Positions 1 to 64,000 of a stretch of DNA of 64,000 bases are shown one piece after another. Every line of letters starts with the position of its first letter. The first letter of the stretch is position 1. Source of the stretch: Synergistaceae bacterium (lineage in GTDB: Bacteria > Synergistota > Synergistia > Synergistales > Aminobacteriaceae). A program made the position numbers and the translations under genes. Location of the stretch: NCBI GenBank assembly GCA_017448795.1, contig JAFSKV010000023.1, positions 1 to 64,000 of the forward strand, in the 5' to 3' direction. Below the pieces are notes generated by a model, which ran no database searches, was not told the DNA's origin, and worked only from the letters and a program-made list of their open reading frames with translations.

Positions 1-345
1 CTCAACGGCGGGAGTCTCTGCTGTCGTGTCCTCACTCACTGGCTCAACGGCGGCGGGAGTCTCTGCTGTCGTGTCCTCACTCACTGGCTCAACGGCGGGA
101 GTCTCTGCTGTCGTGTCCTCACTCACTGGCTCAACGGCGGCGGGAGTCTCTGCTGTCGTGTCCTCACTCACTGGCTCAACGGCGGGAGTCTCTGCTGTCG
201 TGTCCTCACTCACTGGCTCAACAACGGGAGTCTCTGCGGGTTTGTCCTCACTCACTGGCTCAACGGCGGGAGTCTCTGCTGTCGTGTCCTCACTTGTCGG
301 CTCAACGGCGGCGGGAGTCTCTGCGGGTTTGTCCTCACTCACAGG
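1..345 (-). repeat. In-frame 42/45-bp tandem repeat, eight copies
   Basis: Copies of a unit beginning CTCAACGGCGGGAGTCTC start at 1, 43, 88, 130, 175, 217, 259 and 301. Spacings are 42, 45, 42, 45, 42, 42 and 42 bases. The 45-base form carries one extra GCG codon, so the frame is kept. On the coding (minus) strand the unit encodes VEPVSEDTTAETPA, or the 15-residue form with an added Ala. The alternation gives a higher-order 87-bp dimer over the first two pairs. Copies nearest the folded domain are the most diverged (for example KPAETP in place of TTAETP). The array continues past the window edge. Confidence 0.95.
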
Positions 346-1434
346 GGACTCATCACTGCTGACTTCCTCAACCGACACAATAGGGAATATATCCCCTGAC
401 TGCTCTTCGTCATTTGATGTTACGGTGCTGGCAAAAAGTTCCTCGTCATTAATCACAACATTTGCCTTCTGACGCAGTGCCGCTTCATATGCAAGAATCC
501 TTATACGCTCCTCCTGCTGTATAAGAAGATTCCTTATGTCCCGGCTTAATTCGCTGTAAGGAGTCGTTGCCGCCTCAACATGCGATGTCTTCACAGCAAC
601 CGCATAATCCCCGCTCCCAACCTCAAACACAGGACTCACAGCCCCGACATCAAGAGAATCAAGAACGCTAAGAACCCCAATCTTGAACGCGCTGGCAGGC
701 AGCATTACGGGGGACTTGGTGATGTTGATTACGTCCCTTGAGGCAAGAGCGTCGCCGGAAGCTATAACATCCCAGCTTTCACCGCCCGCTATCATGTCCC
801 GGAAATATTCAGCGTCCGCGCTCGTCCTGAAATCGGCTAAATGTAGCATGAAACCTTCAGGCCTCGAATACATTATGCCCTTCATTGTGTCGTAATATTC
901 AACGGCCTTGTCCTCGCTGATTGTTACCTCGCCTATCTCTGAACGCCTGAGCTTATCCGCCGCCATACTGCGCGCAAGAGTCCTCCTGTAATCCTCCGGC
1001 TTCATCCCTGACTGCGCAAGTAACTGATAGAACGCCTCACGTGTCGGAAAATATGTGTCGGCATAATTCTTCATGGCCGCGTCAGCCTCCGCGTCAGACA
1101 CCGTGATTCCCTTCTCCTGGACTTCCTTCGCAAGCTGGGACTCTAATATCGCCTCGTCAAGCACCGCCCTGTATATCGCAGGCATGTCAATTGACACTAC
1201 ACTTCTTGTGCTGTAGGTGCTGAGATAGCTTCTCAGACGCTGCTCAAGCTCCGAACGCATAAGGGAACGTCCGTTGATCTGCGCGACCTCGTAATCTGCC
1301 ATCGAGCCGTCAGGATTCCGCGAAGGTGTGCGCCTTGTCCCCCTGCCCTCGTACATGAGGAATGTAGACAGCAGGAACGCGACAACAATTATCGCCATGA
1401 TCCATTTCATTTGTGTGCGCAGAAATTTCATCAT
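1..1434 (-). CDS. SurA-like/PpiC-type periplasmic foldase, partial
   Basis: The open frame runs off the left edge, so the C-terminus is missing. The start is ATG at 1434, immediately followed by a second ATG; AGAGGG lies about 12 bases upstream. The protein has a short basic N-terminus and one membrane anchor (about residues 10-28: WIMAIIVVAFLLSTFLM). A SurA_N-like helical region follows (about 45-200, with GRSLMRSELEQRL and LDEAILESQLAKE), then a short parvulin-like segment around 205-300. An acidic Thr/Pro-rich repeat tail begins near residue 360. Proteins of this family are inner-membrane-anchored chaperones, with or without prolyl isomerase activity, that assist exported proteins. The repeat tail probably acts as an extended periplasmic spacer, which is inference. 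It is transcribed in the same direction as polA, 81 bases downstream of it. Family assignment is fairly sure; isomerase activity is not established. Confidence 0.75.
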   Translation of the reverse strand, partial: MMKFLRTQMKWIMAIIVVAFLLSTFLMYEGRGTRRTPSRNPDGSMADYEVAQINGRSLMRSELEQRLRSYLSTYSTRSVVSIDMPAIYRAVLDEAILESQLAKEVQEKGITVSDAEADAAMKNYADTYFPTREAFYQLLAQSGMKPEDYRRTLARSMAADKLRRSEIGEVTISEDKAVEYYDTMKGIMYSRPEGFMLHLADFRTSADAEYFRDMIAGGESWDVIASGDALASRDVINITKSPVMLPASAFKIGVLSVLDSLDVGAVSPVFEVGSGDYAVAVKTSHVEAATTPYSELSRDIRNLLIQQEERIRILAYEAALRQKANVVINDEELFASTVTSNDEEQSGDIFPIVSVEEVSSDESPVSEDKPAETPAAVEPTSEDTTAETPAVEPVSEDKPAETPVVEPVSEDTTAETPAVEPVSEDTTAETPAAVEPVSEDTTAETPAVEPVSEDTTAETPAAVEPVSEDTTAETPAVE

Positions 1435-1515
1435 GATGAGATAAAACCCTCTTTCTGTAAATTTTTCAGTACGTAGTTTTCACGATTTGTAGATTTTAGC
1501 ACATACTAAGCAATT

Positions 1516-3879
1516 TTACACATCAGCAAGATACCTGCCCGCCTTAGTCTCAGCCTCAAGGTGTGAAATCTCCCCTCCAGACTCAATCATCACACGCCGC
1601 AAAACTTCTGAGACTTCTTCCGCCTCATCCGCGCGGCATTCACAGACAAGTGAGTCATGAACCTGAAGCACAAGCTCCGCCCTTCCTGAAGACGAGAAAT
1701 TTATCATCGCCCGCCTTGCAGTGTCAGCCGCTGTGCCTTGTATGGGCGAGTTGATTAACGCCCTGTCCAACGCCGGGCCCTTCGCGGGAATCTCCTTCAC
1801 AGGCCTTATTCTCCCGGCAAGAGTCCGTGAATACCCCCGTTCCTTTGCACCGCTCACAAGTCCGTCAATGAACGCCTCAATTCCCGGCAAAGCCTCAAAG
1901 TACCGGGTCATTATGTCCCTCGATTCAGCCCGGCTGACTCCGAGCCTCTCAGACAATCCGAATGCGCTCATCCCGTAAAGAAGCCCAAAGTTCACCATCT
2001 TAGCCGCCCGTCTCATCTCAGGCGTAACAAACCCAGGCATTACCCCGAAAACCCACGAGGCCGTTTCCGTGTGAATGTCCCTTCCGTCAGCAAAAGCCTC
2101 AATCAGTTTCCCTTCACCCGACATGTGAGCGAGGACTCTAAGCTCAATCTGAGAATAGTCAGCGGACACAAATACATTTCCGGGGGTGACCGGGAGGAGT
2201 CCTGCCTTGATTTTTCCCGCCCATTCACCGAAAGCCGGGATGTTCTGCAGGTTGGGATCTCTTGAGCTGAGTCTTCCTGTTCCTGTAGCAGCAGGCTCAA
2301 ACGTTGTATGTATTATCCCGTCATTGCCGGCCGCTTTCTGGAGGGGGATAACGAAGCCTGATAACATCTTTGAGATTTCGCGGTGTTCGAGAATCAATGC
2401 GGGTATATGGCCTCCTTCCTGTGCCGCAAGTTTCTCAAGCACTCCTGCCCCTGTAGCGTATGAAGTCCTGCTCTTTGTTTTTGCTGACGGGGTAAAGCCC
2501 AGACGCTCGAAAAGAAGCCATGACACTTGAGCGGGGGAATTTACGTTTATCCTTACACCTGTAACACCGGCTAATTGAAGCTCAATGTCCGAGATTCTCG
2601 CCTCAAGCTCCGTCTGCAAAAGCGCGAATTTCTCAGGGTCAATCCTGATGCCGTGATCTTCCATTTGATTCAGCACAGGGATCAAAGGCAGGTCAAGCCC
2701 GGACATGACATCATTCAGTCCGTCATAAGAGGCAATTTCCGCGTTGATTCCCCCGGCGGTTAATGCGAGAGATTCGGGGGGGTTGTCGCTCTCCTCAATG
2801 GCTTTAATCAGGAGGGGAAATTTCTTTCCTGCCTCGTCGGGATGGAGAAGGTAATAGGCCGTCTTCATGTCCCAGATTCTGAGGTCTTCTGTGAACCGTG
2901 AGGGATTCCGGCGCATTTCGTCCTTATAGTCGCGCGTGATCATGTCGCAATTTGGCGGGGAGGCGGCTTCTTTCGGGAAAAATTCGCGGGGTAGAGGCTT
3001 CTTCCTGCTTCCTATGCGTTCGAGGACACGTGTAAGCCCAAGCCTGAGAGCGAGTGCTTCTGCCTCCGTGAAATTCATCGTGAAGTTCACGCAGTCATCC
3101 ATAAAACTTGGCTCATCGTCAAACAGGTTATCCCTAAGAATTGTGAGATTGTCGCGCGTCCAAAGTGAGGCATCAGGCCCGGCGGCTTCGAGTTTTCTGC
3201 GGACTGGTTTCGGCAGCTGGTCAAGCGAGGCGTAAATCATTTCAAGCGTCGGGAACTTTGCGAGAATTTTTTTCGCTGTAACCTCGCCTATTCCGTGGAT
3301 GCCCTTGATGTTGTCGGCGTTGTCGCCCACTATCGCGAGGTAGTCCGGCATTGAGAGCGGGGAAAAACCGTATTCCCTGACGAACCGGGATGTGTCGTAG
3401 ACTTCCGCGCCTGTAACGCCGTTCTTCAGCGGTCTAACAATCCTCACATGGCCGCTGAGAATCTGGAAAAGGTCTTTGTCTGACGAAAGCACAACGACTT
3501 CATAGCCTTCACGTTCAGCTAGGCGGGCAATTGACGCGGCGGCATCATCTGCTTCAACCCCTTCACGTATGACGGTCTTTATCCCGCACAGCCTCAGCAG
3601 TTCCTGCAATATGGGGAGCTGTATTCTCAGGTCGTCGGCAAGGGGCGGCCTTCCTGCCTTGTAGTCAGCCAGCAGCTCGTGCCTGAAAGTTTTTCCCTTC
3701 GCGTCAAAGACAGCAACAGTGCAGTCGGGCATCAAGTCATCTTGAACCCTGTAAAGCATGTTCATGAAGCCCACGATAGTAGCAGTTGGCGTGCCGTCAG
3801 GGGCAGTAAGGTTTACGGCCAAAGCATGAAATCCGCGGTGAGCGAGGCTGTGTCCGTCAACAATAAGAAACGTCTTGAT
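1516..3879 (-). CDS. polA: DNA polymerase I, short form with reduced 3'-5' exonuclease region
   Basis: Repair and Okazaki-fragment polymerase. The N-terminal 5'-3' exonuclease shows DGHSLAHRGFHAL, VVLSSDKDLFQIL and the helix-hairpin stretch GDNADNIKGIHGIGEVTAKK. The polymerase domain shows motif A DYSQIELRVLAH, motif B RRAAKMVNFGLLYGMSAFGL and motif C QVHDSLVCE. Between them only about 100-120 residues remain where a full 3'-5' exonuclease domain needs about 190, and the DxE metal motif is not visible, so proofreading is probably absent. Length is about 787 residues against roughly 830-930 for full-size family members. The start is unusual. The place where family members begin (M-K-x-F-L-I-V-D-G-H-S-L) reads ATC-AAG-ACG and lies 8 bases after GAGG of the Shine-Dalgarno sequence GAGGTGAT. 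The only in-frame GTG (3888) lies inside that Shine-Dalgarno sequence, and the nearest in-frame ATG (4044) is inside the divergent gene. Identity is certain; the ATC start is inference. Confidence 0.93.
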   Translation of the reverse strand: MKTFLIVDGHSLAHRGFHALAVNLTAPDGTPTATIVGFMNMLYRVQDDLMPDCTVAVFDAKGKTFRHELLADYKAGRPPLADDLRIQLPILQELLRLCGIKTVIREGVEADDAAASIARLAEREGYEVVVLSSDKDLFQILSGHVRIVRPLKNGVTGAEVYDTSRFVREYGFSPLSMPDYLAIVGDNADNIKGIHGIGEVTAKKILAKFPTLEMIYASLDQLPKPVRRKLEAAGPDASLWTRDNLTILRDNLFDDEPSFMDDCVNFTMNFTEAEALALRLGLTRVLERIGSRKKPLPREFFPKEAASPPNCDMITRDYKDEMRRNPSRFTEDLRIWDMKTAYYLLHPDEAGKKFPLLIKAIEESDNPPESLALTAGGINAEIASYDGLNDVMSGLDLPLIPVLNQMEDHGIRIDPEKFALLQTELEARISDIELQLAGVTGVRINVNSPAQVSWLLFERLGFTPSAKTKSRTSYATGAGVLEKLAAQEGGHIPALILEHREISKMLSGFVIPLQKAAGNDGIIHTTFEPAATGTGRLSSRDPNLQNIPAFGEWAGKIKAGLLPVTPGNVFVSADYSQIELRVLAHMSGEGKLIEAFADGRDIHTETASWVFGVMPGFVTPEMRRAAKMVNFGLLYGMSAFGLSERLGVSRAESRDIMTRYFEALPGIEAFIDGLVSGAKERGYSRTLAGRIRPVKEIPAKGPALDRALINSPIQGTAADTARRAMINFSSSGRAELVLQVHDSLVCECRADEAEEVSEVLRRVMIESGGEISHLEAETKAGRYLADV

Positions 3880-3912
3880 GTGAATCACCTCAATGTAAAT
3901 GTGAATGCGAGA

Positions 3913-3920
3913 ATTATAAT
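3913..3920. promoter_or_regulatory. Palindromic -10 box shared by polA and the macrodomain operon
   Basis: ATTATAAT is its own reverse complement and supplies TATAAT on each strand (3915-3920 plus, 3913-3918 minus). It lies 32 bases before the TTG start of the plus gene and 34 bases before the polA start region. No strong -35 hexamer is visible on either side, so shared promoter use is inferred from position and consensus -10 sequence only. Confidence 0.5.
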
Positions 3921-3951
3921 ATGGCTCAAATTCTGAGGACGGAGGAATATA

Positions 3952-4722
3952 TTGTTGGACGGAAAATTGCGCTTCCTCATTGACTGCCTTCTTGAAGACA
4001 TGCCGGAAAGACGTGAAGAGGCCCGGAACATCCAGGACTCTCACATGCTGCTCCGCGCCCTAATGAATCTCAGAGTGCCGGGAAAAACTTTATCCCCCGA
4101 ATTTTTCCGGGTTCAGGATGAATATTTGTCTGCCGTGAGGGACGCTAAAGGGGTTGTTGACTGTGAGACTTTCCCGGAAGTTTTGCCGGGAATTTCGCTG
4201 TGGAAGGGGGACATTACCCGGCTGAAGTGTGATGCGATTGTGAACGCGGCCAACTCGTTACTGCTTGGGTGCTTCATACCTTGCCACAGGTGCATAGACA
4301 ACGCGATACATTCGGCGGCAGGGTTACAGCTCCGTGATGAATGCTACAGCCTCATGAGCGCGCAGGGACATGAAGAGCCTACGGGCCGGGCGAAAATCAC
4401 ACGAGGCTACAATCTCCCGGCCAGGCACGTAATACACACGGTAGGGCCGGTAGTCTCAGGAGAATTGACGGAGGAACATTGCCGGGAACTTGAGGGCTGC
4501 TACAGGTCATGCCTTGGCTGCGCGGAGGACAACGGGCTTCACAGCGTGGCTTTCTGCTGTATATCGACGGGGGAATTTCATTTCCCGAACGCTGAGGCGG
4601 CAAGAATTGCAGTGAGGACGGTGAAGGAATTTCTGCGTGGGACTCACACAGTCAGCAAAGTAATCTTCAACGTATTCAAGGATTACGACTACGAACTATA
4701 CAGGGAGGAACTGCGGCCATGA
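3952..4722 (+). CDS. Zn-type macrodomain protein-ADP-ribose hydrolase
   Basis: 256 residues from a TTG start 6 bases after GGAGG. An N-terminal helical region (1-70) is followed by a macrodomain (about 75-255). ADP-ribose-binding motifs are visible: GDITRLKCDAIVNAANSLLL and the phosphate loop ISTGEFHFP. The segment GCFIPCHRCIDNAIHSAAG matches the zinc-containing macrodomain class, in which Cys/His residues hold a metal at the active site. Members of that class remove ADP-ribose placed on target proteins by an adjacent SirTM. Here the SirTM gene follows with an ATGA overlap, supporting the same writer/eraser pairing. The GcvH-like carrier and lipoate ligase genes often found with such pairs are not nearby, so the target is unknown. 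Family assignment is strong; the target is not assigned. Confidence 0.9.
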   Translation: MLDGKLRFLIDCLLEDMPERREEARNIQDSHMLLRALMNLRVPGKTLSPEFFRVQDEYLSAVRDAKGVVDCETFPEVLPGISLWKGDITRLKCDAIVNAANSLLLGCFIPCHRCIDNAIHSAAGLQLRDECYSLMSAQGHEEPTGRAKITRGYNLPARHVIHTVGPVVSGELTEEHCRELEGCYRSCLGCAEDNGLHSVAFCCISTGEFHFPNAEAARIAVRTVKEFLRGTHTVSKVIFNVFKDYDYELYREELRP

Positions 4723-5546
4723 TTGAGCGTCTGAGGAAGGCAATCAATGAGTCAGAGGCAATAGTGATAGGGGCAGGCGCAGGATTGTCCACGTCTGCGG
4801 GCTACACGTATTCTGGCGAACGTTTCACGGAGAATTTTGCTGACTTTGAGGAGAGATACGGCTTCACGGACATGTATTCCGGGGGCTTCTGCCCATACCC
4901 TACACCTAATGAGTTCTGGGCTTTCTGGAGCCGCAATGTTTTCATCAACCGCTACAGCGAGATACCCAAGCCCGTTTACTCTGACCTGCTGAGGCTTGTT
5001 GACGGTAGAAATTATTTCGTCATCACCACGAACGTAGATCATTGCTTCCAGCGTTCAGGCTTCGACAAATCGCGGCTGTTCTACACGCAGGGGGATTACG
5101 GACTGTTTCAGTGTTCTCTTCCGTGCCACAGCAAGACCTACGACAACGAGGCGGCAATAACGGCCATGTATGAGCGTCAAAGTGATATGAGAGTCCCCGA
5201 TGAGCTTATCCCGCGCTGTCCTGTCTGCGGGCGGCCTATGAGCATGAATTTGCGGGTTGATGATACTTTTGTTGAGGATGAGGGCTGGCACGAGGCTGCG
5301 GGGCGTTACGCGGATTTCCTCAGCGCGAATTATGAGGCAAAAACTTTGTTCCTCGACTTGGGGTCAGGCATGAATACCCCGGTGATATTCAAGTTTCCTT
5401 TCTGGAAGATGACACGTGAAAGGCCTGATGCTCTTTACGCCTGCGTGAATTTGGGCGGGGCTTACGTCCCGGCAAGGGCGGGTATTTCCGGGCGTTCAGT
5501 CTGCATTGACGGTGATATTGGCGCGGTGATTCGTGAATTGCTGTGA
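4719..5546 (+). CDS. SirTM-class sirtuin (protein ADP-ribosyltransferase candidate)
   Basis: 275 residues. The ATG overlaps the macrodomain stop (ATGA). NAD-binding motifs of the Sir2 fold are visible: GAGAGLSTSAGYTYSG near the N-terminus and TTNVDHCFQRSGF near residue 105. Where deacetylating sirtuins carry the catalytic His-Gly, this protein reads TQGDYG, a replacement I associate with SirTM enzymes, which transfer ADP-ribose rather than remove acyl groups. A structural zinc site is suggested by CSLPC and CPVCG. The segment NLRVDDTFVEDEGWHEAAGR is typical of the class. The neighbour upstream is the matching eraser and the gene downstream is an AlbA_2 protein that overlaps by 14 bases. ADP-ribosyl transfer is inferred from family and context. 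Confidence 0.88.
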   Translation: MIERLRKAINESEAIVIGAGAGLSTSAGYTYSGERFTENFADFEERYGFTDMYSGGFCPYPTPNEFWAFWSRNVFINRYSEIPKPVYSDLLRLVDGRNYFVITTNVDHCFQRSGFDKSRLFYTQGDYGLFQCSLPCHSKTYDNEAAITAMYERQSDMRVPDELIPRCPVCGRPMSMNLRVDDTFVEDEGWHEAAGRYADFLSANYEAKTLFLDLGSGMNTPVIFKFPFWKMTRERPDALYACVNLGGAYVPARAGISGRSVCIDGDIGAVIRELL

Positions 5547-6462
5547 GGCTGAATCTTTCGGCAGGGATGAGGCGCGGAAAATCCCTGAGACAGTGTGCGC
5601 TTTCGCAAATTCTTCCGGGGGCAGGATTGTCTGCGAGGGCTTTGACCCGGCGGACTTGCTTCCTTCGGGAGTGCCTTGCGTCAGGGAGAGTCCTTTTTCC
5701 GTTTACATTCCTCCGCTTGAATGGCACAAGAAGCCCGTAATACTTAATGGCCGGGTTTATAGGCGCGTTGAAGGCGAAAATCTCATCTCAGGCCTGCGTG
5801 CTAAATCCATCATGGCCGAGGACTCAAACGAGCCCTCAAGGGATGACTGGCCGTGTGAAGCCGCGCTGAATTATGCTGACACAGGGAGCTTTCTCGCGAG
5901 AATTTCCGGGCTTAACAGGAACATGAGCCGCTGCACAAAAACGGAGCTTCTGAGACGATGCGGGGTTTACTCCGGGAAATATCTCACGTTCGCGGGTGCG
6001 CTTATGCTCGGCGAAATCGTGAGAATCTCCGCGAGGCTCGATTACTCAGGGGGGCATTCTGAAATTGAAGCCTTGAACATATGGAGTGCCTGCACAAGAA
6101 TTTTGCCGCGCCTGACTTCCGTTTTGTCTGAGAAATGTGCCGATGCCTTCCGGGAATTGTTCATCAACGCCCTTCTTCATGCCGACTACAACGCCGACAG
6201 ACGCATAAACATAGCCATAACTTCACCGCCTCTGACAGTTACAGCCGACAACCCGGGTACAATACGCGGGGCAATACGGAATCACAGGCTCGCGAAAATG
6301 TTTGCCCTATCAGGAATAACAGGAGGAAGACCTCACGGCCTCGACATAATACGAAGCTATATGCCAAACTTCACGCTGAAACAAGACATGCTCACTCTAA
6401 GGACAACTGCATTGCTCAGGCTTGAAGGAAGAAGGGAGCTTCCTGACCCTGTCATTCTCTGA
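5533..6462 (+). CDS. AlbA_2/Schlafen-type putative ATP-binding protein
   Basis: 309 residues from GTG at 5533, inside the end of the SirTM gene (14-base overlap, so translational coupling is likely). The N-terminus has the AlbA_2 pattern EAESF...KIPETVCAFANSSGGRIVCE. The C-terminal half has the second conserved block of this family, FRELFINALLHADYNADR followed by ITSPPLTVTADNPG, which resembles a GHKL-like ATP-binding site. The usual second GxxG part of the first block is weak. Proteins of this group are annotated as ATP-binding transcriptional regulators and some sit in defence loci. Its role with a SirTM/macrodomain pair is unknown. The N-terminus starts very close to the conserved block, so the first residues of the domain may be shortened. 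Domain assignment is moderate; function is not assigned. Confidence 0.75.
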   Translation: MNCCEAESFGRDEARKIPETVCAFANSSGGRIVCEGFDPADLLPSGVPCVRESPFSVYIPPLEWHKKPVILNGRVYRRVEGENLISGLRAKSIMAEDSNEPSRDDWPCEAALNYADTGSFLARISGLNRNMSRCTKTELLRRCGVYSGKYLTFAGALMLGEIVRISARLDYSGGHSEIEALNIWSACTRILPRLTSVLSEKCADAFRELFINALLHADYNADRRINIAITSPPLTVTADNPGTIRGAIRNHRLAKMFALSGITGGRPHGLDIIRSYMPNFTLKQDMLTLRTTALLRLEGRRELPDPVIL

Positions 6463-6488
6463 AAGTTTGCCCACCGTAACAAAAAAAC

Positions 6489-6517
6489 TTGACCGGCAAA
6501 TTAACCGCTGGTAAAAT
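6489..6517 (+). promoter_or_regulatory. Sigma70-type promoter of the iron operon
   Basis: TTGACC (6489-6494), a 17-base spacer, and TAAAAT (6512-6517). It lies 65 bases before the TTG start of the FTR1 gene and after the AlbA_2 stop. Hexamers and spacing fit consensus well. Confidence 0.65.
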
Positions 6518-6525
6518 TCATCCCA

Positions 6526-6540
6526 TCAAAGAAAGTTTGA
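6526..6540. promoter_or_regulatory. Inverted repeat, candidate operator of the iron operon
   Basis: TCAAA-GAAAG-TTTGA is a perfect 5-5-5 inverted repeat starting 9 bases after the -10 box, about where transcription should begin. The nonamer GAAAGTTTG inside it also occurs at 6461-6469, exactly 70 bases upstream. A DtxR-type regulator is encoded at the end of this cluster and would be the first candidate to bind here. Binding is inference. Confidence 0.35.
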
Positions 6541-6581
6541 CCGATATAATTTCCACACGATAAGAAGGAGTCTGACCTCAC

Positions 6582-7991
6582 TTGTTCAGGAGTAAGAGGG
6601 GCTTTGCTTGTTATGCAGGGCTTATGTTGATGTTGCTTGCGATAATCTTTGCGCTGCCCGGTTCTTCGGAGGCCGCTAGGAAAAAGAAGCACTATGACGA
6701 CTGGCGGGGAGTCGCGGCGGATATGGCTCTTGAGTTCAACGCGGCAATCTCTGACGTACTCAGCGGGGACTACAAGGGCGCGTACAATCACGTGAATGAT
6801 GCCTACTTCAAGTACTACGAAGTTCAGGGAGTCGAACGCACCGTAATGTACGCAATCTCAGCGGCAAGGGTCAACCACATCGAGGGACAATTTCGCGACA
6901 TCAAACACGTACTCTTAGGCAACCAGGAGAAGGAACAAGGATTACTGCTCCAGCAAATCGAGGATCTGAAGCTCAAGGTCTACAAGGACTCAATGGTTCT
7001 CGACGGAATGGCGCAAGTCTCAGACTCCGACAGCGTGGGCGAGGCGATATATTCAGACACACAAGTTCCCCGCCCTTCATTCGCGGCAAATGTTCCGGCA
7101 ATCCCGGCAAGCGACTCACAGTCAACAGCAGCAACAGACTCACAGTCAACCACAGACTCACCGTCAGCCCCAGTTCCAGTAAACCGCGACTGGCTCACAT
7201 TCTTGACGGCATTCGGCCTCCTCGTCCGTGAGGGACTGGAAGCTATCCTAGTCATTGCGGCAATCGTGGCTTACCTCATCAAGACGGGCAACAAGTCCAT
7301 GCTCAAGGGCGTATATCTCGGCTCATTCGCGGCCATTATTGCGAGCGTCATTCTTGCGTGGGCATTGGAGGCTCTCATGGGTGAACAGAGCGGAGTTGCG
7401 CGGGAATTGCTGGAAGGATGGACGATGTTTCTTGCGGTTGCGGTTCTGTTCTACGTCAGCAACTGGATGCTGTCTAAGGCGGACAATATAGCGTGGGAAA
7501 ACTACATCAGCGGCAAAGTTCAGCAGTCAATCGACAAAAATTCACAGCGCACATTAATCTTCGCGGCATTCATTGCGGTCATGCGTGAGGGGGCTGAACT
7601 GATACTGTTCTACTCTGCGGCATTCACGGGAGGAATGAGCAGCCCGGCTTATATCGCTTACGGAATCGGCGCGGGAGTACTCGTGCTTGTGATTGTGTGG
7701 GTGTGCTTCCGTTACTTCAGTGTGAGGCTTCCTTTGCGGGCATTCTTCATGTTCACGAGCATCCTATTGTTCCTCATGTGCATATCGTTCATGGGGAAGG
7801 GAGTCGTTGAGCTTACGGAGGCTGATGTGATTACGGGGCGGACAGTCATCCCGGCCATGAAGGGATTCAGCATCGAGATACTGAGCATCTATGACCGTGC
7901 GGAGACTCTAATCCCGCAGATCATGCTCGTGATTGCGGCGGTGTGGATAATGCTGCCCCACATTTTCAGGAAGGGGAAACATAGTGATTAG
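6582..7991 (+). CDS. FTR1-family iron permease with N-terminal periplasmic domain
   Basis: 469 residues; TTG start after AAGGAG. A signal peptide (about 1-30, ending SSEAA) leads a roughly 170-residue periplasmic region. The FTR1 membrane domain follows with about seven helices. Both iron-binding REXXE-type motifs are present: REGLEAILVIAA (about 210) and REGAELILF (about 342). It is the membrane channel of the bacterial FTR1/P19 iron uptake system and works with the periplasmic P19 protein encoded next. The last residues (HSD) and the TAG stop are contributed by a heptamer repeat array that starts inside the gene. First gene of a six-gene operon with the same order as the Campylobacter p19 and enterobacterial fet loci. 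Confidence 0.92.
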   Translation: MFRSKRGFACYAGLMLMLLAIIFALPGSSEAARKKKHYDDWRGVAADMALEFNAAISDVLSGDYKGAYNHVNDAYFKYYEVQGVERTVMYAISAARVNHIEGQFRDIKHVLLGNQEKEQGLLLQQIEDLKLKVYKDSMVLDGMAQVSDSDSVGEAIYSDTQVPRPSFAANVPAIPASDSQSTAATDSQSTTDSPSAPVPVNRDWLTFLTAFGLLVREGLEAILVIAAIVAYLIKTGNKSMLKGVYLGSFAAIIASVILAWALEALMGEQSGVARELLEGWTMFLAVAVLFYVSNWMLSKADNIAWENYISGKVQQSIDKNSQRTLIFAAFIAVMREGAELILFYSAAFTGGMSSPAYIAYGIGAGVLVLVIVWVCFRYFSVRLPLRAFFMFTSILLFLMCISFMGKGVVELTEADVITGRTVIPAMKGFSIEILSIYDRAETLIPQIMLVIAAVWIMLPHIFRKGKHSD

Positions 7992-8024
7992 TGATTAGTG
8001 GGTAGTGATTAGTGATTAGTGGGT
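7983..8024 (+). repeat. Heptamer array, six copies, at the FTR1 gene end
   Basis: Six exact 7-base units with no gaps: AGTGATT, AGTGATT, AGTGGGT, then the same three again, so it is also a 21-bp unit present twice. The array carries stop codons in all three plus frames and supplies the TAG that ends the FTR1 gene. A second six-unit array occurs at 10038-10079. A small hairpin (CCCTG, 8-base loop, CAGGG) follows just downstream, before the P19 gene. Confidence 0.95.
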
Positions 8025-8088
8025 AAATCCCCTGTTAAGCATCAGGGAGTTTATAGAGTAACACAAAATCTTAGGAGGTAATCAAGCA

Positions 8089-8691
8089 ATGAAGAAAGCA
8101 ATTCTTGCAGTAATGGTTGTTGCTCTCATGGCCTCAGCGTCATTTGCGGCATCAACACGCGTGGCAGCCCCCGTAACCATGAAGCCCGGTGAGGCAGGCT
8201 TCGAGGAGATCCCAATCGGCGAGACTCAGGTAGGCCCGTACAACGTTGCAGCCGTATACTTCCAGGCGGTCGACATGTACCCCGCAGGCAAGAACCCTTC
8301 ACGCGAGGACTCAGACATGCACCTTGAGGCAGATATTCACCTTAAGCCAGAAGCGGCAATCGCATACGGATTCGGCAACGGCGAGGACATCTGGCCGGCA
8401 TACCTCACAGTGAAGTACGAGGTCAACAAAATCGACGGCAAAACCGTAATGTCAGGCTCATTCATGCCGATGAACGCTGACGACGGCCCTCACTACGGCG
8501 CGAACATCGCAAAGGGTCTCCCGGTAGGACCGTACAAGCTCAAGTTCATCATTGAGCCGCCCACTGACTACCTGCTTCACACAGACCCTGAGACAGGAGT
8601 CCCGGCCAAAGAGAACGCAAAGGACTTCTTCCAGACATACACGGTCGAATTTGACTGGAATTACACGGGCGAGCAGTTACAGAACGAATAG
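8089..8691 (+). CDS. P19/Tp34-family periplasmic iron-binding protein
   Basis: 200 residues. AGGAGGTAATC stands 5 bases before the ATG. A signal peptide of about 20 residues (MKKAILAVMVVALMASASFA) directs export. The mature protein has the family metal-site segments: the Met/His cluster DMHLEADIHL and MNADDGPHYGANI, with the GNGEDIWPAYL segment between. P19/Tp34 proteins are dimeric beta-sandwich proteins that bind copper and iron in the periplasm and deliver iron to FTR1. The position directly after FTR1 matches other organisms. The long spacing from the FTR1 stop (97 bases) contains the heptamer array and a hairpin, which may tune its expression relative to FTR1. Assignment is strong. Confidence 0.92.
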   Translation: MKKAILAVMVVALMASASFAASTRVAAPVTMKPGEAGFEEIPIGETQVGPYNVAAVYFQAVDMYPAGKNPSREDSDMHLEADIHLKPEAAIAYGFGNGEDIWPAYLTVKYEVNKIDGKTVMSGSFMPMNADDGPHYGANIAKGLPVGPYKLKFIIEPPTDYLLHTDPETGVPAKENAKDFFQTYTVEFDWNYTGEQLQNE

Positions 8692-8782
8692 CGCGGATTA
8701 ACCCGGTCAACAAACGGAAAAATTTTTGCGGAGGCTCTGAGGGATTCGGGGCTTTCCGCTTTTATTATGGGAGGGATGAGAA

Positions 8783-10042
8783 ATTCTTAAGTATCTTGTT
8801 GCAGTTACGGATCATCTTGCGGCGTTCGCTGTCCTGCTCGGCATAATCTACAGTTTTTCGCGCAGAAGATTCACGGTCATCGCGTCATTCTTGGGACTAG
8901 TTGCGGGACTCGTTGTGTTCGGCCTGAGAGTTTACGACCCGCGGGGAATGAACTTGCTGTTAATCTGGTTCAACCGCTGGCTGTCAGTGTGGGTTGCGGG
9001 GATTGGGACTGCCTCGCTGGTTCTTGTGGTGCTTGCGTCAGTCTTCAGGAAAAAATTTCTCTGGTTCGCGAACATTTCCGCCTTGTCAGCATTAATCTTC
9101 GCGTCAATGATGTACCTTCTTCCGCCCGTCTTCCAGTACACAAGGGAGTTCGTATATTTCGGGGAGTCCGGCATAAGCACAAACGCAATGCTCCGGGCAT
9201 TGGGCTTCACGCTGGGTGTGTTGTTGTGCCTGTTGCTATCACTCAGCGCGTACGAGGTTCACCGCTCACTCAGCACGGCCGGGCAAGGCTACACGTTCAT
9301 GATTGCGGGGCTTGTCGTGTGGGTGATTGAGTTTCTCGCAACGTCAACGGCAGCCCTTCAGCGTCTCCGCGTCCTCAAGATTGCCGACTCGTTCATGGGA
9401 GTCTCTGTGTTTGACGTGATGATATGGAGGGACGCCAACCCCAACGCCTTCACGTTCGCCCAGCTGGGACTCGCGCTGTTCATGCTCGTGTTCGTGATAT
9501 ACACCCACCTGAAGCCCGCCGCAATTTTCCCGAACAAAGCCCTTCTCCGCAAAGAGAAAGCCCGCCTCCGTGATTGCCGCCGCTGGTCATGGAGCCTGTG
9601 TGCGTGGGGAATCATGGCCGTGTTTGTGGTTACTGTACTTCACTGGTATGACACAAAGCCGCCCGCAGAAGTCCCGCCTGAACCCTACGACATTTCGGAC
9701 GGGATAATCTCGGTTGAGCTGGCCAAAGTCTCAGACGGACACCTGCATAAATTCTCGTACGTTACACCCAACGGCTACGATGTGCGCTTCCTCATCGTGA
9801 AGAAACCTGCCGGGACTGCTTACGGTGTAGGGCTTGATGCTTGCGACATCTGCGGGATTGCGGGGTATTACGAGCGCGGGGATGATGAAGTTGTGTGCAG
9901 ACGCTGCGACGTTGTCATGAACAAGAACACAATCGGCTTCAAGGGAGGCTGTAACCCTGTACCGTTTGATTACGAGGTCAGAGCCGGGAAAATCTACATC
10001 AACGTGAAGGCACTTGAGGAACACGAGAAGAAATTCAAGTGA
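8783..10042 (+). CDS. DUF2318 membrane protein of the iron uptake system, apparent ATT start
   Basis: 419 residues from ATT at 8783. GGAGG lies 8 bases upstream, and an in-frame TGA (8777-8779) sits directly before, so no upstream start is possible. The next in-frame start (TTG, 8891) has no Shine-Dalgarno sequence and would delete the first membrane helix (LKYLVAVTDHLAAFAVLLG). About seven membrane helices precede a C-terminal DUF2318 domain. That domain has two CxxC pairs (ACDIC in the form DACDICGIAGYY; CRRCD) and the GGCNPVPFDYEV motif typical of the family. These Cys motifs suggest redox or metal handling on the periplasmic face. It is the third gene of the FTR1-P19 operon, in the usual order. 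Its TGA stop is supplied by the second heptamer array. Family assignment is strong; the start codon is inference. Confidence 0.88.
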   Translation: MLKYLVAVTDHLAAFAVLLGIIYSFSRRRFTVIASFLGLVAGLVVFGLRVYDPRGMNLLLIWFNRWLSVWVAGIGTASLVLVVLASVFRKKFLWFANISALSALIFASMMYLLPPVFQYTREFVYFGESGISTNAMLRALGFTLGVLLCLLLSLSAYEVHRSLSTAGQGYTFMIAGLVVWVIEFLATSTAALQRLRVLKIADSFMGVSVFDVMIWRDANPNAFTFAQLGLALFMLVFVIYTHLKPAAIFPNKALLRKEKARLRDCRRWSWSLCAWGIMAVFVVTVLHWYDTKPPAEVPPEPYDISDGIISVELAKVSDGHLHKFSYVTPNGYDVRFLIVKKPAGTAYGVGLDACDICGIAGYYERGDDEVVCRRCDVVMNKNTIGFKGGCNPVPFDYEVRAGKIYINVKALEEHEKKFK

Positions 10043-10079
10043 TTAGTGGATAGTGGTTAGTGGATAGTGGTTAGTGATT
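10038..10079 (+). repeat. Heptamer array, six copies, at the DUF2318 gene end
   Basis: Six gap-free 7-base units (AGTGATT, AGTGGAT, AGTGGTT, AGTGGAT, AGTGGTT, AGTGATT), 42 bases in all, the same copy number and length as the array at 7983-8024. It supplies the TGA stop of the DUF2318 gene and is followed at once by AGGAGG, the likely Shine-Dalgarno sequence of the next gene. Confidence 0.95.
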
Positions 10080-10100
10080 AGGAGGACGAAGAAAGCACAA

Positions 10101-11375
10101 ATGTTTTGGAGAATGATAACTAAGACCCTAATACGTCAGCGGGGAAAAATGCTCATGATAGCGTTCACTGTCGTGCTGGGGGTGTCTCTGTCTACGGCCA
10201 TGATGAATGTGATGCTGGGAGTCGGCGACAAGGTCAACAGGGAACTCAAAGTTTACGGGGCAAATATCACGGTGAGGCACAAAGACGCGGCATTGATGAG
10301 CGATCTCTACGGCCTCGAAGGTCAGGGGGTCAGCGACAAGTTCCTCCGCGAGGATGACGTGCTGAAGCTCAAGAGCATATTCTGGGGCTTCAACATTCTG
10401 GATTTCGCTCCGATGCTTGACGGCCGGGCGGGTCTCAATGGCTCGGAAGTCTCGGTTGTCGGAACATGGCCGGAGAAACACACTACCCTCCCTACAGGCG
10501 AGGAGCTTCACACGGGCTTGAAGGCATTGCGGACTTGGTGGGAGATTTCCGGCGAATGGCTCAGTGAGAATGATGATGAGTCGGTGATGATGGGTCATCT
10601 TCTGGCAAGTCAGAACAATCTTCATGTCGGCGACAAAATCACGCTCACAGCCGGGACTCAGTCAGCAGCATTCACGGTCAAAGGCATCTACAATGACGGG
10701 GGCAGCTCAGACAGCAAGATACTCATGACACTTCCGGCGGCGCAAAAGTTACTGGGACTTCCCGGGCGCGTGTCCACAATCGAGGTGTCAGCCCTCACGA
10801 CCCCCGACAACGATTTAGCCCGCAAAGCCGCGCAAGACCCTCACAGCCTATCACCTGACGAATACGAGACGTGGTACTGCACCGCCTACGTGAGCGCGAT
10901 ATGCCACCAGATTCAGGAGGTCATAGAGGACGGAGTCGCAAAGCCAGTGAGGCAGGTCGCCGAGTCAGAAGGCACTATCCTCAACAAGACTACCCTGCTG
11001 ATGGTGCTGATTACGGTTCTCAGCTCGATAGGCTCCGCGCTCGCAATCTCCAACCTGATAACTGCCAGTGTCATCGAACGCAGCCAAGAGCTGGGACTCT
11101 TGAAGGCACTCGGCGCGCACAACTGGCAGATAGTCCTTCTCGTTCTGGCAGAAGTCATGATTACCGGGATTGCAGGGGGGATTGCCGGGTACTTCATGGG
11201 AATCGGCTTCGCTCAGGTCATAGGGCAGACGGTCTTCGGGTCATACATTGAGATTGCGCGGATGGTGATTCTGATTGTGGCGGTGATACTGTTCCTCGTT
11301 ACTCTGGCGGGGAGCGTCCCGGCTATACGTTACCTTACCGCGCTGAAGCCCACGGAGGTATTACATGGCAAGTAA
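10101..11375 (+). CDS. FtsX/MacB-type ABC permease 1 of the iron uptake system
   Basis: 424 residues from ATG at 10101 (MFWRMITKTL). A GTG at 10074 is also in frame but lies before AGGAGG (10080-10085), so the ATG is preferred although the spacing is 15 bases. The protein has one N-terminal helix (KMLMIAFTVVLGVSLSTAMM), a large periplasmic MacB-like domain (about 50-290) and three C-terminal helices of the FtsX type with the ELGLLKALGA motif. The partner permease starts inside its last codons (11-base overlap). With that permease and the ABC ATPase it forms a LolCDE/MacB-like complex that serves FTR1-P19 iron uptake. The exact transport step is not known for the family. Confidence 0.88.
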   Translation: MFWRMITKTLIRQRGKMLMIAFTVVLGVSLSTAMMNVMLGVGDKVNRELKVYGANITVRHKDAALMSDLYGLEGQGVSDKFLREDDVLKLKSIFWGFNILDFAPMLDGRAGLNGSEVSVVGTWPEKHTTLPTGEELHTGLKALRTWWEISGEWLSENDDESVMMGHLLASQNNLHVGDKITLTAGTQSAAFTVKGIYNDGGSSDSKILMTLPAAQKLLGLPGRVSTIEVSALTTPDNDLARKAAQDPHSLSPDEYETWYCTAYVSAICHQIQEVIEDGVAKPVRQVAESEGTILNKTTLLMVLITVLSSIGSALAISNLITASVIERSQELGLLKALGAHNWQIVLLVLAEVMITGIAGGIAGYFMGIGFAQVIGQTVFGSYIEIARMVILIVAVILFLVTLAGSVPAIRYLTALKPTEVLHGK

Positions 11376-12585
11376 CAGACACGGAAGCAGACGCAGAATG
11401 TATGTCCGCATGGTGGCAGGCTCACTGATACGGCGGGCATCACGGCTGATTATTGCAGTCCTCGCAATCGCAATCGGCGCAACGATATTATCCGGCCTCG
11501 TAACGATATATTACGACATTCCCGAACAGTTAGGGCGCGAGTTCAGATCTTACGGCGCGAATCTGATTGTGTTGCCGCGGGGCGAGGCGAAAATCACGCG
11601 TGAGACATTGGGCAGGTTACGTGAGCTTGTCGGCGCGTCAAAGGTTGTCGGGATGGCTCCTTACCGCTACCAGACCGTCAAAATCAACGAACAGCCCTAC
11701 ATCATCGCCGGGACTGACCTTCACGAGGCGGAACTCAACAGCCCCTTCTGGTACGTCGAGGGCAGCTGGGGGGACTCCGCTGACGTATCGAGCGTAATGG
11801 TCGGCCATGAGATAGCGCAGACTTTGGGACTCAAGCTCGGTGACTCCTTCATGGTGCAGGGGGTGAAGTACGGCCAGCACGCGGAAGCATCGAGGCAGGA
11901 TCTCTCGGCGGAAGAGAACCAGAAGCGCGACATGGCACGGCAGAACTTCCACGCAACATTGGCGGTTAGGGGCATAGTCTCAACGGGAGGAGCTGAGGAA
12001 GGCTTCATATTCGCTGACGCTGACATGCTGGACGGTCTTATAGGCGACACGTTCAGGGCTGACGTTATCGAGTGCAGTATAGTCGCTGACGCGGGGGAAT
12101 TGTCGGACTTGTCGGCAAGAATCGAGCATGAGATACCCGAACTGATGCCGCGGGCTGTGAGGAGGCTGACACAGTCGCAGGATATTGTGCTGGGGAAATT
12201 GCAGGCTCTTGTGTTGCTGGTTACGGCTGTCGTCCTCATCATCACGATGATTTCAGTGTACACGACAATGACGGCGATGGTCGCGGAAAGACGGCGGGAA
12301 ATCGCGCTGAAGAAGGCTCTCGGAGCTGAGAACAGACTCGTGATGGGTGAATTACTCGGCGAGGGCGTGATGCTGGGGCTTATCGGCGGGGCATTGGGGG
12401 TATTCTTGGGATTCGAGTTCGCGCTAAGAGTGAGCCTTAATGTTTTCGGGCGGGGGATAAACTTCCAGCCTGCATTGATTCCGCTGACGATAGCGACATT
12501 CATCATCATAACAGTAGCCGCATCAATAATACCTGTACGCAGGGTAATGGATATACACCCGGCAATAGTGCTGAAGGGAGAATAG
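11365..12585 (+). CDS. FtsX/MacB-type ABC permease 2 of the iron uptake system
   Basis: 406 residues. The ATG overlaps the end of permease 1, with GGAGG upstream inside that gene. The layout is the same as its neighbour: an N-terminal helix (about 22-44), a periplasmic domain, and three C-terminal helices with the EIALKKALGA motif near residue 310. A charged insertion (about 170-195, RQDLSAEENQKRDMARQ) lies in the periplasmic part. It probably forms a heterodimer with permease 1. Translational coupling suggests matched amounts of the two subunits. Confidence 0.88.
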   Translation: MASNRHGSRRRMYVRMVAGSLIRRASRLIIAVLAIAIGATILSGLVTIYYDIPEQLGREFRSYGANLIVLPRGEAKITRETLGRLRELVGASKVVGMAPYRYQTVKINEQPYIIAGTDLHEAELNSPFWYVEGSWGDSADVSSVMVGHEIAQTLGLKLGDSFMVQGVKYGQHAEASRQDLSAEENQKRDMARQNFHATLAVRGIVSTGGAEEGFIFADADMLDGLIGDTFRADVIECSIVADAGELSDLSARIEHEIPELMPRAVRRLTQSQDIVLGKLQALVLLVTAVVLIITMISVYTTMTAMVAERRREIALKKALGAENRLVMGELLGEGVMLGLIGGALGVFLGFEFALRVSLNVFGRGINFQPALIPLTIATFIIITVAASIIPVRRVMDIHPAIVLKGE

Positions 12586-12594
12586 GGGGAAAAA

Positions 12595-13308
12595 ATGCCG
12601 AAGAAAATTCTTGAGCTGCGCAATGTGTCGAAGATTTACGGGAACTTGAAGGCACTTGCGGACATAAATCTTAGTGTGAACGCTGGGGATTGGGTCTCAA
12701 TCATGGGGCCTTCAGGGTCAGGAAAAACCACAATGATTAACATAATCGGGTGCATGGATACGCCGTCAGTTGGTAGCGTTATGCTTGACGGTACAGACAT
12801 AAGCAAGGAGAACGCCGCCAGTCTCACGAGGATTCGCCGGGACAAGATAGGCCTCATCTTCCAGCAGTTCCACCTGATAAGCTACCTGTCAGCCGTGGAG
12901 AATGTCATGGTTGCCCAGTATTATCACAGTATGCCGGACGAGGAGGAAGCACTGGAGGCGCTCGCGAAGGTTGGTCTGTCAGACCGTGCGCATCATTTGC
13001 CCGCACAGTTGTCGGGTGGCGAACAGCAGAGGGTGTGTATTGCCCGCGCGCTGATTAACTCGCCGCAAATCCTTCTTGGTGATGAGCCTACCGGGAATCT
13101 TGACGAGGAGAACGAGGGAATCGTTGTCGACATTTTCCGGCGGCTTCACGATGAGGGAGTAACGATTATCGTTGTTACTCATGACCCGGAAGTCGGAGAT
13201 GTAGCGCAGAGGAAGATAATTCTTGAGCACGGGCGTGTTGTCGGGGATGTTGACCAGTCGGCGACGTTCGGCGAGGCACTGAGGCTGAAGGGGAAGCATG
13301 ATGCCTGA
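12595..13308 (+). CDS. ABC ATPase (LolD/MacB type) of the iron uptake system
   Basis: 237 residues; ATG after AGGGGG. Walker A GPSGSGKTT (about 39-47), Q-loop FQQFHL, signature LSGGEQQRV, Walker B ILLGDEPTGNLD and the switch His in VVTHD are all present. It powers the two FtsX-type permeases encoded just upstream, 9 bases away. This is the last intact gene of the FTR1-P19 operon; the thioredoxin-like genes that follow in Campylobacter are absent here and a degraded PIN toxin gene stands in that place. Confidence 0.92.
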   Translation: MPKKILELRNVSKIYGNLKALADINLSVNAGDWVSIMGPSGSGKTTMINIIGCMDTPSVGSVMLDGTDISKENAASLTRIRRDKIGLIFQQFHLISYLSAVENVMVAQYYHSMPDEEEALEALAKVGLSDRAHHLPAQLSGGEQQRVCIARALINSPQILLGDEPTGNLDEENEGIVVDIFRRLHDEGVTIIVVTHDPEVGDVAQRKIILEHGRVVGDVDQSATFGEALRLKGKHDA

Positions 13309-13611
13309 CCTGTGGGAGAATTTCAGGTTACGGCTGTACATTGAGGCTACAATGAGGCGGCTGAATCTTTGGCCGAGCAGTATATAGCCGAGGGCGCAAT
13401 TCCAGCATCGCAAGTGTATGACAGTATTCACATTGCTTTTGCCACTGTACATCAACTTGACGCTATTGTGTCGTATAATTTTCACCATATCAACAGAAGC
13501 AAAACCAGAGCACTTATCCCCTTAATCAATGGGCGGCACGGTCTCAGTGGGAAGATAATGTTGCTCACGGCAAAGGAGGTGTTCGACTATGCTCGATTAC
13601 TTCAAAGATGA
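13301..13611 (+). pseudogene. PIN-domain toxin remnant with internal deletion
   Basis: Two pieces of one PIN protein lie in different frames. The N-terminal piece begins MPDLWENF and contains LRLYIEAT, the first strand of a PIN family that usually starts RLYIETT; this frame ends at TAG 13385-13387. The C-terminal piece (from about 13345, another frame) reads AEQYIAEGAIPASQVYDSIH and continues through FATVHQLDAIVSYNFHHINR to TGA 13609-13611. About 60 residues of the domain centre, including acidic catalytic positions, are missing between them. The first piece starts within the end of the ABC ATPase gene. It is presumably inactive. The small gene that normally accompanies this family follows intact. 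Confidence 0.7.
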
Positions 13612-13750
13612 GGAACTCGGCGAGATGGATCCGATTGAAGCTGAGGTTGACGCAATCCGCAAGCAGCTTTGGGAGGAAACAAAAAATATGACCCGTCAGG
13701 AGAGATGGGACTATATGACAAAGCAGAATGAAGCTGAGTGTCCTGTCTGA
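13589..13750 (+). CDS. Small partner protein of the PIN remnant
   Basis: 53 residues (MLDYFKDEEL...NEAECPV) from ATG 13589, with AAGGAGGT 8 bases upstream and a 23-base overlap with the PIN remnant. The sequence is acidic and helical, with DPIEAEVDAIRKQLWEET and the aromatic MTRQERWDYM. Similar short proteins commonly sit directly after this PIN family and are taken to be antitoxins or accessory factors. With the toxin deleted it may be a leftover. Coding status is supported by the Shine-Dalgarno sequence and composition; the role is inference. Confidence 0.6.
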   Translation: MLDYFKDEELGEMDPIEAEVDAIRKQLWEETKNMTRQERWDYMTKQNEAECPV

Positions 13751-13783
13751 CGCGCTGACAGCATGAACGGGAGGTGAGACTTT

Positions 13784-14449
13784 ATGCTGTCCCCAAGAAT
13801 TGAGGACTACCTGGAGGAATTATTCCTGCTCGAAAGCACCGGCCGCAAAGTTACGGTAACAGACCTAGCCGACCGCCTCAAAATCACCAAAGGCACAGTA
13901 ACCGCCACAGTCCAGAAACTCGTTGAGCTTGAGCTGGTGAGGCATGAGCGTTACGGGAATTTGCACCTGACTGACGCGGGCAGGAGGCAGGGAATGACGG
14001 TGTTCCACAGGCACGAGGGATTCAGGGCGTTCTTCCACGAGATGCTGGGGCTTGACCGCGACCACTCTTCGGAAATGGCCTGCTCAATGGAGCACTATAT
14101 TGACGCGGTAACGGAGGACAGGCTTTATGCTCTGCTGGAATATTTCAGGAAGGCAAGGGCGGAACATCAGCCGTGGGTTGACGAGATATTTCTTGCGATT
14201 GAGAAGCCTGTATTGATTGTGCCTGTGCCATTGACGCTGTGTGAGCCGGGGTCTGAGGGAGCAATCCTGAGAATCACAGCTGATGAGCCGCTGAGGAAGA
14301 AGCTGCTCAAGGCCGGGTTCACGATCGGGGCGGAATTGAAGCTGCTGGATAATGATGATGAGACGTTCACGTGCCAGCTTCCGCGTGAGACTGTGGGCTT
14401 GCCGCTGAATGAGGCCGCGGCGGTGTGGATTCAGCAGCCTTCGAGGTGA
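13784..14449 (+). CDS. DtxR/MntR-family metal-dependent repressor
   Basis: 221 residues; GGGAGGTGA before the ATG. The N-terminal winged helix-turn-helix is RIEDYLEELFLLESTGRKVT followed by DLADRLKITKGTVTATVQKL. A dimerisation/metal-binding domain follows (about 65-130) with FHRHEGFRAFF and the Cys-Glu-His set MACSMEHYI. The C-terminal FeoA/SH3-like domain is about 145-221. It binds DNA when loaded with Fe2+ or Mn2+. The position after the iron uptake operon makes that operon the likely target; the inverted repeat at 6526-6540 is a candidate site. A terminator follows its stop. Confidence 0.9.
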   Translation: MLSPRIEDYLEELFLLESTGRKVTVTDLADRLKITKGTVTATVQKLVELELVRHERYGNLHLTDAGRRQGMTVFHRHEGFRAFFHEMLGLDRDHSSEMACSMEHYIDAVTEDRLYALLEYFRKARAEHQPWVDEIFLAIEKPVLIVPVPLTLCEPGSEGAILRITADEPLRKKLLKAGFTIGAELKLLDNDDETFTCQLPRETVGLPLNEAAAVWIQQPSR

Positions 14450-14458
14450 TGAGCGATG

Positions 14459-14490
14459 CCTCCGGTTGAGTGCCGGGGGTTTTGTTTTAT
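14459..14490 (+). terminator. Rho-independent terminator after the DtxR-type gene
   Basis: CCTCCGG pairs with CCGGGGG (one G-U pair, 7-base loop), followed by TTTTGTTTTAT. It closes the iron uptake and regulator cluster. Confidence 0.7.
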
Positions 14491-14645
14491 GCTGGGCTGG
14501 GGAAATTGTGTGTCGGGCTTTTGGGAATGATGACACAGCGCGGGCGGGTGAGTGTTAGTTGTGTGCTTCGGATTTGCGCCGGGTGGTTTCTTCATGAGGG
14601 GGCTGTTTGGCGCAACGCTTTGTATCATCAGGAAAGGAGGAGTCG

Positions 14646-14903
14646 ATGAGAAAAGTTGCGGTTATTGCGTTGATTCTGGTGTTGTTCGGGATGGTTCAGC
14701 CGGTATTCTCGCGGCAGGAATGGAGCGTTGAGCCTGAAGAATACGGAGGGTTTGCGCGGATGTTCCGGGTTGCGGCTGGCGGTGCGGCGGGATTTTTTGC
14801 GGGCGGGATTCTCGGTGCTGTAATGGGAGCGGGGTTCATGGCCGTGATTAGTCCTTCGGGTTGTCCGGGCTGTCAGGATATTGGGAGTCCGATTGTGTAC
14901 TAA
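14646..14903 (+). CDS. Small exported glycine-rich protein A, unknown function
   Basis: 85 residues; AGGAGG lies 5 bases before ATG 14646. A signal peptide (about 1-22, ending PVFS) is followed by a short acidic stretch and a glycine-zipper-like hydrophobic segment (AAGGAAGFFAGGILGAVMGA). The tail has a CPGC motif and ends SPIVY. It is a diverged paralogue of the next gene, sharing signal peptide, glycine-rich helix and Cys-bearing tail. I do not recognise the family. The GxxxG spacing suggests membrane insertion or self-association, which is inference. Confidence 0.65.
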   Translation: MRKVAVIALILVLFGMVQPVFSRQEWSVEPEEYGGFARMFRVAAGGAAGFFAGGILGAVMGAGFMAVISPSGCPGCQDIGSPIVY

Positions 14904-14921
14904 GTGAAAGGAGAAAATACT

Positions 14922-15191
14922 ATGTTGAAGAAGTCAAAAGTTGTTGCGTTGCTGGTCGTGCGTGTGATGATGTTTGCGGTTGTCAGACCTGTTTTCGCGG
15001 GACAGTCAGCGGATGAGACCGAAATGCTGCCTTTGATTGCCCGGGCTTCCGCGGGAGGGATATTAGGCTTTCTCTTATGCGGGGCTGTAGGAGCTTTTGC
15101 TGGAGCAGGGCTGATGTGCATTACAGACACTTCTACAGGTTGTTACGGTGAAGTTGGCGGAGGACCTTGCGGGCCTTTTGTGGTTAGGTAG
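14922..15191 (+). CDS. Small exported glycine-rich protein B, unknown function
   Basis: 89 residues from ATG 14922, 18 bases after the previous stop, with AAAGGAG upstream. The signal peptide (about 1-26, ending PVFAG) is very close to that of protein A (VQPVFS versus VRPVFA). The glycine-rich hydrophobic segment reads ARASAGGILGFLLCGAVGAF. The tail carries two Cys residues (TGCYGEVGGGPCGPF). The pair probably arose by tandem duplication and is co-transcribed; a terminator follows. Function is unknown. Confidence 0.62.
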   Translation: MLKKSKVVALLVVRVMMFAVVRPVFAGQSADETEMLPLIARASAGGILGFLLCGAVGAFAGAGLMCITDTSTGCYGEVGGGPCGPFVVR

Positions 15192-15214
15192 TCTAGGAGG
15201 TAAAAATATTATTC

Positions 15215-15248
15215 TGCCCCCGGCCACAAACACCAGGGGCATTATTTT
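15215..15248. terminator. Bidirectional terminator between protein B and the M20 peptidase
   Basis: TGCCCC (15215-15220) pairs with GGGGCA (15236-15241). T-rich DNA follows on the plus side (TTATTTT), and the minus side reads into AATAATATTTTT after the stem. It serves converging genes. Confidence 0.6.
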
Positions 15249-15262
15249 CCCGTCAGCAGCAA

Positions 15263-16489
15263 TCATTCTCCCGCCATCATCAGCGCGAAGACTTTTGCGT
15301 TGTTCACCAAGTACTCAATCTCCGTGTACTCGTCCGGCTGATGCGCGACACCATCACACTCCTGCGACCACACTGCCGCCGGGATACCCTTCTTCCTGAA
15401 GAACACCGCGAAAGTGCCGCCGCCGACTCCCCCGCATTGAGGCTCAACACCCAGCACTTCACGCACTGACTTCACCAGCAGCCTGCACACATCCGAGTCC
15501 GGGCTCGTGGGTTCAGCCGCGTCTGTCCTGTCAATCTCAAGCGCGATTTCCGCCCCCGTCCTGGCCCCAACGTCAGCAACAATCCCCCGCACGATCCGTT
15601 CAGCCTCGTCAAGCGGCTCACCCGGAAGAACACGGCAGTCAAACTCGAACACCTCGCGGCCCGGGACAATGTTGACAGCCGGGACATTGGCGGCCCTCTT
15701 CGTCGGCTCAAACGTGGAATAAGGCACGTCAAACGTCTCATCCTTCCCCGTGAACCGGGCGTGAAGAGCGTCGTCAACCTCATGCGCAAGAATGTTCGCG
15801 ACACGGCAGGCGTTGAGTCCGTGATTTGGGTACGCGGCGTGCGTCTGCTTGCCTGTTACGGTGAACTTGAGCCGCCACACCGCTTTTTCCGCAACCTCGA
15901 TGAAGTCCCCCGCGTCATTCCCTGAGTCCGGCACAAGAACAAGGTCATCCGCCCGGAAAATATCCCGCTCTATGAGCTGTTCAAGCCCGTAATGGCTTCC
16001 CATCTCCTCGTCAGCAACGAACGCAAGAAGCACAGTGTACTCCGGCACAATCCCCGCGTCCTGAATTGCCTTCAGCGCGAACAGTGAGGCAACGAGGCAC
16101 ATTCCGTTGTCGCTGACACCCCGCCCGTAAATTCTCGTGCCTCTGACTTCGGGCTTGAATGGGTCAAGACTCCACGCCGAGCGGTCTCCTTCCGGGACAA
16201 CGTCAACGTGTGAGAGTATGCAGAGCCTCCTAGACTTCTTGCCGGGATATTCGAGGAACAATGACGGCCGCCTTCCTGTAGGGGCTTTGTCATCGTCAAC
16301 ATGCTCAACTTTAAGCGTGATGTCCTTCAAGCCGAGCCCGTCAATCATCTTCGCGAGCTCAAGTATCTTCGCGTCCTCGCCCTTGCCGCCGCTGTGAGGT
16401 GAGACGGCCGGGACCGAGCATAAGCGCATTAATGCCTCAGTCATGGAGCGTTCGAGTCCTGACACTGAGGTTAGTATCTCGTTGTGCAA
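15263..16489 (-). CDS. M20-family dipeptidase/deacylase
   Basis: 408 residues from TTG 16489, with AGGAGG 10 bases upstream. The Zn-dependent M20 fold is marked by ILSHVDVVPEGD (first metal His and catalytic Asp), GRGVSDNGM (bridging Asp) and ADEEMGSHYG (catalytic Glu pair). The C-terminal GVGGGTFAVFF stretch includes the region before the last metal ligand, with EYTEIEYLV near the end. A lid/dimerisation domain is inserted around 185-300. It probably cleaves dipeptides in the cytoplasm, in the PepV/succinyl-diaminopimelate desuccinylase group; the substrate cannot be fixed from sequence. It lies 44 bases after rho on the same strand. Confidence 0.85.
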   Translation of the reverse strand: MHNEILTSVSGLERSMTEALMRLCSVPAVSPHSGGKGEDAKILELAKMIDGLGLKDITLKVEHVDDDKAPTGRRPSLFLEYPGKKSRRLCILSHVDVVPEGDRSAWSLDPFKPEVRGTRIYGRGVSDNGMCLVASLFALKAIQDAGIVPEYTVLLAFVADEEMGSHYGLEQLIERDIFRADDLVLVPDSGNDAGDFIEVAEKAVWRLKFTVTGKQTHAAYPNHGLNACRVANILAHEVDDALHARFTGKDETFDVPYSTFEPTKRAANVPAVNIVPGREVFEFDCRVLPGEPLDEAERIVRGIVADVGARTGAEIALEIDRTDAAEPTSPDSDVCRLLVKSVREVLGVEPQCGGVGGGTFAVFFRKKGIPAAVWSQECDGVAHQPDEYTEIEYLVNNAKVFALMMAGE

Positions 16490-16533
16490 TTGGGTGATGC
16501 CTCCTGAAATTTTTTGTGTGATGTGTGTGTATT

Positions 16534-18117
16534 TTACGCCAGCTTTATCGAGTTCAGAAACTCCGCGTTGTTCTCCGTCTGCCTCAGCTTGTCCAGTATC
16601 AGGTTCAACGCCCCAGCCTCATCAACCCCCGCTATCCTCTTCCTGAGTATCCACAAGCGTTTGAGTTCCTCATCCGGGATTAACAGCTCCTCACGTCTCG
16701 TGCCTGACTTGGTGATGTCGATTGCCGGGAAAATTCTCTGCTCTGACAGTTTCCGCGACAAATGAAGCTCCATGTTCCCCGTTCCCTTGAACTCTTCATA
16801 TATCACATCATCCATCCTTGAGCCGGTATCAGTCAGCGCAGTCCCTACAATCGTGAGACTTCCGCCTTCCTCGAAGTTTCTTGCCGCCCCGAAAAATCTC
16901 TTGGGGAAATACAGCCCCGACGGATCAAGCCCTCCCGATAGTGTACGGCCTGACGGCGGAACAGTAAGGTTTGACGCTCTCGCAAGCCTCGTGATCGAGT
17001 CCAGCAATATCACCACATCCCTTTTCGCCTCGACAAGACGCTTCGCCTTCTCCAGCGCAAGATTTGCTACCCTGATATGCTCATCGGCAGGGCGGTCAAA
17101 CGTCGACGCTATCACTTCACCGTCAATTGACCGGGATATGTCCGTAACTTCTTCAGGACGCTCATCAATCAGCAGTGCCATTATGATTATGTCGGGGGAA
17201 TTTGCCGCAATTGCACGGGCTATGCGCTTGAGGAGGGTAGTTTTTCCTGCTTTCGGGGGTGAAACGAGAAGTGCCCTTTGTCCGAGTCCGATCGGCGCGA
17301 ACATGTCAACAAGTCTTGTGGCTAAGTCCTTCGGGTCATACTCAAGGCTGAGTCTTACGTTCGGGAAAATAGGAGTGAGCTGCGAGAACATAGGGCGTTT
17401 CCTTGAGTGCTCAGGGTCAGAGAAATTCACCGTCTCAACTCTGAGCAGTGCCTCGTAATGTTCCTGATCCCTCGGAGGCCGGATAAGTCCCCAAATCACA
17501 TCGCCGTTCCTGAGACCGAAGCGGCGAATCTGAGACGATGACAAATACACGTCCGAGTCTGTCGGCAGCATTCCCTTCGGCCTGAGAAACCCGTAATTCT
17601 CCGGGAGTATCTCAAGAGTCCCGCCCCCAAAACGGTAGTTCATGCTCTCAGCCTGTGCCTTCAATATCGTGATGATGAGGTCGTCCTTGCGGATTGACGC
17701 GGGTATGTTCACGTCAAGTTCCTTTGCGAGTTTGCGAAGGTCAGCAATGCTCTTCACGGCAAGCATGGAGTATGTGTACTTGGGCTTTGGGTGCTGTATC
17801 ATCTCACGCCTGCCCCTTGTGCGTCTTGCGGCAATGTCAGGGCTTGCAGGGTCTTCCGGCTCGTCGTAGCTGTCCTCCGGCTCATCAGGCGCAAATTCTT
17901 CCGGCTCATCGTAGCCTATTTCACGCTGAATTTCGCTCACTTCCTCGCTGATTTCCTCGTCAGATAATTCCGGGCTAGGCATGATTTCCCCCGCTGTGTC
18001 GTCCTTTACGTCGGCGGCTTTCTTCCTAGCTGCTGCTGTGCGCTTCTTGGTCTGCTCTGTGTCCTGTGATAATTCTTCGGGTGATTGTGCTTCTTGTGAT
18101 TTTGCTTTTCTCGGCAT
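16534..18117 (-). CDS. rho: Transcription termination factor Rho with extended N-terminus
   Basis: 527 residues, about 110 longer than E. coli Rho because of a Lys/Glu/Asp-rich N-terminal extension (1-110). A Rho_N helical domain ([16 protein letters not shown]), a cold-shock-like RNA-binding domain ([29 protein letters not shown]) and a RecA-type ATPase domain follow. Walker A is [15 protein letters not shown] and Walker B is [12 protein letters not shown]. The R-loop/Q-loop region [20 protein letters not shown] is present. It terminates untranslated transcripts as a hexameric helicase. The acidic/basic extension is of the kind seen in several high-insert Rho proteins. Start ATG with TAAGGAAA upstream. 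Confidence 0.97.
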
Positions 18118-18158
18118 TGAAATTTTCCTTAACCTGATATTGTGATGTGGTGATGAGG

Positions 18159-18188
18159 CCGGGAGAATCTTCTTCCTGACTCTCCCGG
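18159..18188 (-). other. Stem-loop between pfkA and rho
   Basis: CCGGGAGA (18159-18166) and TCTCCCGG (18181-18188) form an 8-bp perfect stem with a 14-base loop directly after the pfkA stop. No T-run follows on either strand, so it is either a Rho-type or RNA-stabilising hairpin rather than a classical terminator. Confidence 0.55.
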
Positions 18189-18196
18189 GTATTGCG

Positions 18197-19162
18197 CTAA
18201 TTCATTTTGTTGATGAGACTCAGCATTTCGGGGCTGAGGGATTTATGTTCACTCCATGCTCTTTCCAGCGGGCTTAGTGTCAGCTTGTGGTTGATGTTTC
18301 CGACCATCATCCCGGACTTGCCTATCATGAGATTCTCGGTGGCAAAAGCTCCCATCCTCGTGGCAAGGACAACGTCGAACGATGTCGGATGCCCTCCGCG
18401 CTGAATGTACCCAAGCACCGTAACGCGCGCATCATACCCGCCGGAGTCCTGGAGCTGCTCGCGCATTTCCGCCGCAGTCATAACACCTTCAGCAAGAATG
18501 ATGAGCGTATGACTCCTTCCTTCCCTGTACGAACTCTTGAGCCTCTTTGTGAGATCGCCGATGCTCAACGGCAGTTCCGGCACAACGACGTATTCAGCAC
18601 CAGTAGCAACAGCAACCTCAAGCGCAAGGAAGCCCGCATTCCGTCCCATGACCTCGACCACAAAGAGCCGTTCATGACTCGACGCTGTATCACGGAGCTT
18701 CATTATTGCCTCAAGCGCGGTGTTCACAGCCGTATCAAAGCCTATAGTCTCATCCGTCCCTGTAATGTCGTTGTCGATCGTTCCGGGTATGCCCATTGTA
18801 GGGAAGCCGAGGTCATGAAGAGCCTTCGCGCCGTGAAATGAGCCGTCCCCGCCGATTACTACGAGGCCGTCAATTTCTGCCTTCCTCATCTGCTCTAATG
18901 CTTCTTCGCGGCCTTCAGGTGTCTTGAAACGCTCGCTTCTGGCTGTCTTGAGAATTGTCCCTCCGCTGTGGATAATGCCTCCCACCGCCGCATGGTCAAG
19001 GGGGATGAAGTCGCCCTCAATGAGTCCCTCATAGCCGCGGCGCACTCCGATGCACTCTTTATCGTTGAACATGCAGGTTCTTGCGACTGCCCGGACTGCC
19101 GCGTTCATTCCTGGCGAGTCCCCTCCGCTTGTCAGTACAGCGATACGGTCCATCTTAATCAT
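18197..19162 (-). CDS. pfkA: ATP-dependent 6-phosphofructokinase
   Basis: 321 residues. Phosphorylates fructose-6-phosphate in glycolysis. Seen motifs: LTSGGDSPGMNAAVRAV at the N-terminus, VVIGGDGSFHGAKAL with GGDG rather than the GGDD of PPi-dependent enzymes, the catalytic GTIDNDITGTDETIGFDTA, and EVMGRNAGFLAL for substrate binding. Length matches the bacterial PfkA type (about 320). The start ATG has GGAAG 9 bases upstream. It is followed by rho on the same strand, with a hairpin between them. Confidence 0.96.
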   Translation of the reverse strand: MIKMDRIAVLTSGGDSPGMNAAVRAVARTCMFNDKECIGVRRGYEGLIEGDFIPLDHAAVGGIIHSGGTILKTARSERFKTPEGREEALEQMRKAEIDGLVVIGGDGSFHGAKALHDLGFPTMGIPGTIDNDITGTDETIGFDTAVNTALEAIMKLRDTASSHERLFVVEVMGRNAGFLALEVAVATGAEYVVVPELPLSIGDLTKRLKSSYREGRSHTLIILAEGVMTAAEMREQLQDSGGYDARVTVLGYIQRGGHPTSFDVVLATRMGAFATENLMIGKSGMMVGNINHKLTLSPLERAWSEHKSLSPEMLSLINKMN

Positions 19163-19211
19163 TGCGCTATTCTTCCTTTCGTGTCTTGTCTGTGGAATGC
19201 CTGTATTTTAC

Positions 19212-19964
19212 CTAATTTGACTGCAATTCGTCTATGCGTGAATTTATCTCATCGCGTTCCCTGTTGAGTTCGTCAAGCCTCTTCTGAAGCGCGGCTCTTT
19301 CCTCGTCAATCTTGCCTGACCTCTTTATGAGCCTGTCTGCCTCGAGCCTGTCTGCTGCTCTGCCTCCTGCGATTTTGCCCCTGTCCTTCGTGAGGTCCCA
19401 TACCCACATAACATCGCCCCTTCCCGACAACGCGTGTGATATTGCGCTGTCGAATATGAGCCTGACATCTTTAGCCCCCGCGAGAATGTCCTTGCCTGTC
19501 TTCTCGTCATAGCGCGGGAAATGAACCATTCCGTCCCGTGCTCCGAGTATCTTGAAGTTGAAGCGTCTGTCATAGTCAACAGGTGAATATTTCTTGCCGC
19601 CTACCATCATTGTTATGTGTTTGTCGAAAGGCTGTGCGTACATTGGGATTCCCCGGACGTACATATCAATGTGAAAGGGGATTGATTCTGCCAAGTTGAG
19701 ATTCTTTAAGAGGGTGTACTTGTAGTTCTCCATTTCGTCAGCCGTCCAGAGATTCTTTTCTGCCTCTGAGGCAACGAGGGCTTCAACATATTCATTGGAA
19801 TAGTAGGTAGCTATGATGCGTATTGACTGGTCTCCTTCCTTTGTCTGCGCATTTGTCTCGTGAGACCATGCTTTGAGGATTGGGTCTGTGCTGTCGGCTG
19901 AATATGACGGCAAACACACTATGAGCAACAGAACTAATGACGCTAAGAAGCGGCGTGTCAGCAT
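19212..19964 (-). CDS. Secreted protein with C-terminal coiled coil, unknown function
   Basis: 250 residues; AAGGAG upstream of ATG 19964. A signal peptide (about 1-22, LLLIVCLPSYSA) is followed by a mixed alpha/beta region of about 180 residues with no motif I recognise (ESIPFHIDMYVRGIPMYAQP, GGKKYSPVDYDRRF). The last 55 residues are a highly charged coiled coil (RAALQKRLDELNRERDEINS). It is probably a periplasmic protein. Transcribed towards pfkA with about 50 bases between, so they may share a transcript. Confidence 0.75.
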   Translation of the reverse strand: MLTRRFLASLVLLLIVCLPSYSADSTDPILKAWSHETNAQTKEGDQSIRIIATYYSNEYVEALVASEAEKNLWTADEMENYKYTLLKNLNLAESIPFHIDMYVRGIPMYAQPFDKHITMMVGGKKYSPVDYDRRFNFKILGARDGMVHFPRYDEKTGKDILAGAKDVRLIFDSAISHALSGRGDVMWVWDLTKDRGKIAGGRAADRLEADRLIKRSGKIDEERAALQKRLDELNRERDEINSRIDELQSN

Positions 19965-20022
19965 CTGTGAATATCTCCTTTGCTGAATTGATGTGAGTGA
20001 TGTACATGATGGAACTGCAAAT

Positions 20023-20051
20023 TTGAGCCGGGAAATTTTCGAGTATTATAC
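20023..20051 (+). promoter_or_regulatory. Candidate promoter of the EamA transporter gene
   Basis: TTGAGC (20023-20028), a 17-base spacer, TTATAC (20046-20051), 26 bases before the ATG. Confidence 0.4.
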
Positions 20052-20077
20052 AACAACTAAAGGAGGATTACACATTC

Positions 20078-21067
20078 ATGAAAGGAAAATTATCATCATC
20101 ATTGTATGCTTTATCTGCCGCCGTGTTTTACGGGGCCGGGATTCCTTTCTCCAAGCTGCTCATGAAGAACGTACAGCCCGTATTCATGGCCTCGTTCATG
20201 TATCTCGGAGCAGGAATCGGAATCGGAATAATGTATGTCTTTCACCGCAGGAATGAGTCAGCCTCAGAGCGTCTCACAGTCTCAGACATGCCATATATAT
20301 TGGGGATGATTGTGCTTGATGTGATTGCGCCTGTTCTCCTTATGCTTGGCGTGAACCTGGGTTCGTCATCGTCCGCTTCACTGCTGGGGAATTTCGAGAT
20401 AGTTTTCACGGCAATAACAGCAATGATATTGTTCGGCGAAAAAGTTTCGCGTCTGTTATGGCTGGCTATAGGGATGATCACATTGTCGGGAATGATTCTG
20501 TCGGCTGACTCAGGGGAAGCGTTGAAGTTTTCGCCCGCGTCATTGATGGTGATATGCGCCGCTCTTTCCTGGGGGATTGAGAACAACTGCACGCGCAAAA
20601 TTTCCGGCAGAAGCACGTACCAAATAGTTACGCTAAAGGGATTATGCTGCGGGAGCCTCTCATTCATCACGGCAATTTTAACCGGGGAAGACTTGCCTGC
20701 CATTGAATATATCGCGGCCTCATTGGTGGTTGGTTTTGCGGCTTACGGCCTGAGCATATTCACCTACATACGGGCGCAGAAATTTCTTGGAGCACCGAGA
20801 ACCAGCGCATATTACGCGGCGGCACCGTTCATCGGGTCGTTCATGTCGTTCGTGATTCTGGGTGAAGGTCTGTCGCGGAATTACGTTGCGGCACTGGCAG
20901 TTATGATACCCGGCGCAGTGCTTGCTGTTTTGGACTCGATGAGTGTCAGGCACATTCACGAACACACGCACATGCTTCTTCACGGACAAGTCATAAAGCA
21001 CACACATGAACATGAACACTTTATGCTTGGCTCAACACATAAGCACGTTCATGAAACTTTGCAATGA
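20078..21067 (+). CDS. EamA/DMT-superfamily exporter with His-rich C-terminal tail
   Basis: 329 residues; AAAGGAGG before the ATG. Ten predicted helices form two EamA repeats: the first begins LYALSAAVFYGAGIPFSKLL and the second around residue 145 (LMVICAALSWGIENNCTRKI). Family members export amino acids or other small metabolites. The last 40 residues are unusual: a hydrophilic tail with about ten His residues in HxH and HEHxH patterns (IHEHTHMLLHG, HTHEHEHFML, THKHVHE). Such tails bind divalent metal, so either metal sensing or a metal-linked substrate is possible; this is inference. It stands alone between a divergent gene and the decarboxylase cluster. Confidence 0.85.
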   Translation: MKGKLSSSLYALSAAVFYGAGIPFSKLLMKNVQPVFMASFMYLGAGIGIGIMYVFHRRNESASERLTVSDMPYILGMIVLDVIAPVLLMLGVNLGSSSSASLLGNFEIVFTAITAMILFGEKVSRLLWLAIGMITLSGMILSADSGEALKFSPASLMVICAALSWGIENNCTRKISGRSTYQIVTLKGLCCGSLSFITAILTGEDLPAIEYIAASLVVGFAAYGLSIFTYIRAQKFLGAPRTSAYYAAAPFIGSFMSFVILGEGLSRNYVAALAVMIPGAVLAVLDSMSVRHIHEHTHMLLHGQVIKHTHEHEHFMLGSTHKHVHETLQ

Positions 21068-21087
21068 AATAGTTTCTATGATATTCT
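21059..21087 (+). promoter_or_regulatory. Promoter of the decarboxylase cluster
   Basis: TTGCAA (21059-21064), a 17-base spacer, TATTCT (21082-21087). It overlaps the EamA stop codon. A transcript starting near 21094 would leave only a short leader before an in-frame ATG at 21108, which favours the Shine-Dalgarno-preceded ATG at 21153. Confidence 0.5.
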
Positions 21088-21152
21088 AGCCTCAAATTCA
21101 CATCACAATGAATCAACACCATAACTCACAAGAAGGAGGACTTTGGCAGGAC

Positions 21153-22712
21153 ATGGGATTTCGTACTATCGAAGAGCTATGTGCGGAGCTTGATGGCAAA
21201 CGCAAATCAGCTCTTGCAGGCGGAGGAGAAGAAGCCCTAGCAAAACAGAAGTCCAAAGGCAAAGGCACAGCCCGTGAGAGAATTGCGGCGTTGCTTGACC
21301 CGGATTCGTTCGTTGAGCTTGACGAGTTTGTGACTCACAGGTGCGACAATTTCGGCCTTGATGAACGCAAGCCCTTGGGGGACGGAGTCGTTACGGGCTG
21401 GGGGACGATTGACGGGCGCAAAGTGTTCATCTACAGCCAGGACTTCACTGTCTTCGGAGGCTCACTCGGCGAAAAGCACGCGGAGAAGATCTGCAAGGTT
21501 ATCGATATGGCCATGCAGAACGGCTGCCCTGTAATCGGCATCAACGACTCAGGCGGTGCGCGCATTCAGGAGGGTATCGACTCTCTGAACGGCTACGGGA
21601 AAATCTTCCGCCGCAACACAATGGCAAGCGGTGTAATTCCGCAGTTCTCCGTGATCATGGGACCCACGGCAGGCGGAGCAGTCTACAGCCCGGCATTGAC
21701 GGATTATATTTTCATGGTCGACAAAGAAAGCATCATGCATATCACCGGCCCTGAAGTCATCCGCGCAGTAACAGGCGAGCTCGTAACCAGTGAGGAACTC
21801 GGCGGGGCTGAGACCCACAACACAATCACGGGGAATGCGCACTTTTTCGCGAAGGACGAGGCAGAATGCTTCCAGCAGATCCGCAAAGTGTTATCATTCC
21901 TTCCGCTGAACAATCTTGACGATGCTCCCTTCAAGGCCACGAACGATGACCCGCGCAGGGCAGATATAGAGTTGCGCGAGGTTGTCCCGGTCAACACCAA
22001 CAAGGGCTACGACGTTCACGAGGTAATCAGGCGCGTAGTTGATGACGGTGAATTTGTGGAGGTTCAGGCCGGGTACGCGAAGAATATCGTTACAGGCTAC
22101 GGGAGAATAGGAAGCCGCCCGGTCGGAATAGTCGCCAACAACCCGGATGTTTCCGCCGGATGCCTGGACATCAACGCCTCCGACAAGGCATCAAGATTCG
22201 TCAGGCACTGCGACGCGTTCAACCTGCCTATAGTTACGTTTGTTGACGTTCCCGGATATTTGCCCGGAAAAGATCAGGAGTACGGCGGCATAATCAGGAA
22301 GGGCGCGAAGCTGCTTTACGCGTACAGTGAGGCGAGTGTTCCGTTGATCAGCGTCATAATGAGGAAGGCTTACGGCGGGGCTTATCTGGCCATGTCGAGC
22401 AAGAGTCTCGGAGCTGATGCTGTGTTCGCGTGGCCTCAGGCTGAAATCGCGGTTCTCGGAGCTGAGGGCGCGGCGAGCATCGTGTTCAAGAAGGAAATCG
22501 AGTTAGCAGAAGATCCGTCAGCCAAACGCCTGGAGAAGATTGACGAGTACCGTGAGGCTTTCGCGAATCCCTACAAGGCGGCTGAAAGAGGCTATGTTGA
22601 CCGGGTGATAATGCCGGAAGAGACGCGCAAGGTAGTTTGCCAGGCACTTGACGCAATGGAGAGCAAGCGTGAGACACGCCCGGCCAAGAAGCACGGGGTA
22701 ATCCCGCACTAA
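21153..22712 (+). CDS. mmdA: Carboxyltransferase (alpha) subunit of a biotin-dependent acyl-CoA decarboxylase
   Basis: 519 residues from ATG 21153 (GGAGG 13 bases upstream; an in-frame ATG at 21108 lacks a Shine-Dalgarno sequence). It is a two-half crotonase-fold carboxyltransferase: GTARERIAALLDPDSFVEL, the oxyanion-hole segments SGGARIQEGIDSL and GPTAGGAVYSPAL in the first half, and GYLPGKDQEYGGIIRKGAK plus MRKAYGGAYLAMSSK in the second. The family includes methylmalonyl-CoA decarboxylase alpha and propionyl-CoA carboxylase beta. Adjacent gamma-like and biotin-carrier genes favour the Na+-pumping decarboxylase. The substrate is not proven. Confidence 0.9.
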   Translation: MGFRTIEELCAELDGKRKSALAGGGEEALAKQKSKGKGTARERIAALLDPDSFVELDEFVTHRCDNFGLDERKPLGDGVVTGWGTIDGRKVFIYSQDFTVFGGSLGEKHAEKICKVIDMAMQNGCPVIGINDSGGARIQEGIDSLNGYGKIFRRNTMASGVIPQFSVIMGPTAGGAVYSPALTDYIFMVDKESIMHITGPEVIRAVTGELVTSEELGGAETHNTITGNAHFFAKDEAECFQQIRKVLSFLPLNNLDDAPFKATNDDPRRADIELREVVPVNTNKGYDVHEVIRRVVDDGEFVEVQAGYAKNIVTGYGRIGSRPVGIVANNPDVSAGCLDINASDKASRFVRHCDAFNLPIVTFVDVPGYLPGKDQEYGGIIRKGAKLLYAYSEASVPLISVIMRKAYGGAYLAMSSKSLGADAVFAWPQAEIAVLGAEGAASIVFKKEIELAEDPSAKRLEKIDEYREAFANPYKAAERGYVDRVIMPEETRKVVCQALDAMESKRETRPAKKHGVIPH

Positions 22713-22740
22713 ATCACGGAAGAAGGAGGAATTGAGCGTT

Positions 22741-23148
22741 ATGCATTTCGAGGGACTTGCAGGAGCAGTGAACATTAGCATCGTGGCATTCTCGATAGTA
22801 TTCGGAGTACTCTTCGTGCTTACGGGAGTGATTTACGGAATGAGGCTGTTTGCCGGGTCAGGCGGCGAAAAAAAAAATGATGTAGCCCCGTCCAAGCCAT
22901 CAGCCCCAGCACCGTCAGCAAAACCCGCCCCGGTAGTAGCGCAGTCAGCAGACAAGGCGAAAATCGTTGCGGCAATAACGGCGGCAATAGTGGAGTTCAC
23001 CGGGACGAGTGATTTCCGTGTTGTGTCAGTACAGCCGGAAGCAGGCGGAATAATACCCGGTATCCCTATGGATTACTGGACGGCGAGATGGAAGGCGGCA
23101 GGAATGATCGGGCTTAACAGCAATGGTTTAGTCCGCAAGTGGCACTAG
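22741..23148 (+). CDS. Na+-pump decarboxylase gamma/delta-type membrane subunit
   Basis: 135 residues from ATG 22741 (AAGGAGG 11 bases upstream). One N-terminal helix (about 8-35, VNISIVAFSIVFGVLFVLTG) is followed by a Lys/Pro/Ala linker and a C-terminal domain of about 70 residues (KIVAAITAAIVEFTGTSDFR). This is the OadG/MmdD layout, a small subunit that tethers the carboxyltransferase and biotin carrier to the membrane beta subunit. It sits between the alpha and biotin-carrier genes in the usual order. Confidence 0.82.
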   Translation: MHFEGLAGAVNISIVAFSIVFGVLFVLTGVIYGMRLFAGSGGEKKNDVAPSKPSAPAPSAKPAPVVAQSADKAKIVAAITAAIVEFTGTSDFRVVSVQPEAGGIIPGIPMDYWTARWKAAGMIGLNSNGLVRKWH

Positions 23149-23173
23149 TGATAACACGGAAGGAGATAGAATC

Positions 23174-23560
23174 GTGAGCAGCAAATACAGAGTAGTAGTA
23201 GACGGAACAGCGTACACGGTTGAGGTTGAAACCCTCGGAGCAGGAGCAGCAATGCCCGCCCCCGCACCAGCAGCAGCACCCGTACCCGCAGCAGCCCCGG
23301 CAGCACCCGCCCCGGCAGCAGCCCCCGCACCCGCAGCCCCCGCTGAAGGTTCGCAGGTAACCGCCCCGATGCCCGGAAAGATTCTCAGCCTTAAGGTGAA
23401 CGTAGGCGACTCGGTGAAAGAGGGAGACCTTGTACTTCTTCTTGAGGCCATGAAGATGGAGAATGAAGTCTTTGCGACTGCGTCAGGGAAGGTTGTGCAG
23501 ATCCCCGTGAAGGGCGGAGACAGCGTGAATACGGGCGATGTCCTGATGGTGATTGCGTAG
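23174..23560 (+). CDS. mmdC: Biotin carboxyl carrier subunit
   Basis: 128 residues from GTG 23174, with GGAG 8 bases upstream. A short N-terminal beta region (YRVVVDGTAYTVEVE) is joined by a flexible Ala/Pro linker of about 35 residues to a biotinyl domain of about 70 residues. The biotinylated Lys is in LEAMKMENEV. It shuttles CO2 between the carboxyltransferase and the membrane decarboxylase. The linker DNA is a low-complexity GCAGCMCCC run. The beta (ion-pumping) subunit gene expected next is absent in this window. Confidence 0.92.
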   Translation: MSSKYRVVVDGTAYTVEVETLGAGAAMPAPAPAAAPVPAAAPAAPAPAAAPAPAAPAEGSQVTAPMPGKILSLKVNVGDSVKEGDLVLLLEAMKMENEVFATASGKVVQIPVKGGDSVNTGDVLMVIA

Positions 23561-23599
23561 TAGCTGGAAAGAGTGAAGATTTGTCCCTCCTGGTGGTGA

Positions 23600-23728
23600 G
23601 TCGGGGGGGAATTTTTTTGCCGCGAATTTTTCCGGGAAGGCCTGTACAACTCACACAAGATAGAGTACTTGGCCTACCACACGGGGGACAGCAGGAAGGA
23701 CTTTATGCGGAGGATTTACGCCGGGTGA
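23600..23728 (+). other. Possible gene fragment
   Basis: One frame of about 42 codons, opened by an upstream TGA and closed by TGA 23726-23728, reads like real protein (REGLYNSHKIEYLAYHTGDS then KDFMRRIYAG) but has no start codon or Shine-Dalgarno sequence. It may be the tail of a decayed gene. I do not recognise it. Confidence 0.2.
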
Positions 23729-23760
23729 ATATAAGCGTCAGATGCTTCACGGTGCGTGTG

Positions 23761-23790
23761 TTGACAAAAACGGGAGATAAGGAGTAAAAT
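23761..23790 (+). promoter_or_regulatory. tRNA-Asn promoter
   Basis: TTGACA (23761-23766), an 18-base spacer, TAAAAT (23785-23790), 14 bases before the tRNA. Near consensus. Confidence 0.75.
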
Positions 23791-23804
23791 TTCCCTTGTT
23801 GCAT

Positions 23805-23877
23805 TCCGCCATAGCGCAATCGGCAGCGCGGATGACTGTTAATCATTAGGTTCCAGGTTCGAGTCCTGGTGGCGGAG
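23805..23877 (+). tRNA. tRNA-Asn (GTT)
   Basis: Acceptor arms TCCGCCA and TGGCGGA pair fully. The anticodon loop carries GTT at 23838-23840, and the T arm CCAGGTTCGAGTCCTGG is canonical. CCA is not encoded. It has its own promoter and terminator. Confidence 0.97.
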
Positions 23878-23883
23878 CTAAGA

Positions 23884-23916
23884 AGTTCTCACAAGACAGT
23901 GGGAGCTTTTTTTTTT
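23884..23916 (+). terminator. Terminator of tRNA-Asn
   Basis: AGTTCTCAC pairs with GTGGGAGCT (9 bp, two G-U pairs, 6-base loop) and is followed by an unbroken run of T. Confidence 0.88.
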
Positions 23917-23997
23917 TGCGTTCATTTATGAGGGTTGATTCCGGCGGGATTGAGGGGTAATCTTTCACGCGAAATTTATTCGGAAGGATTACATGCT

Positions 23998-25569
23998 ATG
24001 CTCATCAAACTGTTATTGGTGATACTTTTCTTCGGTGTCATGATTGGCATCGGGCTCTACTGCCGCAAACACTCGACTGACGTAAGCGGCTTCGTTCTCG
24101 GCGGACGTTCTGTCGGGCCGTGGCTGACGGCGTTTGCTTACGGGACTAGCTACTTCTCGGCGGTCGTGTTCGTGGGCTACGCGGGTCAATTCGGCTGGCG
24201 TTACGGAATCGCGGCTACATGGGCGGGGCTCGGAAACGCGTTTATAGGCTCGCTCATGGCTTGGGCAGTTCTCGGACGCAGGACTCGCATCATGAGCCAG
24301 TATCTCAGCAGCGCGACAATGCCCGACTTTTTCGGCAAGAGATTCCGCTCCGATGCCCTCAAGATTGCCGCGTCAGTGATATGCTTCATCTTCCTGATTC
24401 CCTACACTGCCTCGCTCTATAACGGACTCTCGCGTCTTTTCGGTATGGCGTTCAGCGTGGATTACTCTGTGTGCGTTATCGTCATGGCCATATTGACCGG
24501 GATTTACGTTGTTGCCGGCGGCTACATGGCAACGGCAATCAATGACTTCATACAGGGAATAATAATGATAATCGGAATCGTGGCGGTAATCGTTGCTGTT
24601 CTCGAAAGCAAGGGCGGACTCTCTGAGGCTCTCGCGGGTATTGCCCAAGTCTCAGACCCTCACGCCGTTACAGCCCTCGCCAAATCTCCCGGCGTGTTCG
24701 CGTCATTCTTCGGCCCTGACCCGGTGAACCTTCTCGGAGTCGTGATACTAACGAGCTTGGGTACATGGGGGCTTCCTCAGATGGTGCAGAAATTCTACGC
24801 GATCAAGGACGAGTCAGACATCACAAAAGGCACGGTAATATCGACACTTTTCGCGCTCATTGTGGCGGGAGGGTGCTACTTCTTGGGAGGCTTCGGGAGG
24901 CTCTTCACGTCCCAGCTTGACCCGTCAGGACTCGGAGTCCCCGCTGAAGGCTACGACTCAGTCATCCCCGTAATGCTGTCGAATTTGCCCGACCTGCTGA
25001 TTGGAGTTGTCGTGATACTCGTGCTGTCTGCGTCAATGTCGACACTGTCATCCCTGGTGCTGGCCTCAAGCTCAACCCTCACTCTTGACCTGCTCAAAGG
25101 CCACGTGATAAAGTACATGGACGAGAAGAAGCAGCTCCGGATCATGCGGATGCTAATCGTCGTGTTCATCGTAATATCGGTGATACTCGCGCTGATACAG
25201 TACAGGTCAAGCGTAACATTCATAGCGCAGTTAATGGGCGTGTCATGGGGGGCACTGGCGGGGGCATTCTTGGCTCCGTTCATGTTCAGCCTCTACTGGA
25301 AGGGAGTAACGAAGCTGTCATGCTGGGTAAACTTCATATTCTCCAGCGTCGTAATGGTCGCAAACATGTTAATTCGCCCGGAATTTCCCGAACTCTTACG
25401 GTCGCCAATCAACGCCGGGGCATTCTGCATGTTAGCCGGGTTCGTCATTGTCCCTGTCGTGAGCCTCATTACCCCGAAGCCTGACCGTGAATTTGTTGAT
25501 GATGCCTTCTCTTGCTACACGAGGACGGTAACAGTCAGACAGTCGCGGGCATTGGGCGATGATAATTGA
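23998..25569 (+). CDS. Sodium:solute symporter, SSS family
   Basis: 523 residues from ATG 23998 (GGAAGG 10 bases upstream). About thirteen membrane helices, with SSS-family features: the helix-1/2 region STDVSGFVLGGRSVGPWLTA, the unwound segment around AYGTSYFSAVVFVGYAG, and the conserved GLPQMVQKFYA stretch near 255. It takes up a small organic solute with Na+. The proline/pantothenate-type subgroup is plausible but the substrate cannot be fixed. The downstream amidohydrolase overlaps by 11 bases, hinting that the imported solute may be its substrate. Confidence 0.88.
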   Translation: MLIKLLLVILFFGVMIGIGLYCRKHSTDVSGFVLGGRSVGPWLTAFAYGTSYFSAVVFVGYAGQFGWRYGIAATWAGLGNAFIGSLMAWAVLGRRTRIMSQYLSSATMPDFFGKRFRSDALKIAASVICFIFLIPYTASLYNGLSRLFGMAFSVDYSVCVIVMAILTGIYVVAGGYMATAINDFIQGIIMIIGIVAVIVAVLESKGGLSEALAGIAQVSDPHAVTALAKSPGVFASFFGPDPVNLLGVVILTSLGTWGLPQMVQKFYAIKDESDITKGTVISTLFALIVAGGCYFLGGFGRLFTSQLDPSGLGVPAEGYDSVIPVMLSNLPDLLIGVVVILVLSASMSTLSSLVLASSSTLTLDLLKGHVIKYMDEKKQLRIMRMLIVVFIVISVILALIQYRSSVTFIAQLMGVSWGALAGAFLAPFMFSLYWKGVTKLSCWVNFIFSSVVMVANMLIRPEFPELLRSPINAGAFCMLAGFVIVPVVSLITPKPDREFVDDAFSCYTRTVTVRQSRALGDDN

Positions 25570-26449
25570 CGTTCACACGCACACATTCCCGGAGAAAATC
25601 GCGGCTCATGCTCTGGAAGTCCTGAGTCACAACAGCCACACGCGCCCGTTCTCTGACGGCACAGTCCCAGGACTCAGGGCATCAATGAGGGAAGCCGGGA
25701 TAACATGCTCAGTGATACAGCCGGTAGCAACGAAGCCGGAACAGGTCAGGAGCATAAACGACACAGCGGTTGCCATAAATTCACAGGGTGAGTCAGCCGG
25801 GGTAATATCGTTCGGCGGGATTCACCCTGCTTTTGTTGACGTTGACGGGGAACTTGAGCGCATACGTGAGGCGGGAATATTAGGCGTGAAGATTCACCCA
25901 GTCTATCAGGGAGTCGCTATTGACGATGAACGCTGTGTGCGAATCCTGAGACTTTGCGGGGAGCTCGGCTTGCTCGTGATGATGCACGCGGGGTATGACA
26001 TCGGATTTCCTGATGATGACTCCGCGTCTCCTGCGAGGATTGCCCGTGCGTTGGACATGGCCGGAAGTGTCCGGGTGATACTGGCTCACATGGGGGGCTG
26101 GCGATGCTGGAATGAGGCTGTGAGACTCTTTGCCGGGCGTGAAAATGTGTATGTCGACTCGGCGTTCTCGCTGGGGAAATTCACGCCTAACGGGGACGGG
26201 TATTATTCCGGCGGGGACGAGTGCATGATGCTCCGTGATGATGAGTTTGCGGACATGGTGAGGGCGTTCGGGAGTGAGAGGGTGCTTTTTGGGACTGACT
26301 CGCCCTGGTCGTCTCAGGCTGATACTGTGAGGGCGGTAATGTCGCTTGGACTTGCTGAGGATGAGACGGGGAATATCATGTACAATAACGCTGAAAGTTT
26401 ACTCGGAGGAATGATAACCAGTGTCAGAAGTAATCCATCTCAGGAATGA
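25559..26449 (+). CDS. Amidohydrolase_2-family TIM-barrel hydrolase
   Basis: 296 residues; the ATG lies within the last codons of the symporter gene. Metal-site motifs are in order: DVHTHTFP (HxH), VKIHPVYQG (Lys/His), MMHAGYD, ILAHMGG and FGTDSPWSS (terminal Asp). These belong to the amidohydrolase_2 group (aminocarboxymuconate-semialdehyde decarboxylase and related hydrolases or decarboxylases). The reaction is not fixed by sequence. Coupling to a Na+ symporter suggests action on an imported compound. Confidence 0.85.
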   Translation: MIIDVHTHTFPEKIAAHALEVLSHNSHTRPFSDGTVPGLRASMREAGITCSVIQPVATKPEQVRSINDTAVAINSQGESAGVISFGGIHPAFVDVDGELERIREAGILGVKIHPVYQGVAIDDERCVRILRLCGELGLLVMMHAGYDIGFPDDDSASPARIARALDMAGSVRVILAHMGGWRCWNEAVRLFAGRENVYVDSAFSLGKFTPNGDGYYSGGDECMMLRDDEFADMVRAFGSERVLFGTDSPWSSQADTVRAVMSLGLAEDETGNIMYNNAESLLGGMITSVRSNPSQE

Positions 26450-26826
26450 GGACATCACGAAGGAACTATTTGACCGCGCGCAGTTCGTCTTCTGGGCTGA
26501 AGGCGGGGCAATGGGCGATGCAGGAGCGGTTGTTGCTGTTGCGGACGACGGGAAATCGTACTACTGCAACTGTGCTTACGGCGACTATGAGACCGGGTAT
26601 GTTGCTGACGCTGGGCTTGTGTCGAAGGCCTGCCCAATGCTTGAGGCTGATACTTTCCCTGAAGGCTGGGTGTACCATTTATCTAGGCTTCGGGAATCAT
26701 CTCGTTTACCGCCGGGAATATGACGGGGAATATTGCGCTCTTCTCGGCAAGGTAAAACATCCCGGCCAAGAATATCAGCGTTGGCATAAGATAGCCGTGA
26801 AGCTGTGCAGTGAGTCCCGCTGGTAA
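26421..26826 (+). pseudogene. Small unknown gene with a frameshift
   Basis: The GTG start at 26421 (GGAGG 10 bases upstream) overlaps the amidohydrolase end by 29 bases. The first frame reads convincingly up to PEGWVYH (near 26675), then turns into low-quality sequence and stops. The frame one base further continues with YLGFGNHLVYRREYDGEYC and ends at TAA 26824-26826 after KIAVKLCSESRW. Removing one T in the ATTTA run at the junction would join the two into a protein of about 134 residues. It could be a real mutation, a sequencing error or programmed +1 shifting. Family unknown. Confidence 0.65.
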
Positions 26827-26830
26827 AATA

Positions 26831-26867
26831 AATCCTCCTTTGCCGTGAATGACAGGGGGGATTCTTA
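26831..26867. terminator. Bidirectional terminator
   Basis: AATCCTCC (26831-26838) pairs with GGGGGATT (26856-26863). It lies between the convergent frameshifted gene and the secreted beta-rich protein gene, with T-rich flanks on both strands. Confidence 0.5.
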
Positions 26868-26873
26868 TCTCAG

Positions 26874-27221
26874 CTATTCAAGCGTTGCTGACCCGTCGCC
26901 GTTCAGTGTTACTATTGCCGTAGACAGCAAGTCAATCTTGTACCATGATATTGAGCTTTCATCCTCAAAGATTGCCTTAATGTCCCAGTATCTTGTTCGG
27001 CCAGCTCCGAAACGAACCGTTACAGCGTCGCCGTTCTCCAGAACATCAGAGCCGAGTATGTCTTCTTCCCAATCGTTGGTACTCGTGGGGCTGACGTTCA
27101 CGAAGTATATATCGTACCCCGTGTTGTTGACCAGAATGAAATCCTGCGCCCCCGCAAACGATGATGCCGCGAAAGCAAGAACGAAAATTGCCGCCAGTAC
27201 TGCCCGGAATTTCACGCGCAC
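26874..27221 (-). CDS. Small exported beta-rich protein, unknown function
   Basis: 115 residues from GTG 27221, with AGGAGG 9 bases upstream; a longer in-frame start at 27254 precedes that Shine-Dalgarno sequence and is rejected. The signal peptide (about 1-24, AVLAAIFVLAFAASSFAG) leads a domain beginning FILVNNTGYDIYFVNVSP and containing DWEEDILG and RYWDIKAIFEDE. The NNTGY...W.DD.LG pattern is seen in small secreted proteins of several anaerobes with a crystallin-like or C2-like beta fold; this recollection is not checked. Confidence 0.7.
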   Translation of the reverse strand: MRVKFRAVLAAIFVLAFAASSFAGAQDFILVNNTGYDIYFVNVSPTSTNDWEEDILGSDVLENGDAVTVRFGAGRTRYWDIKAIFEDESSISWYKIDLLSTAIVTLNGDGSATLE

Positions 27222-27278
27222 AATAACGCACCTCCTGAGAAAATTTGCGGCCATTATACACTAAGGATGACGGGATTC

Positions 27279-27734
27279 TTACACTCCCGAAAGCTTGCCC
27301 TGCCCGAAAACTTTTATCCCCGCAGACTCTAACGCCTCAGCAGCCCCCTCATTGTCGCTCATCCTGAAGACGAAAATCTGAAGCTCCGCCCCGTCTGCCG
27401 TGATATGCCTCCTGTTCCCGCATATCTCGTACATGTAATCGATATTGATTCCCGCACCGTCAAGAACCTCCAGGACATGCGCCAAGCCGTCCGCAGTGTC
27501 AGGGACTCCCAGAGCGATAACATCACTCAGGCTCACGGTGAACCCGGCTTCCTTCAGCACAGATGATGCCCATAATACATTGTCCACGATGATTCTTACC
27601 GTGCTGAACGTGCTTGATTCCGCGACCGTCAACGCCCTTAGGTATATGTCATTCTCAGAGAGAGTCCGCGCCATTCTCAGGACACTTCCCGGCTCATTGC
27701 TCATCACTACAGAAATTTGCTTCACGTTCATCAT
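27279..27734 (-). CDS. Tandem ACT-domain protein 1
   Basis: 151 residues; GGGGAG before the ATG pair at 27734/27731. Two ACT modules: VKQISVVMSNEPGSVLRMAR (1-70) and GLAHVLEVLDGAGINIDYMY (75-145). Such stand-alone double-ACT proteins bind amino acids or aromatic acids and often lie beside phenylacetate-CoA ligase and indolepyruvate oxidoreductase genes, where they probably sense the aromatic substrate. It is a paralogue of the protein at 27812-28246, from which a terminator separates it. Confidence 0.85.
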   Translation of the reverse strand: MMNVKQISVVMSNEPGSVLRMARTLSENDIYLRALTVAESSTFSTVRIIVDNVLWASSVLKEAGFTVSLSDVIALGVPDTADGLAHVLEVLDGAGINIDYMYEICGNRRHITADGAELQIFVFRMSDNEGAAEALESAGIKVFGQGKLSGV

Positions 27735-27744
27735 TCTTCACTCC

Positions 27745-27781
27745 CCAAAAATAAAGCCCCCCTGTGATTGCTTGGGAGGCT
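27745..27781 (-). terminator. Terminator after ACT protein 2
   Basis: On the minus strand AGCCTCCC pairs with GGGGGGCT (one G-U pair), followed by TTATTTTTGG. It lies between the two ACT genes, so the last one may be expressed at a lower level or by read-through. Confidence 0.65.
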
Positions 27782-27811
27782 CTCTTCATTCTGCTCTGTT
27801 GTCCGTAACTG

Positions 27812-28246
27812 TTACAGCGCGGAAAGCTCCTCCGGTTCCATTATCTTCACACCAGCACCCGAAAGCGCGCCCGATGCCTTGGCGTTGTCGTTGACGCGGA
27901 AAATCATGTAGGCTGTATCCGATCTCTTGTTGCCGAGTATCGCGTACATGTACTCCACATTCACGCCCGCACCGTCAAGAAGCTCAAGCACACGGTTCAA
28001 TCCGCCCGGAACGTTTGGGACTTCAACCGCAAGTACATCCGTCATGCTCGCAACGAAGCCCGCATCACGCAAAGTGCTGGCTGTCCCTGTAACATCGTCA
28101 ACAATCAGCCTGACGATTCCGAAATCACTCGTTTCTGCAAGCGACAACCCGCGCAGGTCAATTCCAGCCTCAGCAAGTGCCTTCGTCATCTCGTGGAGGC
28201 AGCCGGGCCTGTTCTCAAGAAACACTGAAATCTGCTTCACGCTCAT
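27812..28246 (-). CDS. Tandem ACT-domain protein 2
   Basis: 144 residues; GGAGG precedes the ATG. It begins MSVKQISVFLENRPGCLHEM and has the second module around 70 (GGLNRVLELLDGAGVNVEYM). It is close to ACT protein 1 but with a shorter second module. It directly follows the phenylacetate-CoA ligase gene (15 bases), the usual place for the ACT partner of PaaK-type ligases. A regulatory or sensing role is inferred. Confidence 0.87.
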   Translation of the reverse strand: MSVKQISVFLENRPGCLHEMTKALAEAGIDLRGLSLAETSDFGIVRLIVDDVTGTASTLRDAGFVASMTDVLAVEVPNVPGGLNRVLELLDGAGVNVEYMYAILGNKRSDTAYMIFRVNDNAKASGALSGAGVKIMEPEELSAL

Positions 28247-28261
28247 GTTAATTCCCCCTCC

Positions 28262-29563
28262 TTATATCTTCCTGTTGTCGATCACTCGTACTGCTTTGCC
28301 CTCGGAACGCACGATAGTTTTCGGCGCAACAAGCGTAACTTTTGCCGTCAATCCTAACATTGAGCGCAGACCCTCGACAAGTTTCGCCTGCCTCTGGTTG
28401 ACGACTCCGAGATTGTCCGTGAACATTTCGGGTGTCATTTCGACTCTCACGTCAAGGGTGTCTGTGTTGTTCACGCGGTCAACAATAATCTGGTAGTTCG
28501 CCGGGTAGCCCTGGTTGATGAGGACGGCCTCAATCTGGGACGGAAACACATTAACGCCGCGAATAATCAGCATGTCGTCAGTCCTGCCCTTCAGCCGGGA
28601 CATTCTCACGTGGGTGCGTCCGCAGGGGCAAGGCTCATGGCTCAGGCTGGTGATGTCGCGTGTCCTGTAACGTAACAGCGGGAAGGCTTCCTTCTCCAGA
28701 GTCGTGAAGACAAGCTCCCCCGTGCTTCCTTCCGGGAGAACTTCCCCCGTCTCAGGGTCAATGATTTCCGCGATGAAGTAGTCCTCGTTGATGTGCATAC
28801 CGTGCTGATCCTCACATTCGAACGAAACACCGGGCCCGCAAAGCTCAGTGAGGCCGTAAATGTCATAAGCCTTTATGCCCATAGTTGCCTCAATATCGCG
28901 CCTCATGTTCTCAGACCACGCTTCAGCCCCGAATATTCCGGCCTTAAGCGGTATGTCGTCGGGTGTCATTCCCATTTCCCTCATGCGTTCGCCGATGAAT
29001 GCCGCGTAGCTTGGTGTGCAGCACAGGATTGTTGCCGATAAGTCCTTGATGAACATGATCTGCCTGTCCGTGTTGCCTGACGATGTCGGAATCGTGAGCG
29101 AGCCTACGAGGTGGCTTCCTCCGTTGAGGCCTGGGCCGCCCGTGAACAGTCCATAGCCGTATGAGACCTGAACGACTGACTCATCACTTCCGCCCGCCGC
29201 TACTATTGCCCTCGCGCACATTGTCTCCCAGATATGAAGGTCATTCTGCGTGTAGAAGGCGACGACTCTCTTTCCTGTTGTGCCTGATGTCGACTGTATG
29301 CGCACACAGTCCTTGAGGGGCTTGCCCATGAGTCCGTAGGGGTATGCCTCGCGCAGGTCTGCCTTCGTGAGGAAGGGGAGCTTGTGCAAATCGTCCATAG
29401 ACTTTATGTCATCGGGTGTGAGTCCCTTATCCTGCATCTTCTTGCGGTAATATGGCACGTTGTCCCAGACATGGCGGACCTGTTTAAGCAGGCGTTCATT
29501 CTGGAGCTTGCGAATCTCTTCGCGGGGCATTGTCTCAATTTCCGGCTGGTAATACTTCTTCAT
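28262..29563 (-). CDS. paaK: Phenylacetate-CoA ligase
   Basis: 433 residues; GGAAGG 10 bases before ATG. An adenylate-forming enzyme with the P-loop IQSTSGTTGKRVVAFYT, the A5 motif YGLTELCGPG and the C-terminal GRTDDMLIIRGVNVFPSQIE. It activates phenylacetate or a related arylacetate with CoA. In amino-acid fermenters next to indolepyruvate oxidoreductase it more likely runs in reverse, recovering ATP from aryl-acetyl-CoA; that is inference from context. Length is standard (about 430). Confidence 0.93.
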   Translation of the reverse strand: MKKYYQPEIETMPREEIRKLQNERLLKQVRHVWDNVPYYRKKMQDKGLTPDDIKSMDDLHKLPFLTKADLREAYPYGLMGKPLKDCVRIQSTSGTTGKRVVAFYTQNDLHIWETMCARAIVAAGGSDESVVQVSYGYGLFTGGPGLNGGSHLVGSLTIPTSSGNTDRQIMFIKDLSATILCCTPSYAAFIGERMREMGMTPDDIPLKAGIFGAEAWSENMRRDIEATMGIKAYDIYGLTELCGPGVSFECEDQHGMHINEDYFIAEIIDPETGEVLPEGSTGELVFTTLEKEAFPLLRYRTRDITSLSHEPCPCGRTHVRMSRLKGRTDDMLIIRGVNVFPSQIEAVLINQGYPANYQIIVDRVNNTDTLDVRVEMTPEMFTDNLGVVNQRQAKLVEGLRSMLGLTAKVTLVAPKTIVRSEGKAVRVIDNRKI

Positions 29564-29607
29564 ACGATAAATACCTTCCTTGCTGTGAATATGTTTCTCT
29601 CTATACG

Positions 29608-30183
29608 CTATGCATTGCGCCCCAAGTCGAAAGCCTTGCGGTTAAGGTCTAGGAATTTTGCCGGGACGCATGCGGTGATAGATTCCTGCCATGCTTCTTG
29701 GGGAATGTCCGTGAAGTAGTGTGATAGCCGCCCGAGAAGCACGAGGTTGACGGCCTTTGAGCTTCCGGCCTGTTCTGCGAGCTTGAGGCAGTCCAGAGCG
29801 TCAACTTTCGCGCCTGACTTCCTGATTTCGTCAAGCAAATTCTCCGGGTAAGTCATTGCTCCCGTCAGTACCGGCATCGGATCAATCTGCTGTGTTGAGG
29901 TTACTATCTGGCCTTGCGGTGAAAGGCAGCCGAGCCATCTTGCGGCCTCCAGAAGCTCGAACGACACAATGAAGTCCGCCTGCCCCTTGTCGATGACGGG
30001 GGAATAGACTTTCTCGCCGTAACGGACGTAGGTAACGACGCTTCCACCGCGCTGGCTCATCCCGTGGACTTCGCTGACTTTCACGTCATGGCCCTGTTCT
30101 GTGAGGAGATGGCCGAGAAGTTTGCTGGCGAGTACGCTTCCTTGTCCTCCGACTCCTACTATCATGATGTTCTTTGTGGTCAT
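29608..30183 (-). CDS. iorB: Indolepyruvate:ferredoxin oxidoreductase beta subunit
   Basis: 191 residues; GGAGG lies 9 bases before ATG, inside the end of the preceding coiled-coil gene. The gamma-type domain of 2-oxoacid:ferredoxin oxidoreductases is marked by MIVGVGGQGSVLASKLLG, SEVHGMSQRGGSVVTYVRYG and the ending KFLDLNRKAFDLGR. It pairs with IorA to oxidise aryl pyruvates from Trp, Phe and Tyr to aryl-acetyl-CoA, reducing ferredoxin. Confidence 0.93.
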   Translation of the reverse strand: MTTKNIMIVGVGGQGSVLASKLLGHLLTEQGHDVKVSEVHGMSQRGGSVVTYVRYGEKVYSPVIDKGQADFIVSFELLEAARWLGCLSPQGQIVTSTQQIDPMPVLTGAMTYPENLLDEIRKSGAKVDALDCLKLAEQAGSSKAVNLVLLGRLSHYFTDIPQEAWQESITACVPAKFLDLNRKAFDLGRNA

Positions 30184-30185
30184 TG

Positions 30186-30683
30186 CTATTTTCCTCCGCT
30201 AAGATGACGCTCAATTACGGCGTTTGCTACACGCTCGGCGACTTTTTCCGATACAGTTTCAGCAACTCGTTCCATGTCCTCAAGCGTGGGTGTTAGCTTA
30301 AACAGTTTCCTCGTGTATTCTAGGATTGTAGGAAGCATAGTTGAGAGCGCGAGAATTATCCCGAATAAGCCGAGTCCCCAGTAAAGAACGTTCTCCATTG
30401 AGTCAACTCTTGCGGTCAGGACTCTCACGTCATTCTTCACTTCAACGATTTCCGCTTTGATTTCGGTTAATGCTTTCTCAACGTATGCTCTCGTGTCTGC
30501 TGTTGACTTCTCAACGTATGCTCTCGTGTCTGCTGTTGACTTCTCAACGTATGCTCTTGTCTCGCCTGTCGACTTGTCCACGTATGACTTGATTTCGAGT
30601 ACCGTCTTCTCAAGCAACATCTCCATCCTGTCCATACGCGCCTCGAATACATCCCGGCGAATGTACGCATCTTCATCGGCCAT
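30186..30683 (-). CDS. Coiled-coil membrane protein inserted between iorA and iorB
   Basis: 165 residues from ATG 30683, one base after the iorA stop; its Shine-Dalgarno sequence GGAGGTGAG lies in the last iorA codons. The N-terminal acidic region (MADEDAYIRRDVFEARMDRM) leads a long coiled coil with an 11-residue repeat (TRAYVEKSTAD, two perfect copies plus flanking variants). One membrane helix follows (about 109-129, VLYWGLGLFGIILALSTMLP), then a C-terminal amphipathic region (MERVAETVSEKVAERVANAV). This resembles DUF1640-like or other single-pass coiled-coil proteins. It is not a known subunit of the oxidoreductase. Tethering the enzyme to the membrane is one possibility, as inference. Confidence 0.8.
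   Translation of the reverse strand: MADEDAYIRRDVFEARMDRMEMLLEKTVLEIKSYVDKSTGETRAYVEKSTADTRAYVEKSTADTRAYVEKALTEIKAEIVEVKNDVRVLTARVDSMENVLYWGLGLFGIILALSTMLPTILEYTRKLFKLTPTLEDMERVAETVSEKVAERVANAVIERHLSGGK
30476..30574 (-). repeat. 33-bp in-frame tandem repeat
   Basis: Three units of 33 bases start at 30476, 30509 and 30542; the first two are identical and the third differs at its end (CTTGTCTCGCCTGTCGAC). A more diverged unit follows at 30575. Each encodes 11 residues (hendecad) of the coiled coil. Confidence 0.92.
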
Positions 30684-30684
30684 G

Positions 30685-32415
30685 TTACTCACCTCCAGTG
30701 AACGCCCCGAACTTGCACCGCTGCTCACACACCCCGCAGCCAACACACAGCGTAGCATCAACATGAGCCTTCCCGCCCTTCATCGACAGCGCAGGGCATC
30801 CTATCTTCATACATGACTTGCAGCCCACGCACTTTTTCCCGTCAACCTTAAGCGGAGGGTTGTGCTTCACGTACTTCAACAGCGCGCACGGTCTCCGGGA
30901 AATTATCACTGACGGCTCATCTGCGGCGAGTTCCTCACTCACTGCATCGGCGCATTCCTTGAGGTTGTAGGGGTCAACAACACGTACACGGTTGAAGCCC
31001 ATTGCCCGGCACAAGCTCTCAAGGTCAATTTTCCCGGCGGGGTCTCCCTTGATGTTGAGGCCTGTTGTTGGGTTCTGCTGATGTCCCGTCATTCCCGTTA
31101 TAGAGTTGTCGAGGATGATTACTACACCTTTGCTCTGGTTGTACGCGATATTAGCCAGCCCCGTCATACCCGAATGCATGAACGTTGAGTCCCCGATTAC
31201 AGCAACAACATTCTTGCCGCCTGCCTTGCTGAAACCGTGAAGCGCGCTCACAGATGCCCCCATGCATAGAGTCATCTCCATTGCCGACAAAGGAGCAACA
31301 GCCCCCAATGTGTAGCACCCAATATCACCCAGCACGGTGCATCCCGCCTGATTGAGCGTGAAGAACAAGCCCCTGTGAGGACAGCCCGCGCACATCATAG
31401 GAGGACGGCCGGGAATCTTCACACCGTCATCCAGCTTCAAGCCCGACGGAGCCGCAAGCCCGAATTTCTCAGCTATGATATTCTGACTCAGCTCACCGAG
31501 GCAGCCGAACAATGATTTTCCCTCGCACTCAATCCCCAACGCCCGGCAATGTTCCTCAATGAAGCCGTCAAGCTCCTCAACAATCACGAGCCTTCCTACA
31601 GTCCCGGCAAACTCACGAATCTTCCTGTCAGGCATCGGCCAAATCATCCCCAGCTTCAAGACCGGGTACTTGTCGCCTAATGCTTCCTTCACATATTGGT
31701 AGCAGGTTGATGATGTGATTATTCCGGCTGATGAGTCCGTTCCGTTTTCGACTCTGTTGATGTCTGAGACTTCCGCGAAATCCTGAAGCCTCCTCATTCT
31801 TTCCTCGACTACTGGATGACGCTTTATCGCATTTCCCGGCATCATAACGTACTTGGCTATGTTCTTTTCGTAAGGCCGGGCGGGAGCTTCTTTGCGTTCA
31901 CCGATTTCAACAAGAGACTGAGAATGAGCGACCCTAGTACACATTTTGACGATGACGGGGCAGTCGTATTCTTCCGACAGGTCATAGGCACGGCGGAAAT
32001 AGTCTAGTGCTTCCTGTGAGTCAGACGGCTCAAGCATGGGTAGCTTCGCGGCTCTGGCGTAATGCCGGGAGTCCTGTTCGTTCTGGGACGAGTGCATTCC
32101 CGCGTCATCCGCAACACATATCACCATCCCGGCATTCACTCCCGTGTATGAGACCGTGAACAGAGGATCCGCCGCAACGTTAAGACCTACATGCTTCATC
32201 CCGCAGAAAGATCTTTTGCCCGCAAGACTTGCCCCGAATGCCGCCTCCATTGCTACTTTCTCATTGGGTGCCCACTCGGAATATATTTCGTCATACTCGG
32301 CGATCTCCTCGGTGATTTCTGTGCTGGGAGTCCCCGGATAACTTGACGCAAAAGAACAGCCCGCCTCATAGAGTCCTCTTGCCGCGGCGGTGTTGCCCTG
32401 CATCAGCTGCTTCAT
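30685..32415 (-). CDS. iorA: Indolepyruvate:ferredoxin oxidoreductase alpha subunit
   Basis: 576 residues; GGGGG 10 bases before ATG. The pyrimidine-binding domain begins MQGNTAAARGLYEAGCSFAS with YPGTPSTEI. The thiamine diphosphate domain has GDSTFMHSGMTGLANIAYNQ and the metal motif DNSITGMTGHQ. The C-terminus has two ferredoxin-type clusters, CVGCKSCMKIGCPAL and CVGCGVCEQRCKFGAF. It catalyses the oxidative decarboxylation of aryl pyruvates. Length is slightly below the usual 590-610 but all domains are present. First gene of the leftward operon. Confidence 0.95.
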   Translation of the reverse strand: MKQLMQGNTAAARGLYEAGCSFASSYPGTPSTEITEEIAEYDEIYSEWAPNEKVAMEAAFGASLAGKRSFCGMKHVGLNVAADPLFTVSYTGVNAGMVICVADDAGMHSSQNEQDSRHYARAAKLPMLEPSDSQEALDYFRRAYDLSEEYDCPVIVKMCTRVAHSQSLVEIGERKEAPARPYEKNIAKYVMMPGNAIKRHPVVEERMRRLQDFAEVSDINRVENGTDSSAGIITSSTCYQYVKEALGDKYPVLKLGMIWPMPDRKIREFAGTVGRLVIVEELDGFIEEHCRALGIECEGKSLFGCLGELSQNIIAEKFGLAAPSGLKLDDGVKIPGRPPMMCAGCPHRGLFFTLNQAGCTVLGDIGCYTLGAVAPLSAMEMTLCMGASVSALHGFSKAGGKNVVAVIGDSTFMHSGMTGLANIAYNQSKGVVIILDNSITGMTGHQQNPTTGLNIKGDPAGKIDLESLCRAMGFNRVRVVDPYNLKECADAVSEELAADEPSVIISRRPCALLKYVKHNPPLKVDGKKCVGCKSCMKIGCPALSMKGGKAHVDATLCVGCGVCEQRCKFGAFTGGE

Positions 32416-32454
32416 TGATGTTTATCCCCCTTCTGAATTGCTGTGAATTGTAAC

Positions 32455-32483
32455 ATTATACTTTGACCCTGAAACGCTCATAA
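32455..32483 (-). promoter_or_regulatory. Promoter of the ior operon
   Basis: On the minus strand TATAAT (32455-32460) and TTATGA (32478-32483) with a 17-base spacer. The -10 is perfect and the -35 is weak. About 40 bases before ATG. Confidence 0.5.
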
Positions 32484-32558
32484 ACGATTCATGAATGCGG
32501 GGCTTGTTACCAATGTTAAAATTTGTGGCAACGATAATATTTCCAGGAGAATAAATAT

Positions 32559-34931
32559 ATGGAAAGCAGGTTTGTGTTTCTTGAGGACGACTGCCCAAAG
32601 CTCGCGGAATATGGGCGCAAGGCTGAGGAATGCATGGCCGTAGATCCTAACTTGTGCCTTCTCTGTCTGGGAAGGATAGCCGAGTTCATCACGGAAGATT
32701 TATGCCGCCGCTGCAATATCACTGAAAGCAGTGAGAAACTTTCAGGCCTGACAGAAAAGGGGCTGCTCACAGATGACATTGCGCGGAAAATTTCAGCTCT
32801 CATAGAATGCAGGAATGAAGCGGCTGATTTCGGCTACGATTCTGAGATGGCATGTAAGCGGCTTATTGTTACGGCTGAAGAGTTATGCAGATGGTTCATC
32901 ACGGAAAAATTAGAGGGCAGGTTCAGTTTTCTTGCTGACATTTTCCCGCCTGATAAGCCCGTGCCTATACTCATGAATTTTTCGGAGCTTGGGCGCGAGG
33001 CTGAGGAGAATCTTTTCATCAACACACGCTACTGTCTCATATGCTTGGGGGATATGGGCGAGGCTGTTACTGACAGGCTGATTTCGGACGGCAGGATTGA
33101 GACACACGAGAAGGAGCAGATAGCCAGGATAGAGGTGTTATTCGAGAACAACATAATCACGCCGGAAGTCAAAAATATCCTTCACGCCCTGAGAATAGCC
33201 CGGAACAATGCTCTTCATGAACGCTACAAAGAAGAATACACGTCTGAACCGGAAGGCAGAAGGCTCATTGATGAAGCTCTTAGGCTGGGTGAATGGATTT
33301 TCCGTGAGACCATGAGGCCGGGCTATGCCGTGAAAGCGAGAATCACGGGCAAGAATGACGGGGGATATTCGGCCGTGATAGGGAGGATTCCCGCTGATGT
33401 TCCAGCTGATGAAGTCCCGGAAGGAAAAAGCTGTGTCGCCGGAAAAAAATATATCTTCAAGATTTCTGATGTTGAAGGCGGAAATGTAACACTCAGCCTG
33501 AAAGATGCTGACAATGACAGCGGGCTGACTATGGCGAGGCTTTACGCGAAATACAAGCCCGGCCAGGATGTCCGCGTAACAATAAAGAGCCTCAGCAATT
33601 CTACAGGGGCAATTGTAGAGCTGAAAGACGGACTCGAAGCAAGGATTCCTTCCTCAGAACTCGGACATAGGATTTACCGTTACGGCGAAGAAGGCAAGAT
33701 GGTGCGCTATGATGTTACGGCGCGGGTAAAATGGTTCAGCCTCACACAGTATCCTCCTATGCTGCTGTCGGTGAAGGATGTTGAGGAAGGTGAACGTGAA
33801 CACAAGCCAGCCCCTCAGCCAGTGAGAGAACCAAAACCGGCCATGAGTGATTTAGACTTCCGTCTGTTCTGCAAGTCAGCACCCTACGAGAAAATCATTC
33901 AGGCACTTGATGAGGGAGCTAATCCCAACGCCACGAACAGCAACAACACAACAGCCCTGATGATGGCGGCGCAATTCAGCAAGAGTGCTCGTGTAGTGAA
34001 GGCCTTGATTGATGCGGGGGCGGAGCTTGACACACAGAATCACAAGGGCAACACGGCGTTGATGTATGCGGCTATGAGCAACTGCCCTGAGATTGTGAGG
34101 GTGATATATGACGCGGGGGCTGATATTGAGCTTGTGAACAAAGGAGGAAAGAAGGCCGCTGATTTCGCAGTAGCAAACAAGAAACTTAACGGCACGGATT
34201 TAGTGAGGCTTCTGCGTGATGAGCCGGAAGAAATCCCGGTAGCAACGCCTGAACCAGAAGCAACACCAGAACCAGCAGCAGCACCAGAACCAGCAGCAAC
34301 GCCTGAGCCTGAAGCAGCACAAGAACCAGCAGCAACGCCTGAGCCAGTAGCAGCACAAGAACCAGCAGCAACACCTGAACCTGAAGCAGCACAAGAACCA
34401 GCAGCAACGCCTGAACCTGAAGCAGCACAAGAACCTGAACCAGAACATGAGCCTGAACAGGAAGTAGAATCCGACGCTCCCATGAGCTACTACGAGTACA
34501 GCCCCGACGAAAACGCCAGCAGTGAGGATGAGGCGGAAACACTCCTTGAGATACGGCGGACACTCCAGCGCAACTTCCTCAAGATATGCCGCTCAGGAAG
34601 CGAGGACGAAATCGCCGAGGCCGTCTCAGCAGGCGTGAACGTCAACGTAACAAACAAGACTTCAGCAACCGCCCTCATGTTCGCGGCAAAAAGCAACACA
34701 GCCGCGGCAGTCGAGATACTCATCCACGCGGGGGCAATCCTTGACGCTAAGGACGACAACGGCAACACAGCTCTGATTTACGCGGGGGCATATAACACAG
34801 ATGATGTTGTGGAGACTCTCATTGAGGCAGGTGCTGACACAGACATAAGGAACACGTCAGGGCATAAGGCGCGGGATTATGCTGCGAGAAATTACAGGCT
34901 CATTGATACGGAGGCTTTAAGCAGGCTGTAG
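32559..34931 (+). CDS. DUF4145-like / S1-like / ankyrin multidomain protein
   Basis: 790 residues; AGGAG 9 bases before ATG. Order of parts: two DUF4145-like helical modules (1-115 starting FVFLEDDCPKLAEYGRKAEE; 120-245 starting FSFLADIFPPDKPVPILMNF, with ARNNALHERY matching the GNxAaH-type motif). One or two OB/S1-like segments follow (about 250-420, with GQDVRVTIKSLSNSTGAIVE). Two ankyrin repeats lie at about 430-540 (ALMMAAQFSKSARVVKALID; NTALMYAAMSNCPEIV). A Pro/Glu/Ala spacer (about 560-640) is followed by further ankyrin repeats (about 670-790). No signal peptide, so cytoplasmic. DUF4145 modules occur in restriction and other defence proteins; S1 suggests RNA contact and ankyrins suggest protein binding. 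I know no described protein with this combination. Function is not assigned. Confidence 0.85.
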   Translation: MESRFVFLEDDCPKLAEYGRKAEECMAVDPNLCLLCLGRIAEFITEDLCRRCNITESSEKLSGLTEKGLLTDDIARKISALIECRNEAADFGYDSEMACKRLIVTAEELCRWFITEKLEGRFSFLADIFPPDKPVPILMNFSELGREAEENLFINTRYCLICLGDMGEAVTDRLISDGRIETHEKEQIARIEVLFENNIITPEVKNILHALRIARNNALHERYKEEYTSEPEGRRLIDEALRLGEWIFRETMRPGYAVKARITGKNDGGYSAVIGRIPADVPADEVPEGKSCVAGKKYIFKISDVEGGNVTLSLKDADNDSGLTMARLYAKYKPGQDVRVTIKSLSNSTGAIVELKDGLEARIPSSELGHRIYRYGEEGKMVRYDVTARVKWFSLTQYPPMLLSVKDVEEGEREHKPAPQPVREPKPAMSDLDFRLFCKSAPYEKIIQALDEGANPNATNSNNTTALMMAAQFSKSARVVKALIDAGAELDTQNHKGNTALMYAAMSNCPEIVRVIYDAGADIELVNKGGKKAADFAVANKKLNGTDLVRLLRDEPEEIPVATPEPEATPEPAAAPEPAATPEPEAAQEPAATPEPVAAQEPAATPEPEAAQEPAATPEPEAAQEPEPEHEPEQEVESDAPMSYYEYSPDENASSEDEAETLLEIRRTLQRNFLKICRSGSEDEIAEAVSAGVNVNVTNKTSATALMFAAKSNTAAAVEILIHAGAILDAKDDNGNTALIYAGAYNTDDVVETLIEAGADTDIRNTSGHKARDYAARNYRLIDTEALSRL
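34314..34440 (+). repeat. 36-bp in-frame tandem repeat in the ankyrin protein
   Basis: Units starting GCAGCACAAGAACC occur at 34314, 34350, 34386 and 34422, spaced exactly 36 bases, encoding AAQEPAATPEPE. The same Pro/Glu pattern in shorter 15-base form extends upstream to about 34249. It forms an extended acidic spacer between the two ankyrin blocks. Confidence 0.9.
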
Positions 34932-34934
34932 GCA

Positions 34935-34963
34935 TTGACATAAAATCGCGTTTGGGGTAATTT
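34935..34963 (+). promoter_or_regulatory. Promoter of the acyl-CoA ligase gene
   Basis: TTGACA (34935-34940), a 17-base spacer, TAATTT (34958-34963). It lies just after the stop of the ankyrin gene, implying a separate transcript. Confidence 0.6.
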
Positions 34964-35012
34964 TCACGGAGTCTTGCTGACACACGGCAGGACTCAATTT
35001 TTACGCAAAGGA

Positions 35013-36665
35013 ATGATTTTCCCCCACATGCCTATCACAGATTTGCTTGAACGCAACGCCAAACTTTACGGCGATGAAGTCGCGCTAGTCGAAATCAACC
35101 CCGAACAGTCCGAACCAGTCCGCATAACCTGGAAGGAATACGCCCTCATTCAGCCGACATCCTCGAAACCTTACCGCCGCGAGTTCACGTGGACAGTCTT
35201 CGACGAGAAAGCCAACCGTGTCGCCAACATGTTACTATCACGCGGCATCAAGAAAGGCCAGAAGGTCGCAATCCTCCTCATGAACTGCCTGGAATGGCTG
35301 CCGATTTATTTCGGGATTCTCAAGACAGGAGCAATCGCCGTACCCCTCAATTTCCGCTACTCATCTGAGGAAATCGAGTACTGCGTGAAACTTGCTGACG
35401 TTGACGTGCTTTTCTTCGGCCCTGAGTTTATCGGCAGGGTAGAAAACACTGTGCTTGCTCTCGGTGAGTCATGCCTGCTGTTCTTTGTCGGCAACAACTG
35501 CCCTTCCTTCGCGGAAAGCTACAACGAGGCTGTCAACAACTGCCCATCTTCAGCACCAAAAATCTTGATTGAGGACTCTGACGAGGCGGCAATATATTTC
35601 TCGTCAGGCACAACGGGCTTCCCCAAGGCAATCCTCCACAATCACACGGCACTCCTTCAGGCGGCGAAAATGGAGGCCATTCACCACGCTACGACACATG
35701 AAGATGTTTTCCTGTGTATTCCTCCGCTGTACCACACGGGCGCAAAAATGCACTGGTTCGGCTCACTCTTCACGGGGAGCAGAGCGGTCATCCTTAAAGG
35801 AACGTCCCCGAAAGCGATTCTTGACGTTGTGTCGTGGGAGAGATGCACTATCGTGTGGCTGTTAGTGCCGTGGTGTCAGGACATATTGACGGCGTTAGAC
35901 CGCGGAGACCTGAAACTTGAGGGGCGCAATCTCTCACAGTGGCGGCTAATGCACATCGGTGCGCAGCCTGTACCTCCGTCGCTGATACGGCACTGGCTGG
36001 AATATTTCCCGGATCACAAGTACGACACGAATTACGGACTCTCAGAGTCGACCGGGCCGGGCTGTGTTCATCTCGGAATGGAGAACATACACAAGGTCGG
36101 CGCAATCGGTGTGCCGGGTTACGGCTGGGAGCTGAAGATAGTCGACAACGAGGGCAGCAACATCCCGCAGGGTGAGACGGGGGAATTGTGCGTTAAGGGG
36201 CCGGGTGTCATGCTGTGCTACTACCACAATCCGGGGGCGACTCATGAGACACTCCGGGACGGCTGGCTGTTCACCGGGGACATGGCCATGATGGACGAGG
36301 ACGGCTTTGTGTGGCTTGTCGACCGTAAGAAGGATGTCGTCATAACGGGTGGTGAGAACATTTACCCTGTCCAGGTCGAGAACTTCCTCATCACTCATCC
36401 CAAGGTGCATGACGTTGCGGTGATCGGGTTGCCTGAGCCTAGACTAGGGGAGATTGCGGCGGCTGTGATTCAGGTGAAGAAGGGCATGACCTGCACGGAG
36501 GAGGAAATCAATCACTTCTGCCTGGGACTCCCGCGCTACAAGAGGCCGAGAAAGATAATCTTTGCTGACGTTCCGAGAAACCCGACAGGGAAAATCGAGA
36601 AGCCAAAGCTCCGTGAGAGATACGCTCAGGGCAGCAGCTTCTTCAGCGAGGAAAGCGCGAAGTGA
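35013..36665 (+). CDS. AMP-forming acyl-CoA ligase
   Basis: 550 residues from ATG 35013. The start is uncertain: TTG 34974 lies only a few bases after the expected transcription start and has no spaced Shine-Dalgarno sequence, while ATG 35028 (MPITDLLERNAKLYG) is also plausible. An adenylating (ANL) enzyme with the P-loop YFSSGTTGFPKAIL, the A5 motif YGLSESTGPG, the hinge GWLFTGDMAMMDEDGFVWLV and VDRKKDVVITGGENIYPVQV, and the C-terminal Lys in NPTGKIEKPKLRE. It activates a carboxylic acid as acyl-CoA; fatty or aryl acid cannot be told apart. The following hydrolase gene starts 24 bases downstream. Confidence 0.88.
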   Translation: MIFPHMPITDLLERNAKLYGDEVALVEINPEQSEPVRITWKEYALIQPTSSKPYRREFTWTVFDEKANRVANMLLSRGIKKGQKVAILLMNCLEWLPIYFGILKTGAIAVPLNFRYSSEEIEYCVKLADVDVLFFGPEFIGRVENTVLALGESCLLFFVGNNCPSFAESYNEAVNNCPSSAPKILIEDSDEAAIYFSSGTTGFPKAILHNHTALLQAAKMEAIHHATTHEDVFLCIPPLYHTGAKMHWFGSLFTGSRAVILKGTSPKAILDVVSWERCTIVWLLVPWCQDILTALDRGDLKLEGRNLSQWRLMHIGAQPVPPSLIRHWLEYFPDHKYDTNYGLSESTGPGCVHLGMENIHKVGAIGVPGYGWELKIVDNEGSNIPQGETGELCVKGPGVMLCYYHNPGATHETLRDGWLFTGDMAMMDEDGFVWLVDRKKDVVITGGENIYPVQVENFLITHPKVHDVAVIGLPEPRLGEIAAAVIQVKKGMTCTEEEINHFCLGLPRYKRPRKIIFADVPRNPTGKIEKPKLRERYAQGSSFFSEESAK

Positions 36666-36689
36666 TGAACAGCACAGGAGAGTCCGGCC

Positions 36690-37571
36690 ATGTATGAGCT
36701 AGTCCAAGTTACGGAGAACACCTGCTACATACAGAGTCCGGCAAAAATCGGCCTCGTGAAACTTGACGGCTCTAACGTCTGCCTCATAGACAGCGGCAAC
36801 GACAAGGACGCAGGCCGCAAAGTCCGCAAGATTCTCGATTCCAACGGCTGGCAATTGTCCGCAGTCTACAACACCCACTCCAACGCTGACCACATAGGCG
36901 GCAACAAGTACCTCCAAGACAGCACAGGCTGCAAGGTTTACGCCCCCGGTACTGAATGCGCCTTCACCCGTCATACAGTGCTTGAACCCTCGTTCCTTTA
37001 CGGCGGATTCCCGGTGAAGGAGCTGCGGCACAAATTCCTCATGGCTCAGGAAAGCGGCGCGGAATACCTCACTCCTGACGTATTGCCAGACGGCTGGGGG
37101 ATGATTGACCTTCCGGGACACTTCTTCAGCATGGTCGGGTTCAGAACGCCGGATGATGTCGTGTTTCTTGCTGACTGCCTGTCAAGCCGCGAGATTCTCA
37201 GCAAGTACCGCGTAACATTCATCTATGACGTTGGGGCGTACTTGGCGACCCTTGAGACTGTGAAGGCGATGGAAGCCCGCCTGTTCATCCCGTCCCACGC
37301 AGAACCAACGTCCGACATTTCAGCCCTCGCCCAGCTCAACATTGACACGGTGAATGAGATTGCCGACAAGATAGCCGAAATTTGTCGGACTCCCATGAAT
37401 TTCGACCGCATACTTCAGGCTGTCTTCACGGAATGCGGACTCACTATGAGCTGGGAGCAGTATGTTCTTGTCGGAAGCACGGTGCGTTCATATCTGGCGC
37501 GGCTCAAGGACACCGGGAGGGTAAACGCGTTCTTTGACGGGAATATTCTCTTGTGGGAGGCCGTGAAGTAA
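36690..37571 (+). CDS. Metallo-beta-lactamase-fold hydrolase
   Basis: 293 residues; GGAG 9 bases before ATG. The binuclear metal motif is HSNADHIGG (HxxxDH, first His in YNTHSNADH), with a later His in DLPGHFFSMVGF, Asp in DVVFLADCLSS, and the final His in FIPSHAEPT. A C-terminal helical region of about 70 residues resembles a winged-helix cap. Thioesterase- or lactonase-like action is possible. The position between an acyl-CoA ligase and an Lgt-like gene, with overlapping stop/start (TAATG) to the latter, suggests co-translation. Confidence 0.83.
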   Translation: MYELVQVTENTCYIQSPAKIGLVKLDGSNVCLIDSGNDKDAGRKVRKILDSNGWQLSAVYNTHSNADHIGGNKYLQDSTGCKVYAPGTECAFTRHTVLEPSFLYGGFPVKELRHKFLMAQESGAEYLTPDVLPDGWGMIDLPGHFFSMVGFRTPDDVVFLADCLSSREILSKYRVTFIYDVGAYLATLETVKAMEARLFIPSHAEPTSDISALAQLNIDTVNEIADKIAEICRTPMNFDRILQAVFTECGLTMSWEQYVLVGSTVRSYLARLKDTGRVNAFFDGNILLWEAVK

Positions 37572-38425
37572 TGTACCCGACATTGTTTCACGTTTTCGGA
37601 TTCAGGGTCGACAGCTACAGCGTGATATGGTTCATAGCCCTCATAGCCGCCATAATGTGGACGATAAGGAGGCTTCCAGTGTACCAGCTCGACGACTATG
37701 AGTCCCGCCGTGTAATGGCCGTGTCATTCATCTTCATGTACGTCGGCGCAAAGTCCTTCGAGTACATCGCTCACTGGGGCTACTACATGGCCGACCTCAC
37801 GCGCTTCCTCGACATTAACCGCGGGGGTGTCCACGAGTTCGGGGCTGTCTCAGGGGCTTTCCTGTCAGCAATGGTTATGTGCATTTTCCCGCGCAAAGTG
37901 TCATTCTCCCGTCTGTGTGATGCCGCCGCGCCTCCTGCTCTTCTCGCAATCGCTATAGGCCGCTGGGGATGCTTCCTCAACGGGTGCTGTTTGGGACTGC
38001 CGACAACGTCATTCGTTGGGGTACATTTCCCGTTCGACAGGGCGGGGGTTTACCGTCATCCTGTGCAGATATATTACTCGGTGATTGCGTTCTTGATTGT
38101 TGGGATTTTGCTTGCAGCGGAGAAAAGAATCCTGCCGTTCCAGAAGACAGCCGCAGAATTTCAGGAGGCAAAACAGCTCCATGATACCGGGAAAATCAGC
38201 GGAGCCTCGCATTATTCCGTGATTGCTCCGCTGGCAGTAATACTCTACTGCTTGATGAGGCTCGCTGTTGTACCGTTCAGAGACCGCGCCCCGTTCATGT
38301 GGATGATGAATCACTCGCTGACTTACAGGGGGATAAAGTTTGCGCTTCCTTTAATGCTGCTGTGGCTGGCATACAGTCTTTACAGGCTGAAAACGGCCGG
38401 TCAATTTCGGCAAAACAGGCCATGA
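37571..38425 (+). CDS. Lgt-like (prolipoprotein diacylglyceryl transferase family) membrane protein
   Basis: 284 residues from ATG 37571 (GGAGG 10 bases upstream; overlaps the preceding stop by one base). Seven membrane helices. The family signature region reads IAIGRWGCFLNGCCLGLPT, comparable to IGRxGNFxNxExxG in Lgt but with Cys residues as in the CFLNGCCxG subgroup. VHEFGAVSGAFLSA resembles the second conserved loop. True Lgt attaches diacylglycerol to lipoprotein Cys residues; for this subgroup the activity is not certain. A 30-residue charged insertion (FQKTAAEFQEAKQLHDTGK) precedes helix 6. Confidence 0.8.
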   Translation: MYPTLFHVFGFRVDSYSVIWFIALIAAIMWTIRRLPVYQLDDYESRRVMAVSFIFMYVGAKSFEYIAHWGYYMADLTRFLDINRGGVHEFGAVSGAFLSAMVMCIFPRKVSFSRLCDAAAPPALLAIAIGRWGCFLNGCCLGLPTTSFVGVHFPFDRAGVYRHPVQIYYSVIAFLIVGILLAAEKRILPFQKTAAEFQEAKQLHDTGKISGASHYSVIAPLAVILYCLMRLAVVPFRDRAPFMWMMNHSLTYRGIKFALPLMLLWLAYSLYRLKTAGQFRQNRP

Positions 38426-38487
38426 ATTACCCACATTTTCCCGCTAAAATACAAAGCTGTAAAAATCCCTCAGGAGGTATTCAGTAA

Positions 38488-39945
38488 ATGAGAAGCAGAA
38501 AAATTTTAGCGTTCACACTTGCGTTTGCCTTAATCCTCGCGGTGTCAGGTGCTTCATATGCTCTTTCTCCGCTTGGAGCCGACCAGCAGAATCCCATTGT
38601 CCCGATCGTCAAGAAAGCATCTGTAGCTGTCGTGAATATTGACGTGGAGAAGACAGCCCGGCGTTCCGCCTCACCTTTCCCGTTTGATGATGATCCATTC
38701 TTCAAGAGATTCTTCGGAGACAGCTTCAAGGAGTTCACGCGCTCAGTCCCGATGAAGGGCAGGGGGTCAGGTTTCATAGTCAGCAAAGAAGGCCAGATAC
38801 TCACGAACAATCATGTTGTTGACGGCGTGGACAAAATCACAGTGTCATTACAGCTTGAGGACGGGAGCAAGAAGACATACCCCGCGCGTATTCTCGGCAA
38901 TGATCCAACATATGACTTAGCCGTGATAAAGATTGAGCCTGACGGGGCACTGCCTGTGCTTGAGCTGGGGGACTCTGACGCTGTCGAGGTCGGCGAATTT
39001 GTCGTAGCAATCGGCAACCCTTACGGTTTTGAACAGACTGTTACGGCCGGAGTAATCAGCGCGAAGAACAGGAGCATACACGCGCAGGATGTGAATTTTG
39101 ATGATTTCCTCCAGACTGACGCGGCGATAAATCCCGGAAATTCCGGCGGGCCTCTCCTCAACATGGATGGAAAAGTCATCGGCATAAACACGGCAATCAT
39201 CCCTTACGCTCAGGGCTTGGGGTTCGCGATTCCCGTCAACAAAGCAAAGGAAATCATGGGCGACCTTGTGTCATACGGGCGTGTGAAGCGGGGCTGGCTC
39301 GGCGTGAGCGTCAGGGGCATCACTCCCGAAATGGCGAGGGCTTACGGTGTTGAAGGCACTAACGGCGCGATGATTAACGATGTCTTCAAGGGAGACCCTG
39401 CGGACAGGGCAGGAATAAAGCGCGGTGATGTTGTCGTTGAGATCAACGGGCAGAAAGTGAAGGATGCTAATGATTTTGTCGCGAAGGTAAGGACGCTTGC
39501 CCCCAACTCTACAGCGAAGCTCCAGATTGTCCGCAAGGGCAGAAAGATGACATTCAACGTGAAACTTGCCGAACGCAACAGCAAGGGGGACGGCAGCGTT
39601 GAGAACTCAAGCAAGGAAGACGACAGGTCGGCATCAAGGTCATCAGGAATTGACGCGCTGAAGGATTTTGGCATCGCCAGAGTTGCGCCGCTCACTGAGT
39701 CCCTTAGAAGGCAGTACAAGATAAATTCAGGCAGCGACGGCCTCATCATTCTGGAAATTGACAGGAACTCTCAGGCTTCTTCTGACGGGGACATACGCGA
39801 GGGGGATCTCATAATCGAGATTAACGGCTACGAAGTCAAGTCAGCTTCTGACGTGTCTAAGGCACTCGGCAATGATACATCGGTCGTCCTCATGCTTGAG
39901 CGCGAAGGGTCAACGTATTTCACAATGGTGAGCAAGGCAGACTGA
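38488..39945 (+). CDS. HtrA/DegP-type periplasmic serine protease with two PDZ domains
   Basis: 485 residues; AGGAGG before the ATG. Signal peptide 1-27. The trypsin-like domain has the catalytic His in ILTNNHVVDG, Asp in YDLAVIKI and Ser in NPGNSGGPLLN. The LA-loop region PFDDDPFFKRFFGDSFKEF is typical of DegP/MucD proteins. PDZ1 (about 270-360) begins RGWLGVSVRGITPEMARAYG and PDZ2 (about 395-480) ends the protein. It degrades or refolds damaged envelope proteins. A strong terminator follows. Confidence 0.95.
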   Translation: MRSRKILAFTLAFALILAVSGASYALSPLGADQQNPIVPIVKKASVAVVNIDVEKTARRSASPFPFDDDPFFKRFFGDSFKEFTRSVPMKGRGSGFIVSKEGQILTNNHVVDGVDKITVSLQLEDGSKKTYPARILGNDPTYDLAVIKIEPDGALPVLELGDSDAVEVGEFVVAIGNPYGFEQTVTAGVISAKNRSIHAQDVNFDDFLQTDAAINPGNSGGPLLNMDGKVIGINTAIIPYAQGLGFAIPVNKAKEIMGDLVSYGRVKRGWLGVSVRGITPEMARAYGVEGTNGAMINDVFKGDPADRAGIKRGDVVVEINGQKVKDANDFVAKVRTLAPNSTAKLQIVRKGRKMTFNVKLAERNSKGDGSVENSSKEDDRSASRSSGIDALKDFGIARVAPLTESLRRQYKINSGSDGLIILEIDRNSQASSDGDIREGDLIIEINGYEVKSASDVSKALGNDTSVVLMLEREGSTYFTMVSKAD

Positions 39946-39965
39946 CAGGAAATGTGAAGAAGAAG

Positions 39966-39997
39966 GCGGGATTCCTTATGAGGGAGTCCCGCTTTTT
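39966..39997 (+). terminator. Terminator after the HtrA gene
   Basis: GCGGGATTCC pairs with GGAGTCCCGC (10 bp, one G-T pair), then TTTTT. It faces the end of the leftward dehydrogenase gene. Confidence 0.85.
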
Positions 39998-39998
39998 G

Positions 39999-40988
39999 TT
40001 ACCGCTGAAATTCAACGCCGTGAAGTTTTTTCCCCGTCCCGAACTCGTAACAGCTCCTGAAATTCCCCTCTACCATGTCGCTCACATCTTCAGCAGTGTA
40101 GAAGGCAGTGTGCGGACTCAGTATCACGTTCGGGAATGACCGCAGGATTGCCAGCTTAGGGTTCACCATAACTTCCCCCATCAAGTCATAGTAATACAGG
40201 CCGTTCTCGAACTCCACGACATCAAGGGCTGCCCCTCCGAGTTTCCCGGACTCAATCCCCGCGATTAACGCCTCAGAATCGACCAGCTTGCCCCGCGCCG
40301 TGTTAATGATGTACGCGCCCTGCTTCATCTTGCCGATAGCGTCCCGGCTGATTATGTGGTAGTTGTCATCGTTGGCGTTCATGTGCAAGGTGATTATGTC
40401 AGACTCACGGAACAATGTATCACGGTCAACATACCGGGCGAATTTCCGGGCTGTCTCATTCTCGCGGACATCATAGGCAAGTATCCTGCACCCGAACCCG
40501 GACAAGTGCTGTATCACAGTCGTACCAATCCGCCCCGTTCCCATGACTCCAACGGTACACACAGAGAAATCCCGGCCCAGCTTGTTGCGGAGGGAGTAGT
40601 CCTGCAATTCAGCCCGCTTCAGGATGTGCGCAAAACGTCTCACGCTGGCAAGCATAAGCATAATCGCATAGTCAGCAACACCAGTAGGCGGGTATATCAC
40701 AGTGTCGACCTTAAGCCCCAGTTCCCGCGCGGCCTCAAGGTCAACATGATCATAGCCCACAGAACGAAGCAGGATGTACTTCACCCCGACGTTGCGGAAA
40801 GCCTCAAGCACCTTCCGGGACATGTCGCAGGGAGTGCAGCTCATACCGTCGCATCCTGCAGCAAGCGCGTAATTCTTCTCGTCAGGGTAAGCTGTAGTGT
40901 ACGTGAAATCTATGCCGTATTTGTCCCTCATCTGGCGGCAGAATTGAAGCTCGTCATATTCGCGGAGGGCGTAAAAGCAAATCTTCAT
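39999..40988 (-). CDS. D-2-hydroxyacid dehydrogenase (D-lactate dehydrogenase-like)
   Basis: 329 residues. NAD-binding fold with VGVMGTGRIGTTVIQHLSGF and the ribose-binding Asp in ILAYDVREN. Catalytic Arg is in NTARGKLVDSEAL, the Glu-containing segment is ALDVVEFENG, and the catalytic His is in LSPHTAFYT. The sequence is closest in layout to D-lactate/VanH-type enzymes. It reduces a 2-oxoacid to the D-hydroxyacid. The gene follows a Na+/alanine symporter gene (9 bases), so the pair may handle alanine-derived pyruvate or another amino-acid-derived oxoacid; that is inference. Confidence 0.88.
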   Translation of the reverse strand: MKICFYALREYDELQFCRQMRDKYGIDFTYTTAYPDEKNYALAAGCDGMSCTPCDMSRKVLEAFRNVGVKYILLRSVGYDHVDLEAARELGLKVDTVIYPPTGVADYAIMLMLASVRRFAHILKRAELQDYSLRNKLGRDFSVCTVGVMGTGRIGTTVIQHLSGFGCRILAYDVRENETARKFARYVDRDTLFRESDIITLHMNANDDNYHIISRDAIGKMKQGAYIINTARGKLVDSEALIAGIESGKLGGAALDVVEFENGLYYYDLMGEVMVNPKLAILRSFPNVILSPHTAFYTAEDVSDMVEGNFRSCYEFGTGKKLHGVEFQR

Positions 40989-40997
40989 GGCCTCAGC

Positions 40998-42416
40998 TCA
41001 CTTCCAGTAGTCCAGCTTCTCCGGGTCAAGGCCTATTGATGACGCGTGAAACTCAGGATTCTGCCCGGCTCTGCGCTGACTCTCGTAGTCAGAAAGCGCA
41101 AGGAACACCAATTTTCCCCCGGCCATGATGCAGGGAATGTTGATGAGTGCCATTACCGCCATGAGAATATCAGCCACAGCCCACGCCGTATCCATAGGCA
41201 TCAAAGCTCCCACAAGTACAACAGCAGCACATACAGCCCTGAAGAATGACATGAAGAGATTTCCCGGCATCTTCTTTCCGTTGATGTAGGCCAGAGCGTT
41301 ATCTACGTAGAAGAGATTTCCCAGCAGTGTAGTGAACGCAAAAAGAACCATCGTCGCACTGATGAAGTAAGGCCCGAAATCCCCAAGAACCATGTACATA
41401 GACTGCTGTACGTACTGGGCTCCTGCTGCCTCCTTCGAGATCGGCGCGCCGGACATGAGACACATGAAGGCTGTTGCGGAACATATCAGGATGGTATCAA
41501 TGTAGACTGAAAGCATCTGAATGAGTCCCTGCTTGACCGGGTGGGAAGTGTTGGCTGAGGCCGCCGCGTTGGGGGCAGAGCCGACTCCGGCTTCGTTGGA
41601 GTACAGCCCGCGCTTTATCCCGTATACGAGGCATGACCCGGCAATTCCGCTCCCTATTGCACGGAAGTTGAAAGCGTCAGCAAATATCATCTTCATGACT
41701 CCGGGAAGCATGTCTATCTTCATCACCATGATGATTATTGCCGCTAGGACATACACGACTCCCATCACAGGCACAAGGACTCCTGTTACCTTCACGATTC
41801 TTTTCCCGCCGCCGAACAAGCACCATCCTGCTGCCAGTGCCGTAACAAACCCTATAGCCAGCGGTGTAGTTCCGGCATCATAGAACGGATAGACAGAGAA
41901 TGTTGACTGAAGATTGTACGAGGCAAGGGCGTTGAAGCCGAAAGCATACGTGGCTATGAGTGAGACGCAGAAAATGACCGCAAGGGCTTTGCTGTGGATT
42001 ATGCCCTCGATGTAGTACGCAGGCCCGCCGTAACTGTGTCCTGTCTTCGCGTCCTTCTGCTTGAAGACTTGGGCAAGTGTGCTTTCTGCCAATGCGCTCG
42101 CCCCTCCGAGAACCGCAAGCACCCACATCCAGAACACAGCCCCAGGCCCTCCGAGACATATTGCCGTAGACACGCCGATAATGTTTCCTGTTCCTACGCG
42201 CGAGGCTGTCGACACCATGAGCGCGCCGAACGATGACACAGCGTCTTTGTCCGCCGGGCGTTCGGCTATGATTCTCACAGACTCGAAACACAGCCTGACC
42301 TGAGCGAATTTTGACCTGAACGAGAAGTAAAGCCCCGCCAGAGTCAGAACAACAACAAGCACCGGGTAATAAAGAAAACCGTCCAGCGCGTCAAGAAATG
42401 CTGAAACTTCCTGCAT
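40998..42416 (-). CDS. Na+/alanine symporter, AGCS family
   Basis: 472 residues; AAAGGAGG before ATG 42416. About ten to eleven membrane helices with family motifs: TGNIIGVSTAICLGGPGAVF, GGPAYYIEGI and NEAGVGSAPNAAASANTSHP. It imports alanine or glycine with Na+. Typical in amino-acid-fermenting anaerobes. First gene of a two-gene leftward unit with the dehydrogenase. Confidence 0.93.
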   Translation of the reverse strand: MQEVSAFLDALDGFLYYPVLVVVLTLAGLYFSFRSKFAQVRLCFESVRIIAERPADKDAVSSFGALMVSTASRVGTGNIIGVSTAICLGGPGAVFWMWVLAVLGGASALAESTLAQVFKQKDAKTGHSYGGPAYYIEGIIHSKALAVIFCVSLIATYAFGFNALASYNLQSTFSVYPFYDAGTTPLAIGFVTALAAGWCLFGGGKRIVKVTGVLVPVMGVVYVLAAIIIMVMKIDMLPGVMKMIFADAFNFRAIGSGIAGSCLVYGIKRGLYSNEAGVGSAPNAAASANTSHPVKQGLIQMLSVYIDTILICSATAFMCLMSGAPISKEAAGAQYVQQSMYMVLGDFGPYFISATMVLFAFTTLLGNLFYVDNALAYINGKKMPGNLFMSFFRAVCAAVVLVGALMPMDTAWAVADILMAVMALINIPCIMAGGKLVFLALSDYESQRRAGQNPEFHASSIGLDPEKLDYWK

Positions 42417-42458
42417 GATATGAATCCTCCTTTGGAGTACAAATAGGGTAATTGTGAT

Positions 42459-42489
42459 ATTATACGCAAATTATAGCCATAACTATACA
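42459..42489. promoter_or_regulatory. AT-rich divergent promoter region
   Basis: Minus-strand TATAAT (42459-42464) stands 43 bases before the AGCS start. On the plus strand TATACA (42484-42489) stands 13 bases before the kinase start codon region. -35 elements are weak on both sides. Confidence 0.35.
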
Positions 42490-42502
42490 GGGGGTATGTA
42501 AA

Positions 42503-43438
42503 ATGTCATCGGTAGCAGTAGCAGGTTCACTCAATATTGATCTGGTTATACGGGCTCCTCATTGTCCGCAGAAAGGCGAGACAGTTATAGGCGGCACGTT
42601 CGGAATGGCAGGCGGAGGAAAGGGCTCTAACCAAGCATTAGCGGCGGCACGTCTAAGCGCAAAATCCCACATTATTGGCTGTATTGGCAGTGATGATTTC
42701 GGGATGAAGCTCAAGAAAGTGCTGACAGAAAACGGAGTCGACTGCTCACAGCTCCACACAATGAAGAACGCTCCTACAGGCACAGCGGTAATCACAGTAA
42801 CTGATGACGGCTGCAACTCGGTTGTAATTTCGCAGGGGGCAAATACCCTTCTTGATGACGCGGCCATGATGAAGGCGGCTGATATTTTCGAGTCATCTGA
42901 TGCGGCTTTGTTCCAGATGGAGAGTCCTGCAAGCACCGTTGTAGCAGGCCTGAAACTGTCCCGGAAGCACGGCTGCCGGACGTTCCTGTCAGCAGAACCT
43001 CCCCATTCTCTCCCTATAGAAGCGTGGGAGAACATCGACTACCTGATACTGAACGAGCGCGCGCTTGGATTTTATGCCGGGCGAAAACAGCACAAATCAG
43101 TCGAGGACATGGCCGGGGAGATTCTTATGAGGGGTGTGAAGTGCTTGGCCGTAACACAGAGCGCAAAAGGAGGAATGATCTTCGTGAAGGGCGGAGATCA
43201 TTTTTCGTATGAGGCGTTCAACATCCGTGCGGTTGACAACACGGGCGCAAGGGATGCTTTCTGCGCCGGGCTATGCGTGGGACTCTGCGAGGGTATGCCG
43301 CTGAAGAGAGCCGCGAAATTTGCATCAGCCTGCGGAGCTTTGGCCTGCACGAAAATCGGGGCTCATCCGTCCATGCCCTGGCGGCATCAGGTCAGCGCAT
43401 TGCTCGGAGAAGCCGCAGATGATGAGTACGAGCTTTAA
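42503..43438 (+). CDS. PfkB-family carbohydrate kinase (ribokinase-like) with altered GAGD motif
   Basis: 311 residues; AGGGGG before the ATG. The N-terminal signature GGTFGMAGGGKGSNQALAAAR matches ribokinase, including the GGKGxNQA motif. The C-terminal signature, normally DTxGAGDxF, reads DNTGARDAFCAG, so the middle Gly of the anion hole is Arg while the catalytic Asp is kept. NGVDCSQL and NEREL-like segments (LNERALGFY) are present. It probably phosphorylates a sugar or nucleoside, but activity may be altered by the substitution. Confidence 0.85.
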   Translation: MSSVAVAGSLNIDLVIRAPHCPQKGETVIGGTFGMAGGGKGSNQALAAARLSAKSHIIGCIGSDDFGMKLKKVLTENGVDCSQLHTMKNAPTGTAVITVTDDGCNSVVISQGANTLLDDAAMMKAADIFESSDAALFQMESPASTVVAGLKLSRKHGCRTFLSAEPPHSLPIEAWENIDYLILNERALGFYAGRKQHKSVEDMAGEILMRGVKCLAVTQSAKGGMIFVKGGDHFSYEAFNIRAVDNTGARDAFCAGLCVGLCEGMPLKRAAKFASACGALACTKIGAHPSMPWRHQVSALLGEAADDEYEL

Positions 43439-43464
43439 TCCTTTAAGGGGGTAATATTTCTATC

Positions 43465-44751
43465 ATGGAAGGCTACACTTACCTGCTGAGTCTCTGCGTG
43501 ATACTCATGTCAACAAAGATATTCAGCATCCTCTCACAGCGGGCGCAACTGCCCCAGGTTGTCGGCGCACTTATGGCGGGGCTGTTCTTCGGTCCTGCTG
43601 TACTCGGAGCAATAACACAGCATTTCTTCGGGGTACAGTTCTGCCTTATGCCGAGTCCCCTGCTCTCAAGGCTTGCGGAATTGGGCGTAATCGTGATCAT
43701 GTTCACCGCAGGAATGGAGACAAACCTTGAGGAGCTTAAAGCCTCCGGGTTTATCGGGTTCGTTGTCGCATTGCTGGGAGTGATTTTCCCGCTTGGCATG
43801 GGCGCGGGGATGATGTACTTCTTCAACCCCGGAATCTCTTTCCCTGCCGCAATCTTCATCGGCGCGGTTCTCACTGCAACCTCGGTGTCAATCACAGTAG
43901 AGGCCTTGAAGGAACTCGGCAAGATGTCAACCAAAGCAGGAAACACGATACTTGCGGCGGCATTGATCGACGACATACTGGGCTTGATATGCCTGACACT
44001 GGTAACTGGAATCGCTGGAGGAGACACAAACCTTCTTCTTGTGTTCGTGAAGATAGCGGGCTTCTTTGTGTTCGTGGGAGTTACGGGCTTCATCTACAAG
44101 ACGGCTATGGAGAGAATACCGACAGACAGGAATCTCAGGCGTTATCCCGTTATGGGGTTCGCTCTCTGCCTGTTCATGGCGTGGGCGGCTGAGGTTGTTT
44201 TCGGCGTGGCTGACATAATCGGGGCGTTTGCGGCAGGAATGATTATCGCTATGTCGCCGAAGGGCCAGTATATAGCCAGCAAGTTCGACACTATAGCCTA
44301 CCTTCTGCTGACCCCTGTATTCTTTGCTAACATAGGCCTTGAAGTTACCCTGCCGAGTTTCTCAATGGAGACTGTGATATTCATAGCCGTGCTGATAATC
44401 GTAAGCATAGTGTCTAAACTTTTCGGGTGCGGGCTTGGCGCGAAAATGTGCGGGCTTGACAATCAGCAGAGCTACGTTATCGGTCTGGGAATGGTATGCA
44501 GGGGGGAAGTCGCGCTGATTGTGGCGGGTAAAGGTGTGGCAATGAACCTCATCGAGGAAAGCGAGTTAGGCCCCATCATCATAATGATAATAGTCTGCAC
44601 GGTAATCACGCCTATATTCCTTAAGCAGGCCTTCAAGGGTCAGAAGGACGAGGCAGGAAGCACAATCTTTGAGGAAAAATTCATGCTTGAAGATCAGGCG
44701 GACGAAATCGAGGAGGATCTCTACCGCAGGAGAAGCCTTCTCTCTCACTAG
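43465..44751 (+). CDS. Kef-type (CPA2) cation/proton antiporter
   Basis: 428 residues; AAGGGGG 11 bases before the ATG. Thirteen or so helices; family motifs include QLPQVVGALMAGLFFGPAVL, FTAGMETNLEEL, AATLIDD-type ion site (ILAAALIDDILGLI, double Asp) and GMVCRGEVALIVA. It exchanges Na+ or K+ for H+. The double Asp suggests electrogenic Na+/H+ exchange. No nucleotide-binding (TrkA_N) domain at the C-terminus, which is a short acidic tail. Confidence 0.9.
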   Translation: MEGYTYLLSLCVILMSTKIFSILSQRAQLPQVVGALMAGLFFGPAVLGAITQHFFGVQFCLMPSPLLSRLAELGVIVIMFTAGMETNLEELKASGFIGFVVALLGVIFPLGMGAGMMYFFNPGISFPAAIFIGAVLTATSVSITVEALKELGKMSTKAGNTILAAALIDDILGLICLTLVTGIAGGDTNLLLVFVKIAGFFVFVGVTGFIYKTAMERIPTDRNLRRYPVMGFALCLFMAWAAEVVFGVADIIGAFAAGMIIAMSPKGQYIASKFDTIAYLLLTPVFFANIGLEVTLPSFSMETVIFIAVLIIVSIVSKLFGCGLGAKMCGLDNQQSYVIGLGMVCRGEVALIVAGKGVAMNLIEESELGPIIIMIIVCTVITPIFLKQAFKGQKDEAGSTIFEEKFMLEDQADEIEEDLYRRRSLLSH

Positions 44752-44756
44752 CGGTA

Positions 44757-45599
44757 ATGCCGGGAATGAAGAAGCTGAAAATTTTTGCCCTCGCCGTTAT
44801 TCTGCTCATTACAGCGGCGGGGGTCATGTGCGCAATATACATCAGGGACTCTTTCACTGAAGGGGGAAGAACGGGACTCATGGCTGAAATTTCGGATGCT
44901 TTCGAGAGAGAATACAAGCTCAAGCCTGAAGACTCAACCGTCGAGATGTTCGCGGCTGTCCTCCGTGTCATGGCCGAAATCACTGGCGGAAGGCTCACGG
45001 CGTATGAGGTAGTGCGGTCATTCATCACTGTATACGATACAGCGTCAGGGCGTAACGGCGAGTATAACAGGCTGGCTTCAACAACATTCATGATGGACAA
45101 GTCAGCAGTGAGGGCAGCATATTCTGTGATTGAGGACACAAAGGCTGTCAGGGGAAAATTGTCGGATGAAGAGAAACTGCTTTACGCGTATCTTGCAGTG
45201 TACATCATGGAGAACGGCACTGACAATCTCACGGCTGGCACGCTGAAGGAGGCCATGAGGTCAGAGCGTGAGAGAAGCCCGGAAAAGTTCGCTTTCTATG
45301 ACCGTGAGAAGAGACTTGCTTCAGTCTCGGCTGATTTTGCGGTAACACGAGAGAATCCCGTGAAGGCTGCCTCAATCGGACACAGCTACAGATACCTTGA
45401 GCGTCTGAGGACTCCTTCAGGCGGGCGTGTGAGCTACAAGAGGAACGGAAGCATGGAAGGTGCTGACGGCGGGATAATAGATTCCTACACTCTGACATTC
45501 GCGGAAGCCAGCGGGGACAAGCGCATAACAATCTTCATTGATCCTTACTGCGCGGAAAACTCACACAAAGCTCCGGCAGGCTTGGTGTACAAGGACTGA
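44757..45599 (+). CDS. Membrane-anchored protein of unknown function
   Basis: 280 residues from ATG 44757 (a second ATG at 44766 is equally possible), 5 bases after the antiporter stop. One N-terminal helix (about 8-28, FALAVILLITAAGVMCAIYI) is followed by a soluble, mostly helical region (30-180) and a beta-rich C-terminal part (FAVTRENPVKAASIGHSYRY, RITIFIDPYCAENSH). No motif recognised. It is likely co-transcribed with the antiporter. Confidence 0.75.
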   Translation: MPGMKKLKIFALAVILLITAAGVMCAIYIRDSFTEGGRTGLMAEISDAFEREYKLKPEDSTVEMFAAVLRVMAEITGGRLTAYEVVRSFITVYDTASGRNGEYNRLASTTFMMDKSAVRAAYSVIEDTKAVRGKLSDEEKLLYAYLAVYIMENGTDNLTAGTLKEAMRSERERSPEKFAFYDREKRLASVSADFAVTRENPVKAASIGHSYRYLERLRTPSGGRVSYKRNGSMEGADGGIIDSYTLTFAEASGDKRITIFIDPYCAENSHKAPAGLVYKD

Positions 45600-45651
45600 C
45601 AGCAGGACTCACAGAACACATGCCCTCCGTTGAAACACTCAGCGGGGGGTA

Positions 45652-46220
45652 ATTATTTTCCTGAACTGCGCTGTTCATTGTTGCGCTGATACTGACAGTA
45701 GGAGTTGCGATAAACTGCGGGGCATTGGCTGGCACATAGGCAGGGGGGCTACATTCTCGAAGCCTGAACCGTTCGACAAGAAACAGCGTCAGACATTCAC
45801 ACTGATGATATTGATGACGGTAGTGCTGCTTGCGTTCCCGCTCCTGAAGATGATACTGCCCGGCAGCGCGACAATCTCGACGCTGAACAGCAAGATAGAC
45901 GTTGGACTTGTGGGAATAATATTCGCGGTGATAGCCCTGATGATGAAGCTCGCGCCACAGAAGGAAGCAGTCGCCCGCATCCCCTGGAACACAATCATCA
46001 TGATAGCCGGAGCCGGAATGCTCATCGCCGTAGCAGTCAAGGCCGGGACAATCAACATGCTGTCTTCGTGGATAGGGTCAAACGCGGCTGTGTCATCATG
46101 GCCTCGTGCGGAAAAGAAGATGAGAGAGTCAGCGTGTTCAACCGACTCTTGTTCTTGGCCGTACCCGTGAGCGTGATTTTGTGCGCGGCGTTCAACTACG
46201 TGGTAAGCGTCATGCTGTAG
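45652..46220 (+). pseudogene. Decayed SLC13/MatC-type permease
   Basis: Three pieces in different frames look like one permease. A first helix piece (FIVALILTVGVAINCGALAG, about 45670-45735) ends at TAG. A long piece from about 45740 includes GLVGIIFAVIALMMKLAPQK and the conserved IPWNTIIMIAGAGMLIAVAV up to about 46090. A C-terminal piece reads MASCGKEDERVSVFNRLLFL and ends at TAG 46218-46220. At least two frame changes and a large internal deletion are needed. It is a non-functional remnant. Confidence 0.7.
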
Positions 46221-46223
46221 CGG

Positions 46224-46262
46224 ACAAAAAAATAATGCCTCCCCGCGTTCTGTGAGGAGGCA
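46224..46262 (-). terminator. Terminator after the FGGY kinase gene
   Basis: On the minus strand TGCCTCC pairs with GGAGGCA (13-base loop), followed by TTATTTTTTTG. Confidence 0.75.
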
Positions 46263-46267
46263 CTTTC

Positions 46268-47737
46268 TTACACCCTGAACGGAATATCCGGCAAAGTCAG
46301 CTTCTCGCCGGGCGGATATTTCCCCGTCTCAGTCAACCCTTCGTGAACCCTCGCGGCCATGTCAGCCACATCACCCACAGCGTAAGCCCCCGTAACAGCG
46401 TTCATAGCCAGAGCCCCGCCCGTCTTGAGCGTGATGGTCTCAGCCTGAATCATGTCGGCCTTGATCTGGTTCCACAATGGAGACCTGCTCCCGCCTTCCG
46501 TGATTATGACTCTGTCGACAGGAGTCCCGGCCATGCGCGAGCGTTCAGCAATCTCCGAGTATTCGCCCGCAATCGCCTCAAGCACCGCCCGCCAAAGAAC
46601 AAACTGATTCGTGTTCATGCCCATGTTGATGAAGCAGCCGTGTACATCGCGAAAACCTTCCGGCCCTCCCGTCAGCCAAGGAAGGAATCTCACGCCCTCC
46701 GCCCCGTGTTCGAGCTTCGCCGCGCCATCGCTCAGGTAGTCATAGTACGAGTCATCGCCCGGCTTGCCGCAGACGTTGTCCCTGAACCACCTTAACGCAA
46801 GCCCGCCCGTCCTGACGAATCCCCAGTAGAAATATGTCCCGGGAAGAGTCCCGGAGTTGAAGATGAGTCCGCTTCCCTTTTTGCTGAGACCGGGGACGAT
46901 GCCGCCCGTTGAGATGCAGAACATCGAGCATGTCCCGGCGACATCGACGGCGTGGCCCGGCTCATGCACCCCGCAGGCAAGCAATGACTGCATAGTGTCT
47001 CCTGCCCCCGCGCAAATCGGAGTGCCTTCTGGAAAACCGGTGAACTCCGCGCATTCATGGGAGAGTCCGCCGACAATGTCCCAAGGTTTCACGATACGCG
47101 GCATTAATTCGCGTGATATTCCGAGAATGCCGAGCTGTTCATCAGACCAAGATTTTTTGACGACATCATAGCCCAGCCCCCAGCCTGACATCGCGCCCCA
47201 GTCGATGAACGCGTCATCAGCCTTGAGCCCGGCAAGGTTCATGAGGATGTAGGGTGCGTTGTGAACCAGCTTGCGGATTCTTCCGGCGTTGGGGTCATTC
47301 CTGAGAAGCCAGCGGGCATGCAGCGCGGGGAAAAGGCACAGAGGCTCAGGGTTTCCAGTCTCACGCGCCCAGATGCCGAGATTGAGCGCTGAGAGTGAGT
47401 CCGCGTCTTCCTGTGTCCGCGAGTCTAGGTAGTTGATGAACGGTGTGATTGCCCGGCCGTTCTCATCGACACCTGCGACCCCGCAGATTATCCCGTCTCC
47501 CATGACTGCCCGGACTGATGACGTGTCTATGCCCTTGTCCCGCATGATTTCCGCGCAGCGTTTCATTCCCTTCAAGGCAAGCCGGAAGTATTCATCAACG
47601 TCCATTTCTACCCATCCCGCATGAGGGTAGTTTAGGGTTGTGGGGTTCACGTCAGCGGCAACTTGAGTCCCTGCCTCGTCATACACGGCAACTTTCACGC
47701 TCTGTGTCCCGGCATCGAAGCAAATATAGTGTTTCAT
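46268..47737 (-). CDS. FGGY-family carbohydrate kinase (xylulokinase-like)
   Basis: 489 residues; GGAGG 8 bases before ATG. ATP-grip of the actin-like fold: FDAGTQSVKVAVYDEAGT (phosphate 1), VMGDGIICGVAGVDENGRAI (phosphate-2 region), and the FGGY_2-type ITEGGSRSPLWNQIKADM near residue 400. GSGDTMQSLLACGV carries the catalytic Asp region (AGAGDTMQS). It phosphorylates a pentose or related polyol; the substrate is not fixed. Stands alone with its own terminator. Confidence 0.88.
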   Translation of the reverse strand: MKHYICFDAGTQSVKVAVYDEAGTQVAADVNPTTLNYPHAGWVEMDVDEYFRLALKGMKRCAEIMRDKGIDTSSVRAVMGDGIICGVAGVDENGRAITPFINYLDSRTQEDADSLSALNLGIWARETGNPEPLCLFPALHARWLLRNDPNAGRIRKLVHNAPYILMNLAGLKADDAFIDWGAMSGWGLGYDVVKKSWSDEQLGILGISRELMPRIVKPWDIVGGLSHECAEFTGFPEGTPICAGAGDTMQSLLACGVHEPGHAVDVAGTCSMFCISTGGIVPGLSKKGSGLIFNSGTLPGTYFYWGFVRTGGLALRWFRDNVCGKPGDDSYYDYLSDGAAKLEHGAEGVRFLPWLTGGPEGFRDVHGCFINMGMNTNQFVLWRAVLEAIAGEYSEIAERSRMAGTPVDRVIITEGGSRSPLWNQIKADMIQAETITLKTGGALAMNAVTGAYAVGDVADMAARVHEGLTETGKYPPGEKLTLPDIPFRV

Positions 47738-47767
47738 GTATCAAACCTCCCGGACGTATTATAGCCC

Positions 47768-47811
47768 ATAACAAAACGCCCTCCCCGTTCACGCTCGAAC
47801 AAGGAGGACGC
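47768..47811 (-). terminator. Terminator after the Synerg-CTERM protein gene
   Basis: On the minus strand GCGTCCTCC pairs with GGAGGGCGT (9 bp, two G-U pairs), followed by TTTTGTTATGG. Confidence 0.65.
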
Positions 47812-47847
47812 TGTGATTACTGCTTGTGTGTAGTCGTCTGCGTTGTA

Positions 47848-49587
47848 CTACTTTTTGCGTGTAAGAACGAAGCTCCCAAGCACTGCGAGAGCGAGAACCG
47901 CGCTTCCTGCCGAGCATCCGCCGCTTGAGCCGCCGACTCCGCGAATGTCTCCGCTGGTTGATGTGGTTGACGTAACCACGATTGAGGGCTCTGAAAGCGA
48001 CACAGCCGCATCCTCAAAGTCTGACGTTGTTACCGCGCCGTTCACTACCTCGAATACCAAGTAGGCCAGCGTGTTCTGTGAGACGTAGGTCTTCGCCAGG
48101 GCTGCCGTGACCTCAACAGGACTCTGCGTTGAGCCAGTGTAGACGTAAACCTTTGATGCCGCCGCACCCGTTGCGCTGACACCGTTGGGGTAGAATGTCG
48201 GTACGCCTACGTTCGTGCCTGTAGGAGTGTTGTCGAACGTGATCTCCGCGATGTACGCGCCGTCAGGAATGTTGGTCAGCTGAGGAAGTGAGCAGACATA
48301 GACCAGATTGTTGGCTGTCATGTATGTCTTCTCTGCCGCTGTCGCCTCCCAGCCGTCGCCCGCCGCATCGTAGGGAAGGTGAGTCAGGGTCTTGCCGTAC
48401 GCCGCTGAGATAAGCTCAATGATGGCCTCATCGACTGCGGGGTTGAACGTGTCAGTCGCCTTCACCGTAACGGTCTCCGTAACTGTTACTTCAACGCCTT
48501 CTTCGGTAGTACCGGTAGCCGTATCGAATGCCGCCGCGTCTGCCGTGCTTATTTCCGTGAAGATGATGGGCTCGTATGTCGCGCCCGCCTCAACATAAGC
48601 CACTGCGGTGAGAACGCCTGCCTCGGGTGCGCCGTCCAATGAGCTTACACCGGGGATCACGTCAGTGCTCATGCCGTTGCTGTCAAGGAACACGACTTCG
48701 TTGCCGCCGTCATCGGTCGCCGCGAAGAACGAGCCAGCAACAGGTGTCTTGCCCATGTCGATTCCGGGCTTCCTGCCGTACATTGATTCGTCGAACTTCG
48801 GAAGGGGGATAGGCTGCATACCCGATGCCTTGGGCTTGAACGGAGCAGGCACACCGATTACTCTCTTGGTGTCTCCGTCGCTCTTCTGCCTCATTCTTGC
48901 GGCAGCGTTCTTGAGGTTGCCCTCATTGTCGCCGGCAGTGTATGTCTCTGTCGCGGCTTCCTCGAGGTTGGCACCGGTCTGGATTGTTGTAGTCGTTATG
49001 CTTGTCATGCCGAGAAGCCTAGCTATGGTGCTGGCGATTGAGGTCAACCCACTGCTTATTCCTGATGACACAGTTGCTGTCGGAGCTGCCGTCATCTGCT
49101 GGAATGTGGGCATTGTCGCCACGGCAACGTTGATAACCTTCACGGTTACTGTTACCACTGTCGTCAGAACCTTCGTCTGGGTTGTCGCCGAGCTTGAGCC
49201 GCCCTCCGGCTTGGGGGTAACTGCCTTGCTCACTGTTACGTAAATGTTCGCAGTGGCACTCTCTGTTACTGTCGTGCTGTGTCCCGCGACGTCCCCTGAG
49301 GTGAATGTCTCAGTCGCTGTAACCGTTACTGTGAAGTACCCTGTGGCCGCTGAGGATGAGGGGCTGAATGTTACTGTCGTCCCGCTCAGTGTCGCCCAAG
49401 GGGCCGTTGACGAGAGGCTGTAGGACAGTGTGCCGCCGTGCGCCGCTGTGGCTGAGATTGTTGACGTGGCTGTGCTGCCGAGAGTAACGCTGACATCGCT
49501 GGGGCTGGCTGTTACCGTAACCGCCATTGCAGTACCCGCGACAGAGAGCATTGCAACAACCATGAATAACGCAAATAACTTCTTCAT
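47848..49587 (-). CDS. Secreted Ig-like protein with Synerg-CTERM sorting signal
   Basis: 579 residues from ATG 49587 (AAAGGAG 10 bases upstream); the frame is open further upstream but only into the promoter. Signal peptide 1-22 (KLFALFMVVAMLSVAGTAMA). An Ig-like, Ser/Thr-rich domain (about 23-125: DVSVTLGSTATSTISATAAH) and a Thr/Val-rich linker follow. The larger C-terminal part (240-550) includes DEAIIELISAAYGKTL and VYVCSLPQLTNIPDGAYIAE. The terminus is GGCSAGSAVLALAVLGSFVL followed by TRKK: Cys-containing motif, hydrophobic helix, basic end, which fits Synerg-CTERM. The protein is probably processed and anchored at the cell surface. Strong promoter; possibly abundant. Confidence 0.9.
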   Translation of the reverse strand: MKKLFALFMVVAMLSVAGTAMAVTVTASPSDVSVTLGSTATSTISATAAHGGTLSYSLSSTAPWATLSGTTVTFSPSSSAATGYFTVTVTATETFTSGDVAGHSTTVTESATANIYVTVSKAVTPKPEGGSSSATTQTKVLTTVVTVTVKVINVAVATMPTFQQMTAAPTATVSSGISSGLTSIASTIARLLGMTSITTTTIQTGANLEEAATETYTAGDNEGNLKNAAARMRQKSDGDTKRVIGVPAPFKPKASGMQPIPLPKFDESMYGRKPGIDMGKTPVAGSFFAATDDGGNEVVFLDSNGMSTDVIPGVSSLDGAPEAGVLTAVAYVEAGATYEPIIFTEISTADAAAFDTATGTTEEGVEVTVTETVTVKATDTFNPAVDEAIIELISAAYGKTLTHLPYDAAGDGWEATAAEKTYMTANNLVYVCSLPQLTNIPDGAYIAEITFDNTPTGTNVGVPTFYPNGVSATGAAASKVYVYTGSTQSPVEVTAALAKTYVSQNTLAYLVFEVVNGAVTTSDFEDAAVSLSEPSIVVTSTTSTSGDIRGVGGSSGGCSAGSAVLALAVLGSFVLTRKK

Positions 49588-49666
49588 GAAACAAAAGCAC
49601 TCCTTTCGGAATATAGTGAAAACCTTTGATACCGTACTAAGTAATACACGCAGAACTACGTTGCAT

Positions 49667-49694
49667 ATTTTACACCGCGCTGTTAGCTTGTCAA
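49667..49694 (-). promoter_or_regulatory. Promoter of the Synerg-CTERM protein gene, with overlapping palindrome
   Basis: On the minus strand TTGACA (49689-49694), a 16-base spacer, TAAAAT (49667-49672). The -35 lies inside the inverted repeat GCTTGT-TG-ACAAGC (49685-49698), a candidate operator. The leader is about 75 bases. Confidence 0.65.
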
Positions 49695-49757
49695 CAAGCC
49701 TGTGAAAAAATTTCGTATTCTTCAAACGGTATTATTACGCAGAAAAAACCCAGCAGT

Positions 49758-50213
49758 CTAATTTAATGTAGACTTAAGAATATTGGGAAGGGAATTATCG
49801 CTCTTAAGCTGGCGGATCAACTCAGCCCTCCGCGCATTCCCGGCCTCGTAAAGCTCAACCAGCCTGCACTTCACCATCACCGCCCGGCGCGAGTTCGGGT
49901 AATTCTTCAATGACAGCTCCAGAATCTCCGCGGCCTCTTTCCTGCGCTCCTCCGGGAATCCCTCAAGGTACAAGTCCGCCAGATCCCAGTAAGCTGCCTC
50001 GCCTTCCTCAGTTCCCTTGCATCTCTCAGCAATCTTCCGCAGTATGGCCTCCTTCTCTGCTGGGTCAGCGTCAGAGCCAAGACGGTTGAGCTCCACGCGC
50101 ATAATCATCCCCTCACGCTCGACAGCCGTAATGTCCGCGCCGTAAGAACACACCGGCATAATCAGCACCGACATCAACGCGGCAATCTTCAGCCATGAAT
50201 CACGCATCAACAT
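49758..50213 (-). CDS. Small exported helical-repeat (TPR-like) protein
   Basis: 151 residues. ATG 50213 lies inside the end of the UDP-sugar dehydrogenase gene (14-base overlap) with AGGAAGG upstream. Signal peptide about 1-26 (LKIAALMSVLIMPVCSYGA). The rest consists of two to three helical hairpins with TPR-like spacing (GEAAYWDLADLYLEGFPEER; AAEILELSLKNYPNSRRAVM). Probably periplasmic; scaffold or cell-envelope role is possible. No catalytic motif. Confidence 0.72.
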   Translation of the reverse strand: MLMRDSWLKIAALMSVLIMPVCSYGADITAVEREGMIMRVELNRLGSDADPAEKEAILRKIAERCKGTEEGEAAYWDLADLYLEGFPEERRKEAAEILELSLKNYPNSRRAVMVKCRLVELYEAGNARRAELIRQLKSDNSLPNILKSTLN

Positions 50214-51525
50214 CCGGCCTTCCTACAGATACGTATGTGAATCCCCTGCGCCTCATGTCATCCGGCGACCAGAGATTCCTTCCGTCAACAATCAGCGGGC
50301 GGGTCATCAATGACTTCATCCGGGTGAAATCGGGCTGTCGGTAGATGTCCCACTCTGTAACGACTGCCAGAGCGTCCGCGCCGTTCACAGCGTCGTACAT
50401 GTCCTGGACGTAGACGAGTCCCTTCCGTTCGCCGAGCACTGAGCGGGTCTCATCGACTGCGCGGGGGTCTGTGGCCTGGATCTTCGCGCCTGCCTCCAAG
50501 AGCGAGCGTATGAGGACTTGGGCGGGGGCTTCGCGTGTGTCTGAGGTCTTGGGCTTGAAGGCGAGTCCCCAGACTGCTATCACTTTGCCTTCGAGCGTGC
50601 CGAGTTTAGCTGACAGCTTGGCGAACATGGCCGCTTTTGCCCGCTCGTTCACGTCGTCAACCGCTGTTAGAATCTGGGGCTCATACCCTGCCGCCCTCGC
50701 GAAATCCCGCAGCGCCCGGACATCTTTCGGGAAGCATGACCCCCCGTAACCGCACCCGGCGTTGAGGAACTTCTTGCCTATTCTCGCGTCGAGTCCTATT
50801 CCCCGTCTGACACTCTCGACGTCAGCCCCTACATGCTCGCATATCCCGGCTATCTCGTTCATGAATGATATTCTCGTGGCAAGCATGGCGTTGGCGGCGT
50901 ATTTGGACATCTCGGCGGATTTCGTGTCCATGAAGACCAGCTTTGACGGCTCAAGGAACGAGTACATCTCCTCGAATATGCGCCTGCCTTCAGGTGAGTC
51001 GACTCCTATGATGACTCTGTCGGGTTCGAGAAAGTCAGTGAGTGATGAGCCTTCGCGGAGGAACTCAGGGTTTGAGGCCATGAAGAGCTTGTGCTGGACG
51101 TTGCGGGCTTGAAGCTCCTGCGTGATGACGGACTGCACCCGTGTGTTTGTGCCGACCGGGACGGTTGACTTGACGATGACGAGGAGAGACCCGGCCATTC
51201 CCGCGCCTATGTCATGAGCGGCTGACTCTATGTAGGTCATGTTCGCGCTTCCGTCCGGGTTCTGGGGAGTGCCTACGCAGATAAAACACGCGTCAGAGTT
51301 CACGAGGGCTTCGGCTGTCGACTCGGTGAATGAGAGCCTTCCTTCGGCCATGTTGCGCTTCATCATTTCTTCGAGGCCGGGCTCGTAGAAGGGTACGATG
51401 CCTTTGCGGAGCTTTGCGACTCTCTCTGTATTCACGTCAACGCAGGCTACATTGTTGCCATAGCGGGCGAGGCATGTGCCGGTAACGAGACCTACATAGC
51501 CCGTGCCGATTACTGCAAGTTTCAC
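50200..51525 (-). CDS. UDP-glucose/UDP-sugar 6-dehydrogenase
   Basis: 441 residues from GTG 51525, with AGGAGG 9 bases upstream; a longer start is rejected because it precedes this Shine-Dalgarno sequence. N-terminal NAD-binding GTGYVGLVTGTCLARYGNNV, the middle domain with EFLREGSSLTDFLEPDRVI, the catalytic Cys in NAGCGYGGSCFPKDVRAL and the C-terminal UDP-binding AVWGLAFKPKTSDTREAPA. It oxidises UDP-glucose (or a related UDP sugar) to the uronate for surface polysaccharide. No polysaccharide gene adjoins it apart from the broken ligase 11 kb away. Confidence 0.93.
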   Translation of the reverse strand: MKLAVIGTGYVGLVTGTCLARYGNNVACVDVNTERVAKLRKGIVPFYEPGLEEMMKRNMAEGRLSFTESTAEALVNSDACFICVGTPQNPDGSANMTYIESAAHDIGAGMAGSLLVIVKSTVPVGTNTRVQSVITQELQARNVQHKLFMASNPEFLREGSSLTDFLEPDRVIIGVDSPEGRRIFEEMYSFLEPSKLVFMDTKSAEMSKYAANAMLATRISFMNEIAGICEHVGADVESVRRGIGLDARIGKKFLNAGCGYGGSCFPKDVRALRDFARAAGYEPQILTAVDDVNERAKAAMFAKLSAKLGTLEGKVIAVWGLAFKPKTSDTREAPAQVLIRSLLEAGAKIQATDPRAVDETRSVLGERKGLVYVQDMYDAVNGADALAVVTEWDIYRQPDFTRMKSLMTRPLIVDGRNLWSPDDMRRRGFTYVSVGRPDVDA

Positions 51526-51796
51526 TGTGTTAATCCTCCTGTAAGTGTGTGAGATGGGAGAATTATACACTCTGATTTTTGGGATGAAGGAGAGGACTTG
51601 CCTTCTGATTCTGAAACAGGAAGAAGGCTTGCTGCGTGTCCGGGAATCTGGAATGAGACAGGCTGCTCGTGGCTGAAAATTTTTGCCGGCTTTTGTTTTT
51701 CCGGGCGGGAAGTCTGGCGTTTGCCGCCGGGATTATGCGCTGTTATGCACGGCTTGTGAAGTATAATGCGCTGGAAAGGGGATAAGTTTTCAGGGG
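51526..51796. other. Gene-free stretch between UDP-sugar dehydrogenase and tRNA-Leu
   Basis: No convincing gene. It holds a minus-strand TATAAT (51562-51567) that probably starts the dehydrogenase transcript, a hairpin with GCCTTC/GAAGGC arms near 51600-51632, and an isolated plus-strand TATAAT at 51762-51767. A leftward open frame here (51522-51815) lacks a start signal and has atypical composition. Confidence 0.5.
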
Positions 51797-51825
51797 TTGC
51801 AAAAATTTCAAGCACTGTATAAAAT
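51797..51825 (+). promoter_or_regulatory. tRNA-Leu promoter
   Basis: TTGCAA (51797-51802), a 17-base spacer, TAAAAT (51820-51825), 21 bases before the tRNA. Confidence 0.65.
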
Positions 51826-51846
51826 ATTTCCCGCGTTGAAGCGAAC

Positions 51847-51930
51847 GCCCGGGTGGCGGAATTGGTAGACGCGCTAGATTCAGGTTCTAGTGGTCGCGAG
51901 GTCGTGGAGGTTCGAGTCCTCTCTCGGGCA
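51847..51930 (+). tRNA. tRNA-Leu (CAG)
   Basis: 84 bases with the long variable arm of type II tRNA. Acceptor GCCCGGG pairs with CTCGGGC; anticodon arm CTAGA-TTCAGGT-TCTAG gives CAG at 51881-51883; T arm GGAGGTTCGAGTCCTC. CCA is not encoded. No terminator is visible before rpoB. Confidence 0.96.
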
Positions 51931-51962
51931 TAAGATAGCTGATGAGGGTATAATCGTGTTGC

Positions 51963-51991
51963 TTGACATGGTTATACTCTTTTTGTTATCA
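51963..51991 (+). promoter_or_regulatory. Candidate rpoBC promoter
   Basis: TTGACA (51963-51968), a 17-base spacer, TTATCA (51986-51991), 65 bases before rpoB. A TATAAT at 51949-51954 lies just upstream and could belong to another start. Confidence 0.5.
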
Positions 51992-52056
51992 TGCGTCATT
52001 GCACCAAAAGCAAAGATAGAATGTACTGCGGCTTTGCCTAACAGGGGAGGTATAAA

Positions 52057-55000
52057 ATGCCTGAATTTGTGCCAATCAGCAAGACCCGGAAGAGATACAC
52101 TTTCGGCCGCGCGCATGATGTAGTTGATATGCCCGATATGATAGGGGTGCAGAGGGATTCATACCACTGGTTTTATCAGGATGATGTACTGCCGGAAGAA
52201 AGACAATCACAGGGGCTTCAGGAATTACTGGAAGAAGTGTTCCCTATAGAGAGCTATGACGGGGCGTTTGCACTGGAGTTTCTCAGCTATTCAATCGACA
52301 AGCCAAAAATCACAGAAGAAGAAGCAAGACAAAAAGATATGACGTGGGCGCGGCCTATCAAGGCAACAATCCGCCTCACGAACACGAAAACTCAGGTCAG
52401 GAAGGAAGCAAGGGAGATATTCCTCGGAGATTTTCCCGTCATGACCGACCGTGGGACGTTCATCATCAACGGCACAGAGCGTGTTGTGATAAATCAGCTT
52501 GCCCGTTCAGCAGGAATATATTTCACGCACAACTCAGACGGATGCTCGGCCAAGTTAATCCCGGACCGCGGGGCATGGCTTGATTTCGCTATGCCTGAGT
52601 CAGAAAAGGAACTAATCACCGCCAACATCGACAACAGGAAGAAGCTGCCCGTGACACTGCTGCTCAAGGCACTAGGCGCGAGGAACAACGACCATATACT
52701 TGAGCTGCTTGGGATTGAGGCTGTCTTCAGGGAGTATGACTCTGAGCTGAAAGGCTACATGGCCGCGGAGGATGTCCACAATGAGAGGGGGAATCTGATA
52801 GTTTCGCGTGGGACTATTCTTGACGAGGAGCGCATAGCCCTTCTGTACAGCGCGGACAATTCGGAGGGAGCAGGGATTCTTGTTTACGACATGGAGCCCG
52901 CGTTAGCCCGCACGATAGCCAGAGACCCGACAGACAGCCCTGACGAGGCGATAAAGGACATCTTCAAGCGTCTTAAGCCCAACGAGCTGGGAAGGATAGA
53001 GAACGCCCGCGACTATTTCAGGAGTTTGCTACAGGATCCCCGGCGTTACACACTGGGCAGGGTAGGACGCTACAAGCTGAACAGGCGGCTCAATATGGAC
53101 ATCCCTGAAGATGAGCGTCTGCTTAGTCTTGATGATGTAGTCGCTATCGTCAAGGAAATGTTTGCGATGAAAGCAGAGGACAAAATCAGCGATGATATTG
53201 ACCATCTAGGCAACAGGCGGGTGCGTTCAATCGGCGAGCTTTTGCAGAACCAGGTGAGAATCGGACTCCTGAGAATGGAGAGGATAGTACGCGAGAGGAT
53301 GACCACAATCCCGAACCTTGACGAGGTAACCGGGCGTGAACTCATCAACGTTAGGCCTATAGCCGCATGTCTCCGTGAGTTTTTCGGGTCAGGTCAGCTT
53401 TCTCAGTTCATGGATCAGACTAACCCGCTTGCTGAGGTTACGCACAGAAGAAGACTCTCAGCACTCGGACCGGGCGGCCTCAGCCGGGAACGCGCTGGCT
53501 TCGAGGCGAGGGACGTTCACTACACTCACTACGGCAGGGTATGCCCCATTGAGACACCTGAAGGCCCGAACATCGGTCTTGTTTCGTCTCTCACGACATA
53601 CGCCAGCATAAACTCTCACGGCTTCCTTGTTACACCGAGGCGCAAGGTGGAAGGCGGGAAGCTGACGGATGACGTTGTTCTTCTCTCAGCGGATGACGAG
53701 GACAAGAGCTATGTGGCGATGGCAAGCACGAAACTTGAAGCTGACGGCCTCACGATAGCGGGCGACTCATGCCCCACGCGCCACGCGGACGAGATTATAA
53801 CGATGCCGACAGATCTTGTTGATTACATGGACGTTTCACCGCGCCAGATTGTCTCGCCTTCGACAGCGTTAATCCCGTTCCTTGAGCATGACGACGCCAA
53901 CAGGGCATTGATGGGGTCCAACATGCAGCGTCAGGCAGTCCCGCTTCTTGTCCCGGAAGCCCCCAGGGTGGGCACAGGAATCGAGCACAGGATAGCGAGG
54001 GACTCCGGCTCATGCGTAACGGCAAAAGATGACGGTACTGTAACATACGTAGACTCTGACCGCATAAAGATCCGCAACGCAAGAGGCCGCGAGCGCACGT
54101 ATGAGATGATAAAGTTCCGCCGCTCCAACCAGTCGACATTGATTCACCAGAGACCGTTAGTCCGCAAGGGCGAGAATGTCAGCAAGGGCGACATAATAGC
54201 CGACGGCCAAGCAATCGAGAACGGCGAGCTTGCTTTGGGTCATAACGTTCTTGTTGCGTTTGTCCCTTGGGAGGGCTACAACTTCGAGGACGCAATTCTT
54301 CTCAGCGAGAATCTCGTGAAGGAAGACAAATTTTCATCCATACATATAGAAGAGTATGAAATCGAGGCGAGGGAGACCAAACTAGGCCCGGAAGAGATAA
54401 CCCGCGACATCCCCAACGTAGGCGAGGACATGCTGAGGAATCTTGATGATGACGGGATAATCAGGATAGGAGCAGAAGTAGCCGCCGGGGATATTCTCGT
54501 AGGCAAGGTTACACCCAAAGGAGAGTCAGACCAGACCCCGGAGGAAAAGTTATTGCGCGCGATATTCGGCGAGAAAGCCCGCGAAGTCCGCGACAACTCC
54601 CTAAAGCTCCCCAACGGCTCATGGGGGAAAGTAGTTGCCATAAAGCAGATGGACAGGCGCAATTCACCCGAAGCGTTAGGGTCAGGGGTGATACGCTCGG
54701 TGAAGGTATACGTCGCGCAGCGCAGGAAAATCACAGTCGGCGACAAGATGGCAGGCCGTCATGGCAACAAGGGTGTCGTCAGCAGAATTCTTCCCGTTGA
54801 GGATATGCCGTATCTGCCTGACGGGACTCCTGTTGACGTTGTGCTTAACCCGCTCGGTGTTCCCAGCCGCATGAACTTGGGGCAGGTTTTGGAGACCATA
54901 ATGGGATTTGTCGCGCTCAACAACGGCTGGCACGTGTCAACGCCTGTATTTGAGGGCGCGAATGAGAACGAGATTTTCGCCGAGATGAGGAAGATTGCCG

Positions 55001-55764
55001 CCGCGAAATACCCGGATCTGACCGAAGACGGGATGATAACGATACGCGACGGAAGGACTGGCAGGCCGATGGACAAGAAGGTAACAATCGGGTGCATGTA
55101 CATGTTGAAGCTGAATCACCTTGTTGACGACAAGATTCACGCGCGTTCAACTGGGCCTTACAGCCTCATCACCCAGCAGCCTCTTGGAGGAAAGGCGCAA
55201 TTCGGAGGCCAGAGGTTCGGCGAGATGGAAGTGTGGGCGCTTGAGGGCTACGGAGCCGCGAACGTATTGCAGGAGATTCTGACAGTGAAATCCGACGACA
55301 TCAGGGGACGCGACAAGACATATGAGCGCATCGTGAAGGGTCAGAGCCTCGTGAAGCCGGGTGTTCCTGAGAGTTTCAGGGTTCTCGTGAAGGAATTGCA
55401 GGGATTGGGGCTTGACGTGGAAGTTGAGTTTGACGACGGCACGCACGGGGATATACCTATAGAGGATGACGAGAAGTCGATTTTCACCGGTAAGCCGCCT
55501 GAGATGTTCTCATCTCCCAGAAAGCCTAGAAAGTCCCGCGCAAAACCCCAGCAGTCTGCCGCGCCAGAAGCTGATATTCTGTCAGAAGCTCCCGCGCCTG
55601 ATACTGAAACTATGCCGGAAATTGCTGATATTTTCGACAGCGACAGCACAGAGCCTACAGAAGAGGAACTTGCGAACCTGACAGAAGAAGAGATGCTGCT
55701 CGGCGATGATGACAGGAAGAAACAAGGCGTACCCGGAATATTTGACGACACTGAAGGCATCTGA
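52057..55764 (+). CDS. rpoB: RNA polymerase beta subunit
   Basis: 1235 residues; GGGAGGT 6 bases before ATG. Landmarks: the rifampicin-region [19 protein letters not shown] followed by [50 protein letters not shown] and the C-terminal clamp region [20 protein letters not shown]. The residues matching E. coli D516, H526 and S531 are unchanged. The last 90 residues form a Pro/Glu/Asp-rich acidic tail ([20 protein letters not shown]) beyond the usual end. rpoC follows 17 bases downstream. Confidence 0.98.
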
Positions 55765-55781
55765 GAGGGGGAAATTCAGAC

Positions 55782-58700
55782 TTGGCAAAGAGAAAAGAGA
55801 TAACAGGAGTGCGCATCAAGCTGGCCACGCCGGAAAGGATACACGCTATTTCCAAAGGCGAGGTACTAAAGCCTGAGACGATAAATTACCGCACATTGAG
55901 GCCTGAGACTGACGGGCTTTTCTGCGAGCGCATATTCGGCCCGACAAGAAGCTACGAATGCAAATGCGGGAAATACAAGAGGAGCGGCCCCAAGTTCAAG
56001 GGCGTAATCTGCGAACACTGCGGGGTTGAAGTTACAGACAACAGAGTCCGCCGTGAGAGGATGGGGCATATTGACCTTGCTGTTCCTGTCGTACATATCT
56101 GGTATCTGCGCGGGATTCCCAGCCGTCTCAGTCTTCTTCTTGGGACGAGCGCAAAGGATCTTGAGCGCGTGATATATTTTGCCCCCCTCAAGAAGCCGGA
56201 GAAAGCCTACAAGGTTACAGCGACAAGCAGGCCTGATCTTGTGGCGGAAGGCGCGGTTATCCCGGCTACTGAGATGAAGATTCACGAGCATTATGACCCG
56301 GAATTTCGCTGTGAGAAGGCCTACGTTATCGATGAGATGCTGAGTATCCCGCTCAACGTGGGCGACATAATTTCAGCGGCTCAGGTCTCAAAGTACAAGA
56401 CAGAATACGGCGATGAGAGCCTCCGGGCAGAGCCGGCGTTTGTCCTCACTGAGGCTTCGGAGGAATTAGGACTTGAGGCGGGCGCAATTGTCCCGGCGTC
56501 GAAAGCCCCGGACTCAGCGGAGCGGGCGAAAACAGGCAGCAATGACGCGTTCATAGTCACAGGGGCGGTCAAGGTTCATGTTGACGGGCAGGAGCTGTCC
56601 AAGGGAAAAATCTTGTCTGAGTCTGAGATGAAGAAGGCTCATGAGCTTTACCCGGAGCTTTTCCCGGAAGGCAAGGAGAGGACCGAGCTTGAGCAGTGCA
56701 GCGTTGTTGTTGATGACCCGTGCCACTTGGTTATATTGCCCGGAAGTTCTCCGTTTGAACAGGGTGATGTGATATTCGAGCATCAGCAGAAACTGTGCAA
56801 GGCCTACGATGACAGGTTTGACGCTGGAATCGGAGCGGACGGAGTATTAGCACTCATCAATAGGCTTGATCTTGACTTCCTCGCCGACTCTCTCAGGGAG
56901 CAGATAGCGGACACGACAGGCCAGAAGAAGCGCAAGCTCATCAAGCGTCTTCAGGTTACAGAGGACTTCAGGAAGAGCGACTCTCAGCCCCAGTCCATGA
57001 TACTCACCGTCCTTCCAGTGATACCGCCGGATTTGAGGCCTCTCGTTCAGCTCGACGGAGGAAGATTCGCAACGAGCGACCTCAACGACTTATACCGCCG
57101 TGTAATCAACCGCAATAACAGGCTCAAGAAACTTCAGCAGCTCAACGCCCCCGAAATCATCATCAGGAACGAAAAGAGGATGCTTCAGGAATGTGTTGAC
57201 GCTCTCATAGACAACGGCAGAGTCGGCAAGGCTGTACTCGGTGCAGGTAACAGGCCGCTGAAGAGCCTCACGGATTTGCTGCGCGGGAAAAAGGGACGCT
57301 TCCGCCAGAATTTGCTGGGCAAGCGCGTCGACTACTCCGGGCGTTCGGTCATAGTCATCGGCCCACAGCTCAAGATCTATCAGTGCGGACTCCCCAAGCA
57401 GATGGCACTTGAACTCTTCAAGCCGTTTGTCATCCGCAGGCTCGTTGAAGGAGGACTGGCCCCCAACGTCAAGAACGCAAAGAGACGAATCGAGAAAGGC
57501 GGCGGCGAAATATGGGAGATTCTGGAGAACATCATTAAGGATCATCCCGTAATGCTCAACCGCGCGCCTACCCTTCACCGTCTCGGCATTCAGGCGTTCG
57601 AGCCCGTCTTAATGGAGGGCAAGGCTATCAGGCTTCATCCTATGGTCTGCACGGCTTTCAACGCTGACTTTGACGGCGACCAGATGGCAGTACACGTTCC
57701 GTTGAGCATTGAGGCGCAGGCTGAGGCACGTCTTCTCATGTTGTCAGCCAACAACCTCCTTTCACCAGCAAGCGGAAGGCCAGTGGTTACTCCCACGCAG
57801 GATATTGTTCTTGGCGTGTATTACCTGACCGACATGCGCGAAGGACTCAAGGGCGACGGAAGCCACTTTATGGACATGGATGATGTACTGTCGGCAATCT
57901 CGCACGGCACTGTCCACGTAAACGCGAGAATCTGGCTCAAGGAGAACCCGGAATTATGGGGGCATCCCAAGGGACGAAGGAAGTACAGCAACGGTGCGGA
58001 CGCGGTTATCGCTGAGAGTTTCGAGGACGTACAGGGAACTACACACGCGGTGTTCTTCGAGACCAGCCCGGGACGAGTTCTCTTCAATACAAAGATTGCA
58101 CCCCAGCTGAGATTCGTGAATGAGCAGCTCGGCAAAAAGAAAATCGGCAGGCTTCTTGATGACGCTTACGACAAGGTAGACAGGCCCGGAGTCGTTGAGA
58201 TGCTTGACGAGATAAAATCTCTCGGCTACCACTGGGCGGCAAGGAGCGGAATCAGCTTCGGAGTCCAAGCCGTCAGAATCCCGGACGAGAAAGCCGAAAT
58301 TACCCGCGCAACTCAGGCAGAAGACGACACCGCCAAAGAGAACTACGAGATGGGACTCTTGACGTATGACGAGTATCTTGACCAGAAGAGCAAGCTGTGG
58401 GCTGAAGCTACGAGGGACATTGCGGACAGCATAGAGGCTCACATGACAGAAGATAACCCCGTCCGCATGATGGTCGACTCAGGGGCGCGGGGCTCCAAGG
58501 GTCAGCTTGGGCAGATGGCAGGAATACGCGGGCTCATGGCCGACCCTACAGGAAAGACAATAGACTACCCAATCACGGCGAATTTCCGCGAGGGTATGAA
58601 CATGCTTGAGTACTTCATATCGACCCACGGCGCGAGGAAAGGGCTTGCTGACACCGCGCTTAGGACGGCGAAATCAGGCTACCTTACGAGAAGGCTTGTT

Positions 58701-60956
58701 GACGTTTCTCAGGATCTCATCATCACAGAGCATGACTGCGGGACAACAAAGGGCATCTGCATACGTCCCCTCATAAGCGAAGGCAAGACCATGATAGGAA
58801 TCGCCGAAAGAATCGCAGGACGCACATCACTCCATGACATAGAAGCAAACGGTGAGCTTATCGTGAAATCAGGCGACATAATCACAGAAGCCCTCGCGAA
58901 AAAAATCGAGGCCGCCGGGATTGATGAGGTATGGGTCAGAAGCCCCCTTGCCTGCGCGCTGAAGAAGGGAGTCTGCCAGAAGTGCTACGGACATGACCTA
59001 TCGTCAAGAAAGCTAGTCCCAATAGGCGAGGCTGTAGGAGTTGTTGCGGCTCAGTCAATCGGTGAACCGGGTACTCAGCTCACTATGAGGACGTTCCACA
59101 CAGGCGGAGTGCGTTCGGCTGAGGACATAACGCAGGGTCTTCCGAGAATCGAACAGCTGTTTGAAGTCAGGAGGCCGCGCAAGGTCTGCATACTGGCCGG
59201 GATAGAAGGGCGCATCAAGGAAATCATCACTGAGGGGAAGCGCAAGGTCATAATCGAGGACGATGAAGGAAACACGATAACCCACGCGATCCCTTCAGGT
59301 CAGGACATCCGCGAGGGTATAGAAGTCGGCATGGAAGTCGGGAAGCTGACAGCCCTCACAGAAGGAAGCATTGACCCTCAGCAGCTGCTTGAAGTTGAAG
59401 GTATTGACGCTGTGCAGAAGATGCTTGTGGATGAAATACAGTACGTCTACCATTCACAGGGCGTGAGCATCAACAACAAGCACATAGAAGTGATACTGAG
59501 GAAAGTTGCCCCCCTCAACAAAGTACGTGTGATTGAAGAGGGTGATACTTCATTCGTTGCCGGCGACATGATATGGGAAGATGAAGTTGCGAATGTCGAG
59601 AAGGAAATTACGGACGACAACGAGAGGCGCGTGAAGGATGCCGCGGAGAATTTTGCGGGCGATGTTCTTGTTGCGCTTGACAGGCCGGACGAGGAGCTTG
59701 ACCAGTTCGTGGGCCAGCCCCTCACGGAGGAAGTATTGAGGAAGATTCTTACTCCGGGAGTCGCGGTAAAGGCGTTCACCGTCCTTCACGGAAGCTCCGA
59801 GATTGACGTTATAATCGGGAAGTCAGCGTTCAGGAAGAGGATGTTCAACGCGAGGCTTCTCAACGATCTTAATTTCGGCAGGGCGAGGCTGAAGAAGAAT
59901 ATAAACTTGGGCCGGGACGCTCTGAAACTGGTGACGTCAGGAGGCCCTGTAGTCGTCAGGATAAGGCAGAAGGAGAACCTCGACGCGCTCATAGGCATAA
60001 AGTGGCTCGCTGAGGAAGTGGCCATCCCCAAGAAAGACGGCAAGAGGATGGTTGCGGAAAAAGACACCTTCATCACCCCGGAGCGGGCGCAGGCAATAAC
60101 ACAGAGCGGCTTCCGGGACATCAAGGTATGGAACGCTGTGGAACATATCGATGTTACCGAGGGCATCCGCAAGGCTCTTGAGGCTATGGAGCTTGCAGGG
60201 AAAGAAATTTACGAAAACGGCGAGTTTTCCGGGAAGACTGTTGACGCACAGACCCTCGAAGACCTGGCGACAGGCGCGCTTGAGATGATAGAGGCTGACA
60301 CGGGGGACGAGGTCATAACGATAACAAGAGGCGACATTATGAGGAAACTTCTTGCCGCGAAACTCAGGAACAAAATCTACGTCAGCGGCGTGTTCGGTCA
60401 GCAGGAAAAAAGCAGCCCTGACACAGACACAGTATCAGAAGCAGCAGTCCCGGAAGAAAACGAACCGGAAGAAGCTAGGGTAAACATCACGGGAGGGGTT
60501 GAGCTGAAAGCCGAAGCAATAGCCGCAATTGCCGCGATGAATCCGCTGGAGTTGTGGGTGAGAGCCTCGAACTCAAAGCCTGAAACTGTGCATCTCATAC
60601 GCGAATACACGTTTGTCCAGAGAATGCGCGAGTTCCCGGAATGCAGGCCGTTCATTCACGGGATCACTAAGGCGGCTCTTGCTACTGACAGCTTCCTTAG
60701 CGCGGCTTCGTTCCAGCAGACGGCTCAGGTTCTCGCGGGGGCGGCCGTGAAGGGCGAGATGGATCCTTTGAGCGGCCTCAAGGAGAATGTCATCATAGGG
60801 CATCTCATCCCGGCAGGAACAGGGGCGGAGGCTTTCAGGAGCATAGCCTACAGGTCAGACGGAAGGCCGAGGTTCCGCATGTTCTCGCCGAAAGCAGGCA
60901 CTGAGGCATCAAAACCTGAACCTGTGCTGGAAAGCAAAGACATATTCACCGAGTAA
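55782..60956 (+). CDS. rpoC: RNA polymerase beta' subunit with large N-terminal insertion
   Basis: 1724 residues from TTG 55782. The zinc-binding segment [21 protein letters not shown] comes first in shortened form (four Cys), then the insertion. The active-site motif is [12 protein letters not shown], followed by the bridge-helix/trigger-loop region and [20 protein letters not shown]. Between VIYFAPL (about 133) and [12 protein letters not shown] (about 347) lie about 200 residues where E. coli has about 25; similar insertions are known in Thermus and Thermotoga. A Pro/Glu-rich stretch near 1550 ([17 protein letters not shown]) precedes further C-terminal residues. A strong terminator follows. 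Confidence 0.97.
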
Positions 60957-60973
60957 TTCACGCCGGAAAATTT

Positions 60974-61009
60974 ATCCCCCCAGTCTCAAAAGGCCGGGGG
61001 GATTTTTTT
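60974..61009 (+). terminator. rpoBC terminator
   Basis: ATCCCCCC (60974-60981) pairs with GGGGGGAT (60996-61003), then a run of seven T. Confidence 0.9.
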
Positions 61010-61014
61010 ATGCC

Positions 61015-61884
61015 CTAGTATCTCAGTCCGTATGAAGGGTAATATATACGCTCATCGTTGAGACCCTCTTTCTGCTCCTCAAGGGCGCGCCGTCCCTCGT
61101 TTCCCATTTCTTTGGCAAGTATGGATGTCAGGACGTGAACAGCAAACATTGAGCCTATGAGGCTGCTTCCGAACAAGGGAGAATTGTCGCTCACGTAGAA
61201 GTGCATTGAGGCATGTGCGCAGACTGGAGCGGCAGGGCTGTCTGTTATCGCCGCAATCTGAGTCCCGCGCGAGGCAATCTGCGAGGCCGCTTCCGTAACT
61301 TCTATCACATAGCTGGGAAGCTCGCATACTATGAGCATGTCAGACTCTCCGATGCTCCTAGACTGTTCGAGCAGAGACAAAGACCCCCTGCGCATGAGTA
61401 CGCTTTTGAGTCCCAGCTCGGCAAAACGTGTATATAGCCATTCAGCAGGCATTGACGAAATTCCCCAGCCCATGCAGTATATAGACGCTGAAGCAAGGGC
61501 GGCACGGCAGAAGTTTTTGACATCCTCACTGTTTGCCGAAATGTTCCTGTAGGTCTCGTCTATATTGGCCTGCTCTATGCGGCATAATTTGAGGGCGGTG
61601 TCTGTTCCTGCGTCGGGGAACATGTCAGACGATGAGGGGATAACTTGGTTGAGCAGCTTTTTCTTGAGCGTGTTCTTGAGGTCAGCATAGCCGTCAAAAC
61701 CCAGCATTCTCGCCACACGCACAAGCTGGGCGCGTGAGACGGATAGTTTTTCGGCTGTCTCACTGATTGAGTGAAATGCTATCTCAGGAGAATTGCCAAG
61801 AATGTACTCTGCTACTCTTCTTGTTTTGGCCGGGAAATGTTCCAGCCTTCCCCGTATTTTGTCTTCAAGCCGCTGAATGTCCAT
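61015..61884 (-). CDS. RpiR/MurR-family transcription regulator
   Basis: 289 residues from ATG 61884 (MDIQRLEDKIRGRL); a longer frame start at 61965 overlaps the upstream gene. HTH_6 domain at 1-75 with AFHSISETAEKLSVSRAQLV and MLGFDGYADLKNTL. SIS sugar-phosphate-binding domain at about 115-260 (IYCMGWGISSMPAEWLYTRF, ADMLIVCELPSYVIEVTEAA-type strand). It senses a phosphosugar or related ligand. The upstream gene (13 bases before) is a tandem OB-fold protein, an odd partner. Confidence 0.87.
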   Translation of the reverse strand: MDIQRLEDKIRGRLEHFPAKTRRVAEYILGNSPEIAFHSISETAEKLSVSRAQLVRVARMLGFDGYADLKNTLKKKLLNQVIPSSSDMFPDAGTDTALKLCRIEQANIDETYRNISANSEDVKNFCRAALASASIYCMGWGISSMPAEWLYTRFAELGLKSVLMRRGSLSLLEQSRSIGESDMLIVCELPSYVIEVTEAASQIASRGTQIAAITDSPAAPVCAHASMHFYVSDNSPLFGSSLIGSMFAVHVLTSILAKEMGNEGRRALEEQKEGLNDERIYYPSYGLRY

Positions 61885-61897
61885 AATATCATCTCGC

Positions 61898-62452
61898 TTA
61901 TTCCAGTTTTCCGCACATGACGTAATTAACCCCGCTTCCCCGTGATGACCTGAAAGAGCCTTCAACTTTCACTGGGTCATTGTCATTCTTGCCCGCTAAT
62001 TTTTCCCGCATGGCCTTGTCATATACTCGTACGACGATGAAGTCGCGGCCGTTTTCCGGGTCTTCCTGCCTGACGGCAAAGCGCGTGTACTGCCCCATTC
62101 CTGTTTGTCCCTCGTTCTTTGCCTTTATGACGTGCAGCTTTCCTGAGAGGGTTACAGTGTTGACTGTCTGCCCTAATTCCGGGAGGACTTCAGCTTCTGT
62201 TACGGTGAGGAAGAGTTCTCCGCTTCCCTTTGAGGAACGCAGTACGCCCTTGACGAGAAGGGGCGTGTTTTCGCCGAGAGCCTGCAATTTCTCCATGAGT
62301 TCATCTGAGAATGCTCGCGCGCTGAGGAAGTCTTTGCGTTCTGTTCCTGCGAAAATGTTTTCCTGCCTGATAGAGAACGGGAAATAAGGCTGCTTCTTTC
62401 TGCTCAGGTGATGGAGAAGGCCTGAGACTGTTACGGTGTTGGTGTAATTCAT
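61898..62452 (-). CDS. Tandem OB-fold (SSB-like) protein
   Basis: 184 residues from ATG 62452, with GAGG 9 bases upstream (an in-frame GTG at 62461 precedes it). Two related halves: NTVTVSGLLHHLSRKKQPYF and LLVKGVLRSSKGSGELFLTV in the first, NTVTLSGKLHVIKAKNEGQT and VKVEGSFRSSRGSGVNYVM in the second. Each half has the strand pattern of a single-stranded DNA-binding OB fold, including an R(S)SxGSG motif before the last strand. Internal duplication is evident. It may bind single-stranded nucleic acid; this is not a classical SSB because there is no acidic C-terminal tip. Confidence 0.78.
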   Translation of the reverse strand: MNYTNTVTVSGLLHHLSRKKQPYFPFSIRQENIFAGTERKDFLSARAFSDELMEKLQALGENTPLLVKGVLRSSKGSGELFLTVTEAEVLPELGQTVNTVTLSGKLHVIKAKNEGQTGMGQYTRFAVRQEDPENGRDFIVVRVYDKAMREKLAGKNDNDPVKVEGSFRSSRGSGVNYVMCGKLE

Positions 62453-62557
62453 CGGTATCACCCTCTGTGCTGGAATTATGATTGATGAGATTATTCTACA
62501 ACATGGAGCGGGTGAATGCCTCGTAGTCAGTGCGCAAAGTTTGCGGGGTCTGTGCTG

Positions 62558-62563
62558 TATAAT
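62558..62563 (+). promoter_or_regulatory. -10 box of the O-antigen-ligase-type gene
   Basis: Perfect TATAAT with no clear -35; 35 bases before ATG 62598. Its overlap with an in-frame ATG (62562) argues against that ATG being the start. Confidence 0.4.
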
Positions 62564-62597
62564 GGCAGGAAATCTCAGGAAAGAAGGCTGTTGTTTT

Positions 62598-63911
62598 ATG
62601 CCCGGAGCGTCATGCGCTTATGTCAAGGCAGACAAGGTGCTTTTTGCGGGGACGTTTTTCGCGTTCTTGTTCTTTCACTTGTACCTGCCTCTTGTTTCAG
62701 GCGGCTCTGTAAGCGGAAGGTATCTTGATATTGCACTGGCTGCTTTGCTGCTTGCAGTGTCTGTTTTGCTGGCGTTATCGATGAAGACTGCTGAAATCGC
62801 CCTCAGCAAGGGGGAGGCTGTCCTATTCTCTGGAATCTCCCTGTACTTGCTTTACGGCTGCTTCATATCATTTTCCGGGCTCAATCTTGCCTCGTCTGCG
62901 CGCACTATAATTGAGCTGATCACATATTGCACATTCCTGGTTATTGTCTTCCTAGCCTCAAGAATAATAATCGCCCTTGACCTGAAATTCACGATGGTGA
63001 AGGTCTTGTGCCTTGCTTTGGGAATCTCCCTCATGACGGCGTATATCATGCACTTCGACAACTTCGCTTTTCTGGGCAGTATCGCCAATTTATTCCGGGC
63101 GGCAGGAAGATACAGGTTCGCTTTCGGATTCCCTCACGTCAATTCAGCAGGAAAGTTCGCGCTGTATTTCCTGGCCTACTCGTTCATGTACCGGGCTCTT
63201 GCCGAAGAGAGGAACACACCGGGTACATGGTTCAGCAGAATTTTCCTTGTCCCTGTTTCCGCTGTGGCTGTCATAATCCTTCTGTCTACGGGTTCACGCG
63301 CCTCAATCACGAGCCTTATACTGTTCATTCTGGCCTATTTATCGCTTACCTGTTACTCAAAACTTGGGGTCATACCAAGAATTATTACCGTCATAACAGC
63401 AATAGCACTGGCAGTATTCATAGCGGGCCTCATAGACTGGCAGTATATTTTTGTTGAAAGCAACAGGGAATCGAACTATGTGGCTCTTTTTGTGGTTGAC
63501 GCAAAAAACGCTTGGCTCACAGGCCTGAGCTTCTCCAATTCAACAGACCTGTCAAGCATCGGCAATATTATATGGCTGGACAGCTTCTATCTGTACATAT
63601 TCCTTCAGTCCGGGCTTATAGGCTTTGTGATATTCTTCAGCGCGATATTCCGTTTTGCCGCGGCGTATTTCAGGAAATCAGCGCAAATGACGAAGTTCCA
63701 GCGTCTCACAGGAGCATTGCTTGCCGTGTAACTGTATTACGGCCTGTTCGAGAATTACATGTTCGGACACGGAGCGTGGGAGATTGCCTCATGGTCATTG
63801 TTCATCGCCGAAATGAGCAGCATAAATCCCACAGAAAGGGGAAGCTCCCCGGCAAAACACCGGGAGAGTCGCGCAAAACCCCGTGAAATACAGCCCTCGC
63901 ATGTTGCATAA
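62598..63911 (+). pseudogene. O-antigen ligase/polymerase-type membrane protein interrupted by in-frame TAA
   Basis: ATG 62598 has AAGAAGG 10 bases upstream. About ten membrane helices; the SSARTIIELITYCTFLVIVF and ILLSTGSRASITSLILFILA segments resemble the Wzy/WaaL (O-antigen ligase) family, including the GSRAS motif. TAA at 63729-63731 (after ALLAV) stops the frame, yet the same frame continues with LYYGLFENYMFGHGAWEIAS, a typical family C-terminal region, and ends at TAA 63909-63911 after 59 more codons. This is a nonsense mutation, a sequencing error, or a readthrough case. The truncated product would be 377 residues. Confidence 0.75.
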
Positions 63912-63931
63912 TTCGTAAAAGCTGATACAAT
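63904..63931 (+). promoter_or_regulatory. Promoter of the HU-type gene
   Basis: TTGCAT (63904-63909), a 16-base spacer, TACAAT (63926-63931), 31 bases before ATG 63963. Confidence 0.6.
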
Positions 63932-63962
63932 GCAGAAAAGTTTTCATCAGGAGGTGTAAATC

Positions 63963-64000
63963 ATGACAAAAGCAGAACTTATTGACGCAATCACTGCCAA
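63963..64000 (+). CDS. HU-family DNA-binding protein, N-terminal fragment
   Basis: The first 12 codons read MTKAELIDAITA, the standard start of HU/IHF nucleoid proteins; CAGGAGGTGTAAATC precedes the ATG. Cut by the right edge. Confidence 0.8.
   Translation, partial: MTKAELIDAITA

Follow-up and report, generated by a model that had tools for sequence, protein, structure and literature searches.

The gene described here codes for a 790-aa protein that carries, in order, a degenerate HEPN module, an intact HEPN module, a tandem pair of S1 domains and two ankyrin blocks; each of these domains is known, and their combination is new as a HEPN architecture. The gene lies in a 64,000-nucleotide window (the whole stretch of DNA analyzed) from a Synergistaceae bacterium; the genes of the window point to Synergistota. 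Its product is predicted to be a cytoplasmic, stand-alone HEPN protein that acts as a regulated endoribonuclease, a reading that we consider about equally likely to be right or wrong, with the catalysis, trigger and target all inferred.

The open frame begins with ATG and shows no start or frame problem (Table 1). It is divergent from iorA, with a conserved upstream region of its own and an invariant AGGAG, in agreement with the sequence-only reading, which had placed it divergent from the ior operon with its own start region. We infer that the ATGTTAAAAT element is the gene's own promoter, and it is graded weak because a consensus promoter scan finds no plus-strand match upstream of the gene and does not call it. 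The gene is followed by a terminator-like stem, of a type whose number across the region is at chance level, and then by an acyl-CoA ligase gene. On the other side, a coiled-coil/membrane-like protein (30186-30764, minus strand) with no Pfam match is encoded between iorB and iorA; it carries YVEKSTADTRAY repeats and shares 43-59% identity between the window and relatives, compared with about 90% for the flanking ior genes.

Table 1. Features of the HEPN-S1-ankyrin gene and its flanks (window coordinates unless a locus is named)
Feature	Position	Strand	Evidence
Gene, pseudo-HEPN / HEPN / S1 / S1 / ankyrin protein, 790 aa	32559..34931	+	ORF, Pfam, homologues in 36/43 genus genomes
Extended -10-like promoter element ATGTTAAAAT (putative)	32512..32521	+	conserved as AATGTTAnAAT among 8 relatives; weak
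Shine-Dalgarno AGGAG, nine bases 5' of ATG	32545..32549	+	sequence; invariant in 8 aligned upstream regions
DUF4145/HEPN module 1 (aa 1-118), motif degenerate (RNEAAD)	32559..32912	+	Pfam, A3 profile, fold match to LsoA/RnlA HEPN, motif-column drift
DUF4145/HEPN module 2 (aa 120-252), motif intact	32916..33314	+	Pfam 147-228, fold match to HEPN structures
E168, acidic residue in helix 2 of module 2	33060..33062	+	invariant 33/33; helix 156-179 in model
R215-N-N-A-L-H220, Rx4H predicted RNase motif (RNxAxH), module 2	33201..33218	+	R, N, A, H invariant 33/33
S1 domain a (aa 254-318)	33318..33512	+	profile match to bS1, tandem with S1 b
S1 domain b (aa 330-408)	33546..33782	+	Pfam, family profile; missing in several more divergent homologues
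Ankyrin block 1 (aa 431-556)	33849..34226	+	Pfam; ankyrins in homologues
36-bp tandem repeat coding Pro/Glu/Ala spacer	34251..34457	+	Tandem Repeats Finder, period 36, 5.8 copies
Ankyrin block 2 (aa 670-790)	34566..34928	+	Pfam; ankyrins in homologues
Terminator-like stem (11 pairs) and T-rich tail 3' of gene	34969..34995	+	position apt; site number at chance level
L073/L074 gene copies	L073 8490-10871; L074 8269-10083		

Searched as a single sequence against Pfam, the protein matches DUF4145 twice (E = 1.5e-12, over the cut-off) and ankyrins (E = 4e-30), with a weak S1 match at aa 332-383 (E = 0.0035, below the cut-off). The family alignment profile of aa 250-416 matches two adjacent bS1 domains with an E value of 2.5e-24 (best stretch, bS1 357-526), and 30 of the 33 genus members match Pfam S1 at E ≤ 0.1, the best at 4.1e-16. 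The order proposed from the letters alone, a 790-residue protein with two DUF4145 modules, S1-like segments and two ankyrin blocks, is right by Pfam and family profile; its S1 call, for which loss of S1 similarity had been named as the counter-evidence, is strengthened, and the Pro/Glu spacer with a 36-bp repeat is recovered by Tandem Repeats Finder.

DUF4145 was placed by Anantharaman and colleagues in the HEPN superfamily, which consists mostly of RNases with an Rx4-6H motif as the predicted RNase site (PMC3710099). The motif is mostly conserved in DUF4145 and wholly absent in some HEPN families, which act as binding modules (PMC3710099); in the published literature found, nuclease activity of DUF4145 is a prediction only. 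The DUF4145 profile matches two stretches of the protein with 47.8 bits (cut-off, 23.1), which places it in the family, and all 33 members match at E ≤ 0.1, with cross-matches among them to the HepT-like, RiboL-PSP, Swt1 and HEPN Pfam models. Assignment of the N-terminal modules to a housekeeping family, which would have told against the sequence-only reading, was tested, and the profiles give HEPN (DUF4145) instead. R215, N216, A218 and H220 of module 2 are invariant in 33/33 aligned sequences that are 34-75% identical to the window protein, and the same four residues are retained by three partial or broken copies. Sixteen of the 133 module 2 columns are invariant, which by simple arithmetic gives a probability of about 0.0015 for R, N and H all being among them; E168 matches in position the secondary acidic residue described for HEPN. 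In module 1 the motif columns drift (RNEAAD in the window protein, K/D/N elsewhere), with mostly K at the first position and no His at the last, and they do not conform to Rx4-6H. At the level of profiles and motifs, the N-terminal modules are HEPN (DUF4145), with the motif clearly lost in module 1 and intact in module 2.

Other DUF4145 proteins are encoded in the genus. A paralogue in a genome without the iorA-linked gene (L075:8033-10228, plus strand) has two HEPN-like modules and many ankyrins with no S1 seen, and follows the same pattern of a degenerate module 1 and a module 2 with RNNFAH. Three genus genomes code for short DUF4145 proteins (L128, L129 and L077; about 270-290 aa, RNKNAH) that have a hydrophobic segment at the C-terminus, and in another case a DUF4145 protein of 214 aa that retains a remnant of ankyrin sequence (L131, G003:C86 about 36688) is located directly downstream of the main gene and is likely a partial duplicate of it.

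Structure prediction is consistent with these assignments. In a model of aa 1-254 (pLDDT 81.7), helix 202-219 ends at the R215-H220 motif, which is where active sites are located in HEPN proteins, although how the two modules sit relative to each other is uncertain (pTM 0.53). With VIA-align, module 2 aligns to 2hsb (Z 14.2, rmsd 3.0, 120 residues aligned), HepT (Z 11.7) and Csm6 (Z 9.9), and module 1 to the HEPN domains of LsoA and RnlA (Z 8.2 and 8.1); helix bundles may reach such Z values by chance, yet almost every top-ranking row is HEPN and the motif is correctly placed. Foldseek alone gives no match at E ≤ 0.001 and reports HepT at probability 0.95. The modeled fold is the four-to-five-helix HEPN fold. 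The larger region suggested for structure prediction at the outset, residues 1-420, was modeled as aa 1-419 with a pLDDT of 38 and is unreliable.

The S1 pair may have been captured from bS1, because the linker that separates the S1 domains is still of the bS1-like NPW/DPW type in several homologues; in comparison with bS1 (rpsA), aa 250-416 aligns to two adjacent domains including the linker, whereas only two S1 domains are present, their RNA-face residues are divergent, and the genus has separate bS1-like proteins. By eye, the aromatic and His residues usual on RNA-binding S1 faces seem to have been substituted (GAIV for GaFV, RIP for lvH), so that RNA binding by the pair is uncertain and may be weak.

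Ankyrins terminate all homologues with a complete C-terminus, with variation in repeat number and spacer length. Ankyrins are expanded in the genus (64 Ank_2 matches in the window's own genome), and by themselves are therefore little guide to function; the suggestion that they point to host or phage interactions finds no support, with dozens of ankyrin matches per genome in the genus. The window's own genome also codes for an unusual FtsZ-like/ankyrin fusion of 961 aa (L120:2068-4953, plus strand), in which residues 128-199 match FtsZ_C, ankyrin blocks are present and the C-terminus weakly matches a zinc ribbon.

The search with the N-terminal half covered 101 related genomes, and that with the family profile covered 188 from the phylum. 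Of the 43 genus genomes, 36 carry the N-terminal architecture, several of them as more divergent copies without S1 b; it is absent from the 145 other phylum genomes, which give only bS1 or HsdR-like partial matches. Most genus members share a fixed order of genes for an ACT protein, a PaaK-like ligase, iorB, (a coiled-coil protein) and iorA, then the divergent gene, followed downstream by genes for an acyl-CoA ligase, a metallo-beta-lactamase-fold protein, an Lgt-like protein and a DegP-like protease; at displaced loci the neighbors still look housekeeping or metabolic by eye. Among the seven genus genomes without a copy, three have iorA with no gene beside it, one is ambiguous at a contig edge and three have no full iorA. 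The gene is dispensable, because seven genomes lack a copy, three of them with iorA in place, and one further copy (G041) is interrupted by a stop. No defense genes or toxin partner are recognized near the gene in the relatives inspected, where in nearly all cases the neighbors are amino-acid fermentation and cell-envelope genes, and PADLOC gives no specific match, only generic ankyrin and HsdR-type DUF4145 models; thus neither a specific model nor defense-island neighbors mark the locus as a defense system. Phages and viral contigs contain no relative and plasmids only HsdR-like partial matches, on which grounds a phage or plasmid origin is rejected. The locus is vertically kept and genus-restricted, not an island passenger.

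The protein is under purifying selection, since dN/dS is about 0.07-0.2 (0.07-0.18 in the N-terminal part and 0.10-0.20 in the ankyrin part). It is nonetheless far more divergent than its neighbors, with a median distance of 0.60 versus 0.17 for iorA, and 0.63 versus 0.10 for the ligase set; its distances track those of the neighbors (Mantel r = 0.56 for iorA and 0.74 for the ligase), yet are several times larger. In one species pair, L073 and L074, the gene is 63% identical (dS 1.34) between flanks that are 97-100% identical (dS 0.27-0.44). This suggests that one allele was possibly replaced by a distant one at the fixed locus, because the gene is far more divergent than its flanks at synonymous sites too. 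Such rapid change fits a conflict role, but loose constraint could also produce it.

The order of the domains, the conservation of the motif, the purifying selection and the fixed locus are established. In the proposed mechanism, module 2 is predicted to cut RNA in the metal-independent HEPN manner, module 1 would pair with it in a dimer-like way or offer a regulatory surface, the S1 pair would take the enzyme to mRNA or the ribosome, and the ankyrin blocks would bind a partner protein that either keeps the enzyme inactive or activates it; translation would probably be slowed or shut off under stress or infection. Of the sequence-only suggestion of an RNA-sensing defense factor, the RNA-directed role is supported because of the HEPN homology and the invariant RNxAxH motif, but the defense role is not, given the metabolic neighbors and the want of a specific defense model. 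A resident stress or abortive factor is more likely than a mobile defense gene, because inheritance of the gene is vertical within one genus and its locus is fixed.

A dedicated anti-phage role, in which the ankyrins or the S1 pair sense a phage product, the HEPN domain degrades RNA and the infected cell is stopped by abortive infection, is rather unlikely. Fusion to, or coupling with, defense systems is described for DUF4145 HEPN domains (PMC3710099) and the DUF4145 protein BxaP protects against T4 (PMC10799925), but the gene has no recognized defense genes around it in the relatives inspected, no specific PADLOC model, no counterpart in phages or viral contigs and only HsdR-like partial ones on plasmids. 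The low conservation relative to the neighbors fits a conflict protein and proves none; the very divergent allele between the nearly identical flanks of L073/L074 points the same way, and the fixed locus with distances that track its neighbors points away from it.

Less probable still is a non-catalytic RNA- or ribosome-binding scaffold, with HEPN structural, S1 binding RNA and the ankyrins recruiting partners. Such a scaffold would have no need to keep R, N and H without exception exactly where catalysis is predicted, as 33/33 divergent sequences do, even though the motif is lost in module 1, multi-ankyrin proteins are abundant in the genus, and some motif-less HEPN families act as binding modules (PMC3710099).

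Identity as a restriction enzyme is rejected, as no helicase or nuclease follows DUF4145 and the HsdR model matches in the DUF4145 part only. Ankyrin proteins can serve as effectors in bacteria, but an exported or injected effector with host-facing ankyrins is very improbable here: the strongest NCBIfam names are T4SS ankyrin effectors, matched far below their cut-offs (86 bits versus 600) and by ankyrins only, which rejects AnkY and other Dot/Icm ankyrin effectors, the protein is predicted to begin with a HEPN helix bundle rather than a signal peptide, and the neighbors of its gene are metabolic.

A regulated endoribonuclease of this kind can be set beside several known systems. RNase L carries ankyrins, a pseudokinase and a KEN/HEPN domain on one chain. 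The protein is like it in joining ankyrins to a HEPN-type RNase domain, with a similar sensor-effector logic, and unlike it in being bacterial, with the reverse order, an S1 pair and DUF4145 rather than KEN, the HEPN-type RNase domain that accompanies the ankyrins of RNase L (PMC3710099); a Pfam search finds no kinase-like or KEN profile in the protein, which is thus no RNase L, and the likeness is one of analogy, not whole-protein homology. By that analogy, a doubtful extension is a bacterial RNase L-like logic, in which an ankyrin-gated HEPN ribonuclease with a captured bS1 tandem S1 would, when triggered, cut mRNA on or near the 30S subunit and halt translation, as a resident stress or infection switch of one genus. 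With HsdR of type I restriction the protein shares the N-terminal DUF4145 domain (PF13643), and HsdR N-termini are the nearest outside relatives of module 1 (L039 and plasmid matches), but here two DUF4145 modules are in tandem, one degenerate, without a helicase or endonuclease and fused to S1 and ankyrins. BxaP, a BREX-associated protein of DUF4145 and HEAT-like repeats with a proposed abortive effect (PMC10799925), likewise joins DUF4145 to a helical-repeat region, but no S1 pair is reported for it and the BREX context is absent here. The sequence-only reading knew of no described protein with this order, and none was found in literature on HEPN with ankyrin and S1, or on HEPN with ribosomal protein S1; neither S1 nor ankyrin is among the partners in the published list of DUF4145 fusions (PMC3710099).

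DUF4145 is common in restriction enzymes, and its activity is unproven in the literature found. Carrying a decayed copy beside an intact one, an S1 pair as candidate targeting element and removable ankyrins, this protein would offer a clean system for DUF4145 RNA cutting, and would also suit asking how an antitoxin-less HEPN enzyme is kept in check.
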